From an uncultured Elusimicrobiales bacterium (GTDB taxonomy: Bacteria > Elusimicrobiota > Elusimicrobia > Elusimicrobiales > Elusimicrobiaceae): DNA of 32,068 nt. The position numbers and the translations under genes were made by a program. The notes under the pieces are model-generated. The model was not told the origin of the DNA. It saw only the letters and a list, made by a program, of their open reading frames with translations, and ran no database searches. Below, piece after piece: positions 1 through 32,068 of the stretch. The stretch's first letter is position 1. Each line of letters begins with the position of its first letter. The stretch lies in the NCBI GenBank assembly GCA_944324735.1, contig CALUXL010000035.1, positions 1 to 32,068 on the forward strand. The letters run 5' to 3'.

Positions 1-50
1 GAAAAGCCCTCGTGTTTTTTAATTCTTTCAGCTATGTTTTTATAATCCAT
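1..50 (-). CDS. Phage lysozyme (endolysin), N-terminus only, cut by the window edge
   Basis: Reading leftward from an ATG at 50-48, the first sixteen codons give MDYKNIAERIKKHEGF before the window ends. An amphipathic helix ending in KHEGF is the usual start of T4/P22-type lysozymes (glycoside hydrolase family 24), where this Glu is the catalytic acid that cleaves peptidoglycan. The ATG follows directly on the TAA of the membrane protein upstream, with a GGAGGG ribosome site inside that gene's last codons, so the two are translationally coupled. Position at the end of the late operon, after a membrane protein, fits a lysis cassette. Only 16 residues are visible, so the family call rests on a short motif plus context. 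Confidence 0.6.
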   Translation of the reverse strand, partial: MDYKNIAERIKKHEGF

Positions 51-272
51 TTAGTCCCTCCGGTTGTAATGCAGTTCGCTGATACGCTTATGGGCGTTGG
101 CACAACTATCTTCCACCCGAGCCATGCGCTCCTGGAGTGTGTTGTATTTATCCTGCTTGGCTTCCAGGCGGGCAATGTCCTTGCGGATGGCGCGCAGTTC
201 GCTCCACATTCCGCCAGCGGCAAACACAAGGGCAGCGATTTTCCACGCGGCATTAAAAAAGTCCGGCGTCAT
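51..272 (-). CDS. Small membrane protein, holin-like or lysis accessory
   Basis: A 73-residue protein with one hydrophobic segment at about residues 5-22, followed by a charged helix (about 24-62) with coiled-coil character, and no Cys-based lipobox. Its ATG overlaps the stop of the tail-fibre gene as ATGA, and its TAA abuts the ATG of the lysozyme gene. A short single-span protein immediately before a lysozyme is most often a holin or holin-associated protein that lets the enzyme reach the wall. No specific family motif was recognised; it could also be a spanin-like or tail-associated membrane protein. Confidence 0.55.
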   Translation of the reverse strand: MTPDFFNAAWKIAALVFAAGGMWSELRAIRKDIARLEAKQDKYNTLQERMARVEDSCANAHKRISELHYNRRD

Positions 273-1876
273 TGGTCGGCCTCCCCGCTCAGCTGCACGA
301 CGGCAGAGCTGTTTTCCAAATCATAAGCCCCAGCCGCGTAAGCATCTTCATCAAAAAAATCAATGAAAAGAAGCGTTTCATTTCCATTTCTTTTATATAT
401 CACTCCAACAACAGGAGTATCATCTTTAAAACTGCAAGCAACAAGAGACGTCCATTTTGAAGGTTGGAGAGATAGCGGGCTTTTATGACCAATCATTAAT
501 TTGCTAGCTGAAACATACACATTATTAGCCCCGGCAGAATACCCATTATAGTTGATATTCGCTTTATAATCTAACACCAAAATACTGCTCAGTGTTCTTC
601 CGAGAATAATGGTTTCAGAATTATCATTTAGTTTCAACTCGCCCGTTTCAACTATATATTTTGCAACTCCATTGTATCCATCAAAAAGAGAATAAACTCC
701 ACTTTCAAACCTAAACGAAAAAAGAGAATATTGGGTATAAAAGCTTGGAGAAGAAGAACTGTTTGAAAAATATTTATATCTTGTTTGTTTTTCTTTTATT
801 AAATTCCCGTTTGTTAAGTCATATAAACGCAACTTTCTATAAGTTCCGCTATATGTATTTAAATTTTCAGGGCTCCAGCTGATTAATAGATCATCTTTTG
901 TCAGAGGTACGATTGCAGAAGAAGAAGCCCCTGATAAGGAAAAAGAAGAAACAGACACATTGTCTCCAGAGATAGTTCCTTTATAAATTATTGTATACTG
1001 ATCGGTTGAATCTATTCCTATTAAGGTCTCCTCTGTGGGCATAGTGGAGAAGCCGATGTTCGCAATAGACGAAGATAACATTAAAATATTTTCTTCCGAA
1101 GAATCAACGTCATATTTATACATTGGTTTACCGACAGTAGAAGCCAGCTGCAAAAAAACACTTTTCCCGCTGGGACTCAAAAACATCGAACAATAATTTC
1201 TCGCAGAAGGAACAGCTGTATAGGCTGTGGAAATAGTTGTTCCTCTTTTGCTTAACACGCCATCATCTCCAATCTGGTATACAAGAATTTTGACCAGACT
1301 ACTTCCGTGAGTAAGAATAGCCACATAAGAATGGTCTTTATTTGGAACAACAAGACCGACCGACTCCAACAAATCAGGTTCTTCTAGGAAATCTAATTCT
1401 GTCCATCCGGTATTACCTCCAACAATTCTTCTGGTTGTAATGGTTTTGGTAGTGCAATTAACAGTTAAAACTAAATCTTTATATTGCAAAACGGTAGAAT
1501 ATCCGTCTACGTCAGGACTATCTACTCCAAGCTTTTGTGCAGTAGTTAAAAACTGCCATTTTGACGCAACATATTCTTTCGCGCCGACGACATCCAATGC
1601 ATCCACCTTTTCCGCCATCTGGGCAAGCGTGTCGGCAGCCGTAACGCCGGCGCCTTTATTATTAAGCGCCTGCGCCAATACCTGTTTTCCAAGTCCAATA
1701 TCCGCCACAAATTCCTGCATTTGGTCAGTGCTTACAATTTCCGCGGCCCGTTGGGCCAAACTTTCCGCCGGCACGGTCAGCAGTTCCGAAGCGCCGGCGC
1801 GCGCTACCGCAAGTTTATCTCCAGTTTGGATATTGCCCCCGTCTTGCAAATCATTGTATTGTTTCGTCGTCGCCAT
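269..1876 (-). CDS. Tail fibre / receptor-binding protein with an exchanged C-terminal domain
   Basis: 535 residues. The start chosen is the ATG at 1876, because GAGAGGAG sits about 8 bases before it; an upstream in-frame ATG at 1894 would place this ribosome site inside the gene. Residues 1-105 are GC-rich and resemble phage tail-fibre attachment regions (N-terminal QYNDLQDGG, then Ala-rich helices). From about residue 105 to about 510 the DNA becomes clearly AT-rich and the protein rich in Ser, Tyr and Thr with repeated beta-strand blocks, as in a beta-propeller-like domain. Such a domain would contact the host surface. The composition break near base 1560 suggests the receptor-binding part was swapped in by recombination. 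Position next to the lysis genes agrees. The fold of the distal domain is inferred, not recognised. Confidence 0.7.
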   Translation of the reverse strand: MATTKQYNDLQDGGNIQTGDKLAVARAGASELLTVPAESLAQRAAEIVSTDQMQEFVADIGLGKQVLAQALNNKGAGVTAADTLAQMAEKVDALDVVGAKEYVASKWQFLTTAQKLGVDSPDVDGYSTVLQYKDLVLTVNCTTKTITTRRIVGGNTGWTELDFLEEPDLLESVGLVVPNKDHSYVAILTHGSSLVKILVYQIGDDGVLSKRGTTISTAYTAVPSARNYCSMFLSPSGKSVFLQLASTVGKPMYKYDVDSSEENILMLSSSIANIGFSTMPTEETLIGIDSTDQYTIIYKGTISGDNVSVSSFSLSGASSSAIVPLTKDDLLISWSPENLNTYSGTYRKLRLYDLTNGNLIKEKQTRYKYFSNSSSSPSFYTQYSLFSFRFESGVYSLFDGYNGVAKYIVETGELKLNDNSETIILGRTLSSILVLDYKANINYNGYSAGANNVYVSASKLMIGHKSPLSLQPSKWTSLVACSFKDDTPVVGVIYKRNGNETLLFIDFFDEDAYAAGAYDLENSSAVVQLSGEADQ

Positions 1877-1877
1877 A

Positions 1878-2462
1878 TTATTCTCCTCTCGCAAAAATGT
1901 TTTTTAATTTCGCCCAATTCTGCCGCACATCTAAAAGCCCGGCCGTTAAATGGGGGTATTCTTCCCCGCTTACAACGGCAGTTTTACCGTTTACGGAAAG
2001 CGTAATGTGGCTGCCGTCTCCCTTCAAGCTCACAGCATTCCAGCCGTCTATCAACACCGAAGAGGGAACATATCTCCAGCCGCTCTCCCACGCAAAGTAA
2101 AAATAGAGTGTTCCTTTTTCGGCTTTTACCGCTGCCACTCCGGGCAGATCCAAAAGGACAGTCGTTCCCTGTGAAATCGCAGTTTTTGCCACTTCGAATG
2201 ACAGTTCAAACGCCCCCGCGCCAATGCTCTTCCCGGACAAACTGTCTTCCACGATTTGCGGCGCGTTGGTGTAGGATAAAAAGCTTTCTAAGGCGGATTT
2301 TAAATACACCCCCCTCCCGGCCAACAGCAAATCTCCTTCCGGCGGTCTAAAAGGCATATACACTAGTTTTTCCCCCAAGTATAGCCGCGCGTTGGAAAGT
2401 CCGTCCGCCTGTCCGTTTCCCCAGAACAGGGTTAAATTTTTATTCCCGCGGTAAACTCCCAT
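1878..2462 (-). CDS. Tail-associated LamG/concanavalin A-like lectin-fold protein
   Basis: 194 residues. The C-terminal two thirds (about 85-180) has alternating beta strands and the pattern of a laminin-G/ConA-like jelly roll: a strand ending in WNAVSLKGDGSHITLSVNG is typical of the 'W..v.l....g.i.lyvdG' repeat of that fold. The start codon overlaps the stop of the preceding fibre gene as TAATG, so translation is coupled. It lies between two tail-fibre genes, so it is probably a virion component that binds carbohydrate or folds onto the fibre. No catalytic motif is visible. The fold assignment is by eye. Confidence 0.5.
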   Translation of the reverse strand: MGVYRGNKNLTLFWGNGQADGLSNARLYLGEKLVYMPFRPPEGDLLLAGRGVYLKSALESFLSYTNAPQIVEDSLSGKSIGAGAFELSFEVAKTAISQGTTVLLDLPGVAAVKAEKGTLYFYFAWESGWRYVPSSVLIDGWNAVSLKGDGSHITLSVNGKTAVVSGEEYPHLTAGLLDVRQNWAKLKNIFARGE

Positions 2463-3925
2463 TAATTTTCCTCCACCAGATAAAGCGTATTGGTGTCTTT
2501 GCTTTCCAGGGCTTCATATTCCTGCGCCGTCCCGCGCCAAAATTTTACAACGCCCTTATTGGTCAGCACGCCAAGCGCGCCGGAAGAATAATCCTTGGCT
2601 TCTTGCGCGCTAGCCGCGGCTTGCGTGGAAGCGGTCTGCGCCTGGGTGCATGCGGTTTGAGCAAGCGCGCTTTGCTGGGTGGCGGAGGTTACGGCCTGTG
2701 CCGCCTGCCGGGCGTATTCTTCAGCCGCCAGCACCGCCCGGCTGGTTTGCTCGGTATAGGTGCTGCCCAGTTTGTAATATACGGCCACAAAACGGCTTTT
2801 GGGGGCGGTTTCGTCGCCGGCAAAATGCTCTCCAGCAGTTTCCGTTTTTAAGCGGACCGTATATCGTTGGTTTGAAGCATCGCCGTCCTGCCCCACAGCC
2901 GTAAAAACTCTGTCCTCAGCCACAAAGGGGGGCGATGTAAGCACATCTCCCCTATCAGCCAAATGGATGCGTCCCACAACGCCTTCCAACTTTCTTACGG
3001 TATCGGTTTGGTAGGCTTCTAAATTGTCGGCATCCACGGCAGGACGCATATAGTTGTTGCATTTGGGCAGGTAGAAGGAATAGGTCTCCTCGTCCAGCAC
3101 ATACCCGCCCGAATCGCCACACAGGGCAAAGCGGTCGTCATAGGCGTTTTTGGTGTAAAAGCGGCGCATGGTGGACAAATTCACTTTGTAGCTAAACTCT
3201 TGCCCTTCCACCGTTTCGGTGCGGTCCACTGCGTCTGCATATTCCTGCACCAGCTGCTCGTATTGTTCCCAGTATTTGTTTTTATAGCACCGCGTGCCCT
3301 GCAGCTCCCAACCGATGGCCGCGTCGCCCGAAAGCAAATGATCCAGCAAAATCATTGTAAAAGGCGGCACGCTCTGCCCGGTTAAAGGGCCGATGGGAAG
3401 AAGCTGAAAAGCGTCCAGCACGCTGTTATAAAAAAAGATATATTCTTTGCCGGCTTTCAGTATTCCCTCGCAAATTTCCTGTTCGTCCAGATAAACGGGC
3501 TTTGCGGCACAGTTATTTATTTGCAAGGTGGTTTTTCCCGTATTGGCATTTGCCACCTTCACAAACAGCAGCATTCCCGCAGGCAGTGTTTGCACAGCCG
3601 GGGACAAGTTCACTTTCACGGCATTTGGCTCGGCGGAAACGTCTTTTCCGTAGTTAAATGCAAATTGTTGCACCTGTTTGGCGGTGGCAGCGCCCTGCGC
3701 GTCCTGCGCATCTCCCAACCCCGTCACGCGGTATCCGCCCATCTTAAAATCGCCGGATGCGGGCTTTCTGCCGTCTGCCAAAAAAGTCTGGTTCAAAGCG
3801 TCTGCGGTATCGTTTGCGTCGTCATCGTGGCGAGAGGCCAAAATTTTGGTATTGGCGTCTCGGTCGTCCTGCCAGCCGGTTTTGCCGTACAGGCGCGTAA
3901 AGTTTCCATTCTCGTCAAAAGGCAT
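2462..3925 (-). CDS. Phage tail fibre protein (stem with collagen-like or coiled-coil segment)
   Basis: 487 residues. The N-terminus contains the tail-attachment pattern seen in many podoviral fibres: an acidic 'DDANDTADALNQTFLADGRK' segment followed by KMGGYRVTGLGD, the repeated 'dm.g.ritnlgdP' motif of fibre stems. A central region (about 185-385) looks globular, and residues about 395-445 are an Ala/Gln/Thr-rich coiled coil. The last 25 residues (WRGTAQEYEALESKDTNTLY) match the common 'W.GtqaeYdal..kd.nTlY' ending of fibre and tail proteins. It overlaps the ejection-protein stop as TGATG. It probably mediates trimeric attachment of the receptor-binding apparatus to the tail. Confidence 0.75.
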   Translation of the reverse strand: MPFDENGNFTRLYGKTGWQDDRDANTKILASRHDDDANDTADALNQTFLADGRKPASGDFKMGGYRVTGLGDAQDAQGAATAKQVQQFAFNYGKDVSAEPNAVKVNLSPAVQTLPAGMLLFVKVANANTGKTTLQINNCAAKPVYLDEQEICEGILKAGKEYIFFYNSVLDAFQLLPIGPLTGQSVPPFTMILLDHLLSGDAAIGWELQGTRCYKNKYWEQYEQLVQEYADAVDRTETVEGQEFSYKVNLSTMRRFYTKNAYDDRFALCGDSGGYVLDEETYSFYLPKCNNYMRPAVDADNLEAYQTDTVRKLEGVVGRIHLADRGDVLTSPPFVAEDRVFTAVGQDGDASNQRYTVRLKTETAGEHFAGDETAPKSRFVAVYYKLGSTYTEQTSRAVLAAEEYARQAAQAVTSATQQSALAQTACTQAQTASTQAAASAQEAKDYSSGALGVLTNKGVVKFWRGTAQEYEALESKDTNTLYLVEEN

Positions 3926-6327
3926 CAGTTCCCCTCCTGTAAATTTTGCTTGGCAATGTTCCCCTCGGCGCCCAGCGCAAAAGGGCGGCTAAGCAGGATT
4001 ATCAAATCCCGCAAGGTAAGCGCGTTTTTGCCGGTCTTGTTTTTTGGCTGTTTATTGGGTATACTATTAGTAACCTCTGCGTTTCCGAGTTTGTGCCTCG
4101 GGGTGAATGCAGAGGCTTTTTTTATGTAAAAATCTGCAGGATTTACATTGTAAAAGTTTCCTGCTTTTGTCGTTGTTACAGCCCCATTATAACGATCCCC
4201 TTTTTTTACTGGAGTCATCAAGTAGCGGTATTCGTTTCCAAAGACATCGCGGTTAACGGAACCAATGGGATGTCCTGCTTGTGCAATTTCCGGTGCATAT
4301 TCCAACAAATCAAGTTTATTAGAGGCGGCGCTCGAATTAATTGCTTTGTTAATTCCCGCCTTAACAAAAGGAATTTGCCCCCCTTGAGCATAACGATTTT
4401 TAACGCTAGTGCCCCGTACCGTTGTTAACAATTTCTCCTCTAACATTTTTCTGGTAATGTTTTTTTCTGCAGTTGTTTTGGGTCCTGCGATGTTGGCAAA
4501 AGCCCCGCCGGCGCCGCTAATGTCTATATAGGCAGAAGGCGGCAACGCCCCCGCTTTGGCACGCATAACGGCGGCATAGCCGGGGTCAATGAGCATATGG
4601 GCCACCTGTTCTTGGTTAAGCCCTGTCAGCCAGTCTAACCCACGCCCCACCAGATTTACCGCACCTTCAACGGGATGTTTCAAGAAATTAATGCTTTGGC
4701 TCCCAAGCATCAAATTTTCCGCCGTATCACTCCCGCCTTTTACAATACCGTAGTTTTTAACCGCCCGGTTCACACCGGACAGTTCTTCAATAAATTTATC
4801 GGCGTCTTTTCCCAGAACGGAGCGGAAGATTTGTTTATTTTGTTCGCTCCCCACCAGGGTAGAAGCCAGGTTTCGTGCCGAGCCGTCTATGCTCCCTTTT
4901 CGGATGCGCCGCTGCAATTCCTGCGCCAGTCCCACGCGCATGGCTTCCCGTTCGGCTTTTCCCGCTTGCCGGTACACCTCGGCGGCGGCCTGCGGATCCA
5001 TATTCATCAGTTCTCGTCCGCGGCTTAAGGCCTGTTCGGCACCCAGCAAATCGCCGTACTCCTGCAACGCTTTTTTGTACTGGCCGCCGGTGGCCTTGTC
5101 TAGTTCGTCAATAAGGGCGCCACGGGCCTGTTGGGCGTAGCGGATACGGCTCTTTTCCGCGCCGGAAGCCAACGGGTTTGGCATGGCCATATCGTCCAAC
5201 ACTTTTTTGGTTTCGTTAAACAAGTTAAATCCGTCATCTCCCAATTGGGGCAAATTGCGCTTGGCCGTCAACATGGCGCGCTTTATCTGCGGGTTACTGG
5301 CTACCAGTTTGGCAAGTCCCGGGTTTTTGGGGAGCAACGCCCCCATTTGTTGCATCGGTTTATAGGCGGCTTCGCTTAAAGCGCGTTTGGCGGCGGTCAG
5401 GGTTTCGGCAGTTTCCGCGCCCGTAGCCGGCATATATTTGCCCACAATTTGGCGCAGTTTATCCCCCTGCCCGGCATAGCCCTGTTCCACAAACTCATCC
5501 AGTAAATCTCCGGCCTTTTCATTATTGCGCTTGGCCGTCTTGCCCAGTTTGGCTACTTTGCTGTTTCCAATGTCTAAAAGCGGCGTTTGGGTGTCTATAC
5601 TCTTTTGCAAATCGTCTCCCGCGGCCTGTGCCACTTTGCGAAAAGCCCTGTTATTGCGGTTCAGCCAATTGGCCGCCTTGCCGACTGCGCCAAACGCCGC
5701 AGGCGCCGCTATGCCAAACGCCCCGCCCAAAAAAGCGCCCGGCAGGGCTTCTTTTGCGCCTTGGGTCAGGCTCAATTCTTGGTCGCCTCGCGTCAGCCCG
5801 TTTCCAAACCCCCACAGCGCGCCGCTTCCTGCGCCGGTGGCGGCGGCAGTTCCCCATTTGCCCAGTTTGCCAAGGGCTTTTGCCCCGGCCACTTTGCCGG
5901 CACCGCCAATGCCCGTTACCAGTCCGCCCAGTAACTCCCCGGTGGTGTTTAGCCCAGGGTGTTCTTTCTTAAATTCTTCCTGCTCGCGCACAAAGTCCCC
6001 GCGCCCTTCTTGAAAGTTTTTTACGGGGTTAAAATCCTGCATGGAAAGCGGCGTGCCTTCTTTCAATGCGTTTACGGTTTTGGCCAGCGGGCTCATCACC
6101 GTATTGGTCGCCCCGGCCAGCACATCGCCCAATCCGAATAAAAGCCCTTCCGCCCCGGCGCGCCCGGTGTAAACGGCCTTTTCCAAAGCGGAGTATTGCG
6201 GGGCTTGATAGTTTTTCACATCCTCTACCGTATACCCGGCAGCCGCAATGTATCCGTCAATATCTTCTTCCGGTGCACCGAGAGAAACCATTTTGCGAAC
6301 ATTTTCTTTTACCTGTTTAAGTTCCAT
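3925..6327 (-). CDS. Large ejection / internal virion protein with a variable C-terminal domain
   Basis: 800 residues. Residues 12-33 carry the short 'lGAPeeDIDgYiaaaGyT' helix motif found near the N-terminus of large phage internal proteins. Residues about 55-230 are Gly/Ala-rich hydrophobic helices of the sort used to cross or line the membrane during DNA ejection, followed by a long helical region. The last ~170 residues (bases about 3925-4440) are lower in GC and contain a compact Tyr/Asn-rich domain that may be a separate enzymatic or toxin-like module. The ribosome site is weak (GGG at 6 bases), and the start lies 2 bases after the stop of the gene before it, so coupling is likely. Position matches P22 gp16-like ejection proteins; a P22 homologue was not demonstrated. 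Confidence 0.6.
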   Translation of the reverse strand: MELKQVKENVRKMVSLGAPEEDIDGYIAAAGYTVEDVKNYQAPQYSALEKAVYTGRAGAEGLLFGLGDVLAGATNTVMSPLAKTVNALKEGTPLSMQDFNPVKNFQEGRGDFVREQEEFKKEHPGLNTTGELLGGLVTGIGGAGKVAGAKALGKLGKWGTAAATGAGSGALWGFGNGLTRGDQELSLTQGAKEALPGAFLGGAFGIAAPAAFGAVGKAANWLNRNNRAFRKVAQAAGDDLQKSIDTQTPLLDIGNSKVAKLGKTAKRNNEKAGDLLDEFVEQGYAGQGDKLRQIVGKYMPATGAETAETLTAAKRALSEAAYKPMQQMGALLPKNPGLAKLVASNPQIKRAMLTAKRNLPQLGDDGFNLFNETKKVLDDMAMPNPLASGAEKSRIRYAQQARGALIDELDKATGGQYKKALQEYGDLLGAEQALSRGRELMNMDPQAAAEVYRQAGKAEREAMRVGLAQELQRRIRKGSIDGSARNLASTLVGSEQNKQIFRSVLGKDADKFIEELSGVNRAVKNYGIVKGGSDTAENLMLGSQSINFLKHPVEGAVNLVGRGLDWLTGLNQEQVAHMLIDPGYAAVMRAKAGALPPSAYIDISGAGGAFANIAGPKTTAEKNITRKMLEEKLLTTVRGTSVKNRYAQGGQIPFVKAGINKAINSSAASNKLDLLEYAPEIAQAGHPIGSVNRDVFGNEYRYLMTPVKKGDRYNGAVTTTKAGNFYNVNPADFYIKKASAFTPRHKLGNAEVTNSIPNKQPKNKTGKNALTLRDLIILLSRPFALGAEGNIAKQNLQEGN
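4037..4065 (+). promoter_or_regulatory. Possible promoter of hairpin cassette 3
   Basis: TTGTTT, 17-base spacer, TATACT, inside the ejection-protein gene but on the opposite strand. The -35 is weak; the -10 and next bases (TATACTATTA) are identical to cassette 1. Confidence 0.35.
4074..4123 (+). ncRNA. Nested hairpin with T-run, cassette 3
   Basis: Outer stem CCTCTGC (4074-4080) with GCAGAGG (4109-4115), inner stem CCGAG (4085-4089) with CTCGG (4097-4101), then CTTTTTTT. It is antisense to codons near the end of the 800-residue gene, in its AT-rich part. Confidence 0.4.
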
Positions 6328-6329
6328 AG

Positions 6330-7241
6330 TTATAACCCATATTTTTTGTTATATCCGTCCAATTTGCTCTTATCCGTTTGCGTCGGATCAAGCCCCAGCG
6401 TCTGCCGTATAATGGGTAATGCCCCAGCAATCTCTTGGCTGGTTGGATTCTCGGGAAGCCCCACATAAGTCAAAAACTCCGGCAAAGAGTTGATGCCGCT
6501 CACGCCCGCGCTTTTCAAACGCTCAATGGCCATAGGCGCTATAGCGGCCACAGCACTGGATATTTTTCCCAAATCCTGCCGCGTTTTATCTTTAATAAAT
6601 CCTATGCTGTTTCCAAAACGCGTTAAAGCACCTATACTGTTTCTATCTGCAATACCTTGCAGTTCAGCTAGTCCGCGCAGTGCGACATCGCGGCTTTGTT
6701 CGGATAGAGCCTGTTGTTGTGCCTGTTCGTCTTCGTACTTTTTTTGTGCCGCTGCAGCAGCATTTTCTGCTATTTGGTCTTCTCTATTCCACAGGGCATT
6801 TCTGTCGTCTAATGCCCAGTTGCGCTGGCGTTGCGCCACCTTGTCTTCGCGGTTGTATTGCCGTAATGCGTCAGCTAAGCTCCAATCACGGTTGCGTTGC
6901 GCCAGTTCGTCTTCGCGGCGGTACTGCTCCAGTGCATCGGCCAGTTTGTTTTCGCGGGCGGTTTGCGCGTCCTGCAAATCCCAGTTGCGCTGGCGTTGCG
7001 CCAATTCGTCCTGCCGCCCCCAATTCATTAGCGTCTTGGCCAAATCGTTCTGCTGGGCATATTGCTGGATAGCCTGGGCGTTGTCCCGGTCTGTTTTGGC
7101 GGCAAACGGGCTTAAAAACGCACTTGCTATCCCGGCAAAAGGGTTGCCGCTCTGCTGCAAATTTTGCAGGGCGTTTGCGGCGTAATTGGTTTTCAGTTGC
7201 GGCGTTTTCGGGTAATTCATCAAATAATCAGCTATGGACAT
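6330..7241 (-). CDS. Helical internal virion protein with tandem 22-residue repeats
   Basis: 303 residues from the ATG at 7241, chosen because GGAGGA lies 8 bases upstream; an in-frame ATG at 7268 would add a Lys/Arg-rich tail. Residues about 70-165 contain at least four imperfect repeats of roughly 22 residues, each with (R/K)-E-D-x-(L/V)-A-Q-R-x-R-(D/N)-W and rich in Gln, Arg and Asp: a long charged helix or coiled coil. The C-terminal third is a separate helical region. It overlaps the preceding gene by 14 bases and precedes the 800-residue ejection protein, so it likely belongs to the set of proteins packed in the head and injected with DNA (P22 gp7/gp20 analogues by position). No enzymatic motif is visible. 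Confidence 0.55.
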   Translation of the reverse strand: MSIADYLMNYPKTPQLKTNYAANALQNLQQSGNPFAGIASAFLSPFAAKTDRDNAQAIQQYAQQNDLAKTLMNWGRQDELAQRQRNWDLQDAQTARENKLADALEQYRREDELAQRNRDWSLADALRQYNREDKVAQRQRNWALDDRNALWNREDQIAENAAAAAQKKYEDEQAQQQALSEQSRDVALRGLAELQGIADRNSIGALTRFGNSIGFIKDKTRQDLGKISSAVAAIAPMAIERLKSAGVSGINSLPEFLTYVGLPENPTSQEIAGALPIIRQTLGLDPTQTDKSKLDGYNKKYGL

Positions 7242-8169
7242 TTTCTTCTTCCTCCGTTTCCGTGTCATACCGGCTGGCCAAATCGTAATCCACCGTCAAA
7301 AGCCCTTCTTCCGTTTGGCTTACCGCCTGCGGAATGTGCTGTTGTACTTCCTGCGCCACTAGGCCAATGCGTGTTACTTCTTCCCCCGGGAAGTTAAACG
7401 CATACACCGTCAGCCCGTTAAACAGCTGTCCCACGGGGCGCAAATTTTCTTTAATGCGCGCATCGGAAAAAAGCCCTTTCTTTTCTCCTTCTTTATTTCC
7501 AAAAAGCGTCCCGCCAATTCCACCCAGCACATTTCCAGCCAAAGAGCCAAGCGCGAGTCCGCCTAATGCCATATTCTGCGCGGCCTGTTGCTGGGCGTTG
7601 TAGGCGTTTAATTGGCTGTTGTACAAGTTGTCGTACATTTCGGTACTACCCTGGGCGGAAGAACCCGCATAGCCGTTTAAGGGGTTAAACGCACTAAAAA
7701 TACTTAAATTGTTTTGGATTTCATTGTTGCGCGCCTGCTGCCCTGCCTGTTGCGCCTGGTACATGGCCTGCTGGCGGGCGTCATTTTGGGTTTGGCTCAT
7801 ATCGCTCATCGCGCGGGAATACGCTTCGCTCCCCACGGGTATACCCTGGTTTACCAAGCGGTCTTGCAAATTGTTCGTTTGGCGTTCAAAAAGTGGCTCA
7901 TAGCGGTCAGAAAACGCGCTGTACACGCTGTCTGCGGCCTGTTTATCGGCGTTCGTTCCGCCAAAAAGGTTTCCCAGCACCCCCTGCATTTGTTGCCCGT
8001 AGGTAGTGTTTAGGGTGTTGGTAGTCGGGTCCCACGTAAGTCCGGCAAACCCGTTGTTCACATTGTAACGCCCTTTGTTTAGGGTGTAGTTGTACATCTC
8101 TTTGGCTTGATTCACATCATAGGTCGGCACATTTCCGCCGCCGCCAAACAAATCGCTAAAAAAGCCCAT
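7228..8169 (-). CDS. Internal virion protein with C-terminal S74 intramolecular chaperone domain
   Basis: 313 residues with a strong AGGAGG ribosome site. Residues 1-200 are Gln/Asn-rich and helical, then a Gly/Ala-rich hydrophobic stretch (200-225). Residues 235-296 match peptidase S74 (the endosialidase-type chaperone): SDARIKENLRPVG, IGLVAQEVQQHIPQAV and the LLTVDY ending. In this family the domain assembles a trimer and then cuts itself off before the Ser of the SD pair (here Ser235). Finding it on a short Gln-rich protein between tail-tube and ejection genes, rather than at the end of a long fibre, is unusual but recurs in podoviral genomes. Its exact virion role is unknown. Confidence 0.7.
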   Translation of the reverse strand: MGFFSDLFGGGGNVPTYDVNQAKEMYNYTLNKGRYNVNNGFAGLTWDPTTNTLNTTYGQQMQGVLGNLFGGTNADKQAADSVYSAFSDRYEPLFERQTNNLQDRLVNQGIPVGSEAYSRAMSDMSQTQNDARQQAMYQAQQAGQQARNNEIQNNLSIFSAFNPLNGYAGSSAQGSTEMYDNLYNSQLNAYNAQQQAAQNMALGGLALGSLAGNVLGGIGGTLFGNKEGEKKGLFSDARIKENLRPVGQLFNGLTVYAFNFPGEEVTRIGLVAQEVQQHIPQAVSQTEEGLLTVDYDLASRYDTETEEEENVHS

Positions 8170-8208
8170 TTTTCTTCCTCCTTTTCTATTTTTACCGTCT
8201 AAAAATCC

Positions 8209-8237
8209 TTGACTTTCCGCCCTTTTTAGCTTATACT
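8209..8237 (+). promoter_or_regulatory. Promoter of hairpin cassette 1
   Basis: TTGACT, exactly 17 bases, TATACT; five of six matches in each box. It fires rightward, against the late operon, in the gap between two late genes. Confidence 0.7.
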
Positions 8238-8243
8238 ATTAAT

Positions 8244-8289
8244 AGGAACACAAGTGCGTCTGAACACGCATGCGTGTTCCTTCTTTTTT
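8244..8289 (+). ncRNA. Small hairpin RNA, cassette 1
   Basis: Seven bases after the -10 the outer stem GGAACAC (8245-8251) begins; it pairs with GTGTTCC (8274-8280). The inner stem is TGCGT (8255-8259) with ACGCA (8266-8270), and the T-run is 8281-8289. The predicted RNA is about 45 nt. An 18-base perfect palindrome occupies 8262-8279, so the 3' half can refold on itself or pair between molecules. Confidence 0.55.
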
Positions 8290-8333
8290 ACAGCTTACTT
8301 ATATCTATTCCCTAATCGCTCAGTTTTACTGAT

Positions 8334-8362
8334 TTGACAAAGCGCCTTATCTCCGCTATACT
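8334..8362 (+). promoter_or_regulatory. Promoter of hairpin cassette 2
   Basis: TTGACA (full consensus), exactly 17 bases, TATACT. It points rightward into the end of the 249-residue gene. Confidence 0.7.
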
Positions 8363-8369
8363 ATACTTA

Positions 8370-8418
8370 GGCGCCCAAAGCGGGTCTTGATCACCCGTGT
8401 AGGGTGCCATTTATTTTG
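8370..8418 (+). ncRNA. Small hairpin RNA, cassette 2
   Basis: Outer stem GGCGCCC (8370-8376) with GGGTGCC (8402-8408, one G-U pair), inner stem CGGGT (8381-8385) with ACCCG (8393-8397), inner loop CTTGATC. The tail is TTATTTT, a weaker stop than in cassette 1, and it overlaps the stop codon of the 249-residue gene on the other strand. Confidence 0.5.
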
Positions 8419-9160
8419 GTATTTTTATTCCTAATCTTTTTGCCACCTCTGGATGTTCAACTAAATACTTCGCTACATTCGAATTGACATTGTAGAGCAC
8501 CCGTCCTGTTTCGTCTTCCGCCACCTGTACCCCTCGGTTACCCTTCTGAAACCAGTGGAACTGCTGAAAATCGTCCCTTCTGCCTTTGTATAGTCCGCGG
8601 GGAGGGTAATATGTGCCGGTCGCATAAATATCCGGCACTTCGTCCAGCATGTCATAGCTCTGCGGATTATTTCCTTCTTTTATTTTGCGCCACGAAACCT
8701 TAGCATTTATCCGTGCGTCCGGGTGTCCTTCCCGTTTCAGCGGCCCGCGCGCACGCAAAGCGTTAAACCGTTCTTTGCCATACTGCAAATCTGCCTGCCA
8801 CTGCTGCCGCGTTCGCTTGGGGTACGACTGCACCGAAGCCGAAACCTGAAAAGGCTTGTCCAGTATTTCCAGCAAGCGGCCCATTTTTAAGGCTTTGCCC
8901 GCACCGGCCCCCAGCAGTATATTGCCCGCCATTTCTGCCGCAAACGCTCCGTATGGGTTTTCATAGCGCACATCGCGCAAACCTTGCTTAAAGGCCCGCC
9001 GCCCCGCCTCAAAAGAGCGCTGCGCATCGGTGCCTTCTGGCCCAAAAAGGTAGTCGTTTACCATTTGCGCCGCTCCGGCCACGCTGGCGGCGTTGTCATC
9101 GCCTATCGCGCTCCAAAGCGGCCGTCCATACTTTATCAAGGCTTCTGCCAAATTCCCCAT
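8411..9160 (-). CDS. Phage virion-associated protein, possible polyvalent or nuclease-like C-terminus
   Basis: 249 residues. The first ~95 are helical with an Ala/Gly-rich hydrophobic patch (about 70-92), like the membrane-active N-terminus of the 800-residue ejection protein. The C-terminal ~85 residues form a compact Tyr/Trp/Asn-rich domain (WFQKGNRGVQVAEDETGRV, then YNVNSNVAKYL) that recalls the Barnase/EndoU/RelE-like modules attached to phage polyvalent proteins; that resemblance is weak and no catalytic set could be fixed. It follows the tail-tube genes with a short gap and is separated from the next gene by 241 bases carrying two small RNA cassettes on the other strand. Function unknown. 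Confidence 0.45.
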   Translation of the reverse strand: MGNLAEALIKYGRPLWSAIGDDNAASVAGAAQMVNDYLFGPEGTDAQRSFEAGRRAFKQGLRDVRYENPYGAFAAEMAGNILLGAGAGKALKMGRLLEILDKPFQVSASVQSYPKRTRQQWQADLQYGKERFNALRARGPLKREGHPDARINAKVSWRKIKEGNNPQSYDMLDEVPDIYATGTYYPPRGLYKGRRDDFQQFHWFQKGNRGVQVAEDETGRVLYNVNSNVAKYLVEHPEVAKRLGIKIPK

Positions 9161-9172
9161 AAGTCATTTCCT

Positions 9173-10717
9173 TTACGCCAAATTTTTGCTTTGCTCAAAA
9201 AACACGTCATATCCCAGCAGGTTTGCCTCGCTGTTTAACAGCGCACCGCTTGCGCCCAAGCTAAAGTAGGTTCCTTGCGTCAGGCGCAAAAGAATCCTTT
9301 TCTTTACGGCAGCCGCTTCGGCAGCCCAGGGGGTTTCGTCCCAAGGCGAAGTGTCCCACTGGCTCTGCGGAGCGGCCGGGCTGGACTGATAGGCCCGGTA
9401 CTCTTTCTTAAAATCAACCGACACATTTACATCAAATTTCATTTCGTTTCTGCCTTGGTAAAAAAGAACCACTTCTTTTAAGGCTTTGGCATACGGTGTG
9501 CCCAGTGTGCTGTATGCTCCCATAAAACGCCAATTAATGCTTTTTCCGTTGTCGTTCTGTCCCGTCTGCGCTTGGAACACGCCCCCGCTGCCGCAAAAAT
9601 ACAGTTTCCCGTTTAGCTCGGCCCAGTCCAGCGCATTTAACCCGGTAAATTTGCTCCACGCACCGGTTTGCAAATTCATCACGTGCTGCACCGCCTGCGC
9701 GCCCGTTTCCGGCACATTCACTAATAGCAACCCGTCCGATTGAAAAGGTTTCACCGTCCAGCCGTAGTTGGCAAACGAACTTTTAAGCTCCGCCAAGGTG
9801 GGGTTAATCGCGTCCGAAAATGCGGCGGTTTTTTGCGCGGCGGGGGCGGAGAGAAGCTGCGAAAGCATATAATATCCGTTCTCGCCCAAATACACCAAAT
9901 CGCCTCCCAACGCACACACGCACTTATTTCCCAGCGGGCGCGGTATTTTGTAAGTACCGCGCAGCGTCCAAGCGTCTATTTCACTGGGGTTGTCCCCCGC
10001 GTACACCAACACTTCGCCTTCCGAAGTAATAAATAAAATCTGGCTTTCCTGCGCACCGGAAGACACGCTGTATGTCCACCCCGCCGCACACACCAAATGC
10101 CCGCCCAAGCGGGCTATTTGTGCCAAATCAAAAGGCAGCATTTCCCCCTGCACGGCTCCCGCGTCTTTGGTATACCAAAACCGCAGGCTTTCCCGTTCCA
10201 AAAAGAACAACCGGTTTTTGTACAGCGTACCCGCAAAAAAAGGGGCGGTATCCAGCGGTGTTTGTTCTTCTGCTTCCCCCGCTTGGGTAAACTCGGCGGC
10301 TTGTATGGTTTCCCCGTCAAACACCTGCACGGGATCCTGTCCGTTTAAAAAGTACAAACGCCCTTTATAAAAAACGGTATTCCAGCGATTACTCAAAAAT
10401 CCTTCCGCCCGCTGAAGAAGCGTATGGCTCGTAAAATCCACTTCCCAAATTTTATTGGCTGCGGCCGTAAATAATTTTTTTACGCCGTAATCATACGCAG
10501 CGAGCATTTCCGGCAAATCGCTGCACGCCGCCGCCAGGGTAAACCCTTTGCGCACACCAATACGCCCGCCGTCTACCACCATATTTTCCAGCACACGCGC
10601 AAAGCGCGGATCCATCCCCGTCAGATTATCGCGCGTATTCCACCCCAGCACCGGCGCGGAGAACGAAGCCGTAGCACGGCGCAAATCTTTATTGGTAGGG
10701 CGCAGCGGTTTTCTCAT
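9173..10717 (-). CDS. Tail tube / packaged-DNA stabilisation protein (T7 gp12 or P22 gp10-like)
   Basis: 514 residues. It starts one base after the adaptor stop with a GGAG site. The sequence is a run of beta-strand blocks with repeated 'yfLngqdpvqVFDG', 'sqILFITSEGEVLVYAG' and 'GDLVYLGENGYYMLS' style units typical of the beta-propeller body of podoviral tail-tubular protein B / gp10 stabilisation proteins. The N-terminal 'APVLGWNTRDNLTGMDPRFA..LENM' block is a frequent opening of that family. The product would form the tail nozzle below the portal-adaptor complex. Gene order after the adaptor agrees. Family recognised by pattern; no search was run. Confidence 0.75.
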   Translation of the reverse strand: MRKPLRPTNKDLRRATASFSAPVLGWNTRDNLTGMDPRFARVLENMVVDGGRIGVRKGFTLAAACSDLPEMLAAYDYGVKKLFTAAANKIWEVDFTSHTLLQRAEGFLSNRWNTVFYKGRLYFLNGQDPVQVFDGETIQAAEFTQAGEAEEQTPLDTAPFFAGTLYKNRLFFLERESLRFWYTKDAGAVQGEMLPFDLAQIARLGGHLVCAAGWTYSVSSGAQESQILFITSEGEVLVYAGDNPSEIDAWTLRGTYKIPRPLGNKCVCALGGDLVYLGENGYYMLSQLLSAPAAQKTAAFSDAINPTLAELKSSFANYGWTVKPFQSDGLLLVNVPETGAQAVQHVMNLQTGAWSKFTGLNALDWAELNGKLYFCGSGGVFQAQTGQNDNGKSINWRFMGAYSTLGTPYAKALKEVVLFYQGRNEMKFDVNVSVDFKKEYRAYQSSPAAPQSQWDTSPWDETPWAAEAAAVKKRILLRLTQGTYFSLGASGALLNSEANLLGYDVFFEQSKNLA

Positions 10718-10718
10718 A

Positions 10719-11441
10719 CTAGACTCCCGCCCCGGTATCGGGCAAATTCACGCGCAGTTGCGGCGCGTCGGGATCCGCTCCACGCAAAATGGGCGCATAG
10801 GTGTTGCGCGCTTTCAGCCCGGCCAGGCATTTTTCGTAATCTTGCTGGGCGTCTGCATAGTCGTAGCCCATTTCCTGCTTAAAACGGTACACCCCGCCCA
10901 AAATAAGCAGTTCCGTGTCCAGCGGTGTGGTGTCGTCGTCTTTGTCAAAAGCTCGTTTGGGCGTACCGTCAGCGGCCAGGGCGCCAAATTTACTGCGGTA
11001 GCGCAGCACGCCCTTCCACCCGTTGCTTTCCAGCTTGGGCAAAAACACGAGTTCTCCGCCCATAACGGTAAAATACTTGTCGGCCGCCCCCGTCCCCAAC
11101 ACCAACATCCGCGTGTATTCATCCGGCGTCAAATAGCGCACCGGGGTAGAGGAGCCCATTTCATAAATTTGCGGCGTCAAGGCAAGGCCGAAATCGGGCG
11201 CCAATACGGCAAGAGCCAGCCCGCCCGTTTTTTCGTTGTAGGCGTTCTGGTTGGTATCCGCCCTAAAAATAACCTGTTTTTGTAACTCCTGCCAGCCGTA
11301 ACTGTTTAGGGCCGCGTCCAACACGCGGTTTACAATGCCCAGCAGCCGCTGGGCAGACGCGTCGTTGGTGTTCGTCAGCGTATTGGGGATATCCAACCCC
11401 AATACCCGCGCAATTTCTTGGATTATTTTTAGGGCGGTCAT
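10719..11441 (-). CDS. Head-tail adaptor (tail tubular protein A / P22 gp4-like)
   Basis: 240 residues, mostly helical in the first 65 and last 60, with a beta-rich middle, the usual plan of podoviral adaptor proteins that ring the portal. The opening 'ALKIIQEIARVLGLDIP' and 'LLGIVNRVLDAAL' followed by 'W.EL.KQ' matches the adaptor pattern 'iin.al..lg..w.eL'. It is directly followed by the tail-tube protein. Its stop is TAG, one of several amber stops in the late operon, which argues that this phage does not reassign TAG. Assignment rests on pattern, length and order. Confidence 0.65.
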   Translation of the reverse strand: MTALKIIQEIARVLGLDIPNTLTNTNDASAQRLLGIVNRVLDAALNSYGWQELQKQVIFRADTNQNAYNEKTGGLALAVLAPDFGLALTPQIYEMGSSTPVRYLTPDEYTRMLVLGTGAADKYFTVMGGELVFLPKLESNGWKGVLRYRSKFGALAADGTPKRAFDKDDDTTPLDTELLILGGVYRFKQEMGYDYADAQQDYEKCLAGLKARNTYAPILRGADPDAPQLRVNLPDTGAGV

Positions 11442-11444
11442 AAT

Positions 11445-11897
11445 TTATTTACCTTGGGCCGTTTTGGGTTTGGTTTCTTTTTCCGCGGTTTCTTTTTTTT
11501 CCGTGGCTTCTTTTTCTTTGAGGGCCGCTTTCTGTGCAGCGACTTTCTTTTCCGCGTCGGCTTTGAGGGCCGCTTTTTCCAGTTTTTCAAAATCGGCCCA
11601 GCTTTCTGCAAAGCGTTTTTTCAGTTCCGCGCCTTTCACACCGGTTACCTTGTGGGACACCACATCTTTGTTTACGGACGAAGAAATTTTAATTTGGCAA
11701 ATCACGCATTCGTCGTAAACGGGAGCTCCGTTTTGGCGGCTCTTAAAGCCGTTTAACTGTTTCACGCGGGCAAAACGGCCAAACACGCCCTTTTCGCGCA
11801 CGGTCTTAAAACTGCCGGTATTGGCATCCAACACCGAAAGAACCCCGCAGGTTTCTTTGTAATCCGTTCCATACATTTCTTTGAACACTTGTTCCAT
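11445..11897 (-). CDS. Uncharacterised head-region protein with Lys/Glu-rich tail
   Basis: 150 residues from the ATG at 11897 with AGAGGA 5 bases upstream; an in-frame TTG five codons earlier is less likely. Residues 1-90 look globular with two Cys in a 'DECVICQIKI' segment. Residues about 100-150 are an almost pure Ala/Glu/Lys helix. It sits between the small coat-associated protein and the adaptor, behind a hairpin at 11915-11940. A head completion or decoration-related role is plausible from position only; no family was recognised. Confidence 0.55.
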   Translation of the reverse strand: MEQVFKEMYGTDYKETCGVLSVLDANTGSFKTVREKGVFGRFARVKQLNGFKSRQNGAPVYDECVICQIKISSSVNKDVVSHKVTGVKGAELKKRFAESWADFEKLEKAALKADAEKKVAAQKAALKEKEATEKKETAEKETKPKTAQGK

Positions 11898-11914
11898 AAA
11901 AGTCCTCTCCAATT

Positions 11915-11940
11915 ATCCCGCCGGGGTTTTCCGGCGGGAT
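11915..11940 (-). terminator. GC-rich hairpin between late genes (attenuator-like)
   Basis: ATCCCGCCGG and CCGGCGGGAT are perfect 10-base arms around six bases, between the small capsid-associated gene and the next gene. There is no T-run, so it may protect the 3' end of capsid mRNA or lower expression of genes beyond it. Confidence 0.5.
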
Positions 11941-11948
11941 TATTACCG

Positions 11949-12218
11949 TTAAGCAGCCGTCGGCAGGGAATAGACCACAAAGCCGTACTGGTCTTTGCCG
12001 ATGGCGTAATCAGTTTTACAGGCAATACCGGTTCCGGTTTTGGCCGCCTTGCCCGTGTCCAACACTTTGCAGGCGGTTTCTTTGGAAATATCCTCCGAGG
12101 CCTGCACATAAATAGCCACTTTTCCATCCGTGGTAAGCAGCTTGGCCCCCAGTTCCTGGCTGGGCGTATCTTCCGCTTGCGCGGCGGCCGAACTGACGGC
12201 CGAAGTGAAACTAAGCAT
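11949..12218 (-). CDS. Small capsid-associated (possible decoration) protein
   Basis: 89 residues. The start is the ATG at 12218, which has AGAGGAG about 6 bases upstream. After an Ala/Ser-rich leader of about 25 residues, the rest is beta-rich with alternating Gly, Thr and Lys (GAKLLTTDGKVAIYVQASED, KTGTGIACKTDYAIG). Small beta proteins placed immediately after the major capsid gene often decorate or stabilise the capsid. The family was not recognised, so decoration is an inference from size and place. Confidence 0.5.
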   Translation of the reverse strand: MLSFTSAVSSAAAQAEDTPSQELGAKLLTTDGKVAIYVQASEDISKETACKVLDTGKAAKTGTGIACKTDYAIGKDQYGFVVYSLPTAA

Positions 12219-12261
12219 AATTTCTCCTCTCGTTTGGGGGTGCAGCACGCTCCCCTGGCAA

Positions 12262-13230
12262 CTAGGCGGTAATAACACCCTGCAAGTTGCGGTTGGAAAT
12301 GGTAAAGTTCCCTTGGAAAATCATCGGGAATACTTTTGCATCCTGGTTGACGGGCAGGCGTTCTTCATCCAGCGTAAAGAACGCGTCTTTGTGGGGGCGC
12401 AGCTTCAAATAGCGGGTATTCAAAAAGTACATATGGCCCGCCGGGCAGAAGCTGTCGTACACCACCGGCACGCCTTCAAACTCCACCGCCGTGAAGGACG
12501 CATCGCCGATTTTGGTTTTCCCGTCCACAATGCGCTTCATGTTTACTACCGCCGCTTTATACAAGCGGTAATAATCCGCACTGGCAATAATCAAATCCGG
12601 CCGGTCGCTGTTGCGCGTGGTGCGGATCATCATTTCGTCCATAGCGGCCAGCATTTGCTCAGGAGTGGGCGTTCCTTCCTCCAGGGCGGCCTCTGTGGCA
12701 AAGCTGTAAGCTTGGTTGCGCCAGAAAGCATATTCCGCGGCGTCAATGCCGCCCACGCTGGAGGATTCCGGATTGTCGGACACCAACGCCTGCAACCCCG
12801 TCAATTCTTTTCCGCCGTCCCCCGTTCCGTCGGAATAGGAACTTTTGGCCACATTGTTTTTCATCGTGATTTCGGCGTTTAACATTTTGCTTTTGAGCAA
12901 ATTGTGCTTCTTTTGCTTGGTAGCGCTGTTGTTGCGCATTTCCAAGCCGGAAATCACCACGTTGGCATTGGCCTGCTTCCAGGGGAATACGGCCGAAGTC
13001 AGCACATCGGAAGCGGAAATGTCCAAAAGTTCATATCCGCTATACCACTTAAACGTGCCGTTTTCGGCGTACATAATGTCTTCTTCCAAGGCCACGCCGC
13101 CGTCCTCTTTCACAATGGCATCCATTTCTTTCAGGCGCGAAAGAAGCGGCGAATGGGCGGTCACGTTGTCGGCCAGCGTATCGCTCCATTTGCGAAGCGT
13201 AGTTACTACCAAGTCGGTAAAATTACTCAT
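12262..13230 (-). CDS. Major capsid protein
   Basis: 322 residues, start with AGGAG 4-5 bases upstream, stop TAG. It follows the scaffold gene by 9 bases and has the mixed alpha/beta layout of HK97-fold coat proteins, with an N-terminal 'NFTDLVVTTLRKWSDTLADN', a middle 'FKWYSGYELLDI' and a 'RPDLIIASADYYRLYKAAV' P-domain-like helix region. Similar coat proteins occur in podoviral and siphoviral prophages with scaffold directly upstream. The order portal, scaffold, coat and the lack of any other suitable candidate make the call firm even without a database match. Confidence 0.8.
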   Translation of the reverse strand: MSNFTDLVVTTLRKWSDTLADNVTAHSPLLSRLKEMDAIVKEDGGVALEEDIMYAENGTFKWYSGYELLDISASDVLTSAVFPWKQANANVVISGLEMRNNSATKQKKHNLLKSKMLNAEITMKNNVAKSSYSDGTGDGGKELTGLQALVSDNPESSSVGGIDAAEYAFWRNQAYSFATEAALEEGTPTPEQMLAAMDEMMIRTTRNSDRPDLIIASADYYRLYKAAVVNMKRIVDGKTKIGDASFTAVEFEGVPVVYDSFCPAGHMYFLNTRYLKLRPHKDAFFTLDEERLPVNQDAKVFPMIFQGNFTISNRNLQGVITA

Positions 13231-13239
13231 TTATTCTCC

Positions 13240-14241
13240 TTATTGCCCGGCCAGTTCTTCTTCTGCCAAGGCAATGATGTCGTCAATTTTTTTTATTTTG
13301 TTTCCGCCCGTGTGCGGTGCAGCGCTTGCGCGGGCACGCAATAATGCGGCCTTTTTGGCTTTTTCCACTTCGGCCTGTTTTTGCGCGGCTTGCTGCCGTT
13401 CCTGTTTAAGCAGTTCTTCACGCGCTTTGGGCAGGCTGTAGAGGGCTTCGCGGTAAGCTTTTTCCAAGTCTTCGTGCCCGTCGCGGCGCATAATGTAGCC
13501 CATTACGGGCGCCACGTCGGCGAAGTACGGGTGTGTCTTATTTCCCTTATCGTCCACCACGCCTGCGAACTCTTCCAATGCTTTTTCCCACGGTTTGGCT
13601 TGCGGTTGCGCATTGGGGGCAGCAGGCGAGTTTTGCCGGCTGAGCAGGTGCTGCAATTGTTCCAGTTTGGCCTCAATGGGCCGCACGGCTTCTTCGGCCG
13701 GGTCGGGCTGATATCCTTGCAGCTGTTCCAGGCTTACCCCCGCCTGCCGCGCCAGCATGCTTAAGGTGCGAAGCGGATTTCGCTTTAATTCTTCTTCAAA
13801 GCGTCTTGCGTCGGAAACAAACGAGGCAAATTCTTTCATATTTTGAAATCTGCCCGTCACTACGGGTCTAAGCTCGGCCAATTCCGCTTCCAGTTCCGCG
13901 CGCATAGCGGCGGCTTGCTGTGTTTTTTTGGTATGGTCGGCCTGGAAATGGTGGTAGTATTTTCCCAACAAATCCCGCAGGTTATCGGGGGCGGAAGCAA
14001 ACAGTTTTTTGTCTTCTTCCGGCCAGCTGGAAATCATTTTTTCCAGTTTTTCCCGGTGTTCTTTTTGTTCCTGGGTTTCTGCCTCAGCGGCTTGCCCCGG
14101 GGTTTTGTTTGTTCCGTCTTGGGGTTCCGTGTCGGCGTTTTCCAGTTCTTCTTCGGCCTGGGCGATTAACCCGTCCGCCGTAATGACTTCATCTTTCGGC
14201 TCGTTATCCGTCAGACTGTCGTTTATTTCGTGTTCTTGCAT
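13240..14241 (-). CDS. Scaffolding protein
   Basis: 333 residues, very rich in Glu, Gln, Ala and Lys, with an acidic N-terminal third, a long central helix and a Lys/Arg-rich C-terminal helix (about 280-312). This charge layout, acidic front and basic coat-binding end, is characteristic of tailed-phage scaffolding proteins, which direct coat assembly and leave the head before or during packaging. It lies between portal and coat, with GGGAGG before the ATG. No protease domain is apparent. Confidence 0.75.
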   Translation of the reverse strand: MQEHEINDSLTDNEPKDEVITADGLIAQAEEELENADTEPQDGTNKTPGQAAEAETQEQKEHREKLEKMISSWPEEDKKLFASAPDNLRDLLGKYYHHFQADHTKKTQQAAAMRAELEAELAELRPVVTGRFQNMKEFASFVSDARRFEEELKRNPLRTLSMLARQAGVSLEQLQGYQPDPAEEAVRPIEAKLEQLQHLLSRQNSPAAPNAQPQAKPWEKALEEFAGVVDDKGNKTHPYFADVAPVMGYIMRRDGHEDLEKAYREALYSLPKAREELLKQERQQAAQKQAEVEKAKKAALLRARASAAPHTGGNKIKKIDDIIALAEEELAGQ

Positions 14242-14287
14242 ATATCCTCCCGTTTCACCGTTCTATCGGCTACGGTACTTCAAATGG

Positions 14288-16246
14288 TTACTTCAAGCTT
14301 ATTTTGGCGCTTTCCAAAGCCAGTTGTGCAGCGTCCTTTTGGGTGTCTTTTATCAGCTTGGCCCGATCCAGTTTTATCTTTTCCCCTGCCTGAGCCAGCT
14401 TTACCTGCGCTTCCGCAGCGCGCGCCTGCGCGGTCATTATCTCGGCCTGCGCTTTTAACTGTTCTGCCTGCGCAAGCATTTGTTCCGGTGTAGGCTGCGC
14501 GGGCTTGGGGGCTTTTACCCTCGCTTCCCACGCGGCAAAGGCGTTTTCGTATGCCTCTTTTAACACCCGGCTCTGCGGGAACGCGTCTACCGCAAAAAGC
14601 ACATTGGCTTTTACGGCGTCAATAAATTCGGGGTTGGCCTGCATAAAAGGCAGGGAAGCGTTTAATAAGTCGGACACGCCCTTAAAAAGCCCTATGCGCG
14701 CCTCTTTGTCTTCCTGCGTTTCATCAAACGCCGTGGACGAGCTTTCCACTTCCAGCGTGCAGGCGCGCAAATGGTCTGCCCGAAGCACGCCCAGAACCTC
14801 TTCCCAGGCGGGTTTTTGTAATGCTTGCAAAACGTCCGCCGGGAGCGGCTGGTTTGACTGCTGGGCCAAAAGTGCTTCTTCTTTTTGGGCGCGCATGGGC
14901 AAAACAAGGCCGCTCACGCGCTGTAAATTTTCCAAGGTAAAATGCTCGCATACCAGTTCCGCGCAAAGGCGCATCGCGTCGCGGATAAAATACTGCACTG
15001 CCTGCTGGCGCGCTTTTAGGCGGATAGAGCCAAACTGCCCTTTAATACGCTGGGCCTGTGCGGTTTCGGCCGGGTCGCTTGTACCGCGCAAGATGTCGGC
15101 AATGCCGGTAATTTCGTAAATTTCCGAAAGCGTGCTTTGCTTGCGTTGTTCCAGCACGGAAAGCACCTGCGTTTTACCCTGGTTGGGGTACTCGGCCACC
15201 AGCGAAGCGATCCCCCCTCTTTCTGCTATACTTGCAAAGCTTTCCCCCACCGGGATAGCCGTGTTGTCTTCGGCGTTATTTAAGGCCTCCAGTTCGTCCT
15301 TAAATTCCCCCGCATACAAGGCGTTTGCGCGGATATTGGTTACCAAATCGTCCATTCGTTTGGCGATGCGCGTCAGCTCCAATGCCGTTTTGCGGTACAG
15401 GCGGTATTCCGGCACGGGGGTTAAATCGCGCCCCTGCACAAACTGCAGCGGCCGCGTAATCGGAAAAAATCCCTCCAGCCCATACGGGTCTTCTTCGCGG
15501 GAAAGGTAGCTTGCATAGTCTTTTACAAAAAACACCACCGCCCGTTCGCGCTTATCCCACACTTCCCACACTTCGGCCAGTTCGCGCACATAGCGTTTGT
15601 CTTGGGTGTCGTTTTCTTCGCGGTAAGCCAGCGGGGCGTTTTCGGCGGCGGAGCCGAATTTATCTTTCAATTCCGCCTTGTCCATTAAGTGCCTAAAAGC
15701 CACCCACCACACTTCTTCCCAGCGTTTGGCGTCGGAGCATAGAAACTCATCAAACGCCACACTCTGCAAGGTTACTTTCTGCTCGCCGATGTGTTCCACC
15801 GTTTCTTCCGTTTCGCCCACCGTCGCACCGGTAGGGGAAATCAACGGGCGGGAAACGGTTTCCTGCACGATTTGCGGCTCATAGCTTACGCGCAAAATCC
15901 CGCGGCCGGACAACAAGGCTTCCAGCACGGCGGCGTGCGTTTCCTGCTTTAGGTCAAATTGGTCATTGTTGTACACAACGGCTCTTTCGGCCGCTTCCGC
16001 CGCGGTACGGGCCAGCGTGCGTTCGCTTTCGCTGCCGTCCGTTTGTTTGGCAAACCGTACGCGGATTACCGGTTTAGGCGACGGGCTGGCAAGCGCCCCC
16101 AACAACAAATCCGTATTGGAGTACAAAACATTAAACCGCCGCGCATCGTTGTAGGTAGTCCACACCTCTTTGGCTTCTTTGCGCCACTTTTCGCTTTTTC
16201 CCCAAGCCTGCTCCACCAATTTTTGATAATAGGCCACGCTTTTCAT
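14288..16246 (-). CDS. Portal protein, P22-like
   Basis: 652 residues, in the length range of P22-type portals. The front (about 1-60) is helical, the body contains alternating beta strands and the long stem helices (about 395-440, 'EITGIADILRGTSDPAETAQAQ' region). The 'RIKGQFGSIRLKARQQAVQYF' stem is a typical portal signature of podoviruses. The last ~90 residues are an Ala/Gln/Lys-rich helix like the barrel that projects into P22 heads. The start overlaps the preceding stop as TGATG. The dodecameric ring it forms docks terminase during packaging and the adaptor afterwards. Confidence 0.8.
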   Translation of the reverse strand: MKSVAYYQKLVEQAWGKSEKWRKEAKEVWTTYNDARRFNVLYSNTDLLLGALASPSPKPVIRVRFAKQTDGSESERTLARTAAEAAERAVVYNNDQFDLKQETHAAVLEALLSGRGILRVSYEPQIVQETVSRPLISPTGATVGETEETVEHIGEQKVTLQSVAFDEFLCSDAKRWEEVWWVAFRHLMDKAELKDKFGSAAENAPLAYREENDTQDKRYVRELAEVWEVWDKRERAVVFFVKDYASYLSREEDPYGLEGFFPITRPLQFVQGRDLTPVPEYRLYRKTALELTRIAKRMDDLVTNIRANALYAGEFKDELEALNNAEDNTAIPVGESFASIAERGGIASLVAEYPNQGKTQVLSVLEQRKQSTLSEIYEITGIADILRGTSDPAETAQAQRIKGQFGSIRLKARQQAVQYFIRDAMRLCAELVCEHFTLENLQRVSGLVLPMRAQKEEALLAQQSNQPLPADVLQALQKPAWEEVLGVLRADHLRACTLEVESSSTAFDETQEDKEARIGLFKGVSDLLNASLPFMQANPEFIDAVKANVLFAVDAFPQSRVLKEAYENAFAAWEARVKAPKPAQPTPEQMLAQAEQLKAQAEIMTAQARAAEAQVKLAQAGEKIKLDRAKLIKDTQKDAAQLALESAKISLK

Positions 16247-16554
16247 CAGATCCCCCTAAAGATAACCGGGCGCAGCTTGTACAGCCCGGATAAGGCAAAA
16301 TCTATACTTTTACCCGTTTTTGTAATCACGCGCAATTTGGGATGCCAAAAAAACACCGGGCTAATGCCAAAACGAAAGGAACGGATAATTCCCTTGTTTT
16401 TAAGTCCGCGCAAATACGCTCCGCAATAGCGGTTTAAGTAGGCCAGCAAGGTGCGAATGTTTTCCGCCCCTTCATAAGCAGGTGCGGCCGCTCCCAAAGC
16501 GGCCAAATCTCTTTTCAGTTGAGTTTTCACTTCTTTTTCGTCGTACAAATTCAT
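16246..16554 (-). CDS. Uncharacterised protein between terminase and portal
   Basis: 102 residues, coupled at both ends: its start overlaps the large-terminase stop as TGATG and its stop overlaps the portal start in the same way. The first 50 residues are helical; the second half is basic and beta-like (RFGISPVFFWHPKLRVITKTG). Such tight coupling with packaging genes suggests a co-expressed packaging or head factor, but no motif was recognised. Confidence 0.6.
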   Translation of the reverse strand: MNLYDEKEVKTQLKRDLAALGAAAPAYEGAENIRTLLAYLNRYCGAYLRGLKNKGIIRSFRFGISPVFFWHPKLRVITKTGKSIDFALSGLYKLRPVIFRGI

Positions 16555-17921
16555 CAGTATTTCCCCAAATCCGTGCGCCTGCGTAAATGCTTGCGCACGT
16601 CGTTAAAAGTAATTCCTTCGGGCCGCGTAATTTGTTGCGGCACGGGTTTAGCCAAATACCGGCTATACCCCTGCGCCATATAGCGAAAAGCATCCGCCCC
16701 ATGGCTGGCCCAGTTATGAAGCGGCTCCTTGCTAAAAATCATTCTGTTGGCGTCGTATTTGCGTTGGTAATTTCGCAAACACTCCAGCAAATCCTGCGTT
16801 TTATCGGCGTCAAAAAAGATGTTTTCAAACAGCATTTTGGCGCCGTTTATGCCGTCGGCCACTCTGTCGGCCGGCAATACTTCCACGGTAAAGCCTTTGG
16901 CTTCCAGGGCTTGGCGGCGGTTGCGTCCGGTAATCCATTCGCGGTTTGCTCCGTCGTGCGGGATAAACAGCGTCCCGTAGCTGTAGCCAAATTCTTCGCG
17001 CTTTTGCCGAAGAACATCCACATAATGATCCATTCCCTCGTTGTTGTTGGCGTAGTAATCCAACAGGCGGATTTCTTTGCCCACAAACTGCGCAAAAACG
17101 ATAGCCGTGCTGTCGTCAACGCCCAAATCCCAAAAGGTGTACACCCTAAACCGCGGGTCATATTCCAGCTTTTTAATGCGCCCCTGCTGCTCGGCAAGGC
17201 CCATTTCTTTGGTGTAAATACCACCTGCAATGCCTTCGCTCCACACCCCCAGCAAAAAGCGGTTTCGTTCTTCTTCGCTAAGCCCCTGCAATACGGTCAA
17301 ATAATCTTCGGGCAGGTTTTGCAGGTTGTCTGTCGGGTTTAACAGGCAGCTTGCATAATCATGCGGCCGTACGAGCGGTGTTTTATCGGCCGGGTTCTGT
17401 TTTTCAATCCATACTTTGTACGCCCAATGCCACCGGCCGGGCGGGTTGCAGTCGCAATAAAGTTTATTTTTAAGCCCGTTTTTTAAGGACAAACGCGTCA
17501 GCACCTTGTTAAACATCGCAAACGAAATTTCCGATATTTCGTTTAAAAAAATGGTGTTGTACTCTTTCCCCAAAATAGCGTCCGAATTGCGGTTGTCGTC
17601 CAGATACGAAAACCACACCTCGCTGCCGTTTTCAAAGCGCAAATACAGTTCCTGGTCGTTTTGATAGGGCTCAATCCCGCCAAAACACAGCCGCAATACT
17701 TTGGGCAAGGTGTCCAGCCAAACGGATTCTTTGAGCGATTTTCTCGTCTGCCTAAATACAATATGGCGGCTAAAGGGCTCTTTCAGCGCACGGATCAAAA
17801 TGTTTCGCAGGATGACGAAAGTTTTTCCGCTTCTGCTGCCGCCAAAGAGCAAAATAAACTTGGCTGCCGAGTTCAGCACCTCTCGCGCCTTTTTTTGAAT
17901 AGCCGTCAGCGCAAAGCCCAT
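16554..17921 (-). CDS. terL: Terminase large subunit
   Basis: 455 residues. Walker A is at 27-34 (GGSRSGKT), after the 'FILLFGGSR' strand. The Walker B-like strand is at 123-130 (TIFLNEIS, with Asn where Asp is more common). A 'CDCNPPGRWHWAYK' block at 156-169 is typical of the PBSX/Terminase_3-like group. The nuclease half begins near 'FWDLGVDDSTAIVF', with further acidic positions in 'IPHDGANREW' and 'HGADAFRYM'. The product pumps and cuts DNA at the portal. The ATG has GGGGGA upstream and the gene lies 9 bases after the small subunit. Confidence 0.9.
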   Translation of the reverse strand: MGFALTAIQKKAREVLNSAAKFILLFGGSRSGKTFVILRNILIRALKEPFSRHIVFRQTRKSLKESVWLDTLPKVLRLCFGGIEPYQNDQELYLRFENGSEVWFSYLDDNRNSDAILGKEYNTIFLNEISEISFAMFNKVLTRLSLKNGLKNKLYCDCNPPGRWHWAYKVWIEKQNPADKTPLVRPHDYASCLLNPTDNLQNLPEDYLTVLQGLSEEERNRFLLGVWSEGIAGGIYTKEMGLAEQQGRIKKLEYDPRFRVYTFWDLGVDDSTAIVFAQFVGKEIRLLDYYANNNEGMDHYVDVLRQKREEFGYSYGTLFIPHDGANREWITGRNRRQALEAKGFTVEVLPADRVADGINGAKMLFENIFFDADKTQDLLECLRNYQRKYDANRMIFSKEPLHNWASHGADAFRYMAQGYSRYLAKPVPQQITRPEGITFNDVRKHLRRRTDLGKY

Positions 17922-17930
17922 ACATCCCCC

Positions 17931-18335
17931 TTACGCCGCTTTATCTTCTTTGTCAAAGAGCAGCACCACCGCCGCTTTTCCGCCCGCTTCCGCTCCCACT
18001 TCCAGTTTTTTGGGCGCCAGCAGTTCAAATGTTTTTAAGGCGAGTTCCACCTGTTTGGCACTCATACCCTTGGGGTTCTTTTCCAGTAGGAAATTGCGCA
18101 CCCGCCGCGCAATGGCAGCCATCGCCACCGTTTTTGTCGTTCCGTCTTTGCTCGGCAGTTCTTCGGCAAAAACGCGCAGTAAATTTTCTTTCAGCCGGTT
18201 GCGCTCCTGCCAGCGCCTAAGGCCCGCGCTTTTGGCCTCGCGCGAAGGCTGATTGGTAGCGGAAAAACGGTGTTCTTTGGGCGGTACAATGCCGCCGCAG
18301 CCGGCTTTTTCGTGGGTAGATTTTCGTTGTCCCAT
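17931..18335 (-). CDS. terS: Terminase small subunit (DUF5681-like)
   Basis: 134 residues from the ATG at 18335, which has AGGA 6 bases upstream. A longer in-frame reading to 18443 is rejected because it would translate through two terminator hairpins. The segment 'HRFSATNQPSREAKSAGLRRW' resembles the DUF5681-type opening found on small terminases, followed by helices (55-115) that could form the DNA-binding oligomer. It directly precedes the large subunit. It is the first late gene, lying behind a promoter and two terminators. Confidence 0.65.
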   Translation of the reverse strand: MGQRKSTHEKAGCGGIVPPKEHRFSATNQPSREAKSAGLRRWQERNRLKENLLRVFAEELPSKDGTTKTVAMAAIARRVRNFLLEKNPKGMSAKQVELALKTFELLAPKKLEVGAEAGGKAAVVLLFDKEDKAA

Positions 18336-18359
18336 AGCTTTTCCTGGTGCCGGGGCAAC

Positions 18360-18385
18360 AAAAAAGCCCCGCGACCGCGGGGCTT
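18360..18385 (-). terminator. Intrinsic terminator upstream of the terminase genes
   Basis: Read leftward, a 9-base GC-rich stem (AAGCCCCGC with GCGGGGCTT) and a 4-base loop are followed by six T. It stands 25 bases before the terS start codon and no promoter lies between, so late transcription from the right must read through it. Confidence 0.8.
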
Positions 18386-18400
18386 CGTCAGATGTGTACC

Positions 18401-18446
18401 AAAAAAATGGGTTGGACACCACGGACTTTCGTCCGTTATCCAACCC
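18401..18446 (-). terminator. Nested hairpin with T-run (cassette 4 transcript)
   Basis: Leftward strand: an outer 8-base stem (GGGTTGGA with TCCAACCC) encloses an inner 6-base stem (ACGGAC with GTCCGT) closed by a GAAA tetraloop, then ATTTTTTT. It begins 9 bases after the -10 box at 18455-18460, so the predicted RNA is little more than this structure. The same layout recurs at 8244-8289, 8370-8418 and 4074-4123 on the + strand. Confidence 0.65.
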
Positions 18447-18454
18447 ACAGTGCT

Positions 18455-18483
18455 AGTATAGCTAATTACCTTTTATTTTTCAA
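18455..18483 (-). promoter_or_regulatory. Probable late promoter (sigma-70 type)
   Basis: Leftward TTGAAA, 17-base spacer, TATACT. It points at the two terminators and then at the terminase/structural operon, like lambda pR' followed by tR'. The -35 box sits at the very end of the TIR-like gene. Confidence 0.65.
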
Positions 18484-18487
18484 GTCC

Positions 18488-19465
18488 TCACAAAAACATT
18501 TCTATTTGCGCCTTTACCTTGGAAAGAAATTCTTGAATGCTTTCCTGGTCGTCTTGTTTCCAAGAAAAGATATTTTGGTGATTGACATCAAAATGAGGTT
18601 TGATTTCTTTATCTTCGCTATCTAAAATTTCCTGATTCCCTATGTAGATAACAGGTAAGCCAAGTCCTTCCGCATATCCCGCCTCCCAATAAGCGCCTTG
18701 GTTTCCATGGGTTAAGTCGCAAATCAACAGCCTGCTTTGGCGGATAGCGACGCGCAGTTTGTTATCAATCAAATTTTCTTTGCTCGGTATTTCCGGCAAC
18801 AGCCTTAATTCCAGCCCTAAGTCTTTTAGCATAGGGCTAAGTTTTTCTTTTAAGAACTCCTGCTGTTCTTTTACAAACTTCATAGCCAAGAACACATATT
18901 TGGACTCCTTATTCGGGCGTTGTAAACGCTCATATTCTTTCCAGCCAGATATAGTTAATTCTATATTTTCGTAAGAATCAGAAGGCTTGCTATTATTTAT
19001 AATAAAACCTTGTTTCAATAATTCTTCTAAAATTCTATATACAGTTTTATCAGAAAGGGCTCCTATCCAGTATTGTAATCCAACAAACTCTTTACTTTTG
19101 TGTGAAATAAATAAAGAATTGCCTAAAAATTTAGTGCAGATCCCTATAAATTCTATTGCTAAATTTGCTTGTTGAGCAGGAGTTGGTAACATGGTATCTT
19201 TCAAAATAGATACAAAATCAATAGGTGGTATTCTCTGATAAGCTTCTCTTGGATGAAATAAGCGAATATGCGCTATGCCATATCCCAGTTTTGTCCAAGC
19301 TACTAAACGGTCTTGTGGATTTTCCCATGTTTGATTAATATAGCGTTCACACGATGTGTAATCCATAGGGAATTCTCCTAAACAAGAAAACCAAACACTT
19401 TCTTGAGGAGGTCTCCTTTCTAATTCTTCATTACAAAAAGGACAACAGAGTTTTCCTTGTGCCAT
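18488..19465 (-). CDS. Zinc-ribbon, winged-helix and TIR/deoxyribosyltransferase-like protein (candidate defence gene)
   Basis: 325 residues from the ATG at 19465 with AGGAG 8 bases upstream. N-terminus: Cys8, Cys11, Cys28 and Cys39 as a zinc-ribbon-like cluster. Middle (about 135-180): a winged-helix pattern (SDKTVYRILEELLKQGFI). C-terminus (189-280): 'YVFLAMKF', then 'SRLLICDLTHGNQGAYWE' and 'AGYAEGLGLPVIYI', the signature of the Rossmann-like TIR / nucleoside 2-deoxyribosyltransferase superfamily; Glu261 is a candidate catalytic acid. Members of this superfamily include NAD-cleaving defence effectors and nucleotide sensors. The gene is AT-rich, has its own predicted promoter, and sits between replication and late genes where accessory genes accumulate. 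The anti-phage role is inference. Confidence 0.6.
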   Translation of the reverse strand: MAQGKLCCPFCNEELERRPPQESVWFSCLGEFPMDYTSCERYINQTWENPQDRLVAWTKLGYGIAHIRLFHPREAYQRIPPIDFVSILKDTMLPTPAQQANLAIEFIGICTKFLGNSLFISHKSKEFVGLQYWIGALSDKTVYRILEELLKQGFIINNSKPSDSYENIELTISGWKEYERLQRPNKESKYVFLAMKFVKEQQEFLKEKLSPMLKDLGLELRLLPEIPSKENLIDNKLRVAIRQSRLLICDLTHGNQGAYWEAGYAEGLGLPVIYIGNQEILDSEDKEIKPHFDVNHQNIFSWKQDDQESIQEFLSKVKAQIEMFL

Positions 19466-19493
19466 TGTTTTTACTCCTAAAAAATATAAATCT

Positions 19494-19522
19494 ACTCTAC
19501 CCAATACGAAGGAACTTTGCAA
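19494..19522 (-). promoter_or_regulatory. Possible promoter of the TIR-like gene
   Basis: Leftward TTGCAA, 17-base spacer, TAGAGT; each box matches consensus at four of six positions. It lies about 30 bases before the start codon and just after a terminator, so the gene needs its own promoter here. Confidence 0.4.
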
Positions 19523-19527
19523 ATCCC

Positions 19528-19550
19528 GTCTAAAATCATAGAATTTAGAC
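19528..19550 (-). promoter_or_regulatory. Dyad, possible operator
   Basis: GTCTAAA and TTTAGAC form a perfect 7-base inverted repeat around 9 bases, placed between the terminator and the possible promoter of the TIR-like gene. The arms and spacing suit a dimeric repressor, but it could also be part of the terminator tail. Confidence 0.35.
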
Positions 19551-19574
19551 AAAAAAATCCCCGCCAAAGCGGGG
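19551..19574 (-). terminator. Intrinsic terminator after the DUF2335 gene
   Basis: Leftward CCCCGC, loop TTTG, GCGGGG, then A and seven T, starting 26 bases past the DUF2335 stop. It separates this transcript from the TIR-like gene. Confidence 0.85.
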
Positions 19575-19599
19575 AGTTGAGATCCTTTAACTTATTAGC

Positions 19600-20040
19600 T
19601 TATTTATTGTTATGAAGATATGCAGTCAATAGCGCCCCAATCGTTGCACCAAAAATTATCACTGCACAATATACATGCCCCAATATCAGAGCTTTATATC
19701 CGACAAACGAAACCGCAAGGGATAAAATGAGAGCACATAGCTGCGCTCTTTGTTCCAACTTTAAAACTCCGTTATTTATAGTATGTCTATGTTTTTGTTC
19801 TTCCTCTGCCATTTTAACAATACGTTCAGGAAAAGAAGAATTTATTTTCCCATAACCAGACAAAATAGTAGGATGCGGAATAGGCCCAGAAAATTCTTGT
19901 CTACGAGCCATACGGACTAGGATTTCTTTGCCTTTAGAATCTAAAGTTTTAATTTCGGGATGATCCTTCTCTAATTCAGACAAAACTTCTTTTTCTGCAC
20001 AACTCGGTAAATTTTGCTTATCTTTATCTTTTTCCGGCAT
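19600..20040 (-). CDS. DUF2335 membrane protein
   Basis: 146 residues. The core 'GPIPHPTILSGYGKI...SFPERIVKMAEEEQKHRH' (about 52-90) is the hallmark of DUF2335. It is followed by two hydrophobic spans (about 104-122 and 126-143) ending in a short polar tail, so the protein is probably anchored in the inner membrane with a cytoplasmic N-terminal domain. The first 50 residues are charged and helical. DUF2335 proteins occur in prophages and genomic islands and have no settled function. The start overlaps the 60-residue gene by 17 bases, and a strong terminator follows. Confidence 0.75.
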   Translation of the reverse strand: MPEKDKDKQNLPSCAEKEVLSELEKDHPEIKTLDSKGKEILVRMARRQEFSGPIPHPTILSGYGKINSSFPERIVKMAEEEQKHRHTINNGVLKLEQRAQLCALILSLAVSFVGYKALILGHVYCAVIIFGATIGALLTAYLHNNK

Positions 20041-20206
20041 ATTCTATCCCTTTTCTTAAAAAATTACCAGTAGCATTCCAATCCATTTGCAATGCTTTTT
20101 TATCTTGGGATTTATTACACAGGATTTTAAAATGAGTTTTTCCTCCCAAGTTTAAAATACTGCCAACTCCCCGAATAATACTAGTATGAATTTGTTTTTT
20201 TGTCAT
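20024..20206 (-). CDS. Small basic protein paired with DUF2335
   Basis: 60 residues from the ATG at 20206, preceded by GAGG at 6 bases; an upstream in-frame start at 20275 lacks a ribosome site. It is basic, with 'MTKKQIHTSIIRGVGSILNL' at the front and 'WNATGNFLRKGIEYAGKR' at the end. It overlaps the DUF2335 gene by 17 bases, so the two are made together. No known family was recognised. Confidence 0.55.
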   Translation of the reverse strand: MTKKQIHTSIIRGVGSILNLGGKTHFKILCNKSQDKKALQMDWNATGNFLRKGIEYAGKR

Positions 20207-20351
20207 AAGCGGCCTCGTTTCTTCTATGCAACAGAACCCGTTTACTTTTATCTTAAAGCAAGCGGGAGGAAACATTCTTGTAAGTAATTCTTTTCAAATC
20301 GGTACAGCGAAACACGCGAAAAACGAATTTCGCGCGGTAATTCCTAACTAT

Positions 20352-20380
20352 ATTGTATAGGTTATAGAGTAAAAAATCAA
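20352..20380 (-). promoter_or_regulatory. Secondary promoter of the accessory island
   Basis: Leftward TTGATT, 17-base spacer, TACAAT (five of six in the -10). Confidence 0.45.
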
Positions 20381-20520
20381 GATTTCAAGTGGAACTGGGG
20401 CAAAATAAAGTGGAAACTAGACACAATAAACAAGAACCGCGGCATAAAAAACTAAAAAGAAAGCGATAAAATGTAGAAATTTTCTATAAAATTCGTTTCT
20501 TTTCCATTTTTTATAATTAT

Positions 20521-20549
20521 ATTATACTAATTTTTGTTAGTTTTGTCAA
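20521..20549 (-). promoter_or_regulatory. Perfect-consensus sigma-70 promoter
   Basis: Leftward TTGACA, exactly 17 bases, TATAAT. It is the only full consensus match seen in the window and points at the 60-residue/DUF2335 genes, so the island should be strongly expressed, probably also in the lysogen. Confidence 0.75.
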
Positions 20550-20559
20550 TAAAGTTAGT

Positions 20560-20841
20560 TTATTCAAACGCTATTTCAAAAAAGCGGGATTCATTGGGGC
20601 ACCCGAAAAATTGATACACCTCATTGGGCAAATTCCACCCGTCCACCACGCGGATGTTTACGATTCTCCGCGTAATGGTGCAGGCAGAATAACCCCTATG
20701 GAAAACGACCAAATCGCCTCTTTTTAAGCCAGATAAGCGTTTGCTCCACCCTTCAGTAAACCGGCGATATTCGCACTTTTTCCGCCCGGATTCTATTTCA
20801 TTAAACCAATGGTAAGTAAGGGACAAGTGAAATTTATTCAT
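20560..20841 (-). CDS. ASCH/PUA-like domain protein
   Basis: 93 residues with a strong AGGAGG site. 'HWFNEIESGRKKCEYRRFTEGW' followed by 'LKRGDLVVFHRGY' is the ASCH pattern: a Trp/Phe then G-(R/K)-K-x-x-E-x-R and a G-D strand. ASCH domains share the PUA beta-barrel and bind or act on RNA or modified nucleotides; small phage versions are common beside DNA modification genes. It is the last gene of the early operon. The exact substrate cannot be read from sequence. Confidence 0.7.
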   Translation of the reverse strand: MNKFHLSLTYHWFNEIESGRKKCEYRRFTEGWSKRLSGLKRGDLVVFHRGYSACTITRRIVNIRVVDGWNLPNEVYQFFGCPNESRFFEIAFE

Positions 20842-20891
20842 TTTTCCGCCTCCTTAATTATTGTTTTATGCCAATATAAAGCAGATTTAAA

Positions 20892-21110
20892 CTAAAGACA
20901 TCCTGTTTCCTTATATCCACACTCTGTGCAATCCGAAAAATAAAAATTACCTACAACATTATAAATCATGTATCTTCCACATTTTGGACAAATCTTTTTA
21001 TTGAAAGCCCGCATTCTATCAACATGTCCACATTCTGGACACTCTATAATATGCCAATCTCCATTTATGTAAAAAGTCATTGTTGTTCCGCATTCAGGGC
21101 AATTATCCAT
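20892..21110 (-). CDS. Double zinc-ribbon protein
   Basis: 72 residues with eight Cys in four CxxC pairs (4/7, 24/27, 41/44, 61/64), giving two zinc ribbons that look like an internal duplication (CPECG...CPECGHVD and CPKCGRY...CTECGYKE). It starts inside the last codons of the methyltransferase gene (8-base overlap). Likely a small nucleic-acid or protein-binding factor; function unknown. Confidence 0.65.
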   Translation of the reverse strand: MDNCPECGTTMTFYINGDWHIIECPECGHVDRMRAFNKKICPKCGRYMIYNVVGNFYFSDCTECGYKETGCL

Positions 21111-22050
21111 TTTGTGCCTCCTTCATAAAGCTAAAAATATGTGCTATCACATCAGCCGTCCAACCGTTTCCGATTATCTTATAGCGTTGTGTATTGCTTA
21201 CTCCTTCGGTGTAGTTGTCGGGCCAAGTCTGCAACCGCTCGCACTCTACCGGGGTAAGTTTACGTACAGTATAATCGCCGTCCTGCAGGTCGATTTTGTA
21301 CAGACCAGTATTAGCGCCCCAGCCACCTCCGTTCCACTTGATAGAAACGGATTTACCAAATACGCTATACACTCTGTTTTGCTGATAATCAGTTCCGTCA
21401 ATAAGCCCAATTTTGACAGGCTCCGCAACCATTGTACCCTGTTGCTTTTTGAAATACTCCCGTTCCGTAGTTCTGCCGGCGCTGCTGCAAATCGCCCTGC
21501 TTTTCAGGGCCATAGCACTACCATTTTCAAGCACGTCTTTAAGCAAAATCCCTTTATCCTGCGGCTGCGTAATACCGGGAATGTTCGTCCAGTAAAGGCG
21601 TTTGCGTTGCTGGGCAGAAACTAAAGCAGAATTAATCAAAATCGGCTCCACGCCCATAATTTCGGTTATCTTCGCCTTATCCTCTTTGCTCATGCTAGCC
21701 ACATTTTCAAGAAGAAAATACCGCGGTTTCATCGTGCGGAGCAGGCGGACAAAGTGCCAAAACAAACCGCTTCTTGTGCCTTTCAAACCTTCTCTGTTTG
21801 CTTTCGCAATGCTCAAGTCCTGGCAAGGGCTCCCACCAATAAGCAGGTCAATTTTTGGGAAGTTCCGCGCGTAGCATTGTTTCACATCGCCAACGTGGAT
21901 AATTTCCGGGTGGTTTTTCTTTGCTACCTGTATGGCGTATTTGTCCACCTCGCTGGCGTAATACTTTTCAACGGGAATACCCGCCCGTTTCAAAGCCAGG
22001 AGCCCAATACCTGCCCCGTCAAAAGCGGAAAAAACAGAGAAAGGTTTCAT
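21103..22050 (-). CDS. C5-cytosine DNA methyltransferase
   Basis: 315 residues. All main Dcm-type motifs are present in order: motif I FSAFDGAGIG (7-16), motif IV GGSPCQDLS with catalytic Cys77, motif VI ENV (115-117), motif VIII QQRKRLYW (147-154), motif IX-like RKLTPVECERLQ and motif X IGNGWTADVI. The short target-recognition region lies between VIII and IX. It methylates cytosine in DNA, probably to shield phage DNA from host restriction; the target sequence cannot be predicted. No partner endonuclease is adjacent, so it is an orphan enzyme in the early operon. Confidence 0.9.
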   Translation of the reverse strand: MKPFSVFSAFDGAGIGLLALKRAGIPVEKYYASEVDKYAIQVAKKNHPEIIHVGDVKQCYARNFPKIDLLIGGSPCQDLSIAKANREGLKGTRSGLFWHFVRLLRTMKPRYFLLENVASMSKEDKAKITEIMGVEPILINSALVSAQQRKRLYWTNIPGITQPQDKGILLKDVLENGSAMALKSRAICSSAGRTTEREYFKKQQGTMVAEPVKIGLIDGTDYQQNRVYSVFGKSVSIKWNGGGWGANTGLYKIDLQDGDYTVRKLTPVECERLQTWPDNYTEGVSNTQRYKIIGNGWTADVIAHIFSFMKEAQNG

Positions 22051-22081
22051 CTACATTCCCTCCAAAATGCCAGGGATTTAC

Positions 22082-22411
22082 TCATTGCGCCGCAAGCCGC
22101 TTTTCCCGGTCTTCCAGCCATAGTGTAAACTCTCGGCAAGTATCGCACCCCTCGGCGTTATTGCACTTCGCAAAGTCGTTACAAAATGGGGCGGATCCCG
22201 GCGCGGGTTCATCCACTCCGCCACCTGCTTCCATTTTGGGCGCCTCGGCAGCCTCCTTGCTTTTCGGCTGCTGCAACGACACAAACATTTTGCAGGCCGT
22301 GTTTTCGGCCGCCACAATACAACTATGACCCGCGCCAAACCGGCACGGCGCCAAACTGTCTGTTCCCGCAAACAATGCACACGCATTGCATTTCCGTTTT
22401 TTCTTTGCCAT
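22082..22411 (-). CDS. Cys-rich small protein
   Basis: 109 residues, GGAGGA site before the ATG. Nine Cys lie in two groups (8, 11, 23, 31, 40 and 77, 83, 89, 92) separated by a Lys/Glu/Pro-rich linker, so two metal-binding knuckles are likely. It is part of a run of Cys-rich early proteins. No known family recognised. Confidence 0.55.
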   Translation of the reverse strand: MAKKKRKCNACALFAGTDSLAPCRFGAGHSCIVAAENTACKMFVSLQQPKSKEAAEAPKMEAGGGVDEPAPGSAPFCNDFAKCNNAEGCDTCREFTLWLEDREKRLAAQ

Positions 22412-22432
22412 AATTCCTCCGTATTGCCCCGT

Positions 22433-22606
22433 TCACGCGCCGACCGCACACACACCCTTGTCAGCGCAAAAATCACAAATAAAGCCGTTTTTAAGTTCTT
22501 TTCCGTCCGCTCTAAAAAACACCTCGCCGCAATGGCTGCAGCGCCTAAAAGCGGGGTCTAATTTTTCCCGCGGGGGTTTTGCTCCCGCGCCTATTTTTTT
22601 ACGCAC
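22433..22606 (-). CDS. Small zinc-finger protein, GTG start
   Basis: 57 residues from a GTG at 22606, chosen because GAGGAGGA lies 6 bases upstream; the longer open reading to 22786 has no such site. CxxC pairs at 23/26 and 44/47 (CSHCG, CDFCA) form a probable zinc ribbon after a basic N-terminus. Function unknown. Confidence 0.55.
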   Translation of the reverse strand: MRKKIGAGAKPPREKLDPAFRRCSHCGEVFFRADGKELKNGFICDFCADKGVCAVGA

Positions 22607-22646
22607 CTTAAATCCTCCTCGTATTCGTATTCCGTGTAAAATTCCA

Positions 22647-22820
22647 TTAAAAAAGCCCTCCCGTTTCCGCAGCAGTCCCCGTATTTTGGTGGCATTTTTC
22701 AAACTTAAATCCACCGTGCAAAGCGCAGTAGCGGCACTTGTCGGAATAGGCGCTAAACGCCGCACAATGGGTGCGCCCTTCCTCACACAATCGTTCTTCC
22801 GGCGAAAGTTTGCGCGTCAT
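22647..22820 (-). CDS. Small Cys-rich protein
   Basis: 57 residues, start ATG at 22820 overlapping the stop of the DUF4406 gene as ATGA. Cys at 12, 19, 29, 32 and 43, with CRYCALHGG, suggest one metal site. The same spacing of Cys residues is common in short phage early proteins of unknown role. Confidence 0.5.
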   Translation of the reverse strand: MTRKLSPEERLCEEGRTHCAAFSAYSDKCRYCALHGGFKFEKCHQNTGTAAETGGLF

Positions 22821-23149
22821 CTGCCCTCCCACACCACCTGCATGCCGGCCATCTTGGCCACCTGCAGTTCCATTTCCACGCCGCGGGATTGCGTCGTGTC
22901 GCCAAACACATACACCACATCGGCATCCAACATCATTCGCAAAGCCCGCTTAAAGTAAAACTCATAGGCCTTGTCCGTCCCATGCGTGACGCTTATGTCC
23001 GCCGGATTCTTTACGCTGTACCCGGCCGCGCGGAACGCTTCTGCCCGCAGGTTGAATGCGGCGCGGTTGTAGTCGGGCAAGCCGGTCATCGGGCCGGATA
23101 AATACACCGTCTGAGTCGGGGCGATATTTTTGGTGTTTACCTTGAACAT
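22817..23149 (-). CDS. DUF4406 protein, nucleoside 2-deoxyribosyltransferase-like
   Basis: 110 residues, AGGAGG before the ATG. 'VYLSGPMTGLPDYNRAAF' at the front, then 'DADVVYVFGDTTQSRGVEME' is the DUF4406 pattern, a small Rossmann-like relative of nucleoside 2-deoxyribosyltransferases. In that superfamily the S-x-G-x-x-x-E segment carries the catalytic Glu. It may act on nucleotides during phage replication; the substrate is not known. Confidence 0.75.
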   Translation of the reverse strand: MFKVNTKNIAPTQTVYLSGPMTGLPDYNRAAFNLRAEAFRAAGYSVKNPADISVTHGTDKAYEFYFKRALRMMLDADVVYVFGDTTQSRGVEMELQVAKMAGMQVVWEGR

Positions 23150-23157
23150 ATTTCCTC

Positions 23158-23517
23158 CTAAAACATTCGGTTCGTCAGTTCCCCCCAGCTAAACCAGCGC
23201 CGGGTAGGGTTTTTGATAAGTGCTTTCTGCAAGGTGTCCAACGTTATGCCAGGGGGCAATTTCGCGCCCCGGTTGGAAAAGTCCGGGTTAGATACCGGCC
23301 CCGTAAACAAAGCCACCAGGCGCCCGCGCTTTCCGTTTTCTTGGCAGCCTAAGCACACTAGGCTGTTGCACACGTGGATCATCGGTTTATTGTCGCCCAT
23401 ATCCACAAATACGGCAAAAGAAGCCCGCCCATAGTCGCCGCACACCGGGCAAAGCATATTGCTGGGCGTCTTAAAGCTGCTCTGCATGGCGCTGTCCGGG
23501 CCGTAAAAATTTGCCAT
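23158..23517 (-). CDS. Small zinc-binding protein
   Basis: 119 residues, GAGGA upstream of the ATG. Cys23/26 (CPVCG) and Cys50/55/58 (CNSLVCLGC) form a probable zinc site, with a folded basic C-terminus. The start lies inside the initiator gene (47-base overlap), so it is made with the replication proteins. Function unknown. Confidence 0.55.
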   Translation of the reverse strand: MANFYGPDSAMQSSFKTPSNMLCPVCGDYGRASFAVFVDMGDNKPMIHVCNSLVCLGCQENGKRGRLVALFTGPVSNPDFSNRGAKLPPGITLDTLQKALIKNPTRRWFSWGELTNRMF

Positions 23518-24304
23518 TTTTCAGTTCCTCGCTTTCAATTTCCTGGCGAATGCTGTTTATCTGGCACGCCAGGTAGTACAGGGAGTACAGGCCTTTGGCC
23601 CGCCGCACATACCGTGCCACACAGGCTTTAGCTTGTTCCAAATCCCGGCAGTTGGCCAGGATTGTTTCAAAATGCGGGATGTCCATATGCACCGCCGCGT
23701 TCAAAATTTCGTTTTTGTTCGGTTTTTTTAGCCCCGGATGGTTGGTTCCCTGCAGATAATACAGGGCCAATTTTTCCAGGTCTGTTTTGGGATTTTGAAA
23801 ATCAATTTGGGTACTCCAACTTTTGCATAAAAAATATTCTTTATTCTTTAAACTATACATGGATACGGGAACCTTATTATTGTCGCCGCTACATTTTTCG
23901 TAGCAAACTGCTACATTTTTTGTAGCGGAGCCCGCTACGCTTTCCGTAGCAGGTGCTCCGCTTTTCGTAGCAGTTTTCCACAGTTTTTCCGCAGTTTCGC
24001 CCGGCTCTTTTTTGTCCGCCGCTTGGTATTTTTTCCAGTTCACTATTTTGATGATCAGGCAGGGTTTGCGTTGCGTTTTTATGGCTCCGGCCCGTTCTAG
24101 GCAGTCCAACACCTGCTTTATGCTGTTTTGATTGCTTACTGTCAGACAACCTGCCAAATCGCGGTAAGTGGTGCGTATTTCGCCGCTTTTGTAATCGGCC
24201 ATCAGCAAAAAATCAATAAACGTGCACACCGCCGAAGGCTTCAGCCGGCGTACAGCGCTGTTCAAAAATCTTCTATGCAGTTTCACGTATCCCTTATTTT
24301 CCAT
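23471..24304 (-). CDS. Replication initiator (lambda O-like organisation)
   Basis: 277 residues from the ATG at 24304 (an in-frame TTG lies two codons upstream). The first ~90 residues look like a winged-helix DNA-binding domain (IRTTYRDLAGCLTVSNQNSI, then KQVLDCLERAGAIKTQ), as in phage initiators that open with 'GyvklhR.fl.s'. Residues about 110-142 are low-complexity (repeats of A-T-x-S/K) and encode four DNA iterons. The C-terminal ~100 residues are helical (LEKLALYYLQGTNHPG) and may contact a host helicase loader. No phage DnaB or DnaC was found in the window. The gene overlaps RusA at its start and the zinc protein at its end. Confidence 0.65.
   Translation of the reverse strand: MENKGYVKLHRRFLNSAVRRLKPSAVCTFIDFLLMADYKSGEIRTTYRDLAGCLTVSNQNSIKQVLDCLERAGAIKTQRKPCLIIKIVNWKKYQAADKKEPGETAEKLWKTATKSGAPATESVAGSATKNVAVCYEKCSGDNNKVPVSMYSLKNKEYFLCKSWSTQIDFQNPKTDLEKLALYYLQGTNHPGLKKPNKNEILNAAVHMDIPHFETILANCRDLEQAKACVARYVRRAKGLYSLYYLACQINSIRQEIESEELKNGKFLRPGQRHAEQL
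23816..23971. other. Putative replication origin: four iterons plus AT-rich stretch
   Basis: Inside the initiator gene, four 17-base near-palindromes start at 23888, 23910, 23934 and 23955 (spacings 22, 24, 21). Each has the form GCTAC, seven bases, GTAGC; the fourth has GCTCC in its left arm. Directly to the left, 23816-23885 is AT-rich (including TAAAAAATATTCTTTATTC). Iterons within the initiator gene beside an AT-rich block is the layout of lambda ori in gene O. Confidence 0.65.
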
Positions 24305-24722
24305 ATCCAAAATCCCGCACGTTTTTCAGTTGCGACAGTTCCAGTTTTAACCCGTCAAAATCGGCCCAAATTTTCTTTATTTCCGTATGCACGATGTTCG
24401 CGTCGTCCTTTATCCACCCCGCCCGTTTTAAAGCGTCAAAAACGGGTTTTTCCAGGTTGTCCAAGTCGGGCTTTGTTGTCTTGTAAATTTCGTACATACG
24501 GCAGGCGGGCCTGCGGTAGCAGTAGGTCAGTTTTGCCCCCACCGCTCCTTCCAGCGGGCGCGGGGGCCGCTTTTTTACGGCCTCCGCCACCACGCAGGCT
24601 TTAAACTCCGGCTCCGGCTGATAGGCCCTGCGCGCTTTAAAGTTAAAGCGATGTCTTTGCTGGGCCTGCGGTCTAAACGGCACCCACAGCCGATAAATGC
24701 CGTCATTAATAGGGAAGGTCAT
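24294..24722 (-). CDS. rusA: RusA-family Holliday junction resolvase
   Basis: 142 residues from the ATG at 24722 (GAGGGAG 5 bases upstream); a longer basic extension to 24851 overlaps another gene and is rejected. The core 'TTKPDLDNLEKPVFDAL' with 'GWIKDDANIVHTEIKKIW' is the RusA signature; the Asp of D-x-D-N and the later D-D are the metal-binding acidic residues. It cuts branched DNA made during replication and recombination before packaging. It overlaps the coiled-coil protein upstream by 17 bases. Confidence 0.9.
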   Translation of the reverse strand: MTFPINDGIYRLWVPFRPQAQQRHRFNFKARRAYQPEPEFKACVVAEAVKKRPPRPLEGAVGAKLTYCYRRPACRMYEIYKTTKPDLDNLEKPVFDALKRAGWIKDDANIVHTEIKKIWADFDGLKLELSQLKNVRDFGYGK

Positions 24723-25227
24723 CTTCTCCCTCTTGCGGCTCTGCAGCCCCCAGGTTTGGATCAAACTCTTGGGCTTGCGCCTCTTGGCTTTGCGTCTGCT
24801 CCGTCTCTTCCTGCACTGGCGCGCCCTCTCCTTGCTGCGGGAAAAGCTCACGCTGTTTTTCTTTGGCCGTCAGCGGGCGCTGATCCAGCACGTCGCCCGT
24901 TTCGGGGTGCTTTACGGTATAGGTGTTTTGCGTGTAGTTGATAATTACCGGGCACTCCAAAGTGCGTTCTTCTCCGCCTTCTTTTATTAGGCCAATGGTG
25001 TGCCTGATTTCCGCTTCCGACCCTTTGGCAATGTCGCCCATCAGTTTTGCTTTCTCGGCAAAAGCGTTTTTCTTTTCCGTCAGGTCGGTCACTTTTTCAT
25101 TTAGTCCCGCCAGTTCTTCCTCGGTGAAGTGGTGGAACAGGTTTCTGCTTTCCAGTGCGGTTTCAATCTCGTCCTGTTGCGGCTGGTTTTGCGTTTCGGC
25201 CTTTTCGGTTGCTTTTTTTCTCGGCAT
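24706..25227 (-). CDS. Coiled-coil early protein with SSB-like acidic C-terminus
   Basis: 173 residues, AGGAG upstream. A charged N-terminus and a helix at about 35-70 (EEELAGLNEKVTDLTEKKNA) precede a small beta region (TLECPVIINYTQNTYTV), then a Gln/Glu-rich disordered tail ending in EGEDDLPY. The final acidic residues with a terminal hydrophobic pair resemble the DDDIPF tip that single-strand binding proteins use to recruit repair enzymes. No OB-fold was recognised, so it may be a partner rather than an SSB. It sits between the exonuclease and RusA. Confidence 0.55.
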   Translation of the reverse strand: MPRKKATEKAETQNQPQQDEIETALESRNLFHHFTEEELAGLNEKVTDLTEKKNAFAEKAKLMGDIAKGSEAEIRHTIGLIKEGGEERTLECPVIINYTQNTYTVKHPETGDVLDQRPLTAKEKQRELFPQQGEGAPVQEETEQTQSQEAQAQEFDPNLGAAEPQEGEDDLPY

Positions 25228-25231
25228 CGGT

Positions 25232-26005
25232 CTATTCTCCTTTTACATCTTCAATTTGCCCGGTCATCAGTTTGTAGGCCAGGTAGGTGGTCATCGTGTC
25301 CATATAGCAATACGGGATCACCAGTTTATCCTGTCCCTCTGCGGCCAGTTTTGGGGCGTCCGCCCCGCTGATTACTTCTTTGTACTCCGGCAGTCCCAAG
25401 CGGTTCTGCACGGTTTTAAGCTTCACAAAAAGCTGTCCGTTAAACTCGGTCGTGTAATTGCGCAGGTACTCGCGCATCACGTCGTAATGCGGGTTTACTC
25501 CCGGCACAAACAGCGCCGGCAACTGGAGTTTGTGGCGGATGTACGCGTTTCTCATTTTGGGCAAGTCAAACCCGCGGCTATTAAAGCCCACAATCTCCGT
25601 CAGCTCGCTGGTGCGTTCCGCCAGCCAGTCGCGCAAGTCCAACAGCATTTCTTTTTCTGTTTTGAAGTTGCGTATTTCAGCCGCCAGCCCGGGCATAGTC
25701 TTTACCGGGCATTTGGAAGGAATGCAGCTCCACACCACATTCCCGGCATCCGTGGCCGCGCAAAGCACCATAATGGGCGCCCTGTCCAGCAAGGCGGCTT
25801 TTTCTACTGCTTTTTGATAGGCCTCTATCTTGGCGGCCTGCTGCTCCTGTGCCGTTTTGGCTTTGGCAGGCATTTTGGCTTCCTGCGCTTTGGTGTTGAT
25901 GTCGGCGGAGGCGGCGTTTCCGGTTTCAATGTCAAAGCAAAAGTGCTTCAGTCCTGTGTTTACGGCCTGCGCCTCAGCCAACAGGTTTACGGGTTGTTTG
26001 CACAT
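25232..26005 (-). CDS. DnaQ/PolB-like 3'-5' exonuclease
   Basis: 257 residues from the ATG at 26005, where GGAGG is 8 bases upstream and the ATG overlaps the previous stop as TAATG; an ATG two codons earlier is too close to the site. The DEDD motifs are present: Exo I FDIETG (Asp25, Glu27), Exo II VGFNSRGFDLPK (Asp147) and Exo III YCYMDTMTTY (Asp236). A Lys/Ala-rich insertion (about 38-72) separates Exo I from the rest. There is no polymerase domain, so it is a stand-alone exonuclease, probably for recombination or end processing. Confidence 0.85.
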   Translation of the reverse strand: MCKQPVNLLAEAQAVNTGLKHFCFDIETGNAASADINTKAQEAKMPAKAKTAQEQQAAKIEAYQKAVEKAALLDRAPIMVLCAATDAGNVVWSCIPSKCPVKTMPGLAAEIRNFKTEKEMLLDLRDWLAERTSELTEIVGFNSRGFDLPKMRNAYIRHKLQLPALFVPGVNPHYDVMREYLRNYTTEFNGQLFVKLKTVQNRLGLPEYKEVISGADAPKLAAEGQDKLVIPYCYMDTMTTYLAYKLMTGQIEDVKGE

Positions 26006-26421
26006 TACCATTTCCTCCCATATCCGCCGCCGCGGTTGTATCCGCTGCCATAGCCGCCGCGGCCATAGCTTGCGCCATTACCGCCATATCCGCCGCCATT
26101 ACGCTGGAAACCACGCACTTGGTAGCCCATATTCAACATCGCGGCAATAATCTGTTGGAATTGCGGGAAGGTCTGCGCCGGGAACTGGACATACACCGTC
26201 ACCGTCATTCCGTTTATTTCCGTTTCCACCGGCACACTCCACCCGGTAGGGTTGGGCACACCGCCCATTTGCACGGGTTGGGCCGGCATTGCAGGCAGCA
26301 TCGTGTTTCCGGCCTGCACTGCGGGGGCAGCTTGTCCCCCCATCATCCCGTTTACTTGTCCCATTGCTTGCATCAAAGCCTGGGCCACCTGTTCGGGGCT
26401 TACATTGTTTTGTTCTGCCAT
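26005..26421 (-). CDS. Early protein with Gly/Tyr/Arg-rich tail
   Basis: 138 residues from the ATG at 26421 (AGGAGA 5 bases upstream). The front is Gln/Met/Ala-rich, residues about 62-105 form a small beta-alpha domain (MTVTVYVQFPAQTFPQFQQI), and the last 30 are a Gly/Tyr/Arg/Asn repeat like RGG-type nucleic-acid-binding tails. Such tails give non-specific single-strand binding and can condense. It leads into the exonuclease gene with an overlapping stop, so a DNA-binding helper for the nuclease is plausible. Family unknown. Confidence 0.6.
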   Translation of the reverse strand: MAEQNNVSPEQVAQALMQAMGQVNGMMGGQAAPAVQAGNTMLPAMPAQPVQMGGVPNPTGWSVPVETEINGMTVTVYVQFPAQTFPQFQQIIAAMLNMGYQVRGFQRNGGGYGGNGASYGRGGYGSGYNRGGGYGRKW

Positions 26422-26667
26422 AGCGTTCTCCTGTACGTAAAATAAAATGTCCCGGCCGGTGTAAAACCGTTTTCCCTCTTGGCGCCGCCGGGCCGGCGTA
26501 AGCGCGGTTTGTGTTTCAATTCCGCGCGGGCTAGTCGCGTTCACTCTGCCGGAGGTGCCACTGTGTCCCTGCCGTCAAACGCCTTCGCCTTACTTGGATG
26601 TAAAGAACAACCGCATGATTTTTGCTGCTGCGTCCAGCCGGGCCTTCACCTAGGCCCGAAGGGCTCG
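26422..26667. other. Intergenic stretch in the early operon without a clear gene
   Basis: 246 bases, GC-rich in parts. It contains short complementary pieces such as AGCCC/GGGCT near 26647-26670 and GGCCGG repeats near 26454 and 26491, and stop codons in every leftward frame. It may be an untranslated structured leader for the Gly-rich protein or the remains of a lost gene. I see no promoter good enough to list. Confidence 0.3.
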
Positions 26668-26901
26668 TTATTTCGCGCTGCGCGCGTTCAAATTTTTGTC
26701 GGGCCAAAGGGCCTCAATTTCTTTCCGCACCAACTGCACCCGCAAGGCCGCTTCCTGAAAGGCCGTCGCCCGGCCCTTTGCAAACGGGGCAATTTCGGGC
26801 CGCTCCATAAACTCATATCGCTCAAAGTTCACTTGTTCTTCCAAGCGTTGCTGTAAATCCGCCAATTTCTTCAATACGGCCTGCTTTTTATTGATTGCCA
26901 T
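26668..26901 (-). CDS. Small helical protein
   Basis: 77 residues from the ATG at 26901 (GAGGT 4 bases upstream); the longer open frame to 27087 lacks a site and overlaps another gene. Nearly all helix: 'KKQAVLKKLADLQQRLEEQV' and 'RATAFQEAALRVQLVRKEIE'. Possibly a small regulator or replication accessory. No family recognised. Confidence 0.5.
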   Translation of the reverse strand: MAINKKQAVLKKLADLQQRLEEQVNFERYEFMERPEIAPFAKGRATAFQEAALRVQLVRKEIEALWPDKNLNARSAK

Positions 26902-26981
26902 AAATACCTCAAATCTATCGGGCGCGAATGGTGTTCTTTTTACTGTTAGGAGATTGCGCGCCCGCCGGCATCCGCCGGAAA

Positions 26982-27098
26982 TCAAATCTGCCAAATGAAC
27001 ATGAGTAGCACAAAAAGGTAAATTCCCCCCATTAACACCGCCGCGCAGGGCGTGCTGAGTTCTTCGGGGTGGTTCAGCAAGTGCCAAAAGCGTTTCAT
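26982..27098 (-). CDS. Tiny single-span membrane protein
   Basis: 38 residues: a polar front (MKRFWHLLNHPEELSTPC) then one strongly hydrophobic segment at about residues 19-36 (AAVLMGGIYLFVLLMFIW). GAGGT lies 6 bases before the ATG, inside the end of the preceding gene, so expression is coupled. Small membrane proteins in early operons may modify the host envelope or exclude other phages; here the role is unknown. Confidence 0.55.
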   Translation of the reverse strand: MKRFWHLLNHPEELSTPCAAVLMGGIYLFVLLMFIWQI

Positions 27099-27102
27099 CG
27101 TG

Positions 27103-27390
27103 CTACCTCCCGTATATCCGGCGCAGGCGTTCCTGCGCTTTTATTTGGCGCAAGGGTTTGCGCTGGCGCAGCCAGCTATAAAATCCGGTAAGGTCTTTTT
27201 CAAACAAAAGCATTCCGGCGTGTTCAAAGCAGGGGCAGCCCTCTTTCACGTATTTGAGTAACTGATTCGGGGACAGGCGGCTGCCGGCCGTGCGGCCGGG
27301 CACTTGCTCGCATAGCCCCCATAAAGTGTAGTATTCCACCCCTCCCAGTTCTTTTTCCAAAGGCATTTTGGCCCGTTTCGCTCTAGTCAT
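27103..27390 (-). CDS. Small basic protein, possible excisionase-type DNA-binding protein
   Basis: 95 residues, first gene of the leftward early operon, AGGGGA 8 bases before the ATG. The middle segment 'LSPNQLLKYVKEGCPCFEHAG' followed by 'MLLFEKDLTGFYSWLRQRKP' resembles the winged-helix layout of excisionases and MerR-like adaptors, where the second helix leads into a short beta wing and a 'W' near the end. This is tentative. Position beside the control region fits a directionality factor or early regulator. Confidence 0.45.
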   Translation of the reverse strand: MTRAKRAKMPLEKELGGVEYYTLWGLCEQVPGRTAGSRLSPNQLLKYVKEGCPCFEHAGMLLFEKDLTGFYSWLRQRKPLRQIKAQERLRRIYGR

Positions 27391-27423
27391 TTTTTGGTTC
27401 CCCTTAACTAACTCAAATTTGTT

Positions 27424-27492
27424 AAAATAAAAACCGATAGCGCATACCGCTCTGCAAAAGCGTGGGGATTACCCTGTATGCCCTATCGGTTT
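27424..27492 (-). terminator. Long-stem leftward terminator
   Basis: The arms 27431-27447 and 27476-27492 are complementary over 17 positions with one mismatch, enclosing 28 bases that hold a further small hairpin. The left arm runs into TTTTTATTTT on the leftward strand. Unless read through, it would stop transcription before the first early gene. Confidence 0.65.
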
Positions 27493-27700
27493 GTGTGGTT
27501 GGATATCTGACGGGGGTTTCCCCCGCCAAAATTGTTTGCCGTATAGATTTGCTGTACTTTCCAACCACCCGCCGCGTTTCTTTGCAGTCGCGGCTCTTGT
27601 TTTATTTATATGCGTTCGGCCCAGCCGCCGCATTTTGGTTCTTTCATCGTTTTGTGGGTGGGTAGCTCCCATCCCAAATTCCAACTAGGAGGTCACTTTT

Positions 27701-27736
27701 ATGGCCAAATTTTTGGAAGCCCCTTGTATGGGCTAG
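27701..27736 (+). CDS. Eleven-codon open frame with a strong ribosome site
   Basis: A perfect AGGAGGT (27688-27694) lies 6 bases before an ATG that encodes MAKFLEAPCMG and stops at TAG. Read past this TAG and a second one 7 codons later, the frame stays open for about 68 codons to a TAA near 27966. Codon use there (AGG, AGA, GGG) differs from neighbours. It could be a leader peptide, a decayed gene, or chance within a structured RNA. Confidence 0.3.
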   Translation: MAKFLEAPCMG

Positions 27737-27983
27737 CGCTATGTAAGGCTGTGCTAGTGCGGCCAAAGGGGGCAAACGCAGGCAAGAAAACTTTGGGGCA
27801 AGCCTTGCATAAAGTTCTGCAGAACCGTGCCGGGAACCCCAAAAGTGCCGTCCTTACAACGGGCAATGGAAACCCTCAGCCAAAAGCTGTCGTCAATTTC
27901 CGAGTTTTCACCCAACAGGTCGCACAAACCTGTGCGTTGGGTGCCTGCTCAAAACGATTAAAAGACCTGTTTTTAACAAGGAT

Positions 27984-28012
27984 TTGCGCCTTGTCTTAAA
28001 TATATTAATAAT
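27984..28012 (+). promoter_or_regulatory. Possible repressor promoter
   Basis: Rightward TTGCGC, 17-base spacer, AATAAT (five of six in the -10), ending about 60 bases before the repressor ATG. It overlaps the operator and the leftward early promoter, as expected for a switch. Confidence 0.4.
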
Positions 28013-28021
28013 ATTTTTAAG
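27995..28021. promoter_or_regulatory. Operator-like dyad between repressor and early operon
   Basis: CTTAAA at 27995-28000 and TTTAAG at 28016-28021 form an inverted repeat with an AT-only centre, extendable to ten-base arms with two mismatches. It covers the -10 and spacer of the leftward promoter, so a bound repressor would block early transcription. Confidence 0.5.
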
Positions 28022-28030
28022 ATATGTCAA
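28002..28030 (-). promoter_or_regulatory. Leftward early promoter
   Basis: Leftward TTGACA (full consensus), 17-base spacer, TAATAT. It lies under the operator dyad and faces the leader and the early genes. Confidence 0.55.
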
Positions 28031-28073
28031 GGGGTATTTTTGCATTCCCTATTTTACGACGAGGAATTATAAA

Positions 28074-28736
28074 ATGACAGAACTGGAAAAACTACTACAA
28101 AAATGGAATAATGGCGTTTTAAGAGGCGCAAAAATAAGATTAGCAAGAGAACTGCAAGTAGACGATAGCACTGTGTCTGCGTGGGTCGCAGGTCGTGCAA
28201 ACCCACCAGCAGACAAGATAGAAAAGATTTCCAAACTGTTTAAAACTTCTGAGCGCGAAGTCAAAGCCGCCTTTGGCGTTGAAGATAAAGAATTTTCCCG
28301 ATCCCTGCGCGTTACACCTCTGACAGACAAAAACACCATTTCCCTGCCTATTTTGGCCGATGTTCCCGCCGGCCTGCCGGACTTTTCGGACGCCGATGTG
28401 GAAACGTTTTGGGACATCCCCCGCTGGGTATTCCCGGGGGCAGATTTTGTAGTAAAGTGCAATGGCGACTCTTTGGAGCCCAAACTCCACCAGGGCGACT
28501 ATTGCGTCATCAGAAAAACAACCGAACCCATGCACGGCCGCGCGATGGTAGTAAAGACGGAAAACGGCGTGTGTATGAAGGTCATCAAGAAGTTAAAGGA
28601 CGGCACAATCCAGCTTTGTTCCACTAACCCGAAATACAAGCCGTTTATACCCGAGGAATTAACCATCATCGGGCTGATCATCGGCTCGTGGAGCCGCCAA
28701 GACAAGGAAAACTGGCTTGGTTTAATGGAAAAATAA
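28074..28736 (+). CDS. CI/LexA-type phage repressor (XRE HTH plus S24 peptidase)
   Basis: 220 residues from the ATG at 28074 (GAGGA 8 bases upstream). Residues 14-60 form an XRE-type helix-turn-helix (IRLARELQVDDSTVSAWVAG). Residues 90-215 are an S24 domain: cleavage site Ala99-Gly100 in VPAGLP, nucleophile Ser133 in GDSLEP, and general base Lys169 in CMKVI. It would hold the early promoter off and destroy itself when RecA is activated, giving SOS induction. It faces away from the early operon across the operator, and starts the rightward lysogeny operon. Confidence 0.9.
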   Translation: MTELEKLLQKWNNGVLRGAKIRLARELQVDDSTVSAWVAGRANPPADKIEKISKLFKTSEREVKAAFGVEDKEFSRSLRVTPLTDKNTISLPILADVPAGLPDFSDADVETFWDIPRWVFPGADFVVKCNGDSLEPKLHQGDYCVIRKTTEPMHGRAMVVKTENGVCMKVIKKLKDGTIQLCSTNPKYKPFIPEELTIIGLIIGSWSRQDKENWLGLMEK

Positions 28737-28748
28737 AGGAGAAGTGCA

Positions 28749-29600
28749 ATGTCTTTACCTAGTAGAATTACCGAACGCTTAAATAAAAAACTGCGTGTTT
28801 TTCAAGACGTACTGCAAAAAGCAAAGGATGCCGACAAAAATGAAAGCGACACGGTTTCTATTATTATGGATATGTTAGCCGATTTGTTCGGTTATGATAA
28901 ATACATGGAAATTACCAGCGAGCTTGCCATTCGGGGTACTTTTTGTGATTTGGCCATCAAAATTGACGGAAAATTCCAGTATTTAATTGAATGTAAATCC
29001 GTTGGCACAGAACTCAAGGAAAACCACTTAAAACAAGCTGCCGATTATGGCGCAAACTCCGGCATTCCGTGGATTATTCTTACTAACGGCATTGAATGGC
29101 AAGTCCACAAAATCCGCTTTGAACAGCCCATCAGCCACGATTTAGTGTGTGAATTTAACATTTTGGACTTAAACCCCCGCAAAGAAGAAGACCAGGAAAA
29201 ACTTTTCCTTTTATGTAAAGAAGGCCTTTCCAAAGACTCGCGCGAAGATTACTACGAAAAAATGCAATGCTTAAACCGTTTTGTCATCGGCGGGTTTATT
29301 CTGTCTGAACCGGTAATTCATGTCATTCGGCGGGAACTGCGCAAATTTGCCGAAGGCTTAAAAGTGGACAACGAAGAAATAGAAAAAATCATCCGCCAAG
29401 AGGTATTAAAACGCGAAATTTTAGAAGGGGATGACGCTTACAAAACCCAAGCCAAAATCCGGCGTTTTTACAAAAAGCAGTTGAAAGAAAAAGAACACTC
29501 TTGCACGGAAAGCGAAGCCAAACAACCGGCCCCTATTCAACAAAACGCTCCTCAAGAAGTTTCGCCCGCGGCCCCTAATTCTGAGGAAAAACAAAAATGA
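28749..29600 (+). CDS. Stand-alone HsdR_N-type nuclease domain protein
   Basis: 283 residues, AGGAG upstream. Residues 35-140 match the type I restriction HsdR N-terminal nuclease: an acidic residue at Glu58, Asp67 in 'FCDLAIKIDG', Glu81-x-Lys83 in LIECKS, and Gln96 in 'HLKQAADYG', a PD-(D/E)xK fold. The following 'GIPWIILTNGIEWQVH' is also usual there. Helicase and specificity parts are absent; the C-terminus is helical with a disordered Glu/Pro tail. It sits 12 bases after the repressor, so it is likely made in the lysogen. An exclusion role against other phages is possible but unproven. Confidence 0.7.
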   Translation: MSLPSRITERLNKKLRVFQDVLQKAKDADKNESDTVSIIMDMLADLFGYDKYMEITSELAIRGTFCDLAIKIDGKFQYLIECKSVGTELKENHLKQAADYGANSGIPWIILTNGIEWQVHKIRFEQPISHDLVCEFNILDLNPRKEEDQEKLFLLCKEGLSKDSREDYYEKMQCLNRFVIGGFILSEPVIHVIRRELRKFAEGLKVDNEEIEKIIRQEVLKREILEGDDAYKTQAKIRRFYKKQLKEKEHSCTESEAKQPAPIQQNAPQEVSPAAPNSEEKQK

Positions 29601-29914
29601 AAAAAGCCCTCCTTTTATCAATGTTTTTGGGGATGTTTGTGTTCTTCGGTTGCACATCAACCCCCCTAACCCCGTCGGTAACATTAAAATCGGTACGGGC
29701 TGGGGAAGTTATCACCGTGGCAGAAAATTTTTCTTTCTCCCGCCTTCCGCAAGAAGGGGAGTACATATATATAAACGATTCTTATCTATGGCCACAAGTG
29801 TATAAGGTTCGATGGATAAAATCTTGCACGGATTTTGATACAAAAACAATACAAAAGTACGAAATTATGGCCGACTTTATGCCGGAAGAAAAATATCCCA
29901 AGTTATATCAGTAA
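29597..29914 (+). CDS. Lipoprotein A of the lysogeny module
   Basis: 105 residues. Lys2-3, a hydrophobic stretch and the lipobox ending at Cys19 (FVFFGC) mark a lipoprotein signal. The mature part is small and beta-rich (GEVITVAENFSF, EYIYINDSYLWPQVY). It overlaps the nuclease gene as ATGA and is followed directly (TAAATG) by the secreted nuclease, so the three are co-expressed. No known family; surface exclusion is one idea from context. Confidence 0.65.
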   Translation: MKKALLLSMFLGMFVFFGCTSTPLTPSVTLKSVRAGEVITVAENFSFSRLPQEGEYIYINDSYLWPQVYKVRWIKSCTDFDTKTIQKYEIMADFMPEEKYPKLYQ

Positions 29915-30346
29915 ATGTTCCAGGGAATTCTTTTCTTTTTGCTTTTAGTATTTCCTTTTGCACCCGCCCAGGCGCAAAATACCGTCGTGCCCCTGCAAAA
30001 CTTTAACAAAGTCACGCTTTCGTCCGTGTACGACGGGGACACCTTCAAAGTATATTTGTCCTGCCGCTACCCTATTTTTTGCAAAGCCATTCCCGTGCGG
30101 GTGCGCGGGGTGGACTGCCCGGAAATACGCGGCGGCACGGAAGAAACCAAAGCCGCGGCCAAAGCCGCTAAACACTTTACAAAAGATTTCCTAAAAAGCG
30201 GCAAAATTCTGCTTCGCAACTGCGGGCGGGACAAATACTTCCGCCTCCTGTGCGATGTTAAGGTTAACGGCAAAAACCTCGCCGAAGAATTAATAAACAA
30301 CGGACACGCCGTCCCCTATGACGGCGGCCCCAAGGAGACTCTATGA
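29915..30346 (+). CDS. Secreted staphylococcal-nuclease-like (SNase) protein
   Basis: 143 residues. Residues 1-20 are a signal peptide with cleavage after AQA. The SNase fold follows: VYDGDTFKV (38-46), VRVRGVDCPEIRGG (61-74) with Arg64 and Glu70 in the places of the catalytic Arg35 and Glu43 of the staphylococcal enzyme, and RDKYFRLLCDV (105-115) with Arg110 for Arg87. It should be a Ca-dependent nuclease acting outside the cytoplasm. Being sandwiched between two lipoprotein genes and made with the repressor suggests an envelope-located task such as destroying incoming DNA. That task is inference. Confidence 0.8.
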   Translation: MFQGILFFLLLVFPFAPAQAQNTVVPLQNFNKVTLSSVYDGDTFKVYLSCRYPIFCKAIPVRVRGVDCPEIRGGTEETKAAAKAAKHFTKDFLKSGKILLRNCGRDKYFRLLCDVKVNGKNLAEELINNGHAVPYDGGPKETL

Positions 30347-30690
30347 AAAAGCTTATCCCTGTCTTTTGCGCATTTATTCTTTGTGGTTGCGCGATGGGAA
30401 TCAACCACAACACAACCTCCATAAACGGCAAGCCGTATTTGGTGGAAACAAAAACATATGGTTTTTTATTTGAAGCATGGAGCAAACCCAGCACCCTCAT
30501 TCCATTGGAAGAGGAAAAAGAAATTGTTATGCCAGAGAATTATAATCCCAGCACTGCCCGGGCCGAACTGGCCAAAATTGCCGATGAATGCAATATCCAC
30601 TCCATTAAGGCTCAATCCCGGCCCAATTACAAAAAAATGTATAAGTGCATCGTAGAAAAACTGGCCGAGCTGGAACAAAACGCCAATTAA
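30343..30690 (+). CDS. Lipoprotein B of the lysogeny module
   Basis: 115 residues. Signal with lipobox ending at Cys16 (FILCGC). The mature protein has an Asn/Thr-rich front and a helical, Cys-containing C-terminus (TARAELAKIADECNIHSI, KMYKCIVEKLAELEQ), with two Cys that could pair in the periplasm. It overlaps the SNase gene as ATGA. No known family; it may anchor or control the nuclease. Confidence 0.65.
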   Translation: MKKLIPVFCAFILCGCAMGINHNTTSINGKPYLVETKTYGFLFEAWSKPSTLIPLEEEKEIVMPENYNPSTARAELAKIADECNIHSIKAQSRPNYKKMYKCIVEKLAELEQNAN

Positions 30691-30708
30691 TTAGAAGCAA
30701 AAGTCCCA

Positions 30709-31806
30709 ATGTCCAAACTACCTTCTGTCTATAAGCGCGCCGGCTCCCCGGTATATTGGGGGTCGGTCATGGTCAACGGCAAGCGCCGCCAGTACGCCTT
30801 ATGCGAAAACAAGGCTGCGGCCCAGCGCATGCTGGCGGACATCAAGGCAGAAAGCAAATCCCGCTCCAAATACGGCACCAGCACGTGGGCTGCGTTCAAA
30901 CAGCGGTATTTGGACTGGTCTAGCGCCAACAAAAGCCCCATCACGCTCGGGCACGACCGCCGCGCCCTGAACTATTTTGAAGAATTTGCCGCCCCCAAAA
31001 CGCTGGAAGAAATAGACGTTCCCCTCGTGGAAAACTTTCAAACCTGGCTCAAAAACACTTCAGACAAACTGGCCGCCAAATACAACCCCAAAACGGACAA
31101 ACGCCCCGTCGGCCTTATGTCCAACGAAGGCATAAACCGTATGGTGCGCGCGGTCAAATGCGCGCTTCGCAAAGGGGCGGAGTGGGAACTGCTTCCGGAG
31201 CTGAAACTCTCCCGCGTAAAAAAGTTCAAAACGCCCAAGGGGCGCGTGGAGTTCTTCACGCCGCAGGAGCTGGGCAAGATTCTGCAGCATGCGGACGAAA
31301 AGGCCGAAGAACACGGCGGCTATTGTCCGTACAAAACCGCCACCCTGCTTGGGGCGCGGGCGGGCCTTCGCCGCGGGGAAATGGTATTTTTGGAATGGAA
31401 AGACATCAATTTTGAGAAAAAGACTATTACCGTACAGCCAAAACCCGGTTGGACACCCAAAACAAACGAGTGCCGGGACATTCCCCTTTCGGCCGATTTG
31501 CTGTCCTATCTGCGCGCCCTGCCGCATTCCCCCAAATGCAACCGCGTGCTGTACGACTATTACGGAGATCCCTTCACGCTGGACGGCATTGTGGCCAAAT
31601 ACCTGAAATTTATTAAAGGCACCCGCTTGAAAGGAAGCCTGCACAAGCTCCGCCACACCTTTGCCAGCCACCTAGTGCAAAACGGGGTGGACTTGTATAC
31701 GGTCTCCAAACTGCTGGGGCACAGCACTATCAAAACAACGGAAATCTACGCGCACTTATCCCCGGTTACATTGGCCAGCGCGGTGGAAAAGCTGCCGGAA
31801 TTGTAG
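30709..31806 (+). CDS. int: Tyrosine integrase
   Basis: 365 residues. N-terminal arm-binding region (1-55), core-binding helices (60-165), catalytic domain (180-365). Catalytic residues visible: Arg221 in 'AGLRRGE', Lys in the 'TITVQPKPG' beta hairpin, His312-x-x-Arg315 in LHKLRHTF, His338 in LLGHS and the nucleophile Tyr347 in TTEIYAH. The ribosome site is poor, so it may depend on translation of lipoprotein B 18 bases upstream. It inserts the phage into the host chromosome; an attachment site is expected just downstream. It ends TAG TAA. Confidence 0.9.
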   Translation: MSKLPSVYKRAGSPVYWGSVMVNGKRRQYALCENKAAAQRMLADIKAESKSRSKYGTSTWAAFKQRYLDWSSANKSPITLGHDRRALNYFEEFAAPKTLEEIDVPLVENFQTWLKNTSDKLAAKYNPKTDKRPVGLMSNEGINRMVRAVKCALRKGAEWELLPELKLSRVKKFKTPKGRVEFFTPQELGKILQHADEKAEEHGGYCPYKTATLLGARAGLRRGEMVFLEWKDINFEKKTITVQPKPGWTPKTNECRDIPLSADLLSYLRALPHSPKCNRVLYDYYGDPFTLDGIVAKYLKFIKGTRLKGSLHKLRHTFASHLVQNGVDLYTVSKLLGHSTIKTTEIYAHLSPVTLASAVEKLPEL

Positions 31807-31822
31807 TAAAAACTGTAGTAAA
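31802..31822. repeat. Integrase arm-type direct repeat, copy 1
   Basis: TGTAGTAAAAAC followed by TGTAGTAAA: a 9-base unit twice at 12-base spacing, overlapping the integrase stop. An identical 21-base copy lies at 31972-31992. Repeats of 9-12 bases beside int are usually arm sites for the integrase. Confidence 0.55.
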
Positions 31823-31875
31823 AAAATAATAATTTGAATTAATAGGCAGGGAACGGGAAGGAACTAGAAAGGGCC

Positions 31876-31922
31876 TTTTGTATAGTGAAAAAGGACGCTT
31901 TTTTTACGCTTACTATACAAAA
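31876..31922. repeat. Inverted repeat between the arm-type repeats
   Basis: TTTTGTATAGT and ACTATACAAAA are perfect 11-base inverted arms around 25 bases containing a T7 run. It may be a core/regulatory site for integrase or a back-up terminator. Confidence 0.45.
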
Positions 31923-31971
31923 AATCCGCTTTTCTTTCTCTCCTACTCGGGGAGCCAGTTTTAGACGACAG

Positions 31972-31992
31972 TGTAGTAAAAACTGTAGTAAA
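31972..31992. repeat. Integrase arm-type direct repeat, copy 2
   Basis: Identical over 21 bases to 31802-31822, again with two TGTAGTAAA units. Spacing between copies is 170 bases. Confidence 0.55.
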
Positions 31993-31996
31993 TCTT

Positions 31997-32027
31997 AAAA
32001 TCCTCGGTTCAAAACCGAGGATTTTTT
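31997..32027 (+). terminator. Intrinsic terminator after the integrase region
   Basis: A 13-base stem (AAAATCCTCGGTT with AACCGAGGATTTT) around a 3-base loop, followed by further T. The centre also looks like a tRNA T-arm (CTCGG, TTCAAAA, CCGAG), which would fit integration into a tRNA end, but no other tRNA parts are present. Confidence 0.75.
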
Positions 32028-32068
32028 ATTTATAGTTTCAAAAATACACCCCAACCAAAATGCCAAGT

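What the first reader, a model, noticed from the sequence alone, without database searches (positions are those of the whole stretch)
8209..8418. Two tandem promoter-plus-nested-hairpin RNA cassettes antisense to the late operon
The 241-base gap between two late genes holds, on the + strand, two complete units. Each has a near-consensus promoter (TTGACT or TTGACA, exactly 17 bases, TATACT) and begins, 7-8 bases after the -10, a hairpin of the same plan: 7-base outer stem, 3-4 unpaired bases, 5-base inner stem, 6-7-base loop. The first has a clear T-run. The stems differ in sequence while the plan is kept, which is what selection on structure looks like. They would make ~45-nt RNAs opposite in direction to the operon. 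I know of no named family with this form. Promoters and stems are seen directly; transcription and function are inferred.
Basis: partly seen in the sequence, partly recalled or inferred. Interest (0 to 1): 0.72.

Follow-up and report, generated by a model that had tools for sequence, protein, structure and literature searches.

The report
Small RNAs paired with phage toxin-like domains
The two tiny promoter-plus-hairpin RNAs are real and belong to a widespread, undescribed kind of element: across a bacterial phylum (and in one gut-phage fragment and a related viral contig) nearly every copy of certain toxin-like phage protein domains has its own small structured RNA running against its end, which looks like an RNA antidote to a virus-borne toxin.

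Summary
Confirmed and extended. Both + strand units (8209-8290, 8334-8420) have near-consensus promoters with 17-base spacers and strong two-stem hairpins. The window lies in an Elusimicrobiales phage/prophage. In five related prophages the promoter stays while the RNA is swapped or its stems change in a compensating way. The RNAs are tied to the neighbouring gene 8411-9160(-), whose variable C-terminus is an LPD3-like domain of phage 'polyvalent' proteins. Across 315 Elusimicrobiota genomes, 54 of 62 evaluable LPD3 domains have a convergent promoter-hairpin-terminator unit right at the domain's 3' end (controls 3/55, 3/55, 2/63; ParE toxins 0/30). The predicted RNases PBECR1 (5/6) and PBECR3 (8/11 above cut-off) have them too. 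RNA type follows domain type across genera; stems covary; all 15 strong hits of an RNA-first search lie by an LPD3 domain or its remnant; no Rfam family matches. The pattern recurs in a human faecal phage fragment of unknown host and a related IMG/VR contig. Best reading: each RNA is an RNA antitoxin/immunity factor for a modular, virion-associated toxin domain. Toxicity, transcription and binding are inferred. A resemblance of the loops to tRNA anticodon loops is suggestive, not established.

The parts
8209..8237 (+). Promoter of unit 1 (TTGACT-N17-TATACT)
   Evidence: promoter kept in five related prophages while the RNA differs
8245..8290 (+). RNA 1: two-stem hairpin 8245-8280 plus T-run terminator; identical RNA in G060, near-identical in G014
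8334..8362 (+). Promoter of unit 2 (TTGACA-N17-TATACT)
8370..8420 (+). RNA 2: two-stem hairpin 8370-8408 plus weak T-run that overlaps the stop codon of gene 8411-9160; hairpin identical in G014, next to the same domain C-terminus
8411..9160 (-). 249-aa late gene: conserved N-terminus (about aa 1-90) and variable LPD3-like C-terminal domain (about aa 120-245), the proposed toxin partner
   Evidence: Pfam LPD3 E=0.007 for the window protein, 1.1e-5 for its L075 homologue; alignments A1, A3
4037..4123 (+). Unit 3: promoter TTGTTT-N17-TATACT, RNA hairpin 4074-4115, T-run; antisense inside the 3' end of gene 3925-6327
   Evidence: same RNA in L075 (G063)
3925..6327 (-). 800-aa protein with a variable C-terminal domain; relatives carry LPD3-like (L074, L075, L076) or PBECR1-like (L077) domains there, with units at the 3' end
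18408..18483 (-). Unit 4: promoter TTGAAA-N17-TATACT and hairpin RNA on the same strand as the preceding TIR-like gene 18488-19567(-); not convergent, relation to the others unknown

Best explanation
The units are one-domain, one-RNA immunity cassettes. A constitutive sigma-70-type promoter, convergent with the toxin-bearing gene, makes a short (about 40-130 nt) RNA that begins and ends in a closing stem serving as its terminator and presents a toxin-family-specific internal structure. The RNA most likely binds and blocks the RelE/BECR-like nuclease domain (LPD3, PBECR1, PBECR3) that the phage carries at the C-terminus of late, probably virion-associated proteins. The RNA would be present in the lysogen before the late toxin genes are switched on and would protect producer cells and sibling lysogens; the toxin domain would act in cells without the RNA. 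Domains and RNAs are swapped as cassettes, leaving orphan RNAs behind (window unit 1). Shown here: existence, systematic convergent association, RNA type following domain type, covarying stems, orphan RNAs next to decayed domains. Inferred: transcription, toxicity, binding, delivery.
For: 54/62 evaluable LPD3 domains in Elusimicrobiota have a convergent unit at the domain 3' end versus 3/55, 3/55 and 2/63 at control positions; stricter count 36 versus 0.34 expected. PBECR1 5/6, PBECR3 8/18 (8/11 above Pfam cut-off); control ParE_toxin 0/30. Three LPD3 domains in one 1572-aa protein each have their own embedded antisense unit. RNA similarity tracks domain similarity: Mantel rho 0.27, and 0.175 between genera, 0 of 2000 permutations as high. 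Covariation: 10 of 15 pairs changed on both sides, 0/500 shuffles; L076/L077 PBECR-type RNA, 8 of 30 pairs compensatory; window family 144/145 stem cells paired across 10 RNAs. RNA-first search: 15 strong hits in 315 genomes, 13 at LPD3 domains and 2 at decayed LPD3 remnants. G014 carries an array of truncated domain copies, each with its own RNA. Conserved N-terminus with swapped C-termini. No immunity-protein ORF in the gap. Pattern also in faecal phage MT838554 and IMG/VR L283 with a compensatory outer stem.
Against: No transcript, toxicity or binding data. LPD3 has no proven activity; the low-confidence model of the window domain hit mostly RelE/YoeB/HigB folds at weak E-values, but a high-confidence LPD3 model (pLDDT 92.6) found no significant PDB match. 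The RNAs are also antisense to the toxin mRNA 3' end, so a cis-antisense role is not excluded. A few LPD3 domains lack a visible unit (L138, L156, pseudogene L116), and none was found for LPD3/PBECR genes of Neisseria, Pseudomonas and Helicobacter.
Confidence: 0.68

Rival explanations
1. Cis-antisense control (type I-like): the convergent RNA or the transcription itself lowers expression of the toxin-domain gene by pairing with the 3' end of its mRNA or by colliding with RNA polymerase; the structure only provides termination and stability.
For: Every unit is convergent and overlaps or abuts the 3' end of the gene; inside polyproteins it is fully antisense to coding sequence.
Against: Pairing alone would not need compensatory stem changes with conserved, domain-family-specific inner loops, nor orphan RNAs kept next to other or decayed domains. 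Window unit 1 is separated from the present gene by unit 2.
Confidence: 0.17
2. The RNA is a partner other than an antitoxin: a cofactor or decoy substrate carried with the protein into the virion, or a target-mimic that sets the specificity of the domain.
For: Family-specific RNA structures; hosts are virion-type polyvalent proteins (PMC5512222); loops resemble anticodon loops in one of two tests.
Against: Anticodon resemblance fails the other test; orphan RNAs without an intact domain are not expected of a cofactor.
Confidence: 0.09
3. The units are transcription boundaries (promoter plus bidirectional terminator) or recombination borders of exchangeable cassettes, with no RNA function.
For: Hairpin plus T-run is a terminator; cassettes are clearly exchanged.
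Against: Strong promoters with a near-invariant 17-base spacer are not needed for that; inner loop sequences are conserved by domain family; ParE genes and control positions lack units.
Confidence: 0.04
4. Chance hairpins and promoters in AT-rich intergenic DNA.
For: None beyond the frequency of single motifs.
Against: 0 strict units in 448 kb of random sequence; 54/62 association; covariation.
Confidence: 0.01

Closest known systems
Type III toxin-antitoxin systems (ToxIN, CptIN, TenpIN; PMC5086642)
   Same: A small structured RNA is the proposed partner and inhibitor of a protein endoribonuclease-like toxin.
   Different: Here each RNA is one unit rather than repeats, has its own convergent promoter instead of lying upstream in the toxin operon, and the toxin is an LPD3/PBECR domain fused to phage late or polyvalent proteins.
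MuF polymorphic toxins of temperate phages (PMC5576092)
   Same: Phage-encoded modular proteins with a constant N-terminus and swapped C-terminal toxin domains; immunity needed by the producer.
   Different: MuF toxins are followed by small immunity-protein ORFs; here an RNA sits in that position and no MuF domain was found.
Phage polyvalent proteins with PBECR and LPD domains (Iyer et al. 2017, PMC5512222)
   Same: The protein side is exactly these domains (LPD3, PBECR1, PBECR3).
   Different: That paper lists LPD3 among domains of elusive function; the passages I searched describe no RNA partner.
Type I toxin-antitoxin (antisense RNA) systems
   Same: RNA transcribed against the toxin gene.
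   Different: Toxin is not a small hydrophobic peptide; RNA structure and family-specific inner loops are conserved; orphan RNAs persist.

Membership tests
Type III toxin-antitoxin | Small non-coding RNA genetically linked to a protein toxin | tested here: met
   54/62 LPD3 domains with a linked RNA unit; PBECR1/3; that the domain is a toxin is inferred
Type III toxin-antitoxin | Antitoxin gene is a short repeat array processed to monomers | tested here: not met
   Each unit encodes a single closed hairpin RNA with its own terminator
Type III toxin-antitoxin | One operon, RNA upstream, terminator, toxin downstream, single promoter | tested here: not met
   Units are convergent with the toxin-domain gene
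Type III toxin-antitoxin | Toxin of the ToxN/CptN/TenpN endoribonuclease families | tested here: not met
   Pfam matches are LPD3 / PBECR1 / PBECR3
Type III toxin-antitoxin | RNA binds and inhibits the toxin, pseudoknotted | not testable with these tools
   Needs biochemistry
MuF polymorphic toxins | Constant N-terminus with exchangeable C-terminal toxin domains | tested here: met
   Same about 90-aa N-terminus with LPD3-like or unrelated PBECR-like C-termini
MuF polymorphic toxins | N-terminal MuF domain | tested here: not met
   No MuF hit in Pfam for the window proteins
MuF polymorphic toxins | Small immunity-protein ORF directly downstream | tested here: not met
   No ORF above 32 aa in 8170-8410
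LPD3 domain (PF18798) | Match to the Pfam model | tested here: inconclusive
   Window domain E=0.007; L075 homologue E=1.1e-5, 26 bits against a cut-off of 27
RelE/BECR nuclease fold | Structural match to RelE/BECR toxins | tested here: inconclusive
   Top hits RelE/YoeB/HigB for a low-confidence model; no significant hit for the high-confidence LPD3 model, best TM 0.37 to a CdiA toxin-immunity complex
Known RNA families (Rfam 15) | Match at the gathering score | tested here: not met
   (only an unrelated FMN riboswitch)

The most novel reading that the evidence does not exclude
A new class of immunity: phage polymorphic toxin domains (LPD3, PBECR1, PBECR3) are each neutralised by a dedicated, domain-specific small RNA made from a convergent promoter, possibly a decoy that mimics the tRNA anticodon arm or other RNA that the domain cuts; RNA takes the place of the immunity proteins of other polymorphic toxins.
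Probability: 0.55. Interest if true: 0.93.

Novelty: new variant of a known kind. Interest (0 to 1): 0.86.

Why it matters
LPD3 and PBECR domains are widespread in phage proteins thought to enter the host with the DNA, and their function and control are unknown. If each carries an RNA antidote, this explains how a phage can make such proteins without harming the producing cell, gives a quick way to find cognate toxin-antidote pairs by genome reading, and suggests that polymorphic toxins can use RNA rather than protein for immunity. It makes the activity of LPD3 directly testable: express the domain with and without its own RNA.

Tried and rejected
(1) Known RNA family: no Rfam match. (2) tRNA-anticodon mimicry: several loops look like anticodon loops (RNA 2 CUUGAUC like tRNA-Ser UGA; L108/L109 A-CUUGUAA-U like tRNA-Thr UGU). 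Against permuted host tRNA loops the match is no better than chance (5.22 versus 5.20, P 0.44); against natural hairpins of the same geometry it is (P 0.0002-0.001), but the RNAs are not independent. Kept as a lead only. (3) Relatives in phage records by DNA: none; viral contigs with A1, A2 and the neighbour protein: none. (4) LPD3 matches in Neisseria and Pseudomonas records: no unit; by eye the Neisseria hairpin looks like an insertion-sequence end. (5) Helicobacter acinonychis jhp1044-like PBECR1 protein: no unit by a -10-only detector. (6) RNA-core pattern TTACGAGGCTTTTGACC in viral contigs: only the known locus plus chance coding matches. (8) PADLOC: no match for the window's two domain-bearing genes. 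(9) Literature searches for an RNA partner of polyvalent or LPD3 toxins found none; most subscription papers are not held.

Full report
Observation. The gap 8170-8410 holds two + strand units. Promoters are TTGACT-N17-TATACT (8209-8237) and TTGACA-N17-TATACT (8334-8362); hairpins start about 7 bases after the -10. RNA folding gives a 7-bp outer stem, a symmetric 2- or 3-nt internal loop, a 6-bp inner stem and a 6-7-nt loop, z = -5.2 and -4.3, with no shuffle as stable. A combined detector (promoter, closed stem, T-run) found the same two plus 4037-4123(+) and 18483-18408(-) in the window and 0 strict units in 448 kb of random sequence. No ORF above 32 aa lies in the gap.

Setting. The window is a contig of a 1.57-Mb MAG; contigs of related genomes are labelled Elusimicrobiales. 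It carries phage terminase, portal and tail genes. Homologues of ORF 7228-8169 occur in five other genomes of the genus. In front of this gene all five keep the + strand promoter; what follows differs: the same RNA 1 in G060; GGGATACC...GGTGTCCC in G063 and G048; GGGATTTCTT...AAGAAATCTC followed by the window's RNA 2 in G014; and a ~125-nt RNA closed by GGAACTAGGTA...TACCTAGTTCC in G022.

The link. The gene next to the RNAs, 8411-9160(-), has a conserved N-terminus of about 90 residues and a variable C-terminus. The C-terminus is LPD3-like (E 0.007; 1.1e-5 for the L075 homologue), a domain of phage polyvalent proteins (PMC5512222). The same domain recurs elsewhere in these prophages, and a unit sits at its 3' end each time I looked. 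Where the C-terminus is instead a PBECR-like domain (L076, L077), the RNA is a different, larger one, conserved between the two with compensatory changes in 8 of 30 pairs. G014 holds an array of truncated copies, each with its own RNA, as orphan toxin/immunity cassettes do.

Phylum-wide test. PF18798 matched 26 of 315 Elusimicrobiota genomes. Of 62 evaluable domains 54 have a unit on the opposite strand within -60 to +150 bases of the domain end, against 3/55 and 3/55 at shifted positions and 2/63 on the same strand. With the stricter detector 36 are found, 0.34 expected from the density elsewhere. By eye some of the remaining loci also have units with weaker promoters; L138, L156 and the pseudogene L116 do not. 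The three LPD3 domains of a 1572-aa protein in G077 each have an embedded unit. PBECR1 domains: 5/6; PBECR3: 8/18, all 8 among the 11 above the Pfam cut-off; ParE_toxin genes of the same phylum: 0/30.

RNA conservation. Nine RNAs of one LPD3 subgroup covary: 10 of 15 pairs changed on both sides, 90% of cells paired, 0/500 shuffles as high. The ten RNAs of the window's type have 144 of 145 stem cells paired in a hand alignment with several pair types per position. A covariance model of the first group, searched over 315 genomes without using the protein, gave 15 strong hits: 13 next to an LPD3 domain and 2 next to visible C-terminal remnants; note that 11 or so of these loci had contributed to or were already known from the protein-first survey. 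RNA similarity follows domain similarity (Mantel rho 0.27; 0.175 using only pairs from different genera; 0/2000 permutations). No Rfam family matches.

Beyond the phylum. A human faecal phage scaffold of unknown host (MT838554) has units behind two LPD3-like domains; by eye a third RNA behind its PBECR3 domain contains the CGCTTCGGGCG core seen in Elusimicrobiota PBECR3 RNAs. A 68%-identical LPD3 in an IMG/VR contig has the same inner RNA (TTACGAGGCTTTTGACCTRGTAA) with a changed but paired outer stem. No unit was found for Neisseria, Pseudomonas or Helicobacter matches, so generality is open.

Mechanism. Established knowledge: BECR/RelE-fold domains are typically RNases and PBECR-bearing polyvalent proteins are thought to be injected with the DNA (PMC5512222); phage polymorphic toxins need immunity (PMC5576092). 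Inference: the RNA is that immunity. A constitutive-type promoter independent of the late operon would supply RNA in the lysogen; convergent placement keeps domain and RNA together when C-termini are exchanged; orphan RNAs remain when the domain is replaced or decays (window unit 1, L215, L230, G018 in L085). I prefer direct binding to the protein over antisense action because stems change in compensation while inner loops stay family-specific. The fold evidence for LPD3 is weak: RelE-like hits only for a low-confidence model, none significant for a high-confidence one. Anticodon mimicry is a lead with conflicting tests.

Verdict. It works most like a type III toxin-antitoxin pair but fails that family's tested features (repeats, operon order, toxin family), so it is not filed there.

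Noticed in passing
window 18408-18483 (-), next to gene 18488-19567(-): A fourth promoter-hairpin unit lies on the same strand directly after a TIR-like / nucleoside-deoxyribosyltransferase-like gene (PADLOC TIR effector E 4e-4) and before the region upstream of the terminase gene; a different RNA with a shared GGTGTC element sits at the same place in L075.
   Followed up: partly
L078 9829-11296 (G014): Array of truncated domain-gene copies, each followed by its own RNA unit, like orphan toxin/immunity cassettes.
   Followed up: yes
L085 (G018 contig C23): RNA unit GAGAGATGTA...TACATCTCTC next to a broken LPD3 remnant, beside genes that do not look phage-like: an orphan RNA.
   Followed up: partly
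L281 (MT838554.1 1341-5133): Unannotated human faecal phage scaffold encoding a polyvalent protein with several LPD3-like and one PBECR3 domain; three antisense RNA units seen.
   Followed up: partly
PBECR3 loci L264, L266, L268, L280 and L281: PBECR3-linked RNAs share a hairpin core like CGCTTCGGGCGTT followed by GGGG: a second RNA family that could be modelled.
   Followed up: partly
L077 16114-16236 (-): An 86-nt unit is antisense inside the 3' end of a 914-aa protein with a PBECR1-like C-terminus; the protein tail there is encoded opposite the RNA.
   Followed up: partly
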